From Stutzerimonas urumqiensis (GTDB lineage: Bacteria > Pseudomonadota > Gammaproteobacteria > Pseudomonadales > Pseudomonadaceae), in assembly GCF_003640395.1 (NCBI RefSeq), contig NZ_RBZQ01000003.1, positions 372,001 through 436,000 on the forward strand: a stretch of 64,000 bases of DNA, read 5' to 3'. Below the pieces are notes generated by a model. It had not been told where the DNA came from. It saw only the letters and a list, made by a program, of their open reading frames with translations, and did not search any database. The stretch's first letter is position 1. Every line of letters starts with the position of its first letter. Shown here in pieces: positions 1-64,000 of the stretch. The translations under genes were made by a program, and so were the position numbers.

Positions 1-858
1 CGCGAGCTGGACGGCGGAGGTCGGGTGATGCATGTCGTTGCGGACGTCGGCGAGCGAGCGGCGGTCGAGCGCGTGGCACAGCAGACGATCGAGCGCTTCG
101 GCGGCTTCGACACCTGGATCAACAACGCCGGCGCGTCCGTATGGGGCCGGCTCGATCAGGTGCCCGACGAGGATCATTACCGCGTCATGCAGACCAATTT
201 CTGGGGCACGCACTACGGCTCTACCGTCGCCCTCGCGCACCTGCGGCAGCGCGGCGGCGCGATCCTCAACGTCGGCAGCGTCGAGTCGGAGACTGCGCTG
301 CCCTTCCATGCAAGCTACAGCGCCAGCAAGCATGCGGTGAAAGCGCTGACCGACGTGCTGCGGGTCGAAGTGCAGCAGGCCGGGCTGCCGGTTTCGGTCT
401 CGCTGATCAGGCCATCCGGGACGGACACCCTGTTCCTCGATCACTCAAAGAACTACCTCGACAGCGCCCCCAGCCTGCCGCCGCCGGTCTACGCGCCGGA
501 GGTGGTCGCCCGGGCGATCCTGCATGCAGCCGAACACCCGCAGCGGGACGTATACATCGGCAACGCGAACCTGTTGACCCGCGCCACGCAGCTCTTTCCA
601 CACCTGATGGACTGGGCACGCCGCACGGTGCTCTACCAGTCGCTGCAGAGCGGCCGGCCCGACGACAACCGGGAAGGCTCGCTGCACAGCGCGAACGTCG
701 GCGCGGGCGGGTCCGGCCGGGCGAGCGGGCAGTACCCCGGTCTGGTTCTCAGCCGCAGCCTCTACACCAAGGCGGCGCAACACCCGGTCGCAACCACCGC
801 CGCCGTGGTGCTGGGCGCGATGACGGTGCTGTCGTTGCTCGCGCGCAAACGATCCTGA
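1..858 (+). CDS. SDR family oxidoreductase, 5' end cut by window edge
   Basis: This is a short-chain dehydrogenase/reductase, an NAD(P)-dependent oxidoreductase of unknown substrate. The frame is open from base 1. The visible protein has the NNAG motif that follows the Rossmann core, a GSVES segment carrying the catalytic Ser, and the active-site YSASK (Tyr-x3-Lys). The N-terminal TGxxxGxG cofactor motif lies upstream of the window, so the GTG/ATG codons at 25-30 are internal rather than starts. The C-terminus is longer than a minimal SDR: after a Gly/Ser-rich linker it ends in a hydrophobic helix (about 20 residues, from TTAAVVLG) and a basic RKRS tail, which suggests membrane anchoring. The neighbour downstream is a YjdF-like membrane protein. 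The family is clear; the substrate is not. Confidence 0.85.
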   Translation, partial: RELDGGGRVMHVVADVGERAAVERVAQQTIERFGGFDTWINNAGASVWGRLDQVPDEDHYRVMQTNFWGTHYGSTVALAHLRQRGGAILNVGSVESETALPFHASYSASKHAVKALTDVLRVEVQQAGLPVSVSLIRPSGTDTLFLDHSKNYLDSAPSLPPPVYAPEVVARAILHAAEHPQRDVYIGNANLLTRATQLFPHLMDWARRTVLYQSLQSGRPDDNREGSLHSANVGAGGSGRASGQYPGLVLSRSLYTKAAQHPVATTAAVVLGAMTVLSLLARKRS

Positions 859-903
859 ACCGGCGCCGCCCGCCGGCCTCCTCCGCTCTAACCGGAGCCC
901 TCC

Positions 904-1578
904 ATGCGTCACCGCACCTTGCTCGAACGCTCGCTGATCGCGCTGCTCTGCCTGGCCATCGCCCTGTCCGCCATCTCACCGCACGACCGCCTGACCTGGG
1001 TGCTGGAGATCACCCCGGCGCTGATCCTCCTGCCGCTGCTGGTTGCCACGCATGACCGCTTTCCCTTGTCCAGCCTGCTGTATGTGCTGATCACCCTGCA
1101 TGGCCTGGGCCTGATCGTCGGCGCCTACTACAGCTTCGCCCGCGTGCCGCTCGGGTTCTGGATACAGGACTGGCTCGAACTCAGCCGCAACCCCTACGAC
1201 CGGCTCGGGCATTTCATGCAGGGGCTGACACCGACGCTGCTGGCGCGGGAAATTCTCATCCGCCTGCGCCTGATCAACGGACCGCGCATGCTCGCCTTTC
1301 TCTGCGCCTGCGTGGCGATGGCGGCGAGCGCCGTCTACGAGCTGATCGAATGGTGGGCCGCCCTCGCCCTCGGGCAAGGCGCCGAGCAATTCCTCGGCAT
1401 GCAGGGCGATGAATGGGACACGCAGGCCGACATGTTCTGCGCCCTGCTCGGCGCGATCACCGCCCTGACGCTGTTCGCCCCCGTGCACGACCGCAGCCTG
1501 AAACGCTTCCAGCCAGCGAGCGCCGGACAGCCGACGCGGCCCGCAGCGCCCGGCCAGGTTTCGCACCGCTGCGATTGA
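904..1578 (+). CDS. YjdF-type (DUF2238) inner-membrane protein
   Basis: A 224-residue polytopic membrane protein with about six hydrophobic segments. It carries the blocks I associate with the YjdF/DUF2238 family: YDRLGHFMQG near residue 100 and YELIEWWAALALGQGAEQFL near 145, followed by GDEWDTQADM. Conserved His, Glu and Asp sit at membrane borders, but the function is unknown. A GGAGCCCTCC stretch just before the ATG supports the start. The gene is 45 bp downstream of the SDR and in the same direction, so the two may be co-transcribed. The 240 bp after it, up to the next gene, show nothing I can name. Confidence 0.85.
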   Translation: MRHRTLLERSLIALLCLAIALSAISPHDRLTWVLEITPALILLPLLVATHDRFPLSSLLYVLITLHGLGLIVGAYYSFARVPLGFWIQDWLELSRNPYDRLGHFMQGLTPTLLAREILIRLRLINGPRMLAFLCACVAMAASAVYELIEWWAALALGQGAEQFLGMQGDEWDTQADMFCALLGAITALTLFAPVHDRSLKRFQPASAGQPTRPAAPGQVSHRCD

Positions 1579-1821
1579 TCGTGTGGCGGCGTGCACCGGC
1601 CATTCGACGACGGAAAGCCAGCGGCTATCGCCCTGCACCTTGGCTCGTCTGCACGGTCTACCCGACACACGACAGGCGCCCGCATTCGACTTCAGGGACG
1701 CCAATAGCCGTCGTACGGCCACCCACGCCAAGGCCTGTACCCTGGGCGTCCCGCGCTGCCGCCGGGTGCGACGCGCCCTGCCGCCGCACGGCCGCCACCT
1801 TTCAAAGCCGCGGAGACACGC

Positions 1822-2355
1822 ATGAGCTTCAACACCGAAACCCAACCCGGCGTCTGCCAGCAACCCGACGCCGTCACCCAGCAGTACGTGTTCAACCACA
1901 CCATGCTGCGCGTGAAGGACCCCGAGCGCTCGCTGGACTTCTACACCCGCGTACTCGGCATGCGCCTGCTGCGTCGCCTCGATTTCGAAGAAGGCCGCTT
2001 CTCGCTCTACTTCCTCGCCATGACCGCCGGCGAACAGGTGCCGGACGACGTGGCCGAACGGCAGCGCTACACCTTCGGCCGGCAATCCGTGCTCGAACTG
2101 ACCCACAACTGGGGCACCGAAAAGGACGACAGCCAGTACCACAACGGCAACGCCGACCCACGCGGCTTCGGCCATATCTGCTTCGCCGTGCCGGACGTCA
2201 TCGCCGCCTGCGAGCGTTTCGAATCACTCGGCGTGCCCTTCGTCAAACGCCTCGACAAAGGCATGAAGAACGTCGCCTTCATCAGCGACCCGGACGGCTA
2301 CTGGATCGAAATCGTCCAGCCCGGCCTGAACGGCGAGATGGGCCGCTCCGCCTGA
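1822..2355 (+). CDS. gloA: Lactoylglutathione lyase (glyoxalase I)
   Basis: Glyoxalase I converts the methylglyoxal-glutathione hemithioacetal to S-lactoylglutathione in the cytoplasm. The 177-residue protein is full length for the longer, proteobacterial/eukaryotic-like form and has two VOC half-domains. Recognisable blocks are [19 protein letters not shown] with the first metal His, LELTHNWG with a Glu ligand, [11 protein letters not shown] with the second His, and [11 protein letters not shown] with the last Glu. A CGGAGACACGC ribosome-binding site precedes the ATG. Its detoxification role is independent of its neighbours; an EthD-like gene follows after 56 bp. Confidence 0.95.
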
Positions 2356-2411
2356 GCTACGCTCTGCGCAGGCGCCCAAGCCTGCACCCCCACCCTCAAG
2401 GAATCGCCCCG

Positions 2412-2747
2412 ATGATCAAAGTCAGCGTCATGTACCCCAACACGCCCGGCGCCCGCTTCGATCACGACTACTACCGCGACCGCCACATGCCGCTCGTCCA
2501 GGCCCGCCTGGACGCGGCGTGCCTGTACTATACCGTCGACAAGGGCCTCTCCGGCCCAACCCCCGAAGACCGCGCACCCTACGTCGCCCTGTGCCACATC
2601 CACTGCGAATCGCTGGCCGCCTTCCAATCAGCCTTCGGCCCCCACGCCGAAGAAATCGGCGCCGACATCGCCAACTACACCGACCTGACACCTATCGTGC
2701 AGATCAGCGAAGTGGTGGTTGGGGAGCCATCCGCCTCGGCAGTTTGA
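2412..2747 (+). CDS. EthD-family protein (dimeric alpha+beta barrel)
   Basis: A 111-residue protein of the EthD family, small ferredoxin-like-fold proteins that dimerise. The original member is needed for ethyl tert-butyl ether degradation, but most members have no known reaction. The family signature is present: IKVSVMYPN at the start, FDHDYYRDRHMPLV with the conserved His, and a C-terminal YTDLTPIVQISEV. The start is set by CAAGGAATCGCCCCG directly before the ATG. It lies behind gloA and may be transcribed with it. Family call secure, function unknown. Confidence 0.85.
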   Translation: MIKVSVMYPNTPGARFDHDYYRDRHMPLVQARLDAACLYYTVDKGLSGPTPEDRAPYVALCHIHCESLAAFQSAFGPHAEEIGADIANYTDLTPIVQISEVVVGEPSASAV

Positions 2748-2812
2748 ATCGACGCATCGAACTGGATGGCCCGATGCAAGATTGATTGCAATACGTCGGC
2801 CAATCACCGTGC

Positions 2813-3634
2813 TTAAGACGCTGCATCAGAGGGGTTATCGATCCTCTCGCCAAAGAACAGGACATGGGTGCCTCCTTCACGAATGGCGTCGGCTTCGCTC
2901 GCCACCCACCTCAGCGCTAACTCCAGCGCTTGGAACGAGTCGACCCCACAGACTTGCCGCTCTCGCCTGGATGCGCCTTCGGTGACGCGTACAGGGCAAC
3001 GCCAGTCGAAGCCGGCGACGGTCGGCACATCCCGAACCGGGGAACCCACCTCGAACAACAGTGGTGTAGTTGTATCGCCCTGCACCAATTGCAACTCACG
3101 GGACGCAACGACCGAAGTAAATCTTGAGGGAATAAGTGGAAGATCGCTCATAGACTGGCTTATAGAAGGCTGAGCGCCATAGCGCTGGGCAAGATCATCC
3201 ACCAAACCATATAAGTCTTCCACCAACCAACTAGGCCCATCATTCATATTGCAATTCATTTGAGCGATCAGCTCTAATTCGCGAGCACGATGCTGTTCTT
3301 TAGAGCAATTTTCCAGCGGGTAGTGAGAAACCTTCCACCCTTTTAGAACTGCAGCAGCAAGTACTAAATGAACAAATCGAAACCGCACATTGCGAGCTGA
3401 TTGCGGCACGCCATTCCGTTTTTTAGCCGGCCGCTTGGGCCGGCCTGTGAGGGCCTTCTCCACATTGTGCCAATACGCATTCATTCGGCCCGGTGCCGAA
3501 GCCTTCCCTACATACCTAAACTCTGCCCACTCAGACTTAACCTCAATGTAATAGAGATAGTGCCGCGACAGATCAACGTTGTAAGGATTACTCCATCTGA
3601 GCAACTTAGTCATCAGCAGGCGTCCTCGCAACAT
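2813..3634 (-). CDS. Orphan protein with GIY-YIG-like nuclease domain and unknown C-terminal domain
   Basis: A 273-residue protein that I recognise only in part. Residues about 25-130 look like a GIY-YIG nuclease: YLYYIEV at 26-32 stands in for GIY, FRYVGKA at 39-45 for YIG, an Arg follows at 50, and RELELIAQMN at 118-127 gives the candidate catalytic Glu with downstream Asn. Residues about 205-250 (DWRCPVRV, then GVDSFQALELAL) resemble a small domain seen in other bacterial proteins, possibly DUF6968 by memory. The gene and the DNA up to about 3,780 are visibly AT-richer than the surroundings and use codons such as AAA, ATA and TTA freely, which suggests horizontal acquisition. An alternative ATG lies at 3613. 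Neither start has a convincing ribosome-binding site. Confidence 0.6.
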   Translation of the reverse strand: MLRGRLLMTKLLRWSNPYNVDLSRHYLYYIEVKSEWAEFRYVGKASAPGRMNAYWHNVEKALTGRPKRPAKKRNGVPQSARNVRFRFVHLVLAAAVLKGWKVSHYPLENCSKEQHRARELELIAQMNCNMNDGPSWLVEDLYGLVDDLAQRYGAQPSISQSMSDLPLIPSRFTSVVASRELQLVQGDTTTPLLFEVGSPVRDVPTVAGFDWRCPVRVTEGASRRERQVCGVDSFQALELALRWVASEADAIREGGTHVLFFGERIDNPSDAAS

Positions 3635-4059
3635 TTAACAGATATGAACTACGGCAGCTTCCGGAAGCATAAAATTTCAAAAATTATGCGAAGCCTTTTT
3701 AGGGGAATGTCCAAGGCGCCACTATGACCGCAATCATTACAAGCAAAATTACCCGATCAGGTTCAGCTTAGAAAGTATTCCATCCGCACCAAGCGCGTCT
3801 ATGCGGGCGGATACCGGTTCCTGAAGAATCGACAGCTTTCGAGATTGTCGCTGAAGGCTGAAGCCCGTCTCAGCGATCAGGCAAACGGCCGAAATGTTGA
3901 ATAACGGGGCCGAGGCGCCGTGGGGCTAAGAGACCAGGCCCATCGACAGCAGGAACCCGGCGCCTCCGAATGCCGCGGCGGTGCGGCCGCGGTCGGGGGG
4001 CTGGCGATCGGCGGTGGGTTGCCGATCGCCAGCGGGCCGGCTTGGTGGCGGCGTGCCGG
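3635..4059. other. Intergenic region, AT-rich then GC-rich, no gene found
   Basis: This spacer separates the orphan GIY-YIG-like gene from the end of the glp operon. The left 130 bp are AT-rich, with a short inverted repeat (GCATAA ... TTATGC) near 3,668-3,690, and probably hold the promoter of the leftward gene. Bases 3,780-4,000 contain no open frame with coding character, no tRNA and no att-like repeat that I could see. A strong hairpin at 4,001-4,032 is listed separately. Confidence 0.5.
4001..4032 (-). terminator. Perfect 12-bp hairpin at the end of the glp operon
   Basis: CTGGCGATCGGC and its exact reverse complement are separated by 8 nt, 28 bp past the glpV stop codon. Read on the minus strand no U-run follows the stem, so this is a terminator-like or 3'-stabilising hairpin rather than a textbook intrinsic terminator. 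Confidence 0.5.
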
Positions 4060-5799
4060 TCAGTCCACCTGTTCCCAGGATTTGATCAGCTCGTCATAGC
4101 TGACGGTCTGGCCCTGGGGTTTTTCGTTGGCGAGCTTGGGCTTCGGCGAGCCGGGCTGGTCGAGCCAGTACTGCGGGTCACGCGGCTCGTTCATCTTCGG
4201 TCCGCACTCGGAGTCGGCCTGGGCCCGTTCGAGGCGCGCGAGCATGTTGTCCTGCGCTTCGGCGAGGCCGTCGAGGGCTTCCTGCGGGGTCTTGTCGCCG
4301 CTGGCGGCTTCGGCGATGTACTGCCACCACAGCTGCGCCAGGCGCGGGTAGTCGGGCACGTTGGTGCCGGTCGGCGACCACTGCACACGGGCCGGGCTGC
4401 GGTAGAACTCGACCAGCCCGCCGAGCTTGGGCGCGATCTCGGTCATGGCGTCGGACTCGATGTCAGACTCGCGGATCGGGGTCAGGCCGACCAGCGTCTT
4501 CTTCAGCGACACCGTCTTGCTGGTGACGAACTGCGCGTACAGCCAGGCGGCCAGGCGGCGTTCTTCCGGGGTCGACTTGAGGAAGGTCCAGGAGCCGGCG
4601 TCCTGGTAGCCGAGCTTCATGCCCTCTTCCCAGTACGGGCCCTTGGGCGAGGGCGCCATGCGCCATTTGGGCGTGCCGTCTTCGTTGACCACCGGCAGGC
4701 CGGGCTTGGTCATGTCGGCGGTGAAGGCGGTGTACCAGAAGATCTGCTGGGCGATGTTGCCCTGCGCCGGGACCGGGCCGGCCTCGGAGAAGGTCATGCC
4801 CTGGGCTTCCGGCGGCGCGTACTGGCGCAGCCAGTCGACGTACTTCTGGGTGGCGTAGACCGCCGGCGGCGCGTTGGTGGCGCCGCCGCGCGACATGCTC
4901 GAGCCGACCGGCCGGCAGTTCTCCACGCGAATGCCCCACTCGTCCACCGGCAGGCCGTTGGGCAGGCCCTTGTCGCCGCCGCCGGCCATCGAGAACCAGG
5001 CGTCGGTGAAGCGCCAGCCGAGCGACGGGTCCTTCTTGCCGTAATCCATGTGGCCGTAGACGCGCTGGCCGTCGATTTCCTTGACGTGCTCGGTGAAGAA
5101 CTCGGCGATGTCCTCGTAGGCGGACCAGTTCACCGGCACGCCCAGCTCGTAACCGTAGAGGTCCTTGAACTGCTTCTTCAGCTCCGGCCGCTCGAACCAG
5201 TCGGCGCGGAACCAGTAGAGGTTGGCGAACTGCTGGTCGGGCAGCTGGTAGATCTTGCCGTCCGGGCCGGTGGTGAAGGAGATGCCGATGAAATCGTCGA
5301 GGTCCAGCGTCGGCGAGGTGGCGGCCTTGCCCTCGTTCTCGATCATGTCGCTGATCGCCACCGCCTTGCCGTAGCGGAAGTGTGTGCCGATCAGGTCGGA
5401 GTCGTTGATGTAGCCGTCGTAGATGTTCTTGCCCGACTGCATCTGGGTCTGCAGCTTCTCGACCACGTCGCCTTCCTGCATCAGGTCGTGACGCAGCTTG
5501 ATGCCGGTGATCTCGCTGAAGGCCTTGGCCAGCACCTTGGACTCGTATTCGTGGGTGGTGATGGTCTCGGACGCGACGTTGATTTCCATGCCGCGATAGG
5601 GCTCGGCGGCCTTGATGAACCATTTGAGTTCGTCCATCTGCTGCTCGGGCGTGAGCGTGGACGGGTTGAACTCCGACTCGATCCATTTCTTCGCCGCGTC
5701 TTCGTAGGCGTCGGCCCAGGCCGCGCCGGACAGACCCGACAACGCCAGCAGGGCAAGCAACGCCACGCCATGTCGGTTCTTGTTGTTGTTCTCGAACAT
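4060..5799 (-). CDS. glpV: Glycerol-type ABC transporter, periplasmic substrate-binding protein
   Basis: A periplasmic solute-binding protein (family 1) that would deliver substrate to the GlpP/GlpQ permease. At 579 residues it is much longer than typical sugar-binding proteins, which fits GlpV of the Rhizobium leguminosarum glycerol importer. A signal peptide is evident (RHGVALLALLALSGLSGAAWA, about residues 9-29). A late block, SPTGTNVPDYPRLAQLWWQY, is the kind of C-terminal extension expected of this family. The ATG at 5799 is chosen because AAAGGAGGTGTCT precedes it; a longer in-frame extension upstream lacks support. It is the last gene of glpSTPQUV. The substrate is inferred from the operon make-up, not from binding residues. 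Confidence 0.88.
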   Translation of the reverse strand: MFENNNKNRHGVALLALLALSGLSGAAWADAYEDAAKKWIESEFNPSTLTPEQQMDELKWFIKAAEPYRGMEINVASETITTHEYESKVLAKAFSEITGIKLRHDLMQEGDVVEKLQTQMQSGKNIYDGYINDSDLIGTHFRYGKAVAISDMIENEGKAATSPTLDLDDFIGISFTTGPDGKIYQLPDQQFANLYWFRADWFERPELKKQFKDLYGYELGVPVNWSAYEDIAEFFTEHVKEIDGQRVYGHMDYGKKDPSLGWRFTDAWFSMAGGGDKGLPNGLPVDEWGIRVENCRPVGSSMSRGGATNAPPAVYATQKYVDWLRQYAPPEAQGMTFSEAGPVPAQGNIAQQIFWYTAFTADMTKPGLPVVNEDGTPKWRMAPSPKGPYWEEGMKLGYQDAGSWTFLKSTPEERRLAAWLYAQFVTSKTVSLKKTLVGLTPIRESDIESDAMTEIAPKLGGLVEFYRSPARVQWSPTGTNVPDYPRLAQLWWQYIAEAASGDKTPQEALDGLAEAQDNMLARLERAQADSECGPKMNEPRDPQYWLDQPGSPKPKLANEKPQGQTVSYDELIKSWEQVD

Positions 5800-5840
5800 A
5801 GACACCTCCTTTGGGTTTTGGGGTCGGGGTGGCACGCGGC

Positions 5841-6113
5841 TCAGCCCCAGCGCATCACTGCAAACAGCCACACGGCGGACAGCGCAGTCGCTATCCAGAT
5901 GCTCCAGTCGGTCAGGCCTATCACCATCAGGTGCCAGTAGGCGCTGCCCAGAAGTCCGATGAACAGCCGGTCGCCGCGGGTGGTGGCGATCGGCAGGAAG
6001 CCACGCCGTGGCGCGCTCGGCGAGCGCAGCTCCCAGACGGTCATGGCGATCAGCATGAGGGCGATGACGGCGAAGAAGATCGCGGTCGGTTGGGTCCAGG
6101 CCATCCAGTTCAT
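5841..6113 (-). CDS. glpU: Small membrane protein of glycerol-type ABC system (DUF2160)
   Basis: A 90-residue protein with two to three hydrophobic helices (FFAVIALMLIAMTVW near residue 13, HLMVIGLTDWSIWIATAL near 61) separated by a basic cytoplasmic-type loop, SPSAPRRG. It matches the DUF2160/GlpU class found only inside glpSTPQUV operons. Its role is unknown; it could be an accessory subunit of the permease. It sits 10 bp after glpQ and 41 bp before glpV, the expected position. The tight spacing implies one transcript. Confidence 0.85.
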   Translation of the reverse strand: MNWMAWTQPTAIFFAVIALMLIAMTVWELRSPSAPRRGFLPIATTRGDRLFIGLLGSAYWHLMVIGLTDWSIWIATALSAVWLFAVMRWG

Positions 6114-6123
6114 GTCGGTCTCC

Positions 6124-6924
<801 letters not shown>

Positions 6925-6931
6925 GACGGCC

Positions 6932-7791
<860 letters not shown>

Positions 7792-7795
<4 letters not shown>

Positions 7796-8889
7796 GCGTG
7801 GCCCTCCACCAGGAGATCGTCGGCATAGAGCAGCGTCCACTGCGAGGGGAACGCCACGTAGGCATGTTGCTCGGGCACCCGCTGCTCCTCGGACAGGCGC
7901 GCCTTGAACAGCGTGCCGTCCAGGCGGAACGTCAGGATCTTGTAGGTGCCGAGGTCCGCCGCGTGCACCACCTCGACCGGCATCGCCCCGGCGCTCGGCT
8001 CATCGCTGACGTGCACGAATTCCGGCCGGATGCCCAGTTGCAGGCGCTTGCCGGCCAGCGCGGGGAGCGTCGCCGCCATGCCGTTGGGCAGCGGCAGGCG
8101 GGTGGCGCCGAAGCGCACGGCGTCGCCGTCGGGCTGCACGTCCACCAGGTTCATCCCCGGGCTGCCGATGAAGAAGCCGACGAAGGTGTGCCGGGGCCGC
8201 TCGAACAGCTCGCGCGGCGTGCCGAACTGGACGATCTGCCCGCCGTACATCACCGCGATCTTGTCGGCGAAGGTCGAGGCCTCCAGCTGATCGTGGGTGA
8301 CGTACACCATGGTGATGTTGAACTGCTCGTGAATCTGCTTGAGCTTGCGCCGCAGCTTCCATTTCAGGTGCGGGTCGATCACCGTCAACGGCTCGTCGAA
8401 GAGGATCGCCGAGACGTCGTCGCGCACCAGCCCGCGGCCCATCGAGACCTTCTGCTTCTCGTCGGCCGTGAGGTTGCGCGCCTTCTTGTCCAGCAGCGGC
8501 TGCAGCTCCAGCACCTCGGCGATCTCGCGCACCTTGCTCGTGACCTTCGTCTCCGGCAGGCCCTGGTTGCGCAGCGGAAAGGCCAGGTTGTCGAACACCG
8601 TCATGGTGTCGTAGACGACCGGGAACTGGAAAACCTGAGCGATGTTGCGCTGCTCGGGGCTCAGGTCGTTGACCGCGCGACCGTCGAACTGCACCTCCCC
8701 CTCGGACGGGCTGAGCAGCCCGGAAATGATGTTCAGCAGGGTCGACTTGCCGCAGCCGGACGGGCCGAGCAGCGCGTAGGCACCGCCCTGCTCCCAGACG
8801 TGGTCCATCGAACGGATGGCGTAGTCCTCGGCGCCGCGCGGCGTGCGGCTGTAGCTGTGCGCCAGTCGATGCAGGCGGATTTCGGCCAT
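7792..8889 (-). CDS. glpT: Glycerol-type ABC transporter ATPase with atypical signature motif
   Basis: A 365-residue MalK-like ATPase with a C-terminal TOBE/OB regulatory domain (from about residue 280). Walker A is GPSGCGKST (42-50), Walker B is AILFDE (161-166) and the switch His is in YVTHDQ (about 199). The ABC signature LSGGQ is replaced by LTADEKQKV (about 140-148). The partner GlpS keeps LSGGQ but lacks the switch His, so the two defects fall in the same composite ATP site (see findings). The start at 8889 lies 10 bp after the glpS stop. It is unrelated to the enteric glycerol-3-phosphate antiporter GlpT. Confidence 0.88.
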
Positions 8890-8899
8890 GCTCGCGCCC

Positions 8900-9982
8900 T
8901 CAGTAGCGGCGGCTCGGCGCCTGGGCGAGACGGCCCTGGGCATCGAACGCGAAAAGTTTGTGGGTCGGGATGTACACGCGGATCGGCGAGTCCACCGGGT
9001 AGTCGTGCACGCCCTGCAGGTGCAACACGAGGCTGAAGCGACCGTTGCGCACGTGCAGGAAGGTTTCCGATCCGCTGATCTCGGCCAGCTCGACCACGCC
9101 CGAGACTTCGAGGTCGTCATCGTTGGACGGCACCAGGCCGATGTGGCTCGGGCGCACGCCGAAGCGGTAGGCGCCTTCGCCGAGGCCGGCGAGGTCGGCG
9201 TTGAGCGCGAAGTGCAGGTCGTCCTCGAGCGCCACCTCGCCGTCGGCGATGCGGCCATCGATCAGGTTGATCGGCGGCTCGGAGAACAGCTCGGCCGCCA
9301 GCACCTGCTGCGGTCGCTGGTAGACCTCGGTGGTCGGGCCGCTCTGGATCACCCGGCCTTCGTGCAGGATGGTCGCGGTGCCGCCCAGGGCCAGCGCCTC
9401 GTTGGGCTCGGTGGTGGCGTAGATGGCGATGGTGCGGCGCGTCTTGAACAGCTCGCGCATTTCCTGGCGCAGCTCTTCGCGCAGCTTGTAGTCGAGGTTC
9501 ACCAGAGGCTCGTCGAACAGCACGAGGTCGGCGTCCTTGACCAGCGCGCGAGCCATCGCGGTGCGCTGCTGCTGGCCGCCCGACAGCTCCAGCGGGTAGC
9601 GCCCGAGGAAGCCCTCGATGTGCAGCATCTCGGCCGTCTCGCGCACCTTGCGCTCGATCTCGCCCTTGGCGACGCCGGCCTGGCGCAGCGGCGAGGCGAT
9701 GTTGTCGAACACCGTCAGCGTCGGGTAGTTGATGAACTGCTGGTAGACCATCGACACGTTGCGCTTGCGGACCGGCACGCCGGTGACGTCGACGCCGTTC
9801 ATCAAGAGCCGCCCGCGGGTGGGCTTGTCGAGGCCGGCCATCAGCCGCATCAAAGACGTCTTGCCGGACAGGGTCCGGCCGATGAGCACATTGAACGAAC
9901 CCGGCTCGAAGGTCAGGCAGGCATCGTCGATGTAGACCTCGTTATCGACGACCCTGGAGACATGTTCCAGCGTGAGCGACAT
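8900..9982 (-). CDS. glpS: Glycerol-type ABC transporter ATPase lacking the switch histidine
   Basis: A 360-residue ATPase, first gene of glpSTPQUV. Walker A is the unusual GRTLSGKTS (35-43), the signature LSGGQQQR is intact (133-140), and Walker B is LVLFDE (153-158). The H-loop reads YATTEPNEA (about 188-196), where Thr replaces the catalytic His. It should form a heterodimer with GlpT. A GAAGGATGCGTC ribosome-binding site precedes the ATG. A -24/-12 promoter lies 35-50 bp upstream, so transcription probably depends on the divergent AcoR-like activator. By homology the operon imports glycerol; a related small polyol is possible. Confidence 0.88.
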   Translation of the reverse strand: MSLTLEHVSRVVDNEVYIDDACLTFEPGSFNVLIGRTLSGKTSLMRLMAGLDKPTRGRLLMNGVDVTGVPVRKRNVSMVYQQFINYPTLTVFDNIASPLRQAGVAKGEIERKVRETAEMLHIEGFLGRYPLELSGGQQQRTAMARALVKDADLVLFDEPLVNLDYKLREELRQEMRELFKTRRTIAIYATTEPNEALALGGTATILHEGRVIQSGPTTEVYQRPQQVLAAELFSEPPINLIDGRIADGEVALEDDLHFALNADLAGLGEGAYRFGVRPSHIGLVPSNDDDLEVSGVVELAEISGSETFLHVRNGRFSLVLHLQGVHDYPVDSPIRVYIPTHKLFAFDAQGRLAQAPSRRY

Positions 9983-10016
9983 GACGCATCCTTCTCGTTG
10001 TTATGCCGCTCGACAA

Positions 10017-10032
10017 TGCGCGAAACGTGCCA
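10017..10032 (-). promoter_or_regulatory. Sigma-54 (-24/-12) promoter for glpSTPQUV
   Basis: Read on the minus strand the site is TGGCACGTTTCGCGCA. The essential GG and GC doublets have the required 10-bp spacing, and the -24 element is perfect; the -12 element GCGCA differs from TTGCA. The predicted transcription start is near 10,006, about 24 nt before the glpS ATG. A divergent sigma-54-dependent activator gene makes this functionally coherent. Confidence 0.75.
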
Positions 10033-10118
10033 GCCGCCTGGCTTCTCGCTAAGCGACTGTTCTGGCTTTGGTTTTTCGAGAGGTGCGGTCTTCAGCCCGC
10101 CTGACCGACCATCGGAAA

Positions 10119-10166
10119 TGAACAGGTGTGAACACAACTGAACGTTGACATTGAACAGGACTGAAC
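10119..10166. promoter_or_regulatory. Five TGAAC repeats, candidate upstream activating sequence
   Basis: TGAAC occurs at 10119, 10129, 10139, 10152 and 10162. Four copies continue as TGAACA or TGAACG. The steps are 10, 10, 13 and 10 bp, so most copies face the same side of the helix. The cluster lies about 110-160 bp upstream of the predicted glpS transcription start, the usual place for enhancer-binding-protein sites, and 73-120 bp upstream of the activator gene itself. Confidence 0.6.
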
Positions 10167-10238
10167 AAGACTGTCTAAGCCCGGCACGCCTCGACGCGAC
10201 CGCAGAACAAGAACAAGACACGCATACGGAAGGCACCC

Positions 10239-12134
10239 ATGTCCGACACCGCCACGGTGAGTTCCCATGACGCGCTGATCCGCGACTCCTGGAACCGCTG
10301 CCTCGATTACGGCCTTACCCACAGCACGCCGCCGCGCTTCGACCGGCCGGGCGAGGGCGAAGTCGCCGCCCTCCTCGACAGCCAGCACCTGCTGGTCAGC
10401 ACGACCCAGCGCGAAGTGCTGCCTTATTACGAGAACATCCTCGCCAATTCGAACTGCCTGATCATGCTGGCCGACAGCCAGGGGCGGCTGCTGCATTCGT
10501 GGGGCGACCGTCGTTTCATCGAGCCCGAGCGGGCCGGCGGCTTCGTGCCCGGCGCCAGCTGGCAGGAGCGCGGCATCGGCACCAATGCGATCGGCACCGT
10601 GCTGGCCAGCGGCGAGTCGGTGCACATCCAGCGCGACGAGCATTTCCTCAAGGCCAACCGCTTCATGGCCGGCTCCGCCTCGCCGCTCTACGACGCCGAG
10701 CGCCGGCTGATCGGCGTGCTCGACGTCTCCAGCGACAGCTACCTGCCACCGGCCCACACCCTGGGCATGGTCAAGGTCATGAGCCAGGCGGTAGAGAACC
10801 GGCTGATCCTCAGCCTGTTCGGCGATGACTATTTCCAGCTCACCGTCACCATCAGCCAGGACAACCTCGACAGCCAGTGGGCGGGCCTCCTGGTGTTCGA
10901 CGAGGCCGGCGAGGTGGTCTCGGCCAATCGCCGTGCCGACAGCCTGCTGGGCGTGCGGCTGACGCGCATGAACCTCACCCAACTGTTCGACGTGTCGCTG
11001 ATGCAATTGCTCGACCAGCCCGAAGGGCAACCCTTTGTGCTGCGCGCGGCGGGGCGTTCGCGCTTTCACGGCCTGATCACCCGACCGCGCCGGCCGCGCG
11101 TGCAGGCGCGCGACTTCCGCCTGCCGCCGAGCGCACCGGCGGCCCGGCCGGTATCGCCCGAGCGCGAAGGCGGCACGCTGGACTTGCGCGCGATCGACCT
11201 CGGCGACCCGCGCGTGCACAAGGCGCTGCGCCAGGCCGAGCGCATGCTCGACCGCGACATTCCGATCCTCGTGCACGGCGAGACCGGGGTCGGCAAGGAG
11301 GTGCTGGTCAAGGCGCTGCACCGGGCGAGTACGCGCGCCGAGCGGCCGCTGGTGGCGGTCAATTGCGCGGCGATCCCGGCCGAGCTGGTCGAGGCGGAGC
11401 TCTTCGGCTACGAAAAAGGCGCGTTCACCGGCGCCAACCCGAAGGGCAGCCTGGGCCTGATCCGCAAGGCGGACGGCGGCATCCTGTTCCTCGACGAGAT
11501 CGGCGACATGCCGCCCGGCGTGCAGGCGCGACTCTTGCGCGTGTTGCAGGAGCGGCGGGTCCGGCCGCTGGGCAGCAGCGAGTCGTACCCGGTCGACATT
11601 CATTTGATCTCGGCGACCAACCGCTCGCTGCGCGCCGACGTCGAGGCCGGCCGTTTCCGGCGCGACCTCTATTACCGGATCGCCGGGCTGCCGATCAGCC
11701 TGCCGCCGCTGCGCGAGCGGACCGACAAGGCGGCGCTGTTCCAGCGCGTGCTGGCGATGCACCGCGAACCGCACCAGCCCGACGGGCTCGACGACGAGGT
11801 GCTGGCGCTGTTCGAGCGCCATCCCTGGCCCGGCAACCTGCGCCAGCTCGCCAGCGTGATTCAGGTCGCGCTGGTGCTCGCCGATGACGAGCCGATCCGG
11901 CCCGAGCACCTGCCCGACGACTTCTTCGCCGACCTCGCGCTGGGCGGCGAGCAGCGCGCGGCGGATCACGGCTGCGCGCCGGTCACCGACCTGGTGCGGC
12001 TGGCCGGGGACCTGCCGGCGCAGCTGGCGGCCTGCGGCGGCAACATTTCGCACCTGGCGCGGCAGCTCGGGGTCAGCCGCAACACGCTGTACAAGCGCCT
12101 GCGCGAACAGGGGCTGCACAACGGCAACGCCTGA
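10239..12134 (+). CDS. AcoR-family sigma-54-dependent transcriptional activator
   Basis: A 631-residue enhancer-binding protein. The N-terminal half has a GAF-type sensor (GASWQERGIGTNAIGTVL around residue 110 is the typical AcoR block) and a PAS-like segment near 210. The AAA+ domain has Walker A GETGVGKE at about 348, the sigma-54 contact loop GAFTGA at about 393, and Walker B ILFLDE. The C-terminus is a Fis-type helix-turn-helix (NISHLARQLGVSRNTLYKRL). GGAAGGCACCC precedes the ATG. It is transcribed away from glpS and is the obvious activator of the sigma-54 promoter at 10,017-10,032. The inducer is unknown: either the imported polyol or, as for AcoR/EutR-like relatives, a small alcohol or ketone. 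Confidence 0.9.
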   Translation: MSDTATVSSHDALIRDSWNRCLDYGLTHSTPPRFDRPGEGEVAALLDSQHLLVSTTQREVLPYYENILANSNCLIMLADSQGRLLHSWGDRRFIEPERAGGFVPGASWQERGIGTNAIGTVLASGESVHIQRDEHFLKANRFMAGSASPLYDAERRLIGVLDVSSDSYLPPAHTLGMVKVMSQAVENRLILSLFGDDYFQLTVTISQDNLDSQWAGLLVFDEAGEVVSANRRADSLLGVRLTRMNLTQLFDVSLMQLLDQPEGQPFVLRAAGRSRFHGLITRPRRPRVQARDFRLPPSAPAARPVSPEREGGTLDLRAIDLGDPRVHKALRQAERMLDRDIPILVHGETGVGKEVLVKALHRASTRAERPLVAVNCAAIPAELVEAELFGYEKGAFTGANPKGSLGLIRKADGGILFLDEIGDMPPGVQARLLRVLQERRVRPLGSSESYPVDIHLISATNRSLRADVEAGRFRRDLYYRIAGLPISLPPLRERTDKAALFQRVLAMHREPHQPDGLDDEVLALFERHPWPGNLRQLASVIQVALVLADDEPIRPEHLPDDFFADLALGGEQRAADHGCAPVTDLVRLAGDLPAQLAACGGNISHLARQLGVSRNTLYKRLREQGLHNGNA

Positions 12135-12222
12135 ACCGGGCATGCGTCGCATATCCGGCACGCGACGCCCGGCGCGTCGAACTTGGCGCGATGCGGGGTA
12201 TCGGAGATAGCGAGACCGTACG

Positions 12223-14220
12223 ATGATCGGCGGTCGTAAGCTGGCGGACCGCTACCCAGGCATGCTCACGATCACTCGCAATTCCTCCCTGCTGGCGGAC
12301 ATGGCGCGCCGGCTCCCGGATTATCGGCGCATCCCGCTCGCGTCCCGCCTCGTCGGCGCGACGGCCGTCGTGGCGATCGCCGCCCTGGCGCGCCTGGCCT
12401 TCCCGGTGATGGGGCTGCCCTACCTGATGTTCATCCCGGTGCTGATGGCGGTCGGCTTCATGCTCGGCTTCTGGCCGGGGTTGTTCGCCACGGTGCTGGC
12501 GACCCTCGCGGCGTGCTACCTGTTCGTCGGCGAGCCCTTCAGCTTCCTGCTCACCGCCGAGCAGTGGACGGCCGGCGGGCTGTTCCTGGTGGTGACCGGC
12601 GGCATCGTGGCGCTATGCGCCGCGCTGCGACGCAGCCTGGGCCAGCTGCACAAGGTCGCCAGCAGCCTGGAACAGCGGATCGAGGAGCGCACCCGCGAAC
12701 GCGACCAGATCTGGCAGGCCTCGCCCGATCTCTTGTGCACGCGCAGGCCGGACGGCCATTTCGTCAGCCTCAACCCGGCGTGGGTGCGCGTGCTCGGCTG
12801 GAGCAAGGACGACTTGCGCCGCCAGCCCTTCCACCATTTCGTCCACCCCGATGACCGCGACGCCACCCTCGCCGCCTTCCGCTCGTTGCAGGAGGGCGAA
12901 GTCGTGCAGGGGTTCGAGAACCGCCTGTCCCATCGGGACGGCAGCTACCGCTGGCTGTCCTGGAACAGCGTGCGTCGCGGCGAGCTCATCTATTCCACGG
13001 TGCGCGACGTTAGCGCTATCAAGGAGCAGGCCGAGGCCCTGCGCCAGGCCGAGGGGCTGCTGCGCCACAGTCAGAAGATGGAGGCCGTCGGCCAGCTCAC
13101 CGGCGGCCTGGCGCATGACTTCAACAACCTGCTGACCGGCATCACCGGCAGCCTGGAGCTGGTGCAGACGCGCCTCGGGCAAGGGCGCGTCGAGGACGTC
13201 GATCGCTACCTCAACACCGCGCTGACCGCCGCCACCCGTGCCGCCGCGCTGACGCACCGGCTGCTGGCGTTCTCCCGCCGACAGACCCTGGACCCGCGCC
13301 CGGTGGATGCGAACACGCTGATCACCGACATGCTCGACCTGGTCGAACGCACGGTCGGTCCGTCGATCCTGTTGCGCACGGCGCTGTCTCCTGATCTGTG
13401 GGCGACCCGCTGCGATTTCCATCAGCTGGAAAGCTCGCTGCTCAACCTCTGCATCAATGCCCGCGACGCCATGCCCGATGGCGGCGAGCTGACGATCACC
13501 AGCGCCAACCTCCAGCTCGACGAGGCAGCGGCCAAGCGGGCGGTGCTCATGCCGGGCGAATACGTGGAAATCGCCGTCGCCGATACCGGCACCGGCATGA
13601 CCGCCGAAGTGGCGGCGCGGGCCTTCGATCCGTTCTTCACGACCAAGCCGATGGGCCTGGGCACCGGGCTCGGGCTGTCGATGATCTACGGGTTCGCCCA
13701 GCAGTCGGAGGGCCAGGCCCTGATCGAATCGCAGCCCGGCAAGGGAACCCGCGTGCGCATTTTGCTGCCGCGCCACCTCGGCCCGGTCGAACCTCAGGGC
13801 GAGGCCGGGCAGGCCGGCGAGCGACGCGCCAGCGCCGGCCACCGGGTGCTGGTGGTCGACGACGAACCCCTGATCCGCATGCTCATCCTCGATGTCCTCG
13901 GCGAGCTGGGCTACGAAGCACTTGAAGCCGCCGATGGCGCTGGTGCACTGAAAGTCCTGCGCTCCGACGCGCCGATCGATCTGCTGATTTCCGACGTCGG
14001 CCTGCCGGGCGGCATGAACGGCCGCCAGCTGGCCGATGCCGCACGCGAGCTGCGTCCGGGGCTCAAGGTGCTGTTCATCACCGGCTATGCCGAAAGCATG
14101 GCCGTCGGCAACCACGCGCTGGCGCCGGACATGCACCTGATGATCAAGCCCTTCCCGATGGATGCGCTCGCCGCCCGGATCGAGGCGATCGTCGATGAAC
14201 CGGCGCGCCCGGATGCGTGA
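12223..14220 (+). CDS. Hybrid sensor histidine kinase (DUF4118-PAS-HisKA-HATPase-REC)
   Basis: A 665-residue membrane-bound hybrid kinase. Residues about 40-140 form a KdpD-like DUF4118 bundle of four helices, followed by a coiled-coil linker, a PAS domain (about 165-270), HisKA with the phosphorylated His in GGLAHDFNN (about 298), an HATPase domain (NARDAMPDGGEL, DTGTGM, GTGLGLSM), and a receiver domain with the phospho-Asp in LLISDVGLPGG (about 591). There is no DNA-binding output domain, so phosphotransfer to another protein is expected. A GGAG lies well upstream of the ATG; starts at 12,262 or 12,301 are possible. It is probably not co-transcribed with the AcoR-like gene 88 bp upstream. 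Confidence 0.88.
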   Translation: MIGGRKLADRYPGMLTITRNSSLLADMARRLPDYRRIPLASRLVGATAVVAIAALARLAFPVMGLPYLMFIPVLMAVGFMLGFWPGLFATVLATLAACYLFVGEPFSFLLTAEQWTAGGLFLVVTGGIVALCAALRRSLGQLHKVASSLEQRIEERTRERDQIWQASPDLLCTRRPDGHFVSLNPAWVRVLGWSKDDLRRQPFHHFVHPDDRDATLAAFRSLQEGEVVQGFENRLSHRDGSYRWLSWNSVRRGELIYSTVRDVSAIKEQAEALRQAEGLLRHSQKMEAVGQLTGGLAHDFNNLLTGITGSLELVQTRLGQGRVEDVDRYLNTALTAATRAAALTHRLLAFSRRQTLDPRPVDANTLITDMLDLVERTVGPSILLRTALSPDLWATRCDFHQLESSLLNLCINARDAMPDGGELTITSANLQLDEAAAKRAVLMPGEYVEIAVADTGTGMTAEVAARAFDPFFTTKPMGLGTGLGLSMIYGFAQQSEGQALIESQPGKGTRVRILLPRHLGPVEPQGEAGQAGERRASAGHRVLVVDDEPLIRMLILDVLGELGYEALEAADGAGALKVLRSDAPIDLLISDVGLPGGMNGRQLADAARELRPGLKVLFITGYAESMAVGNHALAPDMHLMIKPFPMDALAARIEAIVDEPARPDA

Positions 14221-14245
14221 ACATCCGCCTGCGTGCCGGCGCCGT

Positions 14246-14977
14246 TCATTGCAGGGGAATGCGCGCGTTGAGCGGTTGCAGCGGCCGGTTGTTCGGGTGG
14301 CCGATGGCCGCGCGCAGCGCTTCGATCTGTCCCGCCGAGGCCGAGACCGGCTCCTTGAGCACCAGCCAGCGCACGCCCTCGGTGCAGGGCGGCGTGGTCA
14401 GCGAGCCGTTGAAGCGGTAGTACTCCAGCCCCTCGGGCAGCAGCGCAGTGGCGTCGACGGCCGGGGTGATGGGCTTGGTTTTCCCCGGGTCCGGCAGGGC
14501 GGCGACCAGCGGCGCGAGCGCCGCGCTGTCCCGGCCTTCCTCAAACATCACCGCGACCACGGCGAGGCGGCCATCGGGGTCGGCGTGCACCAGATGGCCC
14601 TCGAGCGGAAAGCTGCGGCCCTGGACGTGGTTTTCGCTCGGCACGTGGAAATGGAACTGGATGAGTTCGAAGCGCCGGCCGTCAAGGGTCAGGTAGCTGC
14701 CCGGCTCGTACGCGGCCTGGATCACGTGGCCGGTGTTGGCGAGTTGGCTGGCCAACGTGTTGTAGCTCAGGTTCAGCGGTTCGAGGTCGGCTTCGAGCAT
14801 GCCTTCGAGGTTGATCGGCGACTGGTTCTTGCCGGCGCAGGCCGCGAATTCGGGGGTCAGTCGGGCCCAGTTCTCGGGACCTTCATCGCCCGCGTAGGTC
14901 CAATGGACGCCCGGCGTCGCGGCGAATGCGCCGCTACTGCCGAGCACCGCGACGAGGCATAGTGCTTTGTTGTTCAT
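14246..14977 (-). CDS. Periplasmic alpha-class carbonic anhydrase
   Basis: A 243-residue zinc enzyme for CO2 hydration. A signal peptide (MNNKALCLVAVLGSSGAFA) targets the periplasm. The three zinc His are recognisable in QFHFHVPSENH (two) and EGHLVHAD (third). Other alpha-CA hallmarks are the SPINL block and SLTTPPCTEGVRWLV. TCCCGGAGGTGAC before the ATG at 14977 fixes the start and rejects a longer upstream extension. Convergent with the hybrid kinase gene (26 bp between stops). Likely used in carbon/pH homeostasis. Confidence 0.92.
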   Translation of the reverse strand: MNNKALCLVAVLGSSGAFAATPGVHWTYAGDEGPENWARLTPEFAACAGKNQSPINLEGMLEADLEPLNLSYNTLASQLANTGHVIQAAYEPGSYLTLDGRRFELIQFHFHVPSENHVQGRSFPLEGHLVHADPDGRLAVVAVMFEEGRDSAALAPLVAALPDPGKTKPITPAVDATALLPEGLEYYRFNGSLTTPPCTEGVRWLVLKEPVSASAGQIEALRAAIGHPNNRPLQPLNARIPLQ

Positions 14978-15132
14978 GTCACCTCCGGGATGGTTGGCAA
15001 CGCCCGAAGACCGGGCGTGTATGATCGCCGGCCGTTTTGCCGGATGACGGCGACCTTCCCGTTCGACCGCGAGCGGGCCGATTGCCGCGATCCGCTCGTC
15101 GATACCCTTCCACCACCCACTCAAGGCCCCTG

Positions 15133-15546
15133 ATGCGCATCCTCCTCGTCGAAGACGACCCCATCCTCGCGCTGACCGCCGCCGCGGTGCTCGAAGAAGG
15201 CGCCCATCAGGTAGTCGGCCCGGCCCATGGCGTGACGCAGGCACTCGAGCTGGCCAGCGCCAGTGCTGTCGACCTCGCGCTGGTGGATATCAACCTGGCC
15301 GGGCGCGACGAGGGCATCGAGCTGGCGCGGCGCCTGCGCGCCGAGTACGGCATCGTCTCGGTGTTTGTCAGCGGCCAGCGGCAGGTGGCCGAAGACAACC
15401 GCGACGCCGCCCTCGGCCTGCTCGGCAAGCCGTTCAGGCTCGACGACCTGCTGCGCACGATCGACGTCGCCCGGGCCCTCATCGACGGCCTGGCAGTACC
15501 GCCGCCACCCGCTACGCTTGAACTGTTCGTCAAATCGCCCCGCTAA
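15133..15546 (+). CDS. Single-domain response regulator
   Basis: A 137-residue stand-alone receiver domain: MRILLVEDD carries the acidic pocket, LALVDINLAG the phospho-accepting Asp (about residue 54) and LLGKPF the conserved Lys. No output domain is present, so it probably relays phosphate or works by protein-protein contact. It lies 9 bp upstream of a HisKA_2 kinase gene, and the two form a cognate pair. The start at 15133 was chosen because it gives the canonical N-terminus. Confidence 0.88.
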   Translation: MRILLVEDDPILALTAAAVLEEGAHQVVGPAHGVTQALELASASAVDLALVDINLAGRDEGIELARRLRAEYGIVSVFVSGQRQVAEDNRDAALGLLGKPFRLDDLLRTIDVARALIDGLAVPPPPATLELFVKSPR

Positions 15547-15555
15547 GGACCCCGC

Positions 15556-16569
15556 ATGCAATCGCCTGAACGGCCCGCACCGTACGCCGACATCCGGATG
15601 GGAGAGGCCGAGTTCCGCGAGCTCGCCGACAATGCCCCGGTCATGATCTGGCGCTCACGCCCGGACAAGCTCTGCGACTGGTTCAACAAGCCCTGGGAGG
15701 ACTTCGTCGGCCGCAGCCAGGAACAGCTGTTCGGCTATGGCTGGGCCGAGGACGTGCACCCCGACGACTTCGATCGCTGCGTGGCGACCTACACCGCCGC
15801 GTTCGATGCGCGCGAACGCTTCACCATGCCGTACCGGCTGCGGCGTCGCGATGGCGTGTACCGCTGGTTCCTGGACAACGGGGCGCCCTTCTACCGCAAC
15901 GGCGAATTCGCCGGTTACTTCGGCAGCTGCGTGGACATCACCGAGCAGCGCGAATTGGAGGATCACCAGCGCGTGCTGCTGGCGGAGCTGAACCATCGGG
16001 TCAAGAACAACCTCCAGCTCATCCTCTCGTTCCTGCAGCTGTCGAAGGCCCGCGCGCAGGGCGATGAGGCGCGCGAGCTGCTGCAGACGGCCATCTCGCG
16101 CATCCAGGGCGTCGGCGCGGTGCAGGACCAGCTGCACCGCAACACCGGCGGCCAGGTCGATCTGGGCAGCTACCTGCCGACGCTCGCGCGTACCGTACTC
16201 GACGCCGAAGGACGCACCGACATGACGCTCGTCGCGCAGACGCAATCGGTGGCGGTGTCGTTCCAGATGGCCTCGGATCTCGGGCTGATCGTCAACGAGC
16301 TCATCACCAACATCGTCAAGCACGGCGGCGGCGATAGGGTGCAGCTGGAGGTCGGACGGGATGATGACGGCCGCGCGCGGCTGGTCGTGCGCGACAGCGG
16401 GGCTGGCTTTGCGCCGGCGCTGCTGAACGAGCCCGCCCCAGGCAAGGGCCTGCGCGGGCTCGGGCTGGTTTCAGCATTGGCGGGCCGGTGCGGCGCCCAG
16501 CTCATCCGCGAGAATCGCGACGGTGCGTGCGTGACGCTGCGCTTCACCCCGGACCTCGAGCGGAACTGA
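15556..16569 (+). CDS. PAS-containing HisKA_2-type sensor histidine kinase
   Basis: A 337-residue soluble kinase. A PAS domain (about residues 10-130; NAPVMIWRSRPDKLCDWFNK, then the PAC-type YRLRRRDGVYRWFLDNG) is followed by a HisKA_2 dimerisation domain with the phosphorylated His in ELNHRVKNNLQLI (about 150). The HATPase domain follows (NELITNIVKHGG, DSGAGF, GLGLVSAL). The PAS resembles bacterial sensors that may bind flavin or haem, but the LOV cysteine motif is not seen. AAGGACCCCGC precedes the ATG. Translated right behind its response regulator. Light-independent cytoplasmic sensing is the simplest reading. Confidence 0.85.
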   Translation: MQSPERPAPYADIRMGEAEFRELADNAPVMIWRSRPDKLCDWFNKPWEDFVGRSQEQLFGYGWAEDVHPDDFDRCVATYTAAFDARERFTMPYRLRRRDGVYRWFLDNGAPFYRNGEFAGYFGSCVDITEQRELEDHQRVLLAELNHRVKNNLQLILSFLQLSKARAQGDEARELLQTAISRIQGVGAVQDQLHRNTGGQVDLGSYLPTLARTVLDAEGRTDMTLVAQTQSVAVSFQMASDLGLIVNELITNIVKHGGGDRVQLEVGRDDDGRARLVVRDSGAGFAPALLNEPAPGKGLRGLGLVSALAGRCGAQLIRENRDGACVTLRFTPDLERN

Positions 16570-16607
16570 TCGCCGATCCGGCGCGGTAACCAGACGCCGC
16601 GCCTCCC

Positions 16608-17189
16608 TCAGCGCAGCGACGAACGCCCCGCCGCGGTGCGATCGACCCGCGGGCGGGCACTCGGCTGACGCGCCAGCCAGGGCGCCAGCAAGCGCGTCGA
16701 CAGCGGAATGAACAGGTAGCTCATCAGCGGCGTCAGCACCAGCGTGCTGACCAGCACCGCCGCCAGCAGGGGCAGGCGGTCGAGCGATTCGCCCAGCAGC
16801 GCGTTGAAGGTCAGCGACACCGGAAAGAACGCCAGCCAGATCGCCACGCTCTGCTTCCAGCGCGGCGGTCGCCAGTCCGCCGGGCCGAACCATCCGTCGA
16901 TGCCGCTGACGCGATGTTCGTGCGGATGCGCGAACAGGTCCTGGCCACGCTCCAGCCAGGCTCGCCGCGAGGCCGAGTGCTCCCAGGCGGCGAGGGTCTG
17001 CTCGTCGCTGAAGCGAAAGATCATCTGGTATTCGTCATCGCCCGCAGGCGGTGCCAGCACGCCCGAGCCGAGGTAGCCGGGGAAGTCGGTGGCCAGTTGT
17101 TCGCCCTCGTGCAGCCAGGCGAGAAAGTCGTGGTAGCGCCCATTGCGCACGCGGCGCGCCACCAGCAGGGTGACCGGTTCGGTAGACAT
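16608..17189 (-). CDS. ABM-domain membrane protein (antibiotic biosynthesis monooxygenase-like)
   Basis: A 193-residue protein. Residues about 1-100 form an ABM-like ferredoxin fold (VTLLVARRVRNGRYHDFLAW, FPGYLGSGVL, YQMIFRF). Residues about 115-175 form two membrane helices (SVAIWLAFFPVSLTFNALL, LLAAVLVSTLVLTPLM), so the domain is tethered to the inner membrane. The start at 17189 is supported by GTCTGGAGATACACG. The reaction is unknown; such proteins are usually annotated only by fold. Convergent with the HisKA_2 kinase gene. Confidence 0.8.
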   Translation of the reverse strand: MSTEPVTLLVARRVRNGRYHDFLAWLHEGEQLATDFPGYLGSGVLAPPAGDDEYQMIFRFSDEQTLAAWEHSASRRAWLERGQDLFAHPHEHRVSGIDGWFGPADWRPPRWKQSVAIWLAFFPVSLTFNALLGESLDRLPLLAAVLVSTLVLTPLMSYLFIPLSTRLLAPWLARQPSARPRVDRTAAGRSSLR

Positions 17190-17694
17190 CGTGTATCTCC
17201 AGACAGACCGTCGGCCCGGATAGGGCATTCGGCAAACGTCGTGCGGGGTAGTGCACGGCGGTAGTTGTCACGCAGGGATCGCTCCGTCGGCATGCCGACG
17301 GCGTCCAGGGCCGAACCCTCGTCCGGCCCGCGAGGCGGATAGCCCCGAGCGCGGCGCGCAGGCTGACGCAAGCGCCGGGCGCACGCAAGAGGGCATCGTG
17401 CGAAAACGAGCGGATCACGCCGGGCGGTCGGCTCGCGAACACCGGCCTGTTTGCCGCGATCCAGACTGAAGAGCTGCACGGCTGCTCGTTGCGCCGGGGT
17501 ATTGCCGGGCAGCGCGTGACTGCCATGCAGGCCGACACGGCAATGCATGGCCGGGTGTGCCGCATCGGTCGGGCGGCCGGGCGTGCCGGGTTGGGCTCCG
17601 TTTTTACACCCGCACCGGCAAGGGCCTCGGGCTTGTACCCGAAGGCATGACGGCTAGAATGCTCGGCGCTGCGAACGGCCGGTTCGCACCGCAC
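17190..17694. other. Intergenic region, no gene recognised
   Basis: About 500 bp between the ABM protein and the gdx riboswitch. Short open frames exist on both strands but none has a ribosome-binding site, homology or coding character that I can support. The promoter for the gdx leader should lie in its right part; a TAGAAT hexamer at 17,655-17,660 is a possible -10 element. Confidence 0.4.
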
Positions 17695-17738
17695 CGGGGA
17701 CGACCCCGCGGCGTATCTCTTTGCGGGGACGGCCCTGC
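17695..17738 (+). promoter_or_regulatory. Guanidine-II (mini-ykkC) riboswitch
   Basis: Two GC-rich hairpins with the class-defining ACGR tetraloops: CGGGG-ACGA-CCCCG at 17695-17708 and GCGGGG-ACGG-CCCTGC at 17723-17738, joined by a 14-nt linker. The gdx Shine-Dalgarno GGAG (17746-17749) and ATG (17757) follow immediately. Known members bind one guanidinium per loop, the loops dock, and the SD becomes available, switching on translation of guanidine exporters. Both the sequence and the downstream gene match. Confidence 0.92.
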
Positions 17739-17756
17739 CTTGCATGGAGTCATGCC

Positions 17757-18077
17757 ATGAGCTGGTTGTATCTCGTCCTCGCGGGCCTGCTTGAAATCGT
17801 CTGGGCCATCGGCCTCAAGTACACCGAAGGCTTCTCTCGCCTGGTGCCCTCGCTCGTCACCCTCGCCGCCATGGTCGGCAGCTTCTACCTGCTGAGCGCC
17901 GCCTTGCGCACGCTGCCGATCGGCACGGCGTACGGCGTGTGGGTCGGCATCGGCACCGTGGGCACCGCCATTGCCGGGGTCGTGCTGTTCCACGAGACGG
18001 TGACGCCGCTGAAGCTGGTCAGCATCATCCTGGTGGTCGCCGGCATCGCCGGACTGAAACTCTCGACCGCGGCGTAG
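17757..18077 (+). CDS. gdx: Guanidinium exporter Gdx (SMR family, formerly SugE)
   Basis: A 106-residue small multidrug resistance protein with four membrane helices. Glu13 in the first helix (LLEIVWAIG), which binds the substrate and protons, and the Gdx-type [11 protein letters not shown] segment with Trp62 are present. The Gdx subtype exchanges guanidinium for protons across the inner membrane as an antiparallel dimer. The guanidine-II riboswitch directly upstream confirms the substrate class. The start is the second of two close ATG codons; it gives the family's exact N-terminus and a good distance to GGAG. Confidence 0.94.
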
Positions 18078-18082
18078 ACCCG

Positions 18083-18118
18083 CAGGGCGGACTCAGGCGC
18101 GCAGCGAACAATCCGCCG
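18083..18118. repeat. Dispersed intergenic repeat (GCAGGGCGGACT...AATCCGCC type)
   Basis: A 36-bp element 6 bp past the gdx stop: GCAGGGCGGA at the left and CAATCCGCC at the right, around AGCGAA. The ends are inverted (GGCGGA/TCCGCC), so RNA across it folds into a hairpin that may end or protect the gdx transcript. Two longer relatives lie at 38,009 and 38,280. Confidence 0.7.
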
Positions 18119-18164
18119 AGGTTGCCGGCATGCAAGAAAACGCACGGCTAAACGGCGCGCCGCT

Positions 18165-18896
18165 TCATGGCTCGGTGGCCATCGTCCGCTCGACCATCCC
18201 CTCGGCCTGGAGGTGCTCGAACGCGGCGCGGGTGCGCAGCACGGTGGCTTCGTCGGTCTGACGGCTGTACGCCATGTACAGGCGGGTCGGCACGCTGGGC
18301 GCGGCAACCTTCTCCAGTCGCGCGGGATCGATGCCGTGCTCGGCACAGAGCGTGCGAATGTCGTGCTCGGGCATCGGGACGAGGTCGACCTGGCCATTGA
18401 TCAGCTGGCGAAAGTTGTCGCTGTTGTGCGCCGACACCACCAGCTTGGTGAAGCCATGCGCCTTGAGATAGGCATGCCGAACGTCATCGCGCAGCACGCC
18501 GATGCGGTACTGGCGCGCGTCGTCCAGCTCCGCGACTTCGATATCCCGGCGCTCGCGCAGTTTGTAGAGGTGATAGTCGATGCGCATGATCTCGCCGACC
18601 CACTCGAACAGCATCTCGCGCTCGGGCGTGCGCGCGATCAGGTAGATCAACACGCCCGGTTCGCTCAACGCCAGGCGATAGGCCCGCGCCCAGGGGTAGA
18701 TGGCGATGCGATCGTCCGGGAGCCCGGCACGCCGCAGGGTCGCCCGCACGACTTCGGTGGCGGAGCCGACCACTTGGCCGTTCTCTTGGTAGCTGTAGGC
18801 GGTCTCCTCGGTGACCACGCGCACGTCGTCCGCCCGGGCGGCGCTGCCGAGCAGACCGAGCGACAGTGCAATCCAGGCGATGGGACGGATGATCAT
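18165..18896 (-). CDS. Periplasmic SBP_bac_3-type solute-binding protein, downstream copy
   Basis: A 243-residue secreted protein of the amino-acid-binding (family 3) fold. A signal peptide (WIALSLGLLGSAARA) precedes VRVVTEETAYSYQENGQ. Blocks YPWARAYRLAL, LIYLIARTPERE and ELDDARQYRIGVLRDDV are shared with the paralogue at 20,253-21,023, so the two are duplicates. No permease or ATPase gene is nearby, so import is unlikely to be its role. It is the third gene of an operon with a diguanylate cyclase; a sensory role is inferred. The ATG at 18896 is the likely start. Confidence 0.8.
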   Translation of the reverse strand: MIIRPIAWIALSLGLLGSAARADDVRVVTEETAYSYQENGQVVGSATEVVRATLRRAGLPDDRIAIYPWARAYRLALSEPGVLIYLIARTPEREMLFEWVGEIMRIDYHLYKLRERRDIEVAELDDARQYRIGVLRDDVRHAYLKAHGFTKLVVSAHNSDNFRQLINGQVDLVPMPEHDIRTLCAEHGIDPARLEKVAAPSVPTRLYMAYSRQTDEATVLRTRAAFEHLQAEGMVERTMATEP

Positions 18897-18910
18897 CGGG
18901 GGCCTCGCAA

Positions 18911-20251
18911 TCAGTCGGCGATGCGGTTGCGGCCCTGCGACTTGGCCCGATACAGGGCCTCGTCGGCGCGGTGCAGCAACAGGTCGAAATGGTCGATGGC
19001 CTCGGCGTCGAACTCCGCGAGGCCGATGCTCAGCGTGACGTGCGGGGAAATAGGCGAGCCGCTGTGGGCCAGCGCACGCTCGGCGAACCGCTGCTGCACC
19101 CGTTCGGCCGAGCGACGGGCCGCGGCGGCATCGGAGCCGGGCAGCAGCACCACGAATTCCTCGCCACCGAGACGGGCGACCACCTCGCCGGCGCGGGCGA
19201 AGACGCCGCTCAGGGTTTCGGCGATGACGCGCAGGCACTGGTCGCCCTGCGCATGCCCGTAGGTATCGTTGTAGCGCTTGAAGAAGTCGACGTCGCACAT
19301 CAGCACCGTGAGCGGCTGGCCAAGCCGCGCCGCACGGCGAAACTCGACGTCCTTGAGCTCGTCGAAGGCGCGCCGGTTGGCTAGGCCGGTCAGCGGATCG
19401 CTGCGGCTGAGTTCTTCCAGGCGTGCGTTGGCCTCGCTCAGCTCGGCGGTCCGCTCCGCGACCAGCTCGGCCAGACGGTCGCGGTGCGCGGCGAGGTCCA
19501 GCTCGGCCTGGTGCTGTCGGGCCAGGTAACTGGATAGCTTGTCCTGCAGGCCGTTGACGCCGACCTCCAGCAGGCTCAGCTCGTCATGCCGATCGGGCGA
19601 GCGGCCCAGCCGCAGGCGGCGTCCGAGCGTGTCCGGCGAGAGCTGCGCCAGGTGACGGGCGATGCGGCGCACATGCACCGTGACCGTCACATGGAACAGC
19701 CACATGATCAGGCCCGCCAGCAGCAGCGACTGGATCGCCTGGGTCACCACGATGCTGGTCATCTCGTCGAACAGCCGACGCCAGAGCAGCCGTTCGTTGC
19801 CTTCCAGCGTCAGGGTGCCGAGGGTTTCCAGCTCGCCGGCATAGGGCTCGTAGCCCAACGGCCGCTGCAGCGACGGCGCCAACCGGGCGCCGCCACGCGC
19901 CTCGCGCTCGCGCGCCCTCACCTCGGGTGGCCGCCCCGCGCGGATGATCTGCAACTCGACGCGGCCGACCGGCGCGGCCTGCACCAGGCTGTCGAGCTGG
20001 CTGTTCAGGGCGCTGTCATCCAGTTCCCAGATCGCCTTGGACAGCGTGCTGCTGAACACCTGGTCGATCAGCGCGAGCTCGGCGTTCATCTCCTCCAGCG
20101 TATCGTTCCAGGCCGACCAGGTGCGCACACCCACCGTCAGCAGCGTGAAGAGCAGGCAGAACCCGAGCGTCGCCAGCACCAGCCGCCGCCCGAGCGAGCG
20201 GCTCCCGCGCGCGGAATCGACCGCGCCCGATGCTGGCCCGGCGGCGTTCAC
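18911..20251 (-). CDS. Membrane-bound diguanylate cyclase (GGDEF)
   Basis: A 446-residue c-di-GMP synthase. One N-terminal helix (LVLATLGFCLLFTLLTVG, about 25-45), a periplasmic sensor region of about 120 residues, a second helix (LLLAGLIMWLFHVTVTV), a HAMP-like region, a coiled coil (about 240-275) and a GGDEF domain with an intact RLGGEEF active site. The inhibitory I-site RxxD is RAGE here (Asp to Glu), so product inhibition may be altered. GTG start; 1 bp separates it from the upstream binding-protein gene and 14 bp from the downstream one. The two binding proteins probably feed its periplasmic domain. Confidence 0.88.
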   Translation of the reverse strand: MNAAGPASGAVDSARGSRSLGRRLVLATLGFCLLFTLLTVGVRTWSAWNDTLEEMNAELALIDQVFSSTLSKAIWELDDSALNSQLDSLVQAAPVGRVELQIIRAGRPPEVRAREREARGGARLAPSLQRPLGYEPYAGELETLGTLTLEGNERLLWRRLFDEMTSIVVTQAIQSLLLAGLIMWLFHVTVTVHVRRIARHLAQLSPDTLGRRLRLGRSPDRHDELSLLEVGVNGLQDKLSSYLARQHQAELDLAAHRDRLAELVAERTAELSEANARLEELSRSDPLTGLANRRAFDELKDVEFRRAARLGQPLTVLMCDVDFFKRYNDTYGHAQGDQCLRVIAETLSGVFARAGEVVARLGGEEFVVLLPGSDAAAARRSAERVQQRFAERALAHSGSPISPHVTLSIGLAEFDAEAIDHFDLLLHRADEALYRAKSQGRNRIAD

Positions 20252-20252
20252 G

Positions 20253-21023
20253 CTATTGCCACCTGCGCATGATCGCGTCGTAGCGACCGTCGGCCCGCAC
20301 GCGCTCGAGCGCTTCGCTCACGCGACGCACCAGCGCATCGTCGGTCTGGCGGCTGAAGGCCATTCCCAGGGAGTTCTTCAGCCCGCCAAGGTCGATCGCC
20401 AGTTGCGGCACGGCCCGCTGTGCCGGATCACCGCTGCCCTGGCGAACCAGCCAGTGGGCGTTCAGCTCGTTGGAAATCCACAGCTGGACACGGCCTTCCT
20501 TGAGCTTGGCGTAGTTGTGCTCGTACTTGTTGCTCGATTGCAGGTTCTTGCCAATGACGAAGCCCTGGGCGACCAGGTACTGCTCGCCGACGTCGTCTTT
20601 GACGGTTGCGATCTGGTACTGGCGGGCGTCGTCGAGCGTCCTGATGTCGTAGTGGGTGCCCGGCATCGAGTACAGGTGCATCTTCATCTCGGCGAACGGG
20701 CCGACCCACTTGAACAGATCCTCGCGCTGCGGCGTGCGGGCGATGGAGTAGATCAGCACATTCTCGGCATTGAGCGCCATGTCGTAGGCGCGCGCCCAGG
20801 GCATCGACCGGATCGTCGCCTGCACGCCAGCCTCGGCGAGCACGGCCTCGACCACCTCGGTCGACATGCCGGTGACCTTTCCATCGATGGTCATGTTGTA
20901 GGGCGGGAGCTCTTCGGTGACCACGGTGATCACCGGCTGCGCAGTCGTCGGCGCTGCGGTTGCTTGCAGGCAGGTCAACAGGAGCAGGCAGACACCGAGG
21001 CGGCGGAACAGCGTGTACGCCAT
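20253..21023 (-). CDS. Periplasmic SBP_bac_3-type solute-binding protein, upstream copy
   Basis: A 256-residue secreted protein of the family-3 binding fold. The signal peptide is FRRLGVCLLLLTCLQATAAP, followed by VITVVTEELPPYNMTIDGKV, a typical start of this domain. MPWARAYDMAL, LIYSIARTPQRED and TLDDARQYQIATVKDDV match the paralogue downstream of the diguanylate cyclase. First gene of the SBP-DGC-SBP operon. The ligand is unknown; polar amino acids or related compounds are usual for the fold. The ATG at 21023 gives a proper signal peptide; upstream in-frame sequence does not look coding. Confidence 0.8.
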   Translation of the reverse strand: MAYTLFRRLGVCLLLLTCLQATAAPTTAQPVITVVTEELPPYNMTIDGKVTGMSTEVVEAVLAEAGVQATIRSMPWARAYDMALNAENVLIYSIARTPQREDLFKWVGPFAEMKMHLYSMPGTHYDIRTLDDARQYQIATVKDDVGEQYLVAQGFVIGKNLQSSNKYEHNYAKLKEGRVQLWISNELNAHWLVRQGSGDPAQRAVPQLAIDLGGLKNSLGMAFSRQTDDALVRRVSEALERVRADGRYDAIMRRWQ

Positions 21024-21207
21024 GACGAAGCGACCTTTCGGGCAATGCCCGCAATTGCGTGGACGATGGCAATCGCCGGGTGCTACCCGTCGCGACTGCT
21101 CTGGCAATCCACGTTTTCGGCCGCGGGCGACGCAACTTCAGCGCAACGTCACCTTTTTCAAGCAGCAAATCGTTCCGGCCGACGGAAGGCCCGCCAGCCG
21201 GAGTGCT

Positions 21208-21666
21208 TCAACGCACCTGGAAGCGCTGCTCGGCGAGCTTGCGATCGCCCTGGAAGACCAGGAAATGCCATTCGCCGGGCACCACTTCATGGTGCTCGGT
21301 GAATTCGAATGCCATGACATCCTGCGGCGCGCCCGGCACCAGCGCCTGGGTCACCTCGAACCGGTCATGCCGCTCGCCGTCCGGGCTCACCACGCCGGGC
21401 GTGAGGTACAGGAGCGTGAGTGGCGTGTCGTCCGCCCGCTTGCCCTCGAGACTGAAGCGCAGTCCGAACTTGGTGCCGAGTTTCGCGGGCACGTCTTCGG
21501 TGGGAATGATGCGCTGATCGCTACGGCTGAGCACCCGCTCGCCCGGCTGCGGGTCTTTGAGCTGGCTCTCGAACACACCCGCCTCGACCGGGCCGACGAC
21601 CCGAACGTCGGCGGCGGCCAGGCCAGACGACAGCAGTAGGGACACAAGGATGAGAAAACGGGGCAT
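21208..21666 (-). CDS. Exported DUF3859-like protein
   Basis: A 152-residue protein with a signal peptide (FLILVSLLLSSGLAAA). The mature part contains AKLGTKFGLRFSLEGK and VPGEWHFLVFQGDRKLAEQ, which I associate with DUF3859, an all-beta periplasmic domain of unknown function. ACCTGGAGGCCGCC precedes the ATG at 21666. Single gene; the divergent neighbour is the broken serine hydrolase. Confidence 0.7.
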   Translation of the reverse strand: MPRFLILVSLLLSSGLAAADVRVVGPVEAGVFESQLKDPQPGERVLSRSDQRIIPTEDVPAKLGTKFGLRFSLEGKRADDTPLTLLYLTPGVVSPDGERHDRFEVTQALVPGAPQDVMAFEFTEHHEVVPGEWHFLVFQGDRKLAEQRFQVR

Positions 21667-21813
21667 GGCGGCCTCCAGGTTGGAAAGCCGCGAGGCTATG
21701 ACATGCCGATGACAGTCGCGTGACGTTCGCACCAGGCGTGGCGCCGGTGGCGCGGCACGTCTGGCCGGGGTTGGCGGTCAAACCTCATCATCCACGACCA
21801 CACGGCCACTGCC

Positions 21814-22878
21814 ATGCTCCGGACTCACCGCCGCCGTCGTCCCGTGACTGGAGGTTCGCTGGCCGCCATCGGTCTGATGCTGCTGGCTCTTCTTGGTCCG
21901 CCGCCACAGGCGGCTACCGATCTGAACACCCTCCTCGATCAGGCTGAACAGCTCAGGCCGCTGCAGACCGTCATCGTCGCGCAGGGGGGCCGAATCGTCG
22001 CCGAGCGTGGCTACCGCGGGCACGCCACCACCGAGCCGACGAACATCAAGTCCGCCTCCAAGACGGTGGTGTCGGCGCTGGTCGGCATCGCCATCGACAA
22101 GGGCGTGCTCGAAGGCACCGACCAACGGGTGGCCGAGCTGCTCGAATCCGACCTGCCGGCCAGCCCCGATCCGCGCCTGAGGCAGCTCACGGTGGGTCAC
22201 CTGCTGTCGATGCAAGCGGGCCTGGGCCCGACCTCCGGTCGCCACTACGGCGCCTGGGTGGCGAGCCGCAACTGGGTCCGGGCAGCACTGGCACGGCCCT
22301 TCGAGGACGAGCCGGGTGGCTCGATGATTTACTCCACCGGCTCGACCCATCTGCTGTCGGCGATTCTCACCCGCACGACGGGCCAATCGACCCTGCAACT
22401 GGCGCGTCGATGGCTCGGCCCGCTGGAGGGCTTCGACATCACCGCCTGGACGCGCGGTCCGCAAGGCATCTACCTGGGCGGCAACCAGATGGCCATGACA
22501 CCACGTTCGCTCCTCGCATTCGGCGAGCTGTACCGCCGAGGCGGCGTCACCGCATCCGGCGAGCGCGTGCTGTCCGAGGACTGGATCGAAGCGTCCTGAA
22601 CACCGCGCACACGCTCGCGCTACACCGGGCACGGCTATGGCTACGGCTGGTTCATCACCGCGCTGCAAGGCGAGCCGGTGCGGTATGGCTGGGGCTATGG
22701 CGGGCAGATGGTTTACGTATTGCCTGGGCTCGACATGACCGTGGTCATGACATCCGACCCCCAGCAACCTTCCGGCGGGGTGTCAGGCCACCGCGATGCG
22801 CTGCACCGGCTGCTTGGCGACATCATCACGGCCGTTCGTGCCGATCGGTCGGCCAAGCTGGATCCGGCCGAAAGCTGA
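21814..22878 (+). pseudogene. Serine hydrolase (beta-lactamase-like fold) interrupted by in-frame TGA
   Basis: A class C beta-lactamase/DD-peptidase-like serine hydrolase. The first 261 codons include a signal-like hydrophobic stretch, the nucleophile motif SASK (KSASKTVVSALVG) and an IYSTGS segment in the YxN position. Translation stops at TGA (22597-22599), but the same frame continues without any shift for 93 more codons with clear homologous character (GHGYGYGWFITAL, GWGYGGQMVYVLPG, the latter in place of the third active-site motif). The expected residue at the stop is probably Trp (TGG to TGA). It is either a recent nonsense mutation or a one-base sequence error. Both halves are needed for the active site, so the product is likely dead if the stop is real. 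Confidence 0.8.
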
Positions 22879-23184
22879 GTTGAGGTACGGGCAGCTGGCC
22901 AGCCGAACGTGGGTGTGTCTGCCGCGACGGCGCCGTCAGGGGGCTGCCGCTCGAGGTAGCTTACGAAGGCCGTGAGCACTTGGCGTGTCGGCCCGCCAGC
23001 GTGTCTTTCTCCTCGCCGCATCGACTTGCCTCAACCCCAAAGCTACGGACCTGAAAGCAGCCGGTCCCTTCGCAGCCAAGCGGGCGGACTCGCCTATCCG
23101 CCCGCTTGCTCCGGTGCATCGAAGCGTCACAAAGCCTCGCTAGGGTCGAACAGGCCTGTCCATCCGCTCGCCTCGTGAGGCTCT
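22879..23184. other. Intergenic region, nothing recognised
   Basis: About 300 bp between the broken serine hydrolase and the endonuclease gene. I see no coding frame, repeat, hairpin with a U-run or regulatory motif that I can name. GTGAGGCTCT at its right end serves as ribosome-binding site for the next gene. Confidence 0.4.
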
Positions 23185-24126
23185 ATGTCCACACCTGATG
23201 CCCAGCTGCTGTATCGCCCACGCCTCGCCGACATGCGCCCACTGGGCGAACCCGGCGCCGTGCAAGCCATCGCCACGCGCTCGTCTGAGCACATCACACC
23301 GGCCGAAGCCCTTGCCGACCGCAGCGGATACGCGCCCGGGTTCCTGGGCGCGTTCCAGGTGCCGTGGCCACGCGCGACCGAAGGCCTGCAGACCGACGTG
23401 CTGCCAATCCCCGGCAGCGCCGAGCACCGACTCGACTACACCCACTTCTCCATCACGATGTCACGCAACCGCCGACTGGCCCTGCTGGTTGGCGTCAATA
23501 TCGAAGGCAGCGCGCTGGTGGACGTCCCCCGCAGCAAGGATCGCTGGGCCTACGACGGACGCATCCCGAGCGATGCGCAGGTGGGCGAATTCCTCTACGC
23601 CGACAACCTGCTCGACCGCGGCCATCTCGTGCGCCGACAGGACCCCAACTGGGGCCCGGAAGCCGAGCAGGCCAATGCCGACACCTTCCACTTCACCAAC
23701 TGCTCGCCGCAGATGGCCGGCTTCAACCAGAAGAACTGGCTGGACCTGGAGAACTACCTGCTCGACAACACCCGCCGCTGGCGCGCCCGCGCCACCGTCT
23801 TCAGCGGCCCGGTTTTCGCCGAGGACGACCCGACCTACCGCGGCGTGCCCATCCCACGCGCCTTCTGGAAGGTGGTCGCCTTCCTCGGCGAAGACGGCAA
23901 ACCTTCGGCCACCGCCTACATGATCGATCAGTCCGCCGAGCTCGGTCGCCTCACCGCCCTTTTCGGACGCTTCCGAACCTACCAGCGCAGCGTCCTGCAC
24001 ATCGAACGCCTGACCGGCCTCGACTTCGGTGAGCTGTCCAACTACGACGGCTTCTCCAACGAAGAACGCGCGACGGGCACGCGGATCGAGGCGGAGCTGC
24101 GCGAACTAGGCGACCTACGGATATAA
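23185..24126 (+). CDS. DNA/RNA non-specific endonuclease (NucA/NUC1 family)
   Basis: A 313-residue beta-beta-alpha-metal nuclease. The catalytic block is LLDRGHLVRRQDPNWG (the His of DRGH is the general base), followed by the metal-binding Asn in FTNCSPQMAGFNQKNW and the ENYLL helix. Unlike Serratia-type secreted nucleases there is no signal peptide, so the enzyme appears cytoplasmic unless exported by another route. No immunity protein gene is adjacent. It cleaves both DNA and RNA in the family. A toxin, scavenging or defence role cannot be decided from the context. Confidence 0.85.
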   Translation: MSTPDAQLLYRPRLADMRPLGEPGAVQAIATRSSEHITPAEALADRSGYAPGFLGAFQVPWPRATEGLQTDVLPIPGSAEHRLDYTHFSITMSRNRRLALLVGVNIEGSALVDVPRSKDRWAYDGRIPSDAQVGEFLYADNLLDRGHLVRRQDPNWGPEAEQANADTFHFTNCSPQMAGFNQKNWLDLENYLLDNTRRWRARATVFSGPVFAEDDPTYRGVPIPRAFWKVVAFLGEDGKPSATAYMIDQSAELGRLTALFGRFRTYQRSVLHIERLTGLDFGELSNYDGFSNEERATGTRIEAELRELGDLRI

Positions 24127-24394
24127 GTAGTGTGCGCCAGCGTTGCCATGGCCGAAGCCGGCACGGCGACTATTCAGGTGCGGCTAGCTTCGGCCAGCCT
24201 CACCAACGCTGTGCGATCAGGACCGGTGCTGAAACGAAGGCCGGCCGACCAGACATGCTCGTCGCGGACAGCCGGGCTTCGCTGGCGAAGCTGTCCTCTT
24301 CGAGCGTCAGGATTCCTAGGCCATCTGAAAGATGGTGCGATGGGATTGTCCGTACTCGAGTGCATTCGCCCGCAAGCTCGTGCCTGCGAAAACG

Positions 24395-24420
24395 ACAAGG
24401 GCGCCCGAAGGCGCCCTTGT
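24395..24420 (-). terminator. Intrinsic terminator of typA
   Basis: An 11-bp perfect stem (ACAAGGGCGCC and complement) with, on the minus strand, a TTCG tetraloop, followed by GTCGTTTTC, 15 bp past the typA stop. The remaining spacer 24,127-24,394 between the endonuclease gene and this hairpin shows no recognisable feature. Confidence 0.85.
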
Positions 24421-24435
24421 TTCACTGCGGTCCGA

Positions 24436-26256
<1,821 letters not shown>

Positions 26257-26370
26257 TGGGTTCTACCTAATAAGAAGCGGGAAGCTGAAGGCTGGAAACA
26301 AGGGCACGGCACCGCCCACGGTCGGGAGGGTGCTTGCGCCGAATGACGATGCGGCTGGTCAGACGGTTGC

Positions 26371-27858
26371 TCATGCAGGTGCGCTTCCGGCTTCCGGCTT
26401 CTGGTTGGCGGGCCGATAGACCCGCACGTTCGTGTGCCCTTCGCTCAGCAGATGGTGAGCATGCAGGCGGCTCATGACACCTTTGTCGCAGTACAGGAGG
26501 TACTGGCGGTTGGCATCGAGATCCTTGAATCGGCTGTTGACCGCGTAGAACGGCAACGCCTGTACCTCGACCCCTTCGATACCCAAGGGTTCGTCATCAG
26601 TGGCGTCGGGGTGACGAATGTCGAGGATGACCTGCCCAGGCGTGGCCGTGGCGACTTCCTCGACCCGCACGTCCCGGCCCAGCTCGTCGATCACGCGGTC
26701 GACCGTCATCTGCCGGGCGCCGGCCAGGGCGCGATCGAGGATGGCCATGTCGAACTGCTTTTCTTCGTGCTCGACGCGGTAGCGCTTGGCGCGGGTGGTC
26801 GGGTTCACCGAGATCACCCCGCAATATTCGGGCATGTGCCGAGCGAACTCGGCGGTGCCGATCCGCTCGGCGGTGTCGATGATGTCCTGCTTGTGGCTGG
26901 CGACCAGCGGGCGCAGCACCAGCATGTCGGTGGCCGAATCGATCACCGCGAGGTTCGGCAGGGTCTGGCTCGACACCTGGCTGATCGCCTCGCCGGTGAC
27001 CAGCGCATCGAGCTCCAGACGCTCGGCAACCTGGGTCGCGGCGCGCAGCATCATGCGCTTGAGGACTACGCCCATCTGGCTGTTGTCGACCTTGGCGAGG
27101 ATCTCCCCGACCACTTCCTCGAACGGCACGCTGACGAACAGCACCCGGTGCGAACGGCCGAAGCGGCTCCACAGGTGGTGCGCCACTTCCATCACACCCA
27201 GCTCATGGGCGCGACCGCCGAGGTTGAAGAAGCAGAAGTGCGTCAGCAGGCCACGGCGCATCATCTGGTAGGCGGCGACCGTCGAGTCGAAACCGCCGGA
27301 CATCAGCACCAGCGTCTGCTCCAGCGCGCCGAGCGGGTAGCCGCCGATCCCGTCGTGCTGCTTGTCGATGACGAACAGGCGCTGATCGCGGATTTCCATC
27401 CGCACCACCACTTCGGGCTGCTTCAGCGAGATGCCGGCCGCACCGCATTGCTGGCGCAGTTGGCTGCCGACGTGGCGCTCGACATCCATCGAGCTGAACG
27501 GATGCTTGCCGCCGCGCTTGCAGCGAACCGCGAAGACCTTGCCCGGCAGGCGCTCGCCGTAGTGCGCCTTGCACCGGGCGAGGATGTCGTCGAAGTCGCC
27601 CAGCGGGTATTCGTGCACTTCCAGGCAATGGGCGATGCCGGGCGTACAGGCCAATCGCTCGGTGATCTCGCGCAGCACCTTCGGCTCGGTCACCTGGCTG
27701 ACCACCTCGAGGTTGTCCCACACCCCTTCCACCGAAACGTCCGGGTCAAGGTCGCGCAGCACGGTGCGGATGTTCTTCCCCAACTGGCGAATGAACCGCT
27801 TGCGCACCGGCGGGCTCTTGATGGTGATTTCGGAGAAAACCTTGACGATCAGCTTCAT
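26371..27858 (-). CDS. thiI: tRNA 4-thiouridine synthase / thiamine thiazole sulfur carrier ThiI
   Basis: A 495-residue enzyme that makes s4U8 in tRNA and supplies sulfur for thiazole synthesis. The ferredoxin-like and THUMP domains (residues about 1-165) lead to the PP-loop SGGFDSTVA (adenylation, about 190) and a C-terminal rhodanese domain whose persulfide Cys is in [10 protein letters not shown] (about 455). The C-terminus is slightly longer than usual because of an Ala/Pro-rich tail. The ATG at 27858 gives the standard [11 protein letters not shown] start. Confidence 0.96.
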
Positions 27859-27985
27859 GAGAGGCGGTGCGCGCAGGACGCGGCAAAAAGAGGGGCGCGG
27901 AGTATACCGGAAAGCACTCGACCTTTAGTCGGTTTTATGCCCGCTCGACGCTGCGCACCAAAACGGAACAGGCCGACTGCGGTCT

Positions 27986-28002
27986 GCACCACTTCAGGGC
28001 AC
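27986..28002 (+). promoter_or_regulatory. Candidate NtrC binding site upstream of glnA
   Basis: TGCACCACTTCAGGGCA fits the NtrC pattern TGCACC-N5-GGTGCA with a perfect left half and 4 of 6 matches on the right. It lies about 100-115 bp upstream of the predicted glnA transcription start, a normal enhancer position. The call rests on one imperfect palindrome. Confidence 0.5.
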
Positions 28003-28075
28003 CACTTAGGCCGATAGTGGACCGAACCGCGCAAACCAGACCGCCACGGCGCGCGGCAGCCCACTCATTGGGCGC

Positions 28076-28091
28076 TGGCATACTAATTGCT
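28076..28091 (+). promoter_or_regulatory. Sigma-54 (-24/-12) promoter of glnA
   Basis: TGGCATACTAATTGCT has both invariant doublets (GG and GC) with correct spacing and a near-consensus TTGCT at -12. The predicted start is near 28,102, leaving an 85-nt leader. glnA control by NtrC and sigma-54 is well established in this group. Confidence 0.9.
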
Positions 28092-28186
28092 CCCTTGTGA
28101 GGCAGGTCGCCTTGGCGGAGCATCGCCACCCGGCTTCATCCTGATTCGAAAGCACTGCCTTCGCTTTCCACTACTTGGAGACAACC

Positions 28187-29590
28187 ATGTCGAAGTCGCT
28201 TCAACTGATCAAAGATAACGATGTGAAGTGGATTGACCTGCGCTTCACCGATACCAAAGGCAAGCAGCAGCACCTCACCATGCCGGCCCGCGACGCCGAC
28301 GACGATTTCTTCGAGCATGGCAAGATGTTCGACGGCTCCTCCATCGCCGGCTGGAAAGGCATCGAAGCCTCCGACATGATCCTGATGCCGGACGACAGCA
28401 CCGCCGTCCTGGACCCTTTCACCGAAGAGCCGACCCTGATCCTGGTCTGCGACATCATCGAGCCCAGCACCATGCAGGGCTACGAGCGCGACCCGCGCGG
28501 CATCGCCAAGCGCGCCGAGGAATACCTCAAGTCGACCGGCATCGGTGACACCGTGTTCGTCGGCCCGGAGCCCGAGTTTTTCATCTTCGACGAAGTGAAA
28601 TTCAAGTCCGACATCTCCGGCTCGATGTTCAAGATCTATTCCGAGCAAGCCTCCTGGATGACCGACGCCGACATCGAAGGCGGCAACAAGGGCCATCGTC
28701 CGGGCGTCAAGGGCGGCTACTTCCCGGTAGCGCCGGTCGATTACGACCACGAAATCCGTACCGCCATGTGCAACGCCCTGGAAGAAATGGGCCAGGTGGT
28801 CGAAGTTCATCACCACGAAGTGGCGACTGCCGGCCAGAACGAAATCGGCGTGCGCTTCAACACCCTGGTCGCCAAGGCCGACGAAGTGCAGACGCTGAAG
28901 TACTGCGTGCACAACGTCGCCGACGCCTACGGCAAGACCGTGACCTTCATGCCCAAGCCCCTGTACGGCGACAACGGCTCGGGCATGCATGTGCACATGT
29001 CGATCTCCAAGGACGGCAAGAACACATTCGCGGGCGAAGGCTATGCCGGTCTGTCGGAAACCGCCCTGTACTTCATCGGCGGCATCATCAAGCACGGCAA
29101 GGCACTGAACGGCTTCACCAACCCGGCCACCAACTCCTACAAGCGTCTGGTTCCCGGCTTCGAAGCCCCGGTGATGCTGGCCTACTCGGCGCGTAACCGC
29201 TCCGCGTCGATCCGCATTCCGTACGTCAACAGCCCGAAAGGCCGTCGTATCGAAGCGCGCTTCCCGGACCCGGCTGCCAACCCGTACCTGTGCTTCGCCG
29301 CGCTGCTGATGGCCGGCCTGGACGGCATCCAGAACAAGATTCACCCCGGCGATGCGGCCGACAAGAACCTGTACGACCTGCCGCCGGAAGAGGCCAAGGA
29401 AATCCCGCAGGTATGCGGCAGCCTCAAGGAAGCCTTGGAAGAGCTGGACAAGGGCCGCGCCTTCCTGACCAAGGGCGGCGTCTTCACCGACGACTTCATC
29501 GATGCCTACATCGAGCTCAAGAGTGAAGAAGAGATCAAGGTGCGCACCTTCGTGCACCCGCTGGAATACGACCTGTACTACAGCGTCTAA
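28187..29590 (+). CDS. glnA: Type I glutamine synthetase
   Basis: A 467-residue dodecameric enzyme making glutamine from glutamate, ammonia and ATP. Diagnostic blocks are the Asp-latch loop [11 protein letters not shown], the metal/ATP segments EPEFFIFD and [27 protein letters not shown], and the adenylylation site NLYDLPPEE (Tyr about 396), so control by GlnE is expected. The ATG at 28187 follows TTGGAGACAACC; a TTG 12 bp earlier is less likely. Driven by the sigma-54 promoter at 28,076, with a strong terminator after it. Confidence 0.98.
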
Positions 29591-29610
29591 GCCAGTCGGC
29601 GATCGACAAG

Positions 29611-29641
29611 AGAGGCCTCCTTCGGGAGGCCTCTTTCGTTT
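29611..29641 (+). terminator. Intrinsic terminator of glnA
   Basis: AGAGGCCTCC-TTCG-GGAGGCCTCT, a perfect 10-bp stem with UUCG loop, followed by TTCGTTT, 20 bp after the stop codon. Confidence 0.92.
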
Positions 29642-29654
29642 CAGAACCAGCCCC

Positions 29655-29936
29655 AGGGTGGAAAGCCGCGAAGCGTCTCACCGCGACCCCGACATGCACA
29701 GGGATCGATGCGCCGCGTTCAACGCCACCGCGTGGATGAGGCTGCGCCGTCATCCACCCTACAAAGGCTGGGCAAGAGCCGATCGATCCGACGCGCCAAC
29801 CGTAGGGTGGAAAACCGCGAAGCGTTTTCCGCCACGGCCGCCCGAAGTGCGCAAGGAGCGATGGGCCGTGTTCAGCGCGCCGGGCCGCGCGGATGAGGCT
29901 GCGCCGTCATCCACCCTGCGATGGCTGGGCAAAAGA
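29655..29936. repeat. Two tandem copies of a dispersed AGGGTGGA...TCCACCCT repeat
   Basis: Copy 1 (29,655-29,778) and copy 2 (29,804-29,936) share AGGGTGGAAA[G/A]CCGCGAAGCG at the left and GGATGAGGCTGCGCCGTCAT followed by CCACCCT and a GGCTGGGCAA tail at the right. Each unit has inverted ends (AGGGTGG/CCACCCT). The middle parts differ more. Repeats of this type are widespread between genes in pseudomonads. They fill most of the space between glnA and the first DUF4124 gene; I see no gene here. Confidence 0.8.
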
Positions 29937-30049
29937 GTGGCGTCTCTCGTTTCGGCAGGTGGGAGCCAGACGGCAATGTCGGCCGATGCGGCTTGCCAGC
30001 AGGCTGGACCGGTGCAAGGCTTCGGTCATTCCACGAACCGGAGCCTGCG

Positions 30050-30616
30050 ATGCGACGTGCCCTCCTCTTCTGCGCCATGCTCTGCCTGGCAAGCCCGGCG
30101 ACTGCCGAGATCTATCGCTACCTCGACGAAAACGGCAACCCGGTGTTCACCAACCAGCCGCCGGACGGCGTCGCCGTGAAGCCGGTCGAGATCGACCCGG
30201 CCAACACCATCGACATCCCTGAACCCGAAGTCCTGCTGGACAACCAGCCCGAGGCATCGGCCGTCGACGCCGCGCCCTACCGCGTGCTCGAGCTGACCGG
30301 TGTCCCGGATGACGAGGCGGCGCTGCGCGCCAACGGCGGCCGCTTCACCGTCGGGGTCCGTCTGGAGCCGGCGCTGATGCCCTCGCATCGCCTGCGCTTC
30401 CTGTTCGATGGCACGCCGGTCCGCACCGGGACGGCGACGTCGATCCAGATGAGCGGCGTGGCCCGCGGCGAACATACGCTTCAGGTCGTCGTGCTCAGCG
30501 GCAGCGAGATCGTCCAGCGCAGCGAGCCACGCACCTTTACGGTGCAGCGCGTGCACACCTCGAGCCCGGCCTTCAAGCGTCCCCCGGCTCCGCCCGCCGG
30601 CGGTGCTAAACCGTGA
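30050..30616 (+). CDS. Exported DUF4124 protein, first of two
   Basis: A 188-residue periplasmic protein. The signal peptide (LLFCAMLCLASPATA) is followed directly by the DUF4124 block EIYRYLDENGNPVFTNQPP. The rest is Pro-rich and carries a beta-sandwich-like segment (FTVGVRLEP, HRLRFLFDGTPV, GEHTLQVVVLSG). Function unknown. Genes of this type sit between glnA and ntrB across the genus, so the location is conserved, although no nitrogen role has been shown. ACCGGAGCCTGCG precedes the ATG. Its stop overlaps the next start (GTGA). Confidence 0.85.
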   Translation: MRRALLFCAMLCLASPATAEIYRYLDENGNPVFTNQPPDGVAVKPVEIDPANTIDIPEPEVLLDNQPEASAVDAAPYRVLELTGVPDDEAALRANGGRFTVGVRLEPALMPSHRLRFLFDGTPVRTGTATSIQMSGVARGEHTLQVVVLSGSEIVQRSEPRTFTVQRVHTSSPAFKRPPAPPAGGAKP

Positions 30617-31248
30617 TCGGGTCCCGCGCCGCCTGGCTCCTGGCGCTGCTGCCGCTCTGGGCCTCCGCGCAGGTCTATACCTACATCGACGAGCACGGCA
30701 ACCGGGTGTTCACCGATCGTCCGCGCGGTCATGACGCGCGCAGCGTCGAGCTGTCGCCGACCAACGCCATGCCCCCGCCTGCGCCGCCGGCGCCCCACGC
30801 CGAATCCGCCGAACGCGCGCCGATCGTCACCCGCAAGCTGTCGCCCGCGCGCTACCAGTCGGTGAGCATCGTGTCGCCGGCCCCGGACGACACCCGCCGA
30901 GACAACCAGGGCAACCTCAATGTCGTCGCCACCAGCGAGCCGCCGCTGCGCCCCGGCGATCACTTTCGCCTGCTGCTCGATGGCACGCCCGCGGCCGAGA
31001 GCGGGAACGGCACCCTGAGCCTCAGCAACATCGACCGCGGCACCCATACCCTGGTGGTCGAGATTCTCGGCCCCGACGGCAGCGTGCTCGGCGCCAGCCC
31101 GAGCCAGCCGGTACACATCAAGCGCATGTCGCTGGCACAGCGCCGCCGCGCCCAGCCCTGCCAGAAGGACGACTACGGCGTGCGTCCCGAATGCCCGCTG
31201 AAGGACAAGCCGGTCGAGAAGAACATCCCCTTCGTGCCCTTTTTGTGA
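30613..31248 (+). CDS. Exported DUF4124 protein, second of two
   Basis: A 211-residue relative of the preceding gene: signal peptide (WLLALLPLWASA), then the DUF4124 block QVYTYIDEHGNRVFTDRP, a Pro/Ala-rich linker, and a C-terminal beta domain (FRLLLDGTP, GTHTLVVEILGPDGS) parallel to that of its neighbour. Starts at GTG 30613, overlapping the upstream TGA by the GTGA arrangement, so the pair is translationally coupled and likely arose by duplication. The end contains two Cys (QPCQKDDYGVRPECP) that could form a disulfide in the periplasm. Confidence 0.85.
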   Translation: MIGSRAAWLLALLPLWASAQVYTYIDEHGNRVFTDRPRGHDARSVELSPTNAMPPPAPPAPHAESAERAPIVTRKLSPARYQSVSIVSPAPDDTRRDNQGNLNVVATSEPPLRPGDHFRLLLDGTPAAESGNGTLSLSNIDRGTHTLVVEILGPDGSVLGASPSQPVHIKRMSLAQRRRAQPCQKDDYGVRPECPLKDKPVEKNIPFVPFL

Positions 31249-31414
31249 GCCCGCCGCGCACCGTATTGGTGCGCTATAGTCCCGCGACCGCCCCTGAGCG
31301 CCCCGTCGCCCTCCGATTCGCTCGAACAGGCCCCAATCCACGCCGCGGACGCCACGACAGGGCGCCTGGTTTGCTTCTTGCATTCGAGCAATCAACGTCC
31401 AGACGCAGACCGCC

Positions 31415-32493
31415 ATGATCAACCACGCGCTACAGCATCTGTTGCTCGAGAACCTGACCACCGCCACCTTGCTGCTGGATGCGCGACTGCGGCTGCAATA
31501 CATGAACCCGGCCGCCGAGATGCTCCTGGCCGTGAGCGGCCAGCGCAGCCACGGCCAGTTCATCAGCGAACTGTTCACCGAGTCGGCCGAAGCCCTGTCG
31601 GCGCTGCGCCAGGCCGTCGAGCTGGCGCACCCCTTCACCAAGCGCGAGGCGGTGCTGACCTCGGCGACCGGCCAGAGCCTGACCGTCGATTACGCCGTCA
31701 CACCCATTCCGACCCGCAGCGAGACCATGCTGCTGCTCGAGGTTCACCCGCGCGACCGACTGCTGCGGATCACCAAGGAAGAAGCGCAGCTGTCCACGCA
31801 GGAGACGACCAAGCTGCTGGTCCGCGGCCTGGCGCACGAGATCAAGAACCCGCTGGGTGGCATCCGCGGCGCAGCGCAGCTGCTGGCGCGCGAACTGGCC
31901 GACGCGCACCTGACCGATTACACCGAAGTTATCATCGAGGAGGCCGACCGGCTGCGTAACCTGGTCGACCGCATGCTCGGGTCGAACAAGCTGCCGTCGC
32001 TGTCGATGACCAACATTCATGAAGTGCTGGAATACGTCGCCAGCCTGATCGAGGCCGAGAGCCAGGGCGGCGTGACACTGGTACGCGACTACGACCCGAG
32101 CATTCCCGAGCTGTGCCTGGACCGCGAGCAGATGATCCAGGCGGTGCTCAACATCGTGCGCAACGCCATGCAGGCGCTGGCCGGGCACACCGACCTGGGC
32201 ATCGGCCGCATCACCCTGCGCACCCGCACGCTGCGGCAGTTCACCATCGGCCATGTACGCCACCGGCTGGTCGCGCGCATCGAGATCATCGACAACGGGC
32301 CGGGCATCCCGCCGGAGCTGCAGAACACTCTCTTCTATCCGATGGTCAGCGGTCGCCCGGACGGCACCGGGCTGGGCCTGGCGATCACCCAGAACATCAT
32401 CAGCCAGCACCAGGGCCTGATCGAATGCGAAAGCCATCCGGGGCACACCGCGTTCTCGATCTTTCTGCCGCTGGAGTCAGGAGCCAACCCCGC

Positions 32494-32497
<4 letters not shown>
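31415..32497 (+). CDS. ntrB: Nitrogen regulation histidine kinase NtrB
   Basis: A 360-residue cytoplasmic kinase/phosphatase that phosphorylates NtrC when nitrogen is scarce, under PII (GlnB/GlnK) control. PAS domain (about 10-110), HisKA with the phosphorylated His in GLAHEIKNPLGG (about 141), then HATPase motifs NAMQAL, DNGPGIP and GTGLGLAI. The stop overlaps the ntrC start as ATGA. The 166 bp upstream separate it from the DUF4124 pair; a promoter of its own is likely. Confidence 0.96.
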
Positions 32498-33921
<1,424 letters not shown>

Positions 33922-34064
33922 GCGGCCAGCCGCGACCGGCGCCCGCCACGCAACCACCCCCGGCGCGGGCCGGTCTACCGCAACGCTTGCCGCCGCCTTG
34001 GCAGCTGCGGCACGATCGCTTCCACAACGACACTACGCCTCGGCGTGCACAAGGAATGACGACA

Positions 34065-34463
34065 ATGACCAACGATATCGGCAAGCTGGTTCTACGACTG
34101 GCGGTAGGTGTACTGATCCTGCTCCACGGCCTGCACAAATTGCAGAGCGGCGTCGATGGCATCGCCGGGATGCTCGCCGGGCAAGGCCTGCCGGCCGTGC
34201 TCGCCTACGGCGTCTACCTGGGTGAGGTGGTGGCTCCTGCGCTGGTCATCCTCGGCCTGTTCACCCGCCCGGCCGCGCTGGTCATCGCCGGCAACATGGT
34301 TTTCGCCATCGCCCTGGCGCACGCCAGCCAACTGTTCGAGCTGACCAAGATGGGCGGCTGGGCGCTCGAACTGCAAGGCATGTTCCTGTTCGGCGCGATT
34401 GCGGTCGCCCTGCTCGGCGCCGGCCGACTGAGCGTCGGCGGCACCTCGGGTCGCTGGAACTGA
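34065..34463 (+). CDS. DoxX family membrane protein
   Basis: A 132-residue inner-membrane protein with four helices; the DoxX signature LLHGLHKLQSG and the PAALVIAGNMVFAIALAH helix are clear. Family members are associated with quinone-linked or redox-stress functions, but no reaction is assigned. The start at 34065 is preferred over 34056, because AAGGA lies 9 nt before it and touches the earlier ATG. Convergent with fahA (27 bp between stops). Confidence 0.85.
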   Translation: MTNDIGKLVLRLAVGVLILLHGLHKLQSGVDGIAGMLAGQGLPAVLAYGVYLGEVVAPALVILGLFTRPAALVIAGNMVFAIALAHASQLFELTKMGGWALELQGMFLFGAIAVALLGAGRLSVGGTSGRWN

Positions 34464-34490
34464 CCGTCCGCCCGCGCAGCCGGCCCAGGG

Positions 34491-35795
34491 TCAGGCGCGC
34501 GCGGGCAACACCCTGCCCCGGCATTCGCCGAAACCGATCGGCGCCTGCCCGTCGCGCACGCAGCGGGCACGCAGGATCACTTCATCACCATCTTCCAGAA
34601 ACGTCCGGGTCTCGCCGTTGGGTAGCGACAACGGCTGCTTGCCGCCCTGGGTGATCTCCAGCAGGCTGCCGCAGCTGTCCGGCCGCTCGCCGGACAGGGT
34701 TCCCGAGCCGAACAGGTCGCCCGGCTGCAAGGCGCAGCCATTGACGCTGTGGTGCGCGACCATCTGCGCCATCGTCCAATACATGTTGCGGGTGCTGCTC
34801 AGGGTGATGCGCTCGGCGGGCAGGCCCTCGGTGCGCATCCGCTCGGTCAGCAGCAGCACTTCGAGCTCGATATCCAGCGCACCCTGCTGCTGGTCGCGTT
34901 CATCGTAGAGATAGGGCAGCGGTTGCGGATCGCCTTCCGGCCGCGCCGGCTGGGCGCAGCGGAAGGGCGCCAGCGCTTCGGGCGTCACCACCCAGGGCGA
35001 CACCGTGGTGGCGAAACTCTTCGACAGGAACGGCCCGAGCGGCTGGTATTCCCAGGCCTGCACGTCCCGCGCGGACCAGTCGTTGAGCAGGCACACGCCG
35101 GCGATCCGCTCGTGCGCCGTGTCGATGCCGATCGGCTCGCCTTGCGCGTTGCCCGGCCCGATCCAGATGCCCAGCTCCAGCTCATAGTCCAGGCGCTTGC
35201 TCGGGCCGAACGCCGGCTCGCTGGCGCCGGCGGGCAAGGTTTGCCCGTTGGGCCGCCGGACCGCCTGCCCGGAGACGCCGACGGTCGATGCGCGCCCGTG
35301 ATAGCCGATCGGCACGTACTTGTAGTTGGGCAGCAACGGATTGTCCGGGCGGAACAGCTTGCCGACGTTGGTGGCGTGGTGGATGCCGACGTAGAAATCG
35401 GTGTAGTCGCCGATGCGCGCCGGCAGGTGCAGACGGCACGCCGCCATCGGCTGGAGCAGCCGTTCGCCAAGGGCCTCGGCCTGGCGGCGCCCGGCGCCGT
35501 CCTCGGCCAGCAGCCCGAGCAAGGCGTCACGCAGCGCGCGCCGTGCCGGTGCGCCGAGCGCGAAGAAACCGTTGAGACAATCGCCGCTGGCCGCCTGGGC
35601 CGCCGTCAGCGCTTCGCCGGTGAACAGGCCCATGTCGCAGGCGACACCGAGATCGAAGATACAGTCGCCAATCGCCACGCCGCCGCGCGGGCTCACGCCG
35701 TCCCGGCTGAAGACGCCGAACGGCAGGTTGGCTAGGGGGAAATCCGGGTGGTCGTTGGCGGAGGCCACCCAGCTGGTCATCGGGGATGCGGTCAT
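34491..35795 (-). CDS. fahA: Fumarylacetoacetase
   Basis: A 434-residue hydrolase that splits fumarylacetoacetate into fumarate and acetoacetate, the last step of tyrosine/homogentisate breakdown. Family blocks are [45 protein letters not shown] (metal-binding acids) and [23 protein letters not shown] 35795 overlaps the hmgA stop (ATGA). A maleylacetoacetate isomerase gene, often third in this operon, does not follow. Confidence 0.96.
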
Positions 35796-37105
35796 TGCGG
35801 ATATCCGTTCGGGTCGAAGGTTTTGGCCAGGCCGGCCCAGCAGCTGTCGTAGTCGGCTTGCAGGCTGGCGCACGCCAGCGCGTCACGCGTCGGGCGCAGC
35901 ACCTGGCCGGTCTCGAACATGAAGGCCATCGTGTGATCGATCTTGTGGGGCTTGAGTTCGGCGCGGATGGCCTGCTCGGTCGACACGTGATCGGGCCCGT
36001 GCGCGCTCATGCAGTTGTGCAGCGACGCGCCGCCGGGCGAGAAGCCGTCCGCCTTGGCGTCGTACGCACCCTGGATCAGGCCCATGAACTCGTTCATCAG
36101 GTTGCGGTGGAACCACGGCGGCCGGAAGGTGTTCTCGGCCACCATCCAGCGCGGCGGGAAGATCACGAAGTCGATGTTGGCCATGCCGTGGATGGCGCTC
36201 GGCGACGTCAGCACCGTGAAAATCGATGGGTCCGGATGGTCGAAACTGACCGTGCCGATGGTGTTGAAGCGGCGCAGGTCGTACTTGTAGGGCACGTTGT
36301 TGCCATGCCAGGCGACCACATCCAGCGGGGAGTGGTCGAGCTCGGTCGCCCAGAGTTCGCCGAGGAACTTCTGCACCAGTTCGACCGGTCCGTCGCGGTC
36401 CTCGTAACGGGCGACCGGCGCCAGAAAGTCGCGCGGATTGGCCAGGCCGTTGCTGCCGATCGGTCCGAGGTCAGGCAGACGCAGCGCGCAGCCGTGGTTC
36501 TCGCAGAGGTAACCGCGCGCCTCGCCCTCCGGCAGCTCGACCCGAAAGCGCATGCCCCGCGGAATCACCGCAATCTCCAGCGGCGCCACTTCCAGCAATC
36601 CCAGCTCGGTATGCAGGTGCAGCACGCCCTGCTGCGGGACGATCAGCAGCTCGCCATCGGCATCGAAGAACACCCGCTCCATCGAGCGGTTGGCCGCGTA
36701 GCGATAGAGGCTGGCACCGTTGGGCTGGCTGGCCTCGGTGTTCGCCGCCATGCGGACGAGGCCGTCGATGAAGTCGGTACCCGCGTCGGGAGCGGGCGCC
36801 GGGCTCCAGCGCAGGCGGTTGGGCGTGACCGGGCCGAGTTCGGCACCGCCGAGCTGGCGCTCCAGCCGCCGGTAGGCACCGTGCTTGGCCGAAGGCCGCA
36901 GGCGATACAGCCAGGTCCGGCGCGCCTCGCTGCGCGGCACGGTGAACGCGGTGCCGGACAGCAGCTCGGCGTACAGGCCATAGGGGACCTTCTGCGGCGA
37001 GTTCTGCCCGACCGGCAGCGCGCCGGGCAGGGCTTCGCTGGCGAACTCGTTGCCGAAGCCCGATTGGTAGGCAAGCGGCGTCTCGGATTGTTGTTGTTCG
37101 TGCAT
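35792..37105 (-). CDS. hmgA: Homogentisate 1,2-dioxygenase
   Basis: A 437-residue non-haem Fe(II) dioxygenase opening the ring of homogentisate to maleylacetoacetate. Recognisable are the N-terminal [19 protein letters not shown] block, [19 protein letters not shown] with NEFMG, which supply the His/Glu iron ligands, and [13 protein letters not shown] with the last His. The start at 37105 gives the usual length; upstream in-frame sequence runs into the operator. It is the first gene of the hmgA-fahA operon, repressed by the divergent IclR-type HmgR. Confidence 0.97.
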
Positions 37106-37122
37106 GGCCGTTCTCGCTAATG

Positions 37123-37139
37123 GCGTAACCTGGTTACGC
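37123..37139. promoter_or_regulatory. Palindromic operator, probable HmgR site
   Basis: GCGTAACC-T-GGTTACGC is a perfect 8-bp inverted repeat around one base, 18 bp upstream of the hmgA start and 66 bp from hmgR. A second overlapping repeat, TTACG-N5-CGTAA, spans 37,135-37,149. HmgR of P. putida is known to bind a palindrome in the same intergenic position. Confidence 0.78.
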
Positions 37140-37204
37140 AAAACGTAATTTGAACCGCCACGAGCGTCAAGCTATAAAGCCGCCTTTCCCGCAGAGGCTC
37201 AGTG

Positions 37205-37993
37205 ATGACTGGCGAGATCGAAGAAGCCGCGCCCCGGCGACAGAAAGTGCAGGCCGCCGAAGTCGGCACCGACATCCTCAAGGGCCTGGCGGAACTGGCG
37301 CCGGCCACGTCGCTGTCCCGGCTGGCCGAGCACGTCGGCATGCCGGCGAGCAAGGTTCATCGCTACCTCCAGGCCCTGATCGCCAGTGGTTTCGCCGAGC
37401 AGGACGCCGCCACCAATCACTACGGCCTCGGCCCGGCGGCGCTGTTCGTCGGGCTCGCGGCGATCGGGCGGCTCGACGTGGTCAAGGTGACCGCGCCAGC
37501 GCTCGTCGAGTTGCGCGACCGGGTCAACGAGACCTGTTTTCTCGCCGTCTGGGGCAACCACGGACCGACCGTCGTGCATGTCGAGCAGGCGGTGCGCGCG
37601 GTGACCCTGGTCACTCAGGTCGGCTCGGTGTTGCCGCTGCTCGGCTCGTCCACCGGGCTGGTGTTCAACGCCTTCCTGCCGAACGCTGAGACCGCCGCCC
37701 TGCGCGAGGCGGAGCGCGCGCAGCCCGGCGCGCCGGACGAAGCCACGCTGGCGGCGATGACCGAAAGCCTTCGCCGCCAGCACATCCAGCACATCCACGG
37801 CCTGCTGATGGCGGGGGTCAACGCCCTCTCGGCGCCGCTGTTCGCGGCCGGCGGGCGGCTGGCCGGCGTACTGACCGTGGTCGGCGCCGAGCCCGGCTTC
37901 ACCGCAGCCCCGGACGGCGAAGCGGCCCGGGCGCTGCTGGATACCGCCCGGCAGATCAGCCTGCGGATGGGTGGCGACTTCCCAACGCGCTGA
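37205..37993 (+). CDS. hmgR: IclR-family repressor of homogentisate catabolism
   Basis: A 262-residue IclR regulator: an N-terminal winged helix-turn-helix (LSRLAEHVGMPASKVHRYLQ) and an effector domain (about 90-260; HGPTVVHVEQAVRAVTLVTQ, LLPLLGSSTGL-type region, NALSAPLF). Homogentisate would be the inducer by homology to P. putida HmgR. Divergent from hmgA with a palindrome between them. ATG at 37205 chosen over the GTG at 37202; AGAGGCTC lies upstream. Confidence 0.88.
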   Translation: MTGEIEEAAPRRQKVQAAEVGTDILKGLAELAPATSLSRLAEHVGMPASKVHRYLQALIASGFAEQDAATNHYGLGPAALFVGLAAIGRLDVVKVTAPALVELRDRVNETCFLAVWGNHGPTVVHVEQAVRAVTLVTQVGSVLPLLGSSTGLVFNAFLPNAETAALREAERAQPGAPDEATLAAMTESLRRQHIQHIHGLLMAGVNALSAPLFAAGGRLAGVLTVVGAEPGFTAAPDGEAARALLDTARQISLRMGGDFPTR

Positions 37994-38008
37994 CCGTGCC
38001 TCGACGAC

Positions 38009-38370
38009 GTAGGGCGGATTCGGAAGCGAACAATCCGCCAAAGGCCACGCCACGGCGAAACCCCCGGTCCATTGCCTCGCGAATGCACCCCAACGCCACG
38101 CCAAGGCGACGTCCGCGCCTAAACAGGGGTAGGCCTGGTGGACTAAAGCCGCTCTACAGGCTGCGATCTCCGGTCCGACCGGCATTGGCCGCGGCGTCGG
38201 CTTGCCGGCGATGCTCGCCGGATCGCCCGCAAGCGGGCTCCTACAGGGGCGCGGACCTGCGAGCGAACGGATTTCGGCCGTAGGGCGGATTCAGGAGCGA
38301 AGCGAACAATCCGCCAGAGGCCACGCCGGCGCGAAACCCGGTGCATTGCTTCGCGAATGCACCCTGCGAG
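38009..38370. repeat. Two copies of the GTAGGGCGGATT...AATCCGCC dispersed repeat
   Basis: Copies at about 38,009-38,095 and 38,280-38,370. Both run GTAGGGCGGATTC...GCGAACAATCCGCCA, then a GGCCACGCC...GCGAAACCC...ATTGC...TCGCGAATGCACCC module. A different element (GCCCGCAAGCGGGCTCCTACAGG-like, near 38,225-38,250) lies between. A shorter relative is at 18,083. Together with the inverted repeat at 38,416 these fill the 660-bp spacer between hmgR and the dehydrogenase gene; I find no gene in it. Confidence 0.8.
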
Positions 38371-38415
38371 GCCCGCAGTGACGCATCGGGCGATTCGTAA
38401 GCCGCGAGGCCGGTC

Positions 38416-38478
38416 GTAGGGTGGGCTTCAGCCCACCAGACACATCCATGGTCATCGGTGGGCTGAAGCCCACCCTAC
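38416..38478. repeat. Perfect 22-bp inverted repeat with nested hairpins (REP-like)
   Basis: The left arm 38,416-38,437 (GTAGGGTGGGCTTCAGCCCA then CC) is exactly mirrored at 38,457-38,478 with a 19-bp spacer. Each arm also folds on itself (GTGGGCT-TC-AGCCCAC), so the element can form one long stem or two short ones, like a paired REP (BIME) unit. Confidence 0.85.
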
Positions 38479-38550
38479 AGATGACGGTAGCGGGCGCCGG
38501 GCCCGGTTCGATGGCAGCGGCCCTGAACGCTCGGCGCCTGGGCGGTGCGC

Positions 38551-38575
38551 AAAAAAAGCCCCGCCGAAGCGGGGC
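38551..38575 (-). terminator. Intrinsic terminator of the semialdehyde dehydrogenase gene
   Basis: On the minus strand GCCCCGC-TTCG-GCGGGGC is followed by seven T residues, 78 bp beyond the stop codon. Textbook form. Confidence 0.93.
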
Positions 38576-38652
38576 AAAGCGGAGGCGCCGACACCGACAC
38601 CTCCACGTGGGTCGTGGCGGCGCGACCTGTCGGTCGGCCGCCGGATAGACGA

Positions 38653-40233
38653 TCAGAGCGCGTCGCGCGTCGTCTTGCCGTCCACCAGCCGGGCGAGGCC
38701 CAGCGGGTTGGCGTTCTGCAGCGCTTCGGGCAGCAGGGCGTCCGGGCAGTTCTGGTAGCACACCGGGCGCAGGAAGCGATCGATCGCCAGGGTACCGACC
38801 GAAGTGCCGCGCGCGTCGGAGGTCGCCGGGTACGGGCCGCCGTGAACCATCGCGTCGCACACCTCGACGCCGGTCGGGTAGCCGTTGAACAGCACGCGAC
38901 CGGCCTTCTGCTCGAGCAGCGCGAGCAGCCCACCGAAGGTGTCCAGATCCGCCTTCTCGGTGATCAGCGTGGCAGTCAGCTGGCCATGCAGGCCCTGGAT
39001 CGCACGCTCGAGCTCGGCCTTGTCGGCCACTTCGACAACTACGGTGGTCGGGCCGAAGACTTCTTCCTGGAGCAGCTCGTCGCCGTCCAGCAGCAGGCTC
39101 ACGTCCGCCTTGAACAGCTGCGGCCGCGCCTGGTTGCCGTCCTGCGCCTGACCGGCCAGGTGCTCGATCTTCGGGTGCGCGTGCAGGTGTTCCAGGCCCT
39201 TGACGTAGCTCTTGAGCGTGCCGGCGTTGAGCATGGTCTGCGGCGGCTGCTCGGCCATCGAGGCGGTGAAGGCGTCGAGGAAGGCGCTGAATTCCGGCGA
39301 GCGAATGCCGATCACCAGGCCCGGGTTGGTGCAGAACTGGCCGCAGCCCATGGTGACGGACGCGGTGAGTTCGTTGGCGATGTTGGCGCCGCGGGTTTTC
39401 AAGGCTTCAGGCAGCAGGATGACCGGGTTGATGCTCGACATCTCGGCGAACACCGGGATCGGCTGCGGGCGTGCCGCGGCCATGTCGCACAGGGCGCGAC
39501 CGCCCTTGAGCGAGCCGGTGAAGCCGACGGCCTGGATGGCCGGGTGCTTGACCAGCGCTTCGCCGACGCCGGCGCCGAAGATCATGTTGAACACGCCGGC
39601 CGGCATGCCGGTCTTCTCGGCGGCACGAATGACCGCATCGGCCACGCGCTCGGCGGTCGCCATGTGGCCGCTGTGGGCCTTGAACACCACCGGGCAACCG
39701 GCGGCCAGCGCAGCGGCGGTGTCACCGCCGGCGGTGGAGAACGCCAGCGGGAAGTTGCTGGCACCGAACACGGCAACCGGGCCCACGCCGATGCGGTACT
39801 GGCGCAGGTCGACGCGCGGCAGCGGCTTGCGGTCGGGCATGGCGCGGTCGATGCGCGCACCGTAGAAATCGCCACGGCGCAGCACCTGGGCGAACAGGCG
39901 CATCTGGCCGCTGGTACGGCCGCGCTCACCCTGGATGCGGCCGGCTGGCAGTGCGGTCTCGCGGGTCACCAAGGCGACGAAGTCATCGCCCAGCGCGTCC
40001 AGCTCGTCGGCGATGGCTTCGAGGAATTCGGCGCGACGGGTGGCCGGCAGGGCACGGTAGGTCGGATAGGCCTCGGCGGCGGCACGGGCCGCGGCATCGA
40101 CCTCTTCCGGGGTCGCCTGGATGAAGCGGTGGGGCAGTGCTTCGCCCGTGGTGGCGTCGTAGCTCTGGTGGCTGACGCTGCCTGCCGCGCTGCGACGGCC
40201 GGCGATGTAGTTGTGGCCCAGAATGTCCGTCAT
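38653..40233 (-). CDS. Alpha-ketoglutaric semialdehyde dehydrogenase (2,5-dioxovalerate dehydrogenase)
   Basis: A 526-residue NAD(P)-dependent aldehyde dehydrogenase that oxidises 2,5-dioxopentanoate to 2-oxoglutarate. The length and blocks are those of the KGSADH type: FGASNFPLAFSTAGGDTA for cofactor binding, VGFTGSLKGG, the catalytic Glu in FAEMSSINPV and the catalytic Cys in MGCGQFCTNPG. AACAGGAGATCACTCGC precedes the ATG. The pathway partner (L-arabinose, glucarate or hydroxyproline degradation) is not in the window, so which route it serves is open. Confidence 0.9.
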   Translation of the reverse strand: MTDILGHNYIAGRRSAAGSVSHQSYDATTGEALPHRFIQATPEEVDAAARAAAEAYPTYRALPATRRAEFLEAIADELDALGDDFVALVTRETALPAGRIQGERGRTSGQMRLFAQVLRRGDFYGARIDRAMPDRKPLPRVDLRQYRIGVGPVAVFGASNFPLAFSTAGGDTAAALAAGCPVVFKAHSGHMATAERVADAVIRAAEKTGMPAGVFNMIFGAGVGEALVKHPAIQAVGFTGSLKGGRALCDMAAARPQPIPVFAEMSSINPVILLPEALKTRGANIANELTASVTMGCGQFCTNPGLVIGIRSPEFSAFLDAFTASMAEQPPQTMLNAGTLKSYVKGLEHLHAHPKIEHLAGQAQDGNQARPQLFKADVSLLLDGDELLQEEVFGPTTVVVEVADKAELERAIQGLHGQLTATLITEKADLDTFGGLLALLEQKAGRVLFNGYPTGVEVCDAMVHGGPYPATSDARGTSVGTLAIDRFLRPVCYQNCPDALLPEALQNANPLGLARLVDGKTTRDAL

Positions 40234-40568
40234 GCGAGTGATCTCCTGTTCGTTGATGGCACGTAGCGGCCCAAGGTCATCTGACAACCGAGCCCGTTTA
40301 CCGGATTCCGCCGGCGCCTCGGGCGCGATGCGTTGGGCGAAGAAAGCCTGCGACAGCCCGCCAGCTCGCATGGCTGTGCGTCATGGCGGAGGCAGTGAGA
40401 CCACGACAGTGTATTGCAAATTCCCATGTCATCGTACAACTAAGCGAAAACTCGCGGTTTCGCGGTCGTGTCACTAGCGCGCCGACCCCACCTGCACGGC
40501 GCCTGGAGGGCGCTGACGCGGGCGATCAAGCCGACCGGCCCTCTCGACGAACGGACGCGATCCGGCGG
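40234..40568. other. Intergenic region, nothing recognised
   Basis: About 335 bp between the dehydrogenase start and the end of the peptide-transporter operon. It should hold the dehydrogenase promoter. No convincing -24/-12 element, palindrome or coding frame was seen; its middle part (40,390-40,470) is less GC-rich than the rest. Confidence 0.4.
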
Positions 40569-41577
40569 TCAGCCCGCCGCGCGGGCCGGTGCGGCGACCG
40601 TACCGGCGGTCACCTCGGCGTAGTGACAGGCGACCTGGCGCTCGTCCAGCGGGCGCAGGACCGGCACTTCGGTCCGGCAGCGTTCGGTCGCGTGCGGGCA
40701 GCGCTTGTGGAACACGCAGCCACTGGGCGGGTCGAGCGGATTGGGCAGTTCGCCGCTGATCGGGATGTGCGGCTTGTCCGGGTTGGGGCGGATGCTTGGC
40801 GTCGCGGCGAGCAGCACCTGGGTGTACGGGTGCAGCGGGCGACCGTAGATCCGCTCGGCCGGGCCCATCTCCATCGGTCGGCCGAGGTACATCACCAGCA
40901 CCTGATCGGCGACGTGACGCACCACCGCCAGGTTGTGCGAGATGAACACGTAGGCGGTGCCGAACTGCTCCTGCATGTCCATGAACAGGTTGAGCACCTG
41001 CGCCTGGATCGACACATCCAGCGCCGACGTGGGCTCGTCGGCGACCAGCACCTTGGGGTTCAGCATCATGGCGCGGGCCAGGGCGATGCGCTGGCGCTGC
41101 CCGCCGGAGAACATGTGCGGGTAGCGCTGGTAGTGCTCGGGGCGCAGGCCGACCTGCTGCATCATCGCCTGCACCCGCTCGCGCCGTTCGGCGCCCGACA
41201 GGTCGGTGTTGATCAGCAGCGGCTCGGCGAGCTGGTCGCCGATCTTGCGCCGCGGATTGAGCGAGGCGTAGGGATTCTGGAACACCATCTGCACGTCGCG
41301 CCGCAGCTGGCGGCGCTCGGCCTTGCTGGCACCGGCGACCTCGGTGCCGGCGATGCGCAGCGAGCCTTCGGTCGGCGGCTCGATCAGGGTCAGCGCGCGG
41401 GCCAGGGTCGACTTGCCGCAGCCGGACTCGCCGACCACCGCCAGCGTCTCGCCGGCCGCCAGCTCGAACGACACGCCATTGAGCGCGCGCACCGTGGCGC
41501 CGGGTTTGAACAGCCCGCGCGACAGGTGGTAGTGGCGGGTCAGGTCGCGTGCGGACAGAACGCTCTCGGTCGAAGCA

Positions 41578-41588
<11 letters not shown>
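40569..41588 (-). CDS. Peptide ABC transporter ATPase (DppF/OppF type)
   Basis: A 339-residue ATPase with Walker [10 protein letters not shown], signature [14 protein letters not shown], Walker [13 protein letters not shown] and a His switch (FISHNLAVV). The C-terminal oligopeptide extension has the four-Cys pattern ([15 protein letters not shown] ... VACHY) of Dpp/Opp ATPases that bind an iron-sulfur cluster. CCAAGGGAGACCTCC precedes the ATG; the gene overlaps the DppD-type gene by 11 bp. Last gene of the operon. Confidence 0.9.
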
Positions 41589-42606
<1,018 letters not shown>

Positions 42607-42649
42607 GCGGGGCTCCTGGGCGCTCGGACGAGCGCGCGGTGGACGGCGG

Positions 42650-43561
42650 TCATGCCGCGTTCTTCAGCTTCGGATCGAGCGCATCGCGCAGGCCGTCGCC
42701 GAGCAGGTTGATCGCCAGCACGCTGAGCAGGATCGCCAGCCCCGGCAGCGCCACCACCCACCAGGCGCTCTGGATGTAGTCGCGCGCCGAGGCCAGCATG
42801 GTGCCCCACTCGGGGGTCGGCGGCCGGACGCCCAGGCCGAGGAAGCCGAGCGCGGCGGCATCGAGAATCGCCGAGGAAAAGCTCAGCGTGGCTTGGACGA
42901 TCAGCGGCGCCATGCAGTTGGGCAGCACGCAGACGAACATCAGCCGCAAGGTGCCCGCGCCGGCCAGCCGCGAGGCGGTGACGTAGTCGCGGTTGAGTTC
43001 GGTCATCACCGAGGCGCGGGTCAGGCGCACGTATGACGGCAGCGAGACGATCGCGATGGCGAAGATCGTGTTGATCAGGCCCGGCCCGAGGATGGCGACG
43101 ATCGCCACGGCCAGCAGCAGCGACGGCAGCGCCAGCATGATGTCCATCAGGCGCATGATGAAGGGCCCGGCGCGGGTCGGCGAAAAGCCCGCGATCAGCC
43201 CGAGCAGGATGCCGGGAATCAGCGAGAAGACCACCGAGGCGAGACCGATCAGCAGCGACAGCTGCGCGCCGAAGATCAGCCGCGAAAGCATGTCGCGGCC
43301 CAGCTCGTCGGTGCCCAGCGGGAAGCGCGCGCTGCCGGCCTCCTGCCACATCGGCGGCGTCAGCAGGTGATCGCGGAATTGCTCGAGCGGATCGTGCGGC
43401 GCCAGCCAGGGGGCGAACGCCGCGCAGCAAACCAGCAGGAGCATGAACAGCAGCCCGCCGACGGCGCCCTTGTTGCGCATGAACGACGCGGCGAACTCAC
43501 GCGTCGGCGAGGGGTAGTGAACGACCGGTTCGGCCGCCGGAAAGCTCTGGGTGATGTCCAT
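42650..43561 (-). CDS. Peptide ABC transporter permease (DppC type)
   Basis: A 303-residue permease with about six helices and the N-terminal OppC region ([19 protein letters not shown]). The coupling loop includes [20 protein letters not shown], and the C-terminal [21 protein letters not shown] block is diagnostic for DppC. Lies 9 bp after the DppB-type gene. Confidence 0.92.
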
Positions 43562-43570
43562 CGTCTGCCC

Positions 43571-44581
<1,011 letters not shown>

Positions 44582-44601
44582 CGTCGGGAACTCCCCTCTG
44601 C

Positions 44602-44663
44602 ACGCCGGCGGACCGGCGTCGGTGCGTTGGGCTGTGCGACAGACGGGGCGACGACGCGCCCCG
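44602..44663 (-). promoter_or_regulatory. Two intercistronic hairpins between binding protein and permease genes
   Basis: ACGCCGG-CGGA-CCGGCGT (44,602-44,619) and CGGGGCG-ACGACG-CGCCCCG (44,644-44,663) are perfect 7-bp stems without U-runs. Such hairpins commonly protect or attenuate mRNA so that the binding protein is made in excess over the membrane subunits. Confidence 0.6.
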
Positions 44664-44671
44664 CCGCGCGA

Positions 44672-46270
44672 TCAGCGCTCGTTCGTCACGCCATAGAAGG
44701 AATTGCGCCCGAACGGGCTGATCTGGAAGCCCTCGACGCTGGTGCGCATCGGCTGGTAGACCGTCGAGTGGGCGATCGGCGAGATCGGCATCTGGTCCTT
44801 GAGCCGCTGTTGCGCCTGCTTGTACAGCTCGGTGCGCTCGGCCTGGTCGGTGATCTTGGTGGCCTGCTTGATGAGCTTGTCGTAGGCCTCGTCGCACCAG
44901 TAGGACCAGTTGTTGCCGCCGACCGCATCGCAGCCGTAGAGCGTGCCCAGCCAGTTGTCCGGGTCACCGTTGTCGCCGGTCCAGCCGATCAGCATGGCGT
45001 CGTGCTCGCCGGCGTGGCCGCGCTTGATGTACTCGCCCCATTCATAGCTGACGATGCGCGCGTTCACGCCGACCTTGGCCCAGTCGGCCTGGATCATCTG
45101 CGCCATCAGCTTGGCGTTGGGGTTGTACGGGCGCTGCACCGGCATCGCCCAGAGGGTGATCTCGGTGCCTTCCTCGACGCCCGCCTCGCGCAGCAACTGG
45201 CGCGCCTTCTCGGGATCGTACGGGACGGCTTCGATGCTCTCGTCGTAGGACCACTGGGTCGGCGGCATGCCGTTGACCGCCAGCTGCCCGGCGCCCTGGT
45301 AGACCGCGTCGATGATGGCCTTCTTGTCCACCGCCATGTCCAGCGCGCGGCGCACCTGGACCTTGTCCAGCGGCGGGTGGGTGACGTTGTAGGCGATGTA
45401 GCCGAGGTTGAAGCCGGGCTGGCTCGGGACCTCGATGTTCGGGTCCGCCTTGAGCGTCTCGATGTCGGCCGGACGCGGGTTGAGGGTGATCTGGCACTCG
45501 TTGGCCCGCAGCTTCTGCGCGCGGACCGAGGCGTCGGTGGTGATGGCGAAGATCAGGTTGTCGATCTTCACCTCTTCCGGCGCCCAGTATTCGTCGTTGC
45601 CCTTGAAACGGATCTGCGCGTCCTTCTGGTAGCGGCTGAAGACGAACGGGCCGGTGCCGATGGGTTTCTGGTTGATCTGCTCCGGGTTGCCGGCCTCGAG
45701 CAGCTGGTTGGCGTACTCGGCCGCGTGGATCGCGGCGAAGTTCATCGCCAGGTTCTGGATGAAGGCGGCGTCGACGTGGTTGAGCGTGAAGCGCACCGTC
45801 AGGTCGTCGAGCTTCTCGATCTTGGCGATGTTCTCGTCCATGCCCATGTCGGTGAAGTACGGGAACTCGCTCGGGTAGGCCTTACGGAACGGGTGGTTCT
45901 TGTCGAGCATGCGCTGGAAGGTGAACAGCACGTCGTCGGCGTTGAATTCGCGGGTCGGCTCGAAGTAGTCGGTCGTGTGGAATTTCACGCCGGGCCGCAG
46001 CTTGAAGGTGTAGGTCAGCCCGTCGTCGCTGACCTCCCACTCGGTCGCCAGGGCCGGCAGCGCGCGGGTACCGCCGCGCTCGAACTGCACCAGGCGGTTG
46101 AAGACGGTTTCGGAGTTGGCGTCGAAGTCGGTGCCGGTGGTGTACTGGCCCGGGTCGAAACCGGCAGGGCTGCCCTCGGAGCAGTACACCAGGTTGCTGG
46201 CCGCGAAGGTCGCTGAGGAACTGAGGGCCAGTCCGGCGGCCAGGCCGCGGACGAGAAGATTCTTGCGCAT
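44672..46270 (-). CDS. Periplasmic peptide-binding protein (DppA/SBP_bac_5)
   Basis: A 532-residue binding protein with a signal peptide (LLVRGLAAGLALSSSATFA). Family-5 blocks are NLVYCSEGSPAGFDPGQYTT, the signature LATEWEVSDDGLTYTFKLRP, and DAMLIGWTGDNGDPDNWLGT; the D-G-D-N-D region that holds peptide termini in DppA is kept, which favours a di- or tripeptide ligand. The ATG at 46270 gives the signal peptide. First gene of the importer operon, with two regulator-type operators in its promoter. Confidence 0.92.
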   Translation of the reverse strand: MRKNLLVRGLAAGLALSSSATFAASNLVYCSEGSPAGFDPGQYTTGTDFDANSETVFNRLVQFERGGTRALPALATEWEVSDDGLTYTFKLRPGVKFHTTDYFEPTREFNADDVLFTFQRMLDKNHPFRKAYPSEFPYFTDMGMDENIAKIEKLDDLTVRFTLNHVDAAFIQNLAMNFAAIHAAEYANQLLEAGNPEQINQKPIGTGPFVFSRYQKDAQIRFKGNDEYWAPEEVKIDNLIFAITTDASVRAQKLRANECQITLNPRPADIETLKADPNIEVPSQPGFNLGYIAYNVTHPPLDKVQVRRALDMAVDKKAIIDAVYQGAGQLAVNGMPPTQWSYDESIEAVPYDPEKARQLLREAGVEEGTEITLWAMPVQRPYNPNAKLMAQMIQADWAKVGVNARIVSYEWGEYIKRGHAGEHDAMLIGWTGDNGDPDNWLGTLYGCDAVGGNNWSYWCDEAYDKLIKQATKITDQAERTELYKQAQQRLKDQMPISPIAHSTVYQPMRTSVEGFQISPFGRNSFYGVTNER

Positions 46271-46415
46271 GCAAACCTCATTGTTGTTCTTGGGGTCTGA
46301 GGGTCGGTCTCGTGGACCGAGACAGGTAACGCACTGCATGGCGGCTCGCCGGGGATCGCCCTGACGTCGCGAACCGCAAAAGGCTGCTCTTTCGGGCAGC
46401 CAGGTGGCCCAGAAA

Positions 46416-46462
46416 TTAAGTCATGCTAAAAACAGGGTCAACACAAATTAAGCCAAGCTGAA
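46416..46462. promoter_or_regulatory. Two TTAAG-N5-CTnAA operators in the peptide-importer promoter
   Basis: TTAAGTCATGCTAAA (46,416-46,430) and TTAAGCCAAGCTGAA (46,448-46,462) are imperfect inverted repeats whose starts are 32 bp apart, about three helical turns. Both are preceded by AAA. A third, perfect copy precedes the dipeptidase gene at 47,262. The XRE-cupin gene between them encodes the likely binder. Confidence 0.65.
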
Positions 46463-46502
46463 TACGCCAGGCAGGCTCAACGCACCGTGGCGGGCCCGTC
46501 GC

Positions 46503-47066
46503 TCAGTGGGTCGACCGGTCGTCGAACAGGCGCATCGTGGTGACGGTCAGCACCTCGGCCACGGCCTCGCCGGCATTGGCGAAGTAATGCGGCTTGCTGG
46601 CATCGAAGTGGATCGAGTCGCCCTGGCCGAGCGGGTACTCGCGCCCGTCGACGGTGTAGCGGATCTGCCCCGACAGCACATAGGCGAACTCGGAACCGTC
46701 GTGGCTGATCAGCTCGGAGCGATACCCGATCGGCACGCTCACCTTCACCGCATTGAGCTGGTTGCCGGGGAAGCTGCTCGACAGGCGCTCATAGGTCAGC
46801 GGCTGGCCCTCGATGGTGTAGCGCACCCGCTCGCCCTGGTGGGAATCGGGCTGCGGCTGCTCGGGCTGGTCGAACAGGACGTTGAGCGGAATGCCCAGCG
46901 ACTGGGCGATGTTGGCCAGCGAGGAGATCGATACGCCGGTGAGGTTGCGTTCGGCCTGGGAGAGAAAGCTCGCCGTCAGACCCGACTCGCGGGCGACCTG
47001 GTCGAGGGTTTTCTTCGCGGCGCGCCGATAGCGGCGCAGGCGTTCACCGATGCGGTCGACGGTCAT
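46503..47066 (-). CDS. XRE-family regulator with C-terminal cupin domain
   Basis: A 187-residue transcription factor. The N-terminal helix-turn-helix (LDQVARESGLTASFLSQAER, residues about 20-45) is followed by a cupin domain (about 110-185; SHDGSEFAYVLSGQIRYTVD, YPLGQGDSIHFDASKPHYF) that usually senses a small metabolite. Such HTH-cupin proteins often repress catabolic operons. It lies between the peptide-importer operon and the divergent M24 dipeptidase gene and probably controls both. The ATG at 47066 is chosen because the upstream extension overlaps promoter DNA and lacks character. Confidence 0.88.
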   Translation of the reverse strand: MTVDRIGERLRRYRRAAKKTLDQVARESGLTASFLSQAERNLTGVSISSLANIAQSLGIPLNVLFDQPEQPQPDSHQGERVRYTIEGQPLTYERLSSSFPGNQLNAVKVSVPIGYRSELISHDGSEFAYVLSGQIRYTVDGREYPLGQGDSIHFDASKPHYFANAGEAVAEVLTVTTMRLFDDRSTH

Positions 47067-47261
47067 GAGAGCGGCCTGTGGGGAAAGTGGCCAGTATACG
47101 GCCAGCGCAACGGGCGAGCGCCAGCACCGGAGAGTCAGAGGCTGTACGAGCGGTCGCGAACGCTCTGGCACGCGCCCTGCCTGCCCGGATGAGGGTGGCT
47201 GCGCTGCGCGTCGCGGCTCGTTCGCAAACATCCTGGCGAAGAAAATCTTTGCCTTCCGGAT

Positions 47262-47276
47262 TTAAGCTGTACTTAA
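47262..47276. promoter_or_regulatory. Perfect TTAAG-N5-CTTAA operator before the dipeptidase gene
   Basis: TTAAGCTGTACTTAA, flanked by T and A to extend the palindrome, lies 32 bp upstream of the dipeptidase ATG, over or next to its promoter. It is the same motif as the pair at 46,416 and 46,448. Confidence 0.65.
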
Positions 47277-47307
47277 ATTCCGCCGGGATCGCTCATCGGA
47301 GACAGGC

Positions 47308-48525
47308 ATGACCCTTGGCATTGGCGGCAGCACGGCGGAGCAGGCACTCGCCCGGCTCAGCGACATGACCCATGGCGCCGAGCCGATCGGCCTGAGCGAG
47401 TACCAGGCCCGCATCGCCCGTGCCCAGTCACGGCTGCGCGAGCTGGACATCGCCGCGGTGTTTCTCGCCGCGGGCAGCGACCTCGAATACTTCACCGGCG
47501 TGCGCTGGAGCCCGAGCGAGCGCCTGGTCGGCGCCCTGCTGCCGGCCGACGGCGAACTGAAATACCTGGCGCCCGCCTTCGAGGAAGGCACGGTGCGCGA
47601 CTTCCAGGTCGTACCCGGCGAGATCCTCACCTGGCAGGAGCATGAATGCCCGTTCCGCCTGCTCGTCGCGCGCCTGCGCCAGCGCATCCCGCAGACCGGC
47701 CGCACGCGGATCGGGCTCAGCAGCACGCTGCCGTTCTTCATGGCCGAGGGCATCCGCCAGGCCGGCAGCGACTACCGCTTCATCGATGCCGCGCCGGTCA
47801 CCGCGCCGTTGCGCCAGCGCAAGTCGCCGGCCGAGCTGGCGCTCATGCAGCGCGCCAAGGACATGACCCTCGTCGTGCAGCAGGCGGCGGCCAGCATCCT
47901 GCGCGAAGGCATCCGCACCGACGAAGTCGTCGAGTTCATCCACCAGGCGCACCGGCGCGTCAGTGGCGGCGGCTCGGTGTTCTGCATCGTGCTGTTCGGC
48001 GCGGCCAGCGCCTTTCCGCATGGCGTCAAGCATCCGCAGACGCTGAAAAAGGGCGACATGGTGCTGATCGACACCGGCTGCCGGCTGCACAGCTACCTGT
48101 CCGACATCACCCGCAGCTACGTCTTCGGCGAGCCGAACGAGCGCCAGCGCGCGATCTGGACCATGGAGAAGGCCGCCCAGCAGGCCGCGTTCGACGCCGC
48201 GAAGCTCGGCGAACCCTGCGAAGCCGTCGACGCCGCCGCGCGCCGATCGCTGGCAGCCAACGGCCTCGGACCGGATTACCAGCTACCGGGCCTGCCGCAC
48301 CGCACCGGCCACGGCATCGGCCTGGACATCCATGAAGGGCCGTACCTGGTACGCGGCGACCGCACGCCGCTGGACGTCGGCATGTGCTTCAGCAACGAAC
48401 CGATGATCTGCGTGCCCGGCGAGTTCGGCGTACGCCTGGAGGATCACTTCTACATGAGCGAAACCGGGCCGCGCTGGTTCACCGAGCCGAGCCACAGCCT
48501 CGACGACCCGTTCGGCCTGGGCTAG
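47308..48525 (+). CDS. M24 family metallopeptidase (Xaa-Pro dipeptidase-like)
   Basis: A 405-residue creatinase/pita-bread-fold enzyme. The five metal ligands are visible: Asp in VLIDTGC, Asp in LSDITRSY, His in RTGHGIGLDIHE, Glu in FSNEPM and Glu in VRLEDHF. The family includes Xaa-Pro dipeptidases, creatinase and ectoine hydrolase. The neighbouring peptide importer and shared operator argue for intracellular cleavage of an imported (prolyl) dipeptide. CGGAGACAGGC precedes the ATG. No ectoine genes are nearby. Confidence 0.88.
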   Translation: MTLGIGGSTAEQALARLSDMTHGAEPIGLSEYQARIARAQSRLRELDIAAVFLAAGSDLEYFTGVRWSPSERLVGALLPADGELKYLAPAFEEGTVRDFQVVPGEILTWQEHECPFRLLVARLRQRIPQTGRTRIGLSSTLPFFMAEGIRQAGSDYRFIDAAPVTAPLRQRKSPAELALMQRAKDMTLVVQQAAASILREGIRTDEVVEFIHQAHRRVSGGGSVFCIVLFGAASAFPHGVKHPQTLKKGDMVLIDTGCRLHSYLSDITRSYVFGEPNERQRAIWTMEKAAQQAAFDAAKLGEPCEAVDAAARRSLAANGLGPDYQLPGLPHRTGHGIGLDIHEGPYLVRGDRTPLDVGMCFSNEPMICVPGEFGVRLEDHFYMSETGPRWFTEPSHSLDDPFGLG

Positions 48526-48577
48526 TGCGTTCTGGATGGCCACCATCGGCGGCGGCGCCGAGCCGTTCGAATACCCG

Positions 48578-48596
48578 CCAGATTTGAATCATTCTC
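48578..48596. promoter_or_regulatory. Fur box of the siderophore uptake operon
   Basis: CCAGATTTGAATCATTCTC; the right half ATCATTCTC matches the Fur consensus at 8 of 9 positions, while the left half is weak (about 11 of 19 overall). It lies 53-71 bp upstream of the reductase ATG. Iron control fits the operon's content. Confidence 0.65.
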
Positions 48597-48648
48597 AATA
48601 ACGGGCGTAGACTCTTCGCGTTTGTAATGATCGGCGCGGTTCGACGTC

Positions 48649-49404
48649 ATGTCCCAGGATTGCCACGACCTGATTCAAGTGCTGCATGTCGCTGCCCGCG
48701 TATTGCCTGGGCTGACGGGCGAGGTCGGTGCGCCGCAAGGGCACCAGCTGAGCTGCGGGCGACCGGGCAACGCCGCCCAGGTAGCCGCGCTGCATGGCCA
48801 CTGGCAGCGCGCCCATCCCGAGGCCGGCCCGCACTACTGGTCGGCGCGCAGTTGGTCGTTGCTGATCTGGCAGCCGATCTACCTCAGCCTGCTGGCGGTT
48901 CACCTGTGCGGTCGTGCGCCCTGCCTGGCGCAGATGGGGCAATCGGTCGCCGACGGCTCGGTGTATGGCTTTCGCCTGCCGGCTCATTGTCCGTACCGCG
49001 GCGACCAGCGCGCGCTGGTGGCCTGCGCCAGCGAGCAGTTGCAGGCGTTCGTCGACAGCCAGCTGGCCGAATTCAACGCCGTCGCGTCCATCTACCCGAA
49101 GATGGCGCGCCTGCTGGTCGCCGACTGCCTGCGCGCGGCCCTGTTGCTGGCGCAGCGGCACGAACCGATCCCCAACGAGGCGCTGCTGGACGCCGAGTGC
49201 ACCTGGCTCGAAGCACTCGGCCTGCCGGGCGGCGGCGCGCTGGTGCCGCTGGCGCTCGACGACGGCCGCCAGTGCCTGGGCATGGGCCGCAAGGTGTGCT
49301 GCCAGCATTTCCGCCGCACCGACGGCGAGCTCTGTGACAGCTGCCCGAAGCTCGCGGCGGACGAACGCCTGCAGCGCTTGCGCACGCTGGCGGCCACATG
49401 CTGA
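48649..49404 (+). CDS. FhuF-like siderophore-iron reductase (2Fe-2S)
   Basis: A 251-residue cytoplasmic protein. The C-terminus CCQHFRRTDGELCDSC has the unusual Cys-Cys-x10-Cys-x2-Cys arrangement of FhuF, which holds a [2Fe-2S] cluster and reduces ferric hydroxamates to release iron. The N-terminal part is weakly conserved, as usual. First gene of the rightward operon behind a Fur box; its stop overlaps the ATPase start. Hydroxamate specificity agrees with the biosynthetic genes opposite. Confidence 0.85.
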   Translation: MSQDCHDLIQVLHVAARVLPGLTGEVGAPQGHQLSCGRPGNAAQVAALHGHWQRAHPEAGPHYWSARSWSLLIWQPIYLSLLAVHLCGRAPCLAQMGQSVADGSVYGFRLPAHCPYRGDQRALVACASEQLQAFVDSQLAEFNAVASIYPKMARLLVADCLRAALLLAQRHEPIPNEALLDAECTWLEALGLPGGGALVPLALDDGRQCLGMGRKVCCQHFRRTDGELCDSCPKLAADERLQRLRTLAATC

Positions 49405-50165
49405 GCCTCGAGGCCATCGAGGTCCGGCGCGACGGTCGGACGGTGCTGGCGCTCGACAGGCTGCAGTTCGGCGCCGGCAGCTTCACGGTCATCCTCGGGC
49501 ACAACGGCTCGGGCAAATCGACCCTGATGAACCTGATCGCCCGGCAGTTCGCCCCGGACCGCGGGCACATCGCGCTGGACGGCAAACCGCTGGCGAGCTA
49601 CGGCCAGCGCGCCTTCGCCCGCAAGGTCGCCTTCCTGCCGCAGCAGATGCCGGAGGTGGCCGGGCTGACCGTGCGCGAACTGGTCCGCCTGGGCCGCTTT
49701 CCCTGGCGCGGCCTGCTGGCGCGCTGGCAGCCCGAGGACGAACAGGCGATCGACCGCGCGCTGCGCCAGACCGACATCACCGACTACGCCGACCATCTCG
49801 CCGACAGCCTCTCCGGCGGCGAGCGCCAGCGTGCCTGGGTGGCGATGCTGCTGGCCCAGCAAGCGCCGCTGCTGCTGCTCGACGAGCCGACCTCGGCGCT
49901 GGACCTGGCGCACCAGTACCAGCTCATGGCCCTGCTGCGCGCGTTGAACCGGGAAACCGGGCGCGCCATCGTCGCCATCCTGCATGACGTCAACCTCGCG
50001 GCGCGCTTCGCCGATCGCATCGTCGCGCTCAAACGCGGGCGGTGCTTCTTCGACGGGACGCCCGAGCAGCTGCTGTCGGCCGAGCGCCTGAGCGCGCTCT
50101 ATGACGTCGACATCCGGCTGGTCGAGGAACCCGGACAGGCCCGCCGCATCGCCGTGGTGAGCTAG
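49398..50165 (+). CDS. Ferric-siderophore ABC transporter ATPase (FhuC/FecE type)
   Basis: A 255-residue ATPase: Walker A GHNGSGKST, Q-loop LPQQM, signature LSGGERQRAW, Walker [13 protein letters not shown] and switch His ILHDVNLAARF. Powers import through the fused permease downstream. Starts inside the last codons of the reductase gene (7-bp overlap), so translation is coupled. Confidence 0.93.
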   Translation: MLSLEAIEVRRDGRTVLALDRLQFGAGSFTVILGHNGSGKSTLMNLIARQFAPDRGHIALDGKPLASYGQRAFARKVAFLPQQMPEVAGLTVRELVRLGRFPWRGLLARWQPEDEQAIDRALRQTDITDYADHLADSLSGGERQRAWVAMLLAQQAPLLLLDEPTSALDLAHQYQLMALLRALNRETGRAIVAILHDVNLAARFADRIVALKRGRCFFDGTPEQLLSAERLSALYDVDIRLVEEPGQARRIAVVS

Positions 50166-52171
50166 TGCAGGCCGTCGCGACCAACACCGCGCCGTGGAAG
50201 CCGACCCACCTGCCCGGCCGCTACCTGGTCACCCTGCTGGCGCTCGGCGTGCTGGCCGCGCTGCACCTGAACCTCGGCATGACCCACTGGCCGCTGGACC
50301 GCTGGTCGCTGCGCCCGCCGCCGGCCGGCACCTTCGACGCGCTGGAGTTCGGCCTGTCCGTCCTGCCGCGCCTGACGATGGCGCTGCTGGTGGGCGCGGC
50401 ACTGGGACTGTCGGGCAGCGTGCTGCAACGCATGACGCAGAACCGCCTGGCCTCGCCGATGACGCTTGGCGCCGCCTCCGGGGCCTGGCTGGGGCTGACC
50501 GCCACCGCCGTGCTCGCGCCCGCGCTGGCCGCGACGCACGGCCACTGGGCCGCGCTCGGCGGCGCGCTGGGTGCGGTCGGGCTGGCGCTGCTGATCGCCG
50601 GGCGCAACGGCTCGGCCGGTCTGCCGGTGATCCTGGCCGGCATGGCGCTGAACCTGCTGCTCGGCGCCATCGCGACGGCCATCCTGCTGGTGCATAACCA
50701 GCACAGCCGGGGCCTGTTCATCTGGGGCGCCGGCGACCTTGGGCAGATCGACTGGCACTGGGTGCAGTGGCTGTGGCCGAAGCTGCTGGTGGGCCTCGTG
50801 CTGATCGCCCTGGCGCCGCGCCCGCTGACCCTGCTCCAGCTCGGTGGCGCGGGTGCGCGAGCGCGCGGGCTGTCGCTCTGGCCGGTGATGCTGGCGCTGT
50901 TTCTCGCCTGCCTGTGGCTGACGTCGGTCGCGATCACCGCGGTCGGGCTGATCGGCTTCATCGGGTTGATCACGCCCAACCTCGCCCGCCTGTGCGGCGC
51001 CCGCACCGCCCGCGACGAGCTGCTCTACAGCGCCTTGCTGGGCGCGCTGCTGCTGCTGGGCGCCGATGCCGTGACGCTGGTGCTGAACCGCTGGTTTTCC
51101 GAACTCATCCCCAGCGGCGCCGCGGCGGCGCTGATCGGCGCACCGGCCTTGCTGTGGCTGTCCCGCCGCCAGCTCGGCGCCGAAGACCGGCAAAGCCTCG
51201 CACTGCCGCCCGGCGCCGAACGGCTCGATCGACGGCGACTTGCGTGGCTGCTCCTGGCCGGCACGACGGTGGCGCTGCTCGGGCTGTTGCTCGCGCGCGG
51301 ACCGCAGGGCTGGACGTTCGGCTGGCCCTCCGAACTGCTCTGGTCGCTGCGCTGGCCCAGGCTGCTGGCGGCGGTCGCGGCCGGCTGCGGCCTGGCGGTC
51401 GCCGGGATGATGCTGCAACGCCTGCTGCGCAATCCGCTGGCCAGCCCCGACATCCTCGGGCTGACGGCCGGCGCCACGCTCGCCGTGGTCGCGGCGGTGA
51501 TGCTGTTCGGCGCCGGGCAGATGCAGCTGATCGCGCCCATCGCAGCCTTCGGCGGCAGCCTGCTGGTGCTCGGGCTGCTGCTGGTCTTCGGCCGCCGGCA
51601 CCGCTATTCGCCCGGCATCATGGTGCTGGTCGGCGTGTCGCTGGCCGCCCTGCTGAACACCGCCTTGCAGATCGGGCTGACCCGCGGCCAGGGCGACGCG
51701 CTGGCGCTGCTCGGCTGGCTGGCCGGCTCGACCTACCGCGTCGAAGCCGGCGAGGCGATCGTGCTGAGCGTCGCCGTGGTGCTGCTGGTCGGCATCAGCC
51801 TGGCCTTCCACCGCGCGCTGACACTGGTGTCGATCGGCGACGGCGTGGCCTTGAGCCGCGGGCTGGATGTCGGCCGCGCCCGGCTGGCGTTGTTGCTGCT
51901 GGTGTCGCTCTTGTGCGCGGTGGTCACCAGCCTGCTCGGTCCGGTGGCCTTTCTCGGCCTGCTCGCCCCGCACATGGCCGCGCTGCTCGGCGCTCGCCGG
52001 GTCGTGCCGCAACTGTTGCTGGCGGCGCTGCTGGGCGGCTGGCTGATGCTGGTGTCCGACTGGTTGGGGCGCTCGCTGCTGTACCCGCTGGAAATACCGG
52101 TCGGCCTGGTGGCCTCGATCCTGTGCGGGCTGTACTTCCTTTACCTGCTGATCCGGCACCGCGTCGCATGA
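50165..52171 (+). CDS. Fused ferric-hydroxamate ABC permease (FhuB type)
   Basis: A 668-residue permease made of two FecCD-type halves (about 1-335 and 340-668), the architecture of FhuB. Each half has the conserved coupling region: LSGSVLQRMTQNRLASPMTL in the first and AGMMLQRLLRNPLASPDILG in the second. About 18-20 helices. The start is GTG 50165, overlapping the ATPase TAG by one base; no ATG gives a full first helix. FhuB-type fusion is typical of hydroxamate importers. Confidence 0.92.
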   Translation: MQAVATNTAPWKPTHLPGRYLVTLLALGVLAALHLNLGMTHWPLDRWSLRPPPAGTFDALEFGLSVLPRLTMALLVGAALGLSGSVLQRMTQNRLASPMTLGAASGAWLGLTATAVLAPALAATHGHWAALGGALGAVGLALLIAGRNGSAGLPVILAGMALNLLLGAIATAILLVHNQHSRGLFIWGAGDLGQIDWHWVQWLWPKLLVGLVLIALAPRPLTLLQLGGAGARARGLSLWPVMLALFLACLWLTSVAITAVGLIGFIGLITPNLARLCGARTARDELLYSALLGALLLLGADAVTLVLNRWFSELIPSGAAAALIGAPALLWLSRRQLGAEDRQSLALPPGAERLDRRRLAWLLLAGTTVALLGLLLARGPQGWTFGWPSELLWSLRWPRLLAAVAAGCGLAVAGMMLQRLLRNPLASPDILGLTAGATLAVVAAVMLFGAGQMQLIAPIAAFGGSLLVLGLLLVFGRRHRYSPGIMVLVGVSLAALLNTALQIGLTRGQGDALALLGWLAGSTYRVEAGEAIVLSVAVVLLVGISLAFHRALTLVSIGDGVALSRGLDVGRARLALLLLVSLLCAVVTSLLGPVAFLGLLAPHMAALLGARRVVPQLLLAALLGGWLMLVSDWLGRSLLYPLEIPVGLVASILCGLYFLYLLIRHRVA

Positions 52172-53097
52172 AGATCCTGCTCGCGCTCTTCAGCCTGCTG
52201 GCGATCCTCTTCGGCGCCCCCTCGTTCGGCGCCCCCGCGCGTGCGGACGAGGCGCCGCGCATCGCCGCGCTGAGCTGGGAGCCGATTGAGCACCTGTTGA
52301 TGCTCGGCCTCGAGCCGGTCGCGGTGGCCGATGCCGACGACTACCGCGCCTGGGTCGTGCGGCCGACGCTGCCCGAGTCGGCGGTCGAGGTCGGCACGCG
52401 GACCGAGCCGAACCTCGAACTGCTGGCCCAGCTCGACCTCGACCTGATCGTCATCACCCCGCTGCTCGAAGACCTGCGCGACAAGCTGGAACGCATCGCG
52501 CCCGTGGTGTCCTACGGCGATTTCACGCAGGAACGCGACAACTACGCCATGCAGCGCGAGAACTACCTGGCGCTGGCCGAACGCGTCGGCCGGCTCGACC
52601 GGGCACGCGCGACGCTGGCGGCAATGGATGCACGGCTGGGTGAGCTGCGCGACCGGCTGCACGCGCATTTCGGCGAGTCGCTGCCGGCGGTGACGGTGGT
52701 GCGTTTCTCGACACCGACCGCCGTGCTTGTCTACGGCCCCAACTCCATGCCCCGGCATGCGCTGGAACTGCTCGGGCTGGAGAGCGCCTACGACACGCCG
52801 GTCAGCCGCTGGGGCAACCTGCAGCTGCCGGTGACGGTGCTCAGCGAGATCGACCGGGGCGTGGTGGTACACATCGAGCCCTTTCCGGGCGGGGAGCGCC
52901 TGTTCGACAGTCGCCTGTGGCAGGGGATGCCCTTCGTCCGGGCGGGACGCTTCGCCGGGATGCGCTCGACCTGGACCCACGGCGGCGTGTTCTGCGTGCT
53001 GTTCCTGGCCGAAGCCATTACCGAGGCCCTGCTGGAGATCCCGCCCACCGCCGTGCAGGCGGCGGGCGGGTCCGACTCGACCGAGCCGGCTCAGTAG
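52168..53097 (+). CDS. Periplasmic ferric-hydroxamate-binding protein (FhuD type)
   Basis: A 309-residue binding protein with a signal peptide (LLALFSLLAILFGAPSFG). The mature N-terminus RIAALSWEPIEHLLMLGLEP and DADDYRAWV match FhuD, and the two-lobe structure with a long central helix is expected (ALAERVGRLDRARATLAAMD). It hands the ferric siderophore to the FhuB-like permease. ATGA overlap with the permease stop. Its stop codon overlaps the end of the opposite receptor gene by 7 bp. Confidence 0.9.
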   Translation: MKILLALFSLLAILFGAPSFGAPARADEAPRIAALSWEPIEHLLMLGLEPVAVADADDYRAWVVRPTLPESAVEVGTRTEPNLELLAQLDLDLIVITPLLEDLRDKLERIAPVVSYGDFTQERDNYAMQRENYLALAERVGRLDRARATLAAMDARLGELRDRLHAHFGESLPAVTVVRFSTPTAVLVYGPNSMPRHALELLGLESAYDTPVSRWGNLQLPVTVLSEIDRGVVVHIEPFPGGERLFDSRLWQGMPFVRAGRFAGMRSTWTHGGVFCVLFLAEAITEALLEIPPTAVQAAGGSDSTEPAQ

Positions 53098-55280
53098 GCC
53101 CAGGTCAGGGTGACGGTCGCGTTGCGCGGCGCCGCGTAGTAGGTCTGCTCCCAGTAGAGGCTGGTGTAGTACTCCTCGTCGAACAGGTTGTTGACGTTGA
53201 GCGCGACATTGAAGTGCTCGTCGATGTCGTAGCTGGCCATCGCATTGACCACCGCATAGGCGTCCTGACGGGTGACGATGGTTTCGCCGGCCGCCGTGGC
53301 GCCCTGCTCCCGTGAAGTGTCGTCCTGCCAGATCAAGCTGCCGCCGACCTCGAGCCCGCGCACCTGCGGCACTTGGTAAGTGCTGGCGACGTAGAGGTAG
53401 TTGCGCGGCACATAGGTGCGCACCGTGCGACCTTCCTTGTCTTCCAGCGAGAACAGGTGCGTGAACCCGGCGCTGGCCTCCCAGTTGTCGGTGATCTGCC
53501 CGGCGAGCGTCAGCTCGTAGCCCTTGGAGATGGCGTCCACGGTGTTGTAGTAGGACACCCCCGCACCGCTGTCGAAACCGCCGTACTCGGGCGTGTTCTC
53601 CTGCTCGGTGCGGAATACCCCGGCGCTGGCGTTCAGCCGGCCCTCGAACCACTCGCCCTTGACGCCGCCCTCGACGCTGTCGCCCTCGATGGGATCGAGC
53701 AACGTCAGGTCCGCGCCCAAGAGGTGCTGCGGGCTGAAGATCTTGGTGTAGCTGGCGTAGGCCGAATAATGCCCGCCGAAGTCGTAGGTGACGCCAGCGT
53801 AGGGCGTGGTCTTCGATTCGGCGTAGCTGTGCTCGTCGCCGGTCTGATAGCCGCTGCTGTCGAGCCGGGTGTGGTTGGCGCCGAGGATCAGCTTGAGGCG
53901 GTCGGTCACGCTGAAGTGCCCGGCACCATAGACACTACGGCGATAGGTGGTGTAGTCCGCGCCGCTGGTCAGGCCGTTGTCGAAGTCCGGCCGCGGATAG
54001 TCGCCATCGAAGCCGGCCGGCAGCGGGATGTTGAAGGCGTCATCGTAGGACGACCAGCGCGTGGTCGAGCGCGACCAGTTGGTACCGACGACCGCCTCGT
54101 GGGTGCGACCGAACAGCTGGAACGGGCCCTTGAGGTAGGCATCGCCCAGCAGTTGCCGTTCGATGCGGTCGTACTTGGAGGCGTAGGTGAACAGGCCCGC
54201 CCCGGTGTCTGCGTCCGGCACGCCATAGGCGAGGAACTGCTCGGCGTCGGAGCTGATTTCCCGGTAGTTCAGCGACACCCGCGATTGCCAGCCGCCGCCC
54301 AGCCAACTGGTCAGCTCGGCGAAGGCCTGCTTGTCCTTCGTGTCCCAATAGGCCCAGTCCGGGGCGAAGCTCTTCGAGCGGCTGTAGTCGATGGGATCGC
54401 CTTCGCTGTCGTACACCGACAGGGCGCCCCACATGATGCCGTTGGGCCGGTTGCGCTGCTCCGAATAACCGAACAGCGCGGTGTTGCGGTCGTTCAGGTC
54501 GGCTTCGAGCATGGCCGAGAACACCGTCTTCTCCAGCGAGTAGCGGTCCAGGTAGGAGTCGCCGTCCTGCTGCACGGCGAGCACGCGACCGCGGATGCGA
54601 CCGGCCTCGTCCAGCGGGCCGGAGACGTCCAGCTCGCCGCGCACCGTGTCCCAGGAGCCGTAGCTCAGCGCGGCCTCGGCCTGGAAGTCGCGGGTCGGGC
54701 GCTTGCGCACGAAGTTGACGGTCGCCGCCGGGTTGCCGGGGTTGGCGGTCAGGCCGTTGGCGCCCTTGAGCACTTCGATGTGGTCGTAGAGAAAGGTATC
54801 GATGTCGCCCAGTTGCTCTTCGGAGCTGAACGGCAGGCCGATCCCGTCGATCTGGAAGTTCGACACGTCGAAGCCGCGCACCGAGTAGTAGGTGCGGTCG
54901 GTCTCGACCCGCTGCACGTTGACGCCGGCGGCCTGCAGCGCGCTGGTGGCGTTGGTCAGGTTGAAGTCCTCGAGCTGCTCACGCGTGAGGGTGATGGCAG
55001 TCTGCGGCGTCTCGCGCGGTGCGAGGTCCAGGCGCGTCGCGGTGCTGGTCGCGCCGATGGTGTAGGAATCGCTGCGCTCGGTGACGTTCGGCACTGCCGC
55101 GCGCTCGGCGGTGACATCCACCGGGTCGAGTACCAGCGGATCGTCCGTCTGTTGCGCGAAGCCGGCGCCCGGCGCCAGCAGCAGCGCGAAGGGGGCCAGC
55201 CGGCAGGCCAGCGCCAGGGCGGACAGCCGCGCCCGCGGCCCGGCCGGTTGAGTGGTCAGCGAGTAAGAGTGTTCGGTCAT
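53091..55280 (-). CDS. TonB-dependent ferric-siderophore outer-membrane receptor
   Basis: A 729-residue receptor. After a signal peptide (LAPFALLLAPGAGFA) come a TonB box-like segment (LVLDPVDVTA), the plug domain (TPQTAITLTREQLEDFNLTN, YYSVRGFDVSNFQIDGIGLP, YDHIEVLKGANGL) and a 22-strand barrel ending in TLTWAY. The plug resembles FhuE/FpvA-type receptors for hydroxamates. No long N-terminal signalling extension is present, so surface signalling through an ECF sigma factor is not expected. Last gene of the biosynthetic operon, 97 bp after the Rieske gene. Confidence 0.92.
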   Translation of the reverse strand: MTEHSYSLTTQPAGPRARLSALALACRLAPFALLLAPGAGFAQQTDDPLVLDPVDVTAERAAVPNVTERSDSYTIGATSTATRLDLAPRETPQTAITLTREQLEDFNLTNATSALQAAGVNVQRVETDRTYYSVRGFDVSNFQIDGIGLPFSSEEQLGDIDTFLYDHIEVLKGANGLTANPGNPAATVNFVRKRPTRDFQAEAALSYGSWDTVRGELDVSGPLDEAGRIRGRVLAVQQDGDSYLDRYSLEKTVFSAMLEADLNDRNTALFGYSEQRNRPNGIMWGALSVYDSEGDPIDYSRSKSFAPDWAYWDTKDKQAFAELTSWLGGGWQSRVSLNYREISSDAEQFLAYGVPDADTGAGLFTYASKYDRIERQLLGDAYLKGPFQLFGRTHEAVVGTNWSRSTTRWSSYDDAFNIPLPAGFDGDYPRPDFDNGLTSGADYTTYRRSVYGAGHFSVTDRLKLILGANHTRLDSSGYQTGDEHSYAESKTTPYAGVTYDFGGHYSAYASYTKIFSPQHLLGADLTLLDPIEGDSVEGGVKGEWFEGRLNASAGVFRTEQENTPEYGGFDSGAGVSYYNTVDAISKGYELTLAGQITDNWEASAGFTHLFSLEDKEGRTVRTYVPRNYLYVASTYQVPQVRGLEVGGSLIWQDDTSREQGATAAGETIVTRQDAYAVVNAMASYDIDEHFNVALNVNNLFDEEYYTSLYWEQTYYAAPRNATVTLTWAY

Positions 55281-55377
55281 TGGATTGGCATTCTTGTGAG
55301 TGACTGATCGGGTGCTTGCGAAAGGGAGTCGTGGTCAGTGCATGGCGTCCGTTCCTCGTGTGGGTGAAGGGCCGGCG

Positions 55378-56553
55378 TCATGCCAGGCCCGGTTCGGGCA
55401 CGCGTTGCATCACCGCGCGGTACCAGCGGTGGAAGTGCTGCATGCCTTCTTCGAGCGGTAGCTGGTAGGGCCCGCTGTCCTCTTCGCCGCGGCGATACAG
55501 CGCCCGGCGGCCGGCGTCAGTGCGCTCGGCGATCTCGTCGTCTTCCAGGGCCGTCTCGAGGTAGGCCACGCGGTGCGCCTCGCAGAGGTCGCGGTGGGTC
55601 TGGCGCAGCTCGGCCGGGTAATAGAACTCGACGACGTTGAGCGTCTCGTGGACGCCCTGCGGGTACACCGTCGAGAGCACCAGCGCGTGCGGGAAGACCT
55701 CGATCATGTGGGTCGGGTAGTAACTGGCCCAGATGGCGCCGAACGCGGGCGATTGCCCGCCGCAGTGCGCCAGCAGGCCCTCGTGCCAGGCGCGGTAGGC
55801 CTCGGTGCCGGCGCGGGCGAGGTTGGGCGTCACCGCGATGCGCTGCAGGCTGTACCAGTCACCGTATTCCCAGCTCAGGCCGCCGCTGTGCACGTAGCGG
55901 CGCAAGCCGGGGTGGAAGGAGGCGATGTGGTAGTCGTCGTTGTAGATCTCGATGAAGGTCTTCCAGTTGCACCGGCAGGGATGCACCTCGACGTGATCGA
56001 GCTCGTAACCGGCGAAATCCATCTCCGGGCGGTCGAACAGCGGGCCGATGTCGTCGGCCGGATTGCGCTCGCCCTCGAACAGAAAGCCGCCGACGTTGAA
56101 CAGCGGGTAGCGCGGCAGGTTGCGGCAGGGCCGCTCCGGAAACTTCGGCGCGCCGACGATCAGGCCGCGGTCGTCGTAGGTCCAGGCATGCAGCGGGCAG
56201 AGGATGCGTCCGCCGGTCGCGCGCAGGTTGCCGCGGCGAATGGCGCAGGGATCGCTGTCCGGGCCATAGTCGCCGAGCATCACCGCCTGCCGGTGCCGGC
56301 AGACGTTGGAGATCAGCTCGACGCCCTGTTCGTTGCGCACCAGCACGCGGGCGTGCTCGTCCTGCGGCAGGGCGTACCAGTCGCCGGGCCGCGGGACCAT
56401 CTTTTCATGCCCGACGTAGCGGGCACTGTGTCGGAAGACCAGCGCCTGTTCGCGCTCGTAGACGGCCGGATCGCAGTAATCGCCCACCGGCAGCTGGGGT
56501 GCCTGGACGGCCGGACGCGCCGTAGCGACGGCCAGTCGGTTGGGATTGAACAT
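55378..56553 (-). CDS. Rieske non-haem iron oxygenase in the siderophore operon
   Basis: A 391-residue ring-hydroxylating-type oxygenase alpha subunit. The Rieske [2Fe-2S] ligands are Cys85-x-His87 (NVCRHR) and Cys119-x2-His122 (ILCPLHAW), with 31 residues between the pairs, about 15 more than usual. The catalytic domain has His209 and His214 (DDYHIASFH) for mononuclear iron. The nearest known relatives by pattern are GbcA-like demethylases/hydroxylases. No reductase or beta subunit is encoded nearby. GCGAAGGAGCCTTTGC precedes the ATG at 56553. Its place between the synthetase and receptor genes implies tailoring or catabolism of the siderophore or its precursor; the reaction is unknown. Confidence 0.88.
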   Translation of the reverse strand: MFNPNRLAVATARPAVQAPQLPVGDYCDPAVYEREQALVFRHSARYVGHEKMVPRPGDWYALPQDEHARVLVRNEQGVELISNVCRHRQAVMLGDYGPDSDPCAIRRGNLRATGGRILCPLHAWTYDDRGLIVGAPKFPERPCRNLPRYPLFNVGGFLFEGERNPADDIGPLFDRPEMDFAGYELDHVEVHPCRCNWKTFIEIYNDDYHIASFHPGLRRYVHSGGLSWEYGDWYSLQRIAVTPNLARAGTEAYRAWHEGLLAHCGGQSPAFGAIWASYYPTHMIEVFPHALVLSTVYPQGVHETLNVVEFYYPAELRQTHRDLCEAHRVAYLETALEDDEIAERTDAGRRALYRRGEEDSGPYQLPLEEGMQHFHRWYRAVMQRVPEPGLA

Positions 56554-56676
56554 GCAAAGGCTCCTTCGCACGGGTGACCCGCGCTGCTCGCTCCGGCGCC
56601 GTGCAGGCAGCCGGAGGCCTTGCCCCGGCATCGCCCGGAGCGTTCGGCCCCGAGGGGCCGGTTGCCAATGACGGCG

Positions 56677-58539
56677 CTAGACCGGCAGCGCCTCTTCGCG
56701 CGTGGCGCCTCGCGGCGACCGCACCGGCGCATAGGGCGCGACCGGGTTATCCAGCGGGTCGGCCATGATCAGGCTGCCGGCCGGGTTGGCCAGGTCGACC
56801 ATCTGCAGGTTGTTCTTCAGTTGCAGGCGGTTGAGGCACGAGTGCAGGAAGGTCGGCGCGAAGAAGTCGTACCGCGCGAAACGCTCGGCCAGCGCCGGGT
56901 GCGCGCGCTGGTAGTCGAGGATCGACTCGGCCACGGTGCGCCAGAAGGCGTCTTCGGCCAGGCAGCCGCTGTCGTCGAGCAGCTGGCTCATGTGGCGGAA
57001 CACGCCGTCGAAGATGTCGATGAAGATGCCGAGGATCTTGTAGTCCTCCGGCACGTCGACGGCGAGGCGCTCCAGCCCGGCGGGCATCTTCGCGTCCTTG
57101 TCGAGGATGGCCGACTCCTCGGCGATGTCCTTCATGAACACGCGCGTCGGCACATGGCCTTCGAGGACCAGGATGAGGTTCTCGCCGTGCGGCATGAACA
57201 CTAGGTGGTGGGCATAGAAGCAGTGCACCACCGGCTCCAGGAAGGCACGCAGGTAGCGGCGCAGCCAGGCCTGCGGCGCCAGCCCGGAACGGCGGATGAG
57301 TTCCGGCAGCAAGGGCGTACCCTGCGGATCGACATGCAGCAGCGCGGCCATGGTCATCAGCCGCTCGCCGGTCTTCAGCCGCGGCATGGGGCTTTCCCGC
57401 CAGAGCGCCGAAAGCATCTTCTTGTAGGGGCTGTCGGTCTCCAGCGCCGCTTCGTAATAGCGGTTGCGGTAACCGACCGACGCCACCTCCCGGAGGATGC
57501 CGAAGCCATAGTCGCGCAGCACCGGGTCGGCGCTGATCAGGCGGTCGAGGTAAGCGTTGATCGCCGGCGTGCCGGCCATGTAGTACGGCGACAGGCCGCG
57601 CATGAAGCCCATGTTCAGCACCGACAGCGAGGTCTTCACGTAGCAACGGCCGGGCTGCGAACTGTTGAAGTAGGTGCGCACCGACTGCTGCGCGCAGTAG
57701 CGGTCGTCACCGAGGCCGAGCGGCACGATGCGGCGCTCGGCGATGTCGGCGGCGAACATGATCGACAGCTTGTTGAACCACTGCCAGGGGTGCGCCGGCA
57801 TGAACAGGTAATGCGCCGGATCGAGCCCGTCGCCGGCCAGCTGGCGACGGAATTCGACGAGCTGGCGCTCGCCCAGCTCCTGGCGTAGCAGCGTCTCGTG
57901 ATCGAGTCCGGGGACCGAGGCGAAGTGGGCGTTGTCCCGGTGCACGGCGAGCCAGACGATGGCGAAACGCGAGCCGGTTTCCGGCGCATAGGCATGGTAG
58001 TCGAGCGCGTCGAAGCCGAGCCGGCCGTTGTTGGCGACGAAGCCCGGATGACCTTCGATCATCGCCGCCTCGACCGTCTGGTAGTCGGCGTCGGCCAGCT
58101 CCGCGCTGGTCAGTGCCGGTCGCTCGTGCTTGTAGGCGGCGCCGTAGAGCGTGCTGCTGATCTCGTCGAGGTAGACGGGCAGTTTGTCCGGAGGAATCCC
58201 CAGCGTGCGCTTGAAGTCGATGACGAAGGTCAGGGCGTCCAGCGGCTGGGCCTGGCCATCGACCTCCCGCTCGATGGTGGAGGCATCCACATGCCAATGC
58301 CGCAGCGCCATCCGCCGCGCCTCGAAGCGATAACGACAGCCCTGCGTGTCAGCCACCAGCGCGTAACGACCCCAGCCGGCGCGCGATGCTTCGGCCAGCC
58401 ATTCTGGCTCGAACACCTGCTCGTGAGCGAACTCGGCGATGGCCTTGCGTACCAGCAGCCGGTTGACCTTGCGCCAGACGTCGGGGTGCAGATGCGTGAC
58501 CGCCGACGCGGGGCGATCGAGGCTTGGAGACATCGTCAT
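56677..58539 (-). CDS. NIS siderophore synthetase (IucA/IucC family, DesD/PubC-like)
   Basis: A 620-residue ATP-dependent amide-forming synthetase. Family blocks are GHPGFVANNGRLGFDALDYH, PAHPWQWFNKLSIMFAADIA, SVRTYFNSSQP, YVKTSLSVLNMGFMRGLSPY and HGENLILVLEG. The segment around NMGFMRGLS is typical of type C enzymes such as DesD and PubC, which join N-hydroxy-N-succinyl diamines into oligomers or macrocycles. Only one synthetase is present, which argues against aerobactin (needs IucA and IucC). CTGGAGGAACAGGCCC precedes the ATG, which overlaps the acyltransferase stop. Confidence 0.92.
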   Translation of the reverse strand: MTMSPSLDRPASAVTHLHPDVWRKVNRLLVRKAIAEFAHEQVFEPEWLAEASRAGWGRYALVADTQGCRYRFEARRMALRHWHVDASTIEREVDGQAQPLDALTFVIDFKRTLGIPPDKLPVYLDEISSTLYGAAYKHERPALTSAELADADYQTVEAAMIEGHPGFVANNGRLGFDALDYHAYAPETGSRFAIVWLAVHRDNAHFASVPGLDHETLLRQELGERQLVEFRRQLAGDGLDPAHYLFMPAHPWQWFNKLSIMFAADIAERRIVPLGLGDDRYCAQQSVRTYFNSSQPGRCYVKTSLSVLNMGFMRGLSPYYMAGTPAINAYLDRLISADPVLRDYGFGILREVASVGYRNRYYEAALETDSPYKKMLSALWRESPMPRLKTGERLMTMAALLHVDPQGTPLLPELIRRSGLAPQAWLRRYLRAFLEPVVHCFYAHHLVFMPHGENLILVLEGHVPTRVFMKDIAEESAILDKDAKMPAGLERLAVDVPEDYKILGIFIDIFDGVFRHMSQLLDDSGCLAEDAFWRTVAESILDYQRAHPALAERFARYDFFAPTFLHSCLNRLQLKNNLQMVDLANPAGSLIMADPLDNPVAPYAPVRSPRGATREEALPV

Positions 58540-59114
58540 GGGGCCTGTTCCTCCAGTGAGTGAGCGAAATCGCGTGCCGTGCAGAACGCCAGCCGGGCCG
58601 TCTTGCCCGGCAGCTGGACGGTCCCGGCGTCGACGAAGCCGACCAGCCGGTTGAGACGGTGCACCCGCTCGTTGCGCGCGTCCGGCTCGACCACCACCCG
58701 CTCGGCGCCCAGCGCGTCGAACAGGAAGGCCATGACCGTGCGCAGCACGTCGCGGGTGTAGTGGCGGATCGGCCGCTGGGCCGGCCCGACGAAGAAATGC
58801 ATGCCGATGTCGCCCGGCTGAACCGGGTAGCACGCGCCGAGCGGATCGCGCGCCGGGTCGTAGCACTCGACGACGAACGCCGGTGCGCCATCGTCGAACC
58901 CGAGGTAGGCGTCGAGGCCACGCTGCGCCGCCTCGCGGTAGAACGCGGCGGTGGCCTCGACGCTCATGTTCTGCATGTTCCAGAAGTGCGCGTAATCCAT
59001 CTGGTACCAGGGCTGGATGATCGCGACGTCCTGCTCGATCGCCAGCGGTCGCAGCGCGAAGGCCGGGTTCAGCGCCAGCCGGTTATCGGACGGTGTTATC
59101 CATTCAGGTTGCAT
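58536..59114 (-). CDS. Siderophore N-acyltransferase (IucB/RhbD-type GNAT)
   Basis: A 192-residue acetyltransferase of the siderophore GNAT group: WYQMDYAHFWNMQ near residue 36 and a C-terminal acyl-CoA region (GDIGMHFFVGP, RHYTRDVLRTVMAFLFD, RVVVEPDARNERVHRL). It acylates the hydroxylamine made by the monooxygenase, forming the hydroxamate. With a DesD-like synthetase the donor is probably succinyl-CoA rather than acetyl-CoA. Overlaps the MFS gene by 11 bp and the synthetase by 4 bp. Confidence 0.9.
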   Translation of the reverse strand: MQPEWITPSDNRLALNPAFALRPLAIEQDVAIIQPWYQMDYAHFWNMQNMSVEATAAFYREAAQRGLDAYLGFDDGAPAFVVECYDPARDPLGACYPVQPGDIGMHFFVGPAQRPIRHYTRDVLRTVMAFLFDALGAERVVVEPDARNERVHRLNRLVGFVDAGTVQLPGKTARLAFCTARDFAHSLEEQAP

Positions 59115-60303
59115 GGCAGGCCTGCTCTGTGGCGCGGTGGCGCTGGTCGACGCCGAACCAGCCGCGATCGATCACGGCGGTCAGCACCATTCCGGCGGCC
59201 GCAATGGCGAAGGTCGTCGGCACGCCAACGAGCGCGACCAGGTAGCCGGCGCTGAACGACGACAGCAGCACGCCGAGGTTCTGGAAGAAGTTGGTCACGC
59301 CGAAATCGCGCGCATAGACCTCGGGCGTGCTGACCTTGAACAGCGTGACCTCCAGCTTGACGATCACCTGATACAGCGCCCAGCCGTAGAGGCAACGACC
59401 GACGATGATCAGCCAGGGCGAAGGGCTGGCCTGGAGCGCCAGGCCCACCGCGCCGAGCAGCAGGTTGAACAGCGTGTGGTCGACCCAGCGTGGCGGGCTG
59501 GCGATCCGGTAGCGAACGGCGAGCGCCAGCAGTGCGACGATCCCCGGAATGGCGAACACCAGCCCGGTGAGCATCTGTTCGGCGATCCCGGTGCGCGCTT
59601 CCCAGTAGACTGTGAAGAACGGCCGCACCAGGTAGGCGCTGAAGTCGAACAGGAACATCAGCAGGCTCAGCTTGAGCAGCGCCGCCAGGGCCTCAGGCGT
59701 GCGGCGCGGCGCCGGCGCGGCCCGTTCGGTCTCGTCACTCGACAGCACCCGCACCACTCGCCCGCTGCGGATCAGGTAGGTGCAAAGCCCGAACTGCGCG
59801 AGATCGCCGGCCGCCATCAGCGCGACGCAGAACCGCGGGCCGAACTCCTGCAGCGCCAGCCCGCCCACCGCGGCGCCGAAGATCGCGCCGATATGAATCA
59901 CCACAGAGAGCAGGCCAATGGTCACGCTGTGCCGGTCGGCCGGCTCCAGGCGCATCAGGTAGGGGAACATCAGCAGGTAGCTGGCCTTGGTCATGAACAT
60001 GAGCATGGTCAGCAGCCAGTACGCCTCGACCGTCGGCGCCCAGATCGCCAGCAGGCAGAAGGTGGTGGCGGCCAGCTGGGTATAGGCCAGCAGGTGCATG
60101 GTCTCGACGCACCGCGCCACCCGCGCCCAGAACGGCAGCATGCACATCACCGCGATGGAGATGGCGGCGATGTAGGCACCCACGTGCACCGAACTGGTCA
60201 GGCCATAGCGCAGCTCGAAGAACTGCGGGTAGAAGGCGATCAGGATCGAGTCGCTGATCACGCCGAAGGCCGACATGATCAGGATGGTCGTACGCAGCGT
60301 CAC
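59104..60303 (-). CDS. MFS transporter, probable siderophore exporter
   Basis: A 399-residue major facilitator with 12 predicted helices and a long central cytoplasmic loop (SSDETERAAPAPRRTPE). The position inside the biosynthetic operon points to siderophore export across the inner membrane. GTG start at 60303 overlaps the monooxygenase stop as GTGA and begins directly with the first helix (LRTTILIMSAFGVISDSILI). Confidence 0.85.
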   Translation of the reverse strand: MTLRTTILIMSAFGVISDSILIAFYPQFFELRYGLTSSVHVGAYIAAISIAVMCMLPFWARVARCVETMHLLAYTQLAATTFCLLAIWAPTVEAYWLLTMLMFMTKASYLLMFPYLMRLEPADRHSVTIGLLSVVIHIGAIFGAAVGGLALQEFGPRFCVALMAAGDLAQFGLCTYLIRSGRVVRVLSSDETERAAPAPRRTPEALAALLKLSLLMFLFDFSAYLVRPFFTVYWEARTGIAEQMLTGLVFAIPGIVALLALAVRYRIASPPRWVDHTLFNLLLGAVGLALQASPSPWLIIVGRCLYGWALYQVIVKLEVTLFKVSTPEVYARDFGVTNFFQNLGVLLSSFSAGYLVALVGVPTTFAIAAAGMVLTAVIDRGWFGVDQRHRATEQACHAT

Positions 60304-61637
60304 GAGCCGACGGCCTCCCGTTCCAAGGCGACGAAGCCGCTGTCTTCGCCCGGCGCGAAATCCTGGAAGGCGGTGCGCGGCTCGCTCGGGTAATGGTCGT
60401 GGCCGGTCAGCTCGGCCAGCAGCCGGCTGTTGCGGTGGCACGCCAGACCGAGGTCGGGGTTGGTCAGGCCGTGGCTTTGCAGCCCCACGTTCTGCACGAA
60501 GATCTCGCGGTTGTGGTGATCGACCGCCCAGCGCTTGGAGGGGGCATATTGGCCCTGGCTGTTCCAGCGGATGCGCGCTCGGATGCCCTCGACGAAGGCC
60601 GGCACCTGATGGCGATAGCCGGTGGCGAACACCACGCCGTCGACACGGTGGCGGTAGCGCCGGCCGAGCTGGGTGTGGCGGAAATCCAGCTCCCAGCCGC
60701 GGCCGTCCGGCGCACGGCGGCAGGCTTCGAGCGCCATGCAGGTCAGCAGTCGCGTCGGCGGCGCGTCGCGGTGGCGGCGCTCGTCGAGCAAGGCGTAGAG
60801 GCGCTCGATCAACGACTGGTTGATGCCGTTGTAGATGCTGCGCTGGTCGTCGAGTACCTCGGCCTTGGTCGCCGGGTCGAGGTCGTAGAAGTAGTCGCCG
60901 TATTCGGGGGTGATGAGTTCGAGCGTGAGCTTGGCGTCTTCCATCTGGAAGAAGCGCGGCGCGCGGGTGACCCAGTTCAGCGTGTAGCCGTGACGCTCGG
61001 AGCCTTGCAGCAGGTCGTGATAGACCTCCGCCCCGCTCTGCCCGCTGCCGACGACCGTGATGCTGCGCCCGGCCTGCAAGCGCGCCCGTTCGGCGAGGTA
61101 GCCGCTGCTGTGGACCAGGTGTTCGCGATCCAGCGCACCGCAGCCGTCGGGGAAGCACGGCACGCCGCCAATGCCGATCACGAGCTTGCGGGCGCGGTAT
61201 TCGAACGTCCCGCCGTCCTCGATTCGCCGCCCGCGAACGACATACTGGCCGGTCGCCGGCTCATGGCGAATGCCCTGCACCTCGTGCCCGCAACGCAGGT
61301 TATCGAGCTGCGCCGCGGCCCAGCGGCAGTAGCGGTCGAACTCCTGCCGATCGAGGTACCAGTTCTCGCGGATGTAATAGGTGTAGAGCCGGCCCTGTCG
61401 CTTGCAGTAGTTGAGGTAGCTGAACGGGCTGGTCGGATCGGCCATCGAGACCAGATCGGCGAGGAAGGGGTTTTGCAGCGTGGTGCCATCGAGCAGCATG
61501 CCCGGATGCCAACTGAAGGCCGGCTTGCGCTCGAGGAACAGGCTACGCACGCCGGACAGCGGCGCGGTCAGGCAAGCAAGCCCGAGGTTGCAGGGCCCAA
61601 CGCCAATCGCGATGAAATCGTAGGTCGATTCATTCAT
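60300..61637 (-). CDS. Siderophore N-hydroxylating monooxygenase (IucD/DesB/PubA-like)
   Basis: A 445-residue FAD/NADPH-dependent enzyme hydroxylating the terminal amine of lysine, ornithine or a diamine. FAD motif GVGPCNLGLA (about 12-21), LQNPFLADLVSMADPTSPFS, NADPH motif VVGSGQSGAE (about 205), and the C-terminal FATGYRHQVP. First gene of the leftward operon, 47 bp downstream of a strong Fur box. Whether it acts on amino acid or diamine cannot be read from sequence by eye, but the synthetase type favours cadaverine or putrescine. Confidence 0.92.
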   Translation of the reverse strand: MNESTYDFIAIGVGPCNLGLACLTAPLSGVRSLFLERKPAFSWHPGMLLDGTTLQNPFLADLVSMADPTSPFSYLNYCKRQGRLYTYYIRENWYLDRQEFDRYCRWAAAQLDNLRCGHEVQGIRHEPATGQYVVRGRRIEDGGTFEYRARKLVIGIGGVPCFPDGCGALDREHLVHSSGYLAERARLQAGRSITVVGSGQSGAEVYHDLLQGSERHGYTLNWVTRAPRFFQMEDAKLTLELITPEYGDYFYDLDPATKAEVLDDQRSIYNGINQSLIERLYALLDERRHRDAPPTRLLTCMALEACRRAPDGRGWELDFRHTQLGRRYRHRVDGVVFATGYRHQVPAFVEGIRARIRWNSQGQYAPSKRWAVDHHNREIFVQNVGLQSHGLTNPDLGLACHRNSRLLAELTGHDHYPSEPRTAFQDFAPGEDSGFVALEREAVGS

Positions 61638-61683
61638 CGTCTCTCATCTCCGCAGCGACCTGTCGAGGTCCGAGGAGGCTAGA

Positions 61684-61702
61684 GTTGATGAGAATCATTG
61701 TC
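61684..61702. promoter_or_regulatory. Fur box of the siderophore biosynthesis operon
   Basis: GTTGATGAGAATCATTGTC matches the 19-bp Fur consensus at 15 positions, including 13 of the last 15. It lies 47-65 bp upstream of the monooxygenase start and about 150 bp upstream of the sRNA start on the other side. Confidence 0.85.
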
Positions 61703-61775
61703 AAATCAGAAACAGTATTATCTTCATCTGGCCGAAGACCCTGTTCGGGCGCTGCGGTTCCGGCGCAGACGCGGC

Positions 61776-61842
61776 TATGGCGAATGGCTTACACGATGAG
61801 CCGACTTCGTCCATTCTTGCTCACCCCTTGCCTGCGTAGACT
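61776..61842 (+). promoter_or_regulatory. Probable GacA-dependent promoter of the Rsm sRNA
   Basis: GacA upstream sites read TGTAAG-N6-CTTACA. Here the right half CTTACA is exact (61,788-61,793) while the left half is poor. TAGACT at 61,837-61,842 is a fair -10 element. The distance from the half-palindrome to the predicted RNA start (about 60 nt) is as in known rsm genes. Confidence 0.55.
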
Positions 61843-61848
61843 TAATTG

Positions 61849-61980
61849 CAGGTGTCGAGGACAGACACCAGCCCGCAGGACGCGGGTCAGGACGTTGCAA
61901 GGATGCGGCGCTTCAGGACGAAGACCCAGGGCAGGACAGGAAAGACATAAAGGCGCGGGCTAAAACCCCGCGCCTTTTTT
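61849..61980 (+). ncRNA. Rsm-family sRNA (RsmX/RsmY/RsmZ type), CsrA/RsmA antagonist
   Basis: A predicted RNA of about 130 nt, the usual Rsm size. It holds seven GGA motifs. Several lie in hairpin loops: GTGTC-GAGGACA-GACAC (61,852-61,868), CCCGC-AGGAC-GCGGG, GC-AAGGAT-GC and CTTC-AGGAC-GAAG, with two more GGA in an unpaired stretch (GGGCAGGACAGGAAAG). The 5' GTGTCGAGGACAGACAC hairpin resembles that of RsmX. A Rho-independent terminator closes it. Such RNAs sequester RsmA/RsmE and relieve repression of secondary metabolism, biofilm and virulence genes under GacS/GacA control. Which of the named members it is cannot be told without synteny to a reference. Confidence 0.85.
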
Positions 61981-61981
61981 G
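61949..61981 (+). terminator. Intrinsic terminator of the Rsm sRNA
   Basis: AAAGGCGCGGG-N7-CCCGCGCCTTT with further T residues (six in all) on the plus strand. On the minus strand the stem is followed by ATGTCTTTC, so it serves mainly the rightward RNA. Confidence 0.92.
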
Positions 61982-62005
61982 TTGCGTCCGAAAAAGCATG
62001 CGCCA

Positions 62006-62269
62006 TCAGCCTTCACGGCCCGCGCTGCCATATTGGACGAACTGCACCTCGCGGACCGTGCCCTGGCTGTCTTCGTACACCAGCGTGACCGGCACGATGC
62101 CTACCGCCTGCGAGGTATCGGTGATCGACAGGACCTTTTTCACGTCCAGCGGCTGGCCATATTCGTAAGTGATGGCCGGGTGGTGGTCGGTCGGCTTTTC
62201 TGCCGTGCCGGCAAAGGCCAGCGGTGCGATTGCAGTCAGGGTAGCGAGGGTGGCAGCGATGAGTTTCAT
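62006..62269 (-). CDS. Small exported DUF2790 protein
   Basis: An 87-residue secreted protein. Signal peptide LIAATLATLTAIAPLAFA, then the DUF2790 core (ITYEYGQPLDVKKVLSITD, VPVTLVYEDSQG, VQFVQYGS). The family is common in Pseudomonas, often in several copies and often metal- or stress-responsive, with no known function. GGAGAACCACC precedes the ATG at 62269. Confidence 0.85.
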   Translation of the reverse strand: MKLIAATLATLTAIAPLAFAGTAEKPTDHHPAITYEYGQPLDVKKVLSITDTSQAVGIVPVTLVYEDSQGTVREVQFVQYGSAGREG

Positions 62270-62416
62270 GGTGGTTCTCCTATCGATTGGCGCGACGCGC
62301 CGGGACAGGTTCGATCTAACCACCACGGTTCTTATGCTTGAAATTGATGCGCCTGCTAGTGCCCATCGAGCCTATCGATGTCTGCCCAGACGCCTCGAAT
62401 GCTTAAGCCGCTGCGC

Positions 62417-63361
62417 TCAATCGAAGCGCATTGACCGTTCCTCGCCGAGCAGGAAGGCGTGGTTGCGCTCGGCGCAGGCACGCAGGTATTCCGCGACGAG
62501 CGTGATACGCCGCAGCTTCGCCAGATCCTCCCGGTAGTACATCCAGAACTGCCGCAGCACCTCGACCTGCTCGGGTAGCACCTCGACCAGCCGCTCGTCC
62601 GGCGCGGCCAGGAAGCACGGCAGGATGCCCAGCGTGTCGCCCTGCAGCACCGCCTGGTACTGCGCGATCACGCTGGTGCTGCGCAGGCGGCTCGCGGCGC
62701 GCGGGACCACGCGATCGAGATATAGCAGCTGCGGGCTGAAGGCGAGGTCGTCGACATAGCCGCAGAACGGGTGACCTTCGAGATCGCCCAGGGCGCCGAT
62801 CGGGCGGTGCGCGGCGAGGTAGGCGGGCGTCGCATACAGCCGCAGCCGGTAGTCGCACAGGCGCGAGCAGATGTACGGGCCGCTGGTCGGCCGTTCGAGC
62901 GAGATGGCGATGTCGGCCTCGCGCTTGGACAGGCTGAGAAAGTGCGGCACCGCGACCACATCCACCGAGATGTCGGGGTAGCGCTGCTGGAACCGGCTGA
63001 TCTGCGGCGTCACGAAGAAGCTGCCGAAGCCCTCGGTCGAGCCGATCCGCACGTTTCCCGACAACGACAGGCCCGCGCCGGACACCTGCTCGCAGGCGGC
63101 CTGGAGGGTACTTTCGAAGGTTTCGGCGAACCCCAGCAGGCGCTGGCCTTCCGCGGTCAGGACGAAGCCCGTGCCGCGGGACTTCTCGAACAGCAGCGCA
63201 CCGAGCGCCTGTTCCAGCGCGCGAATCCGGCGCGACACGGTCGTGTAGTCCACGCCCAGGCGCGCCGCCGCCACCGTCGCTTTGCGGCTGCGGGCCACTT
63301 CCAGGAAATGCTTGAGGTCGTCCCAGTTCAGCTGGCCGGGCGTGATGTGAGGTTTTTGCAT
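62417..63361 (-). CDS. LysR-family transcriptional regulator
   Basis: A 314-residue LTTR. The N-terminal winged helix-turn-helix (WDDLKHFLEVARSRKATVAA, then TTVSRRIRALEQALGALLFE) is followed by a substrate-binding domain from about residue 95. It is divergent from an acyl-CoA synthetase gene across 258 bp and most likely regulates it. The start ATG lies inside the first of two TTTGCATATC repeats, consistent with autoregulation. Confidence 0.9.
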   Translation of the reverse strand: MQKPHITPGQLNWDDLKHFLEVARSRKATVAAARLGVDYTTVSRRIRALEQALGALLFEKSRGTGFVLTAEGQRLLGFAETFESTLQAACEQVSGAGLSLSGNVRIGSTEGFGSFFVTPQISRFQQRYPDISVDVVAVPHFLSLSKREADIAISLERPTSGPYICSRLCDYRLRLYATPAYLAAHRPIGALGDLEGHPFCGYVDDLAFSPQLLYLDRVVPRAASRLRSTSVIAQYQAVLQGDTLGILPCFLAAPDERLVEVLPEQVEVLRQFWMYYREDLAKLRRITLVAEYLRACAERNHAFLLGEERSMRFD

Positions 63362-63406
63362 ATCGCTTCGGTTTTTCTACATGACTGGCGGACAAGTTTG
63401 CATATC
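63355..63406. promoter_or_regulatory. Direct TTTGCATATC repeat in the LysR/synthetase spacer
   Basis: Exact 10-bp copies at 63,355-63,364 and 63,397-63,406, 42 bp (about four helical turns) apart. The left copy overlaps the LysR start codon. Candidate binding sites for the divergent LysR protein. The rest of the 258-bp spacer shows nothing else I can name. Confidence 0.55.
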
Positions 63407-63619
63407 TATACTCCAGAACGACCAGCGCGGCGCCGTCAGGGCCGCGCAATGACAACAAGAGCCAGCCATGCGCCCGTTTCCCAGCCCCTGCACGCCACCG
63501 CTTCAGCACTCGCCCTCTGCCCTCGGAGCACGCCACGCCGTACATCCGGGCCACTGCTGCGCCCGCGCCCTTTCACCCGAGCTGGCGCCGGATGGGCGCC
63601 GTACAGGACGGAGATCACG

Positions 63620-64000
63620 ATGAATCCGAACACCCAGGCCTTTCTCACCGCCCGCGACTTTCTGCTCGAGCATGCCGACGACTACGACGCCGCGGTGGCC
63701 GGCTTCCGCTGGCCGACGCTCGATCGATTCAACTGGGCGCTCGACTACTTCGACGTCATGGCGCGCGGCAACAGCCAGCCGGCGCTGCGCATCCTCTGCG
63801 AGGAAGGCACCGAGGAGGTCTACAGCTTCTCGCAGCTGTCGCGTCGCTCGAACCAGGTGGCGAACTTCCTGCGGCGCCACGGCGTGAAGCGCGGCGAGCG
63901 AATCCTGCTGATGCTCGGTAACGAGGTGGCGCTCTGGGAAACCATGCTGGCCGCCTTCAAGCTCGGCGCCGTGGTGATTCCGGCGACCGGCCTGCTGACG
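63620..64000 (+). CDS. AMP-binding acyl-CoA synthetase, 3' end cut by window edge
   Basis: The first 127 codons of an adenylate-forming ligase. The N-terminal region reads NPNTQAFLTARDFLLEHADD, FNWALDYFDVMARGN and YSFSQLSRRSNQVANFLRRH, close to acetyl-/medium-chain acyl-CoA synthetases. The phosphate-binding loop lies beyond the window. CGGAGATCACG precedes the ATG. Probably controlled by the divergent LysR regulator; the substrate acid is not known. Confidence 0.88.
   Translation, partial: MNPNTQAFLTARDFLLEHADDYDAAVAGFRWPTLDRFNWALDYFDVMARGNSQPALRILCEEGTEEVYSFSQLSRRSNQVANFLRRHGVKRGERILLMLGNEVALWETMLAAFKLGAVVIPATGLLT

Follow-up and report, generated by a model that had tools for sequence, protein, structure and literature searches.

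An AlcE-like Rieske oxygenase, predicted to C-hydroxylate a diamine, in a rearranged alcaligin-type siderophore locus of Stutzerimonas urumqiensis

What is a Rieske oxygenase doing in a hydroxamate siderophore operon? The gene that raises this question lies in a stretch of Stutzerimonas urumqiensis DNA of 64,000 nucleotides, the whole of which was analysed and is called the window below. The original prediction placed it between the genes of an IucA/IucC-type synthetase and of a TonB receptor, and both its existence and its position were borne out by the open reading frame and by Pfam. We conclude that it is probably a homologue of alcE in a rearranged alcaligin-type locus, and that its product is predicted to C-hydroxylate the diamine unit of alcaligin or of a close analogue.

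The gene encodes a protein of 391 residues, with AAGGAG as its ribosome site. A longer frame of 417 residues can be read from an ATG further upstream; comparison with the relatives favours the start at 56,553. The protein contains the Pfam domains Ring_hydroxyl_A (2.4e-28) and Rieske (1.1e-08), each scoring over its cut-off. The Rieske ligands C85, H87, C119 and H122 and the presumed iron ligands H209, H214 and D338 are kept in all 94 rows of the family alignment. Comparison with two relatives of the genus gave a dN/dS of about 0.15 (0.073/0.482 and 0.121/0.832), which indicates that the gene is under purifying selection.

Table 1. Coordinates in the window of the siderophore locus and of its candidate regulatory elements
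Feature	Position	Strand	Basis and remarks
alcD-like siderophore ferric reductase	48649..49404	+	TIGR03950 219.6 bits, cut-off 137.9; 39% to Bordetella alcD product
fhuC-like ATPase	49398..50165	+	ORF; name from position and relatives' loci
fhuB-like permease	50165..52171	+	ORF; name from position; kept beside operon in relatives
fhuD-like binding protein	52168..53097	+	FhuD 6.9e-48 (under cut-off); Peripla_BP_2
TonB-dependent receptor, fauA/fhuE-like	53091..55280	-	FauA top NCBIfam; TIGR01783 over cut-off
alcE-like Rieske non-haem iron oxygenase gene	55378..56553	-	Predicted diamine C-hydroxylase; Pfam, Bordetella AlcE identity, ligands
GC-rich hairpin without T run	56645..56660	-	GGCCCC..GGGGCC right after alcC stop; not scored as terminator
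alcC-like NIS synthetase	56677..58539	-	Best solved relative 2x0o; 60% to Bordetella AlcC
alcB-like GNAT acyltransferase	58536..59114	-	Acetyltransf_8 5.7e-44; 47% to Bordetella-locus alcB product
MFS protein in exporter's place	59104..60303	-	MFS_1; same place in relatives, between A and B
alcA-like diamine N-monooxygenase	60300..61637	-	Lys_Orn_oxgnase 7.6e-116; 55% to Bordetella-locus alcA product
Fur-box match upstream of operon	61684..61702		15/19; window's top match
Weaker Fur-box match ahead of alcD-fhuCBD	48584..48602		12/19; chance-level score, position alone suggestive

The genes of an N-monooxygenase, an acyltransferase and a NIS synthetase are all present in one operon of the window (Table 1). 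Four overlapping genes stand upstream, the ATG of the synthetase gene at 58,539 overlapping the stop of alcB, and are followed by a gap of 123 bp, the Rieske gene, a gap of 97 bp and the receptor gene. The genes of the ferric reductase and of FhuC, FhuB and FhuD are divergent, on the plus strand. With the NCBIfam models, the receptor scored 494 bits for FauA (cut-off 900) and 472 for FhuE (cut-off 666). The MFS protein gave no match to Bordetella AlcS and is not a detectable homologue of it. A reductase partner of the Rieske protein had been said to be missing nearby, and this holds within the scope of PF00175: no match to that family was found in the window, and the six in the genome are all on other contigs.

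The locus was compared with that of a Bordetella-genus genome (G082), which has the order alcA-B-C-D-E-R-S-fauA, under gene names assigned here after the literature. Identities between the two were 60% for AlcE (over 357 residues), 60% for AlcC, 55% for AlcA, 47% for AlcB, 39% for AlcD and 35% for FauA. The alcA, B, C, D, E and fauA-like genes are all present in the window; no AlcR match was found there, the best one in the genome (32%) being on another contig. The window protein shares with Bordetella AlcE its metal ligands and the location of its gene, which follows alcC in an operon for a hydroxamate, but differs from it by a bridging Asp206 (Glu in Bordetella AlcE) and by 21 diagnostic residues. 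The loci themselves differ in that the window has alcD in the divergent operon, no alcR, another MFS protein in the exporter's place and a receptor with 35% identity.

According to the accessible text of PMC3510459, AlcE is an iron-sulfur protein assigned to the C-hydroxylation of alcaligin precursors, and a Yersinia cluster is similar to the alcaligin locus but lacks alcE. This precedent, together with the identity to Bordetella AlcE, overturns the view that pathways of this type never use a Rieske oxygenase. The same source removes the surprise at an iron-sulfur enzyme in a siderophore operon, which is not new since AlcE is already known in alcaligin biosynthesis. The putrebactin, bisucaberin and desferrioxamine loci share with the window the logic of an N-monooxygenase, an acyltransferase and a NIS synthetase; unlike the window, they have no Rieske gene named in the part of PMC8891985 that is accessible. 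In the open-access literature searched we found no paper that links a Rieske protein with both alcaligin and hydroxyputrescine, none on a 'putrescine 2-hydroxylase' and none on alcaligin in Stutzerimonas; the accessible portion of PMC2864759 gives no account of the Rieske gene in stutzeri.

The gene had also been described as lying behind a strong Fur box, and the window's best match is indeed found 47-65 bp ahead of the operon's first gene. Its score of 15 was reached in none of 60 first-order resamples, the top resample score being 14, in 4 of them; the four window sites scoring at least 13 are within the resample range of 0-5 and represent no excess. Among 13 loci of relatives, five gammaproteobacterial ones have a Fur site of 12-14/19 at 61-72 bp and four others score 9-10. 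A separate promoter at 56,554-56,676 had been named as evidence that would detach the gene from the operon. None was seen there in a sigma-70 scan of 53,000-62,000, a weak scan since it found none ahead of the operon's first gene either. The Rieske gene belongs to the siderophore operon and is probably under Fur control. The hairpin that follows alcC, which is also present in loci L036, L037 and L038, could tune alcE relative to alcABC.

Linkage to siderophore genes was surveyed across genomes. In the window's genus, 7 of 56 genomes carry the Rieske gene (81-100% identity), and in all seven it adjoins the synthetase gene (82-100%); 17 further genomes of the genus have another synthetase (60-61%), and none of these has the Rieske gene at E 1e-60. 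All seven alc-type loci were mapped by BLAST. In each of them the genes run alcA-MFS-alcB-alcC-alcE-receptor, and alcD, fhuB and fhuD are divergent from these; fhuC is missing from two and split in one. We observed no fhuC between alcD and fhuB in L040, L193 and L194, and alcD and fhuC each in two adjoining pieces in L192. Two of the 17 other-type loci were read (L190 in genome G093 and L191 in genome G010): both have the order A-MFS-B-C-D, with a PF00282 decarboxylase gene directly upstream of A and dxs nearby, and are probably of the desferrioxamine type. No homologue of this decarboxylase was found in the window or in 11 alc-type loci compared with it, including the other six of the genus.

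Outside the genus, stand-alone homologues are common. Twenty genomes were chosen for carrying the Rieske gene, and 12 of them have no synthetase gene; among Bordetella-genus genomes, 15/15 have a Rieske match and only 2/15 the synthetase. Of 104 labelled rows (redundant copies included), 51 had no synthetase within 3.5 kb on both sides, 23 had one and 30 could not be judged. The expectation of constant linkage therefore stood for the window's genus (7/7) and for the siderophore-linked copies, which form one group, and failed for the wider family (12/20 stand-alone; 13/15 in the Bordetella genus). The contig-wide locus scan covered the best 80 of at least 587 confirmed loci, so that frequencies in it are biased. 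Whole-genome searches at E 1e-60 gave a single Rieske copy in 10/10 gammaproteobacterial genomes, and a second, unlinked copy (in one case cut by a contig end) in all six of the betaproteobacterial genomes covered whose alc-type locus is unbroken. Further alc-type betaproteobacteria, such as Caballeronia and Cupriavidus campinensis, lie beyond these copy counts.

A 3.7 Mb Bordetella-genus genome (G081) has an alc locus (L168, G081:C1:3142000-3157000) in which alcE matches only as three overlapping pieces, as it would if its frame were broken. The sole Rieske match of this genome at E 1e-60 is partial and located elsewhere. This organism may produce a non-hydroxylated ring, a sequencing error being the alternative explanation of the broken alcE.

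The position of alcD varies between lineages. It comes just before alcE in Bordetella, in Cellvibrio and in the other mapped betaproteobacterial alc-type loci except that of Advenella, and accompanies the divergent uptake genes in the window, in its genus and in two other Pseudomonas. We considered AlcD as the electron donor of the Rieske enzyme and rejected this candidate, as its gene goes with the uptake genes in the window and is retained in two Rieske-free loci; a role in iron release fits this arrangement better.

A tree was built from the 94 family rows and 4 outgroup rows, 11 of 105 sequences having first been dropped as duplicate, partial or redundant. The family, including the window protein, is set apart from the outgroup with a support of 99. 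Within it, the 18 siderophore-linked copies form one group (support 86, branch unstarred), nested in a mostly stand-alone betaproteobacterial family. This suggests, on a branch that is not strong, that the enzyme may have been recruited once into siderophore synthesis and later transferred to gammaproteobacteria. The copy in L097, a metagenome-assembled record labelled Thermoflexus hugenholtzii (Chloroflexota), groups with betaproteobacterial ones and is probably mis-binned. The stand-alone betaproteobacterial relatives belong to a putrescine 2-hydroxylase family, an activity taken from the literature. They resemble the window protein in identity (50-59%), in Tyr204 and in their metal ligands, but differ from it in having no synthetase gene nearby and in position 206, which is Glu in 76/76 stand-alone or unjudged rows. 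The C-hydroxylase in a 2016 paper on putrescine C- and N-hydroxylases is reportedly a Rieske protein.

The window protein falls outside the subgroup of Bordetella AlcE. It belongs to a group of nine rows (support 99.8), here called type II, which comprises the window, three relatives of its genus, Pseudomonas bohemica, P. mendocina, Cellvibrio, Cupriavidus campinensis and Advenella. For the type I copies as a single clade, the AU test gave p 0.374, which neither establishes nor rejects such a clade. The type II species also form one group in the synthetase tree (97/98). At the thresholds used, no residue separated all siderophore-linked copies from the others, the clear split being that between type II and the rest. 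The 21 diagnostic columns are fixed in at least 8/9 type II rows, no more than 5% of the remaining 85 rows share them, and many are near the catalytic iron motif: residues 195-230 contain 9 against 2.06 expected (p 3.9e-05, for a stretch picked post hoc and with relatedness ignored). The enrichment had a p of 0.00078 for residues 196-226 and of 0.044 for 270-305, and residues 20-160 were depleted (4 vs 8.07).

Position 206 is Asp in 9/9 type II rows and Glu in 85/85 other family rows and 4/4 outgroup rows. Residues 203, 205, 206, 210 and 220 of type II differ from those of all 85 other rows, the neighbours of Asp206 being Ile203, Asn205, Ile210 and Tyr220, and Ala or Gly is found at 123, beside the Rieske ligand H122. 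Position 206 aligns with the bridging Glu205 of CntA, and Tyr204, which is present in 94/94 family rows, aligns with the amine-binding Tyr203 of CntA; an aromatic residue at this CntA position is a feature of group Va. These placements rest on the sequence and on the CntA alignment, the predicted model (mean pLDDT 84.2) being poor at 208-222, the metal-ligand loop. The single change E205D is cited in the accessible text of PMC7948474 as rendering CntA inactive; since the window protein has Asp at this position, its substrate may differ. As far as the open-access literature searched goes, the window copy apparently represents an undescribed lineage of AlcE, with an altered catalytic centre, in an otherwise known kind of operon.

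In profile and fold searches the top match was Stc2, an amine oxygenase. CntA was one of the best, and many ring-hydroxylating enzymes came close behind; a single-sequence search against solved proteins placed ring-hydroxylating dioxygenases above CntA. The resemblance to the group V enzymes CntA (carnitine) and Stc2 (stachydrine) thus lies in these matches and in the two aligned residues, whereas identity to the window protein is about 20%, TM-scores are 0.6-0.7 and the substrates of both are quaternary amines.

The choice of diamine was approached through the decarboxylases. Two observations favour putrescine as the diamine: among solved structures, proteins of this genome come closest to lysine/ornithine and to biosynthetic arginine decarboxylases, and the locus itself yielded no decarboxylase gene. 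One of the genome's decarboxylases is nearest to 6q6i, which bears the PDB label arginine decarboxylase, and has LdcC as its best NCBIfam model, under the cut-off. We take 6q6i to be Pseudomonas LdcA, a lysine decarboxylase, and its relative in this genome may, to judge by its sequence, supply cadaverine. The synthetase does not settle the matter. Its solved relatives are 2x0o, an 'alcaligin biosynthesis protein' (834 bits), DfoC (720) and DesD (708), but its identity to Bordetella AlcC, about 60%, is no higher than that to the Rieske-free synthetases of the genus (60-61%), and in an unrooted tree its group is not united with Bordetella AlcC, the Rieske-free synthetases attaching between them. 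Identity to both types and the unrooted tree mean that the synthetase does not decide the product.

From the observed homology, linkage, conserved ligands and grouping we infer the reaction, the order of steps, the substrate and the product as follows. Iron starvation would relieve Fur repression of the operon. General metabolism would provide a diamine, most likely putrescine, which would be N-hydroxylated by AlcA and then succinylated by AlcB. The Rieske enzyme, a putative monooxygenase made of alpha subunits only, would use O2 and electrons from an unlinked reductase to place one hydroxyl on carbon per diamine unit, acting either on the diamine itself or on its N-hydroxy-N-acyl derivative. 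AlcC would then cyclodimerise the units, and alcaligin or something closely similar would result. Among the roles first proposed for the gene was hydroxylation of the siderophore or of its diamine precursor, and the AlcE homology and the alcaligin-type locus make it the best supported, as a prediction.

We considered the possibility that type II enzymes have a changed substrate or position of attack, acting on cadaverine, on an intermediate that contains cadaverine or at another carbon of the diamine, so that a hydroxylated ring of the bisucaberin or avaroferrin type or an isomer of alcaligin would be formed. The distinctness of the group of nine, the five residues unlike those of all other rows, the grouping of the same species' synthetases, which the tree does not join to Bordetella AlcC, and the possible lysine decarboxylase in the genome are all consistent with this. 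Yet Tyr204 and the metal ligands are unaltered, and among solved synthetases the alcaligin one is closest. Moreover, no decarboxylase gene was found in the locus, whereas both of the other-type loci read have one. We regard such a change as unlikely. Similarly doubtful is its more explicit form, in which this would be a second siderophore-linked type of AlcE whose replacements of Glu206 by Asp, Leu205 by Asn and Arg123 by Ala or Gly shift the substrate or regiochemistry towards an undescribed macrocyclic dihydroxamate, for example a ring with C-hydroxylated cadaverine.

The enzyme might also hydroxylate free putrescine for polyamine purposes and be in the operon by coincidence. Most of the wider family is unlinked (51 labelled rows without a synthetase, 23 with one and 30 unjudged). 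The accessible text of PMC10385936, in which the word Rieske is not used, mentions putrescine hydroxylases from Bordetella bronchiseptica and Ralstonia solanacearum; such genes of betaproteobacteria are believed to produce 2-hydroxyputrescine, and this compound is part of alcaligin. However, the seven copies of the genus occur only with this synthetase and the siderophore-linked copies group together; moreover, a second copy is kept in the six betaproteobacterial alc-type genomes searched, as against a single one in the ten gammaproteobacterial genomes. A coincidental polyamine enzyme is thus very improbable. Even less credence can be given to a catabolic oxygenase, ring-hydroxylating or demethylating, inserted by chance. 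Its Pfam domain is a ring-hydroxylating one and ring-hydroxylating dioxygenases lead the single-sequence matches, but no partner subunit or PF00175 reductase is encoded nearby. This candidate was rejected on the strength of the linkage conserved across genera, the purifying selection and the profile and fold searches, in which an amine oxygenase came out closest.

With C-hydroxylation of an alcaligin-type diamine as the preferred reading, the gene that had looked anomalous would encode the C-hydroxylase already known from alcaligin synthesis, in this case in a genus resembling Pseudomonas. Members of the genus that have the Rieske gene would then be expected to produce a C-hydroxylated ring, and those that lack it an unmodified one. 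The residue that bridges electron transfer has changed naturally from Glu to Asp, a replacement that reportedly inactivates CntA when made alone; since companion changes go with it here, it would provide a case for studying how a Rieske oxygenase tolerates such a swap. Finally, since the gammaproteobacterial genomes searched have a single copy, these organisms would be well suited to distinguishing an AlcE that hydroxylates putrescine itself from one that takes the acylated intermediate.
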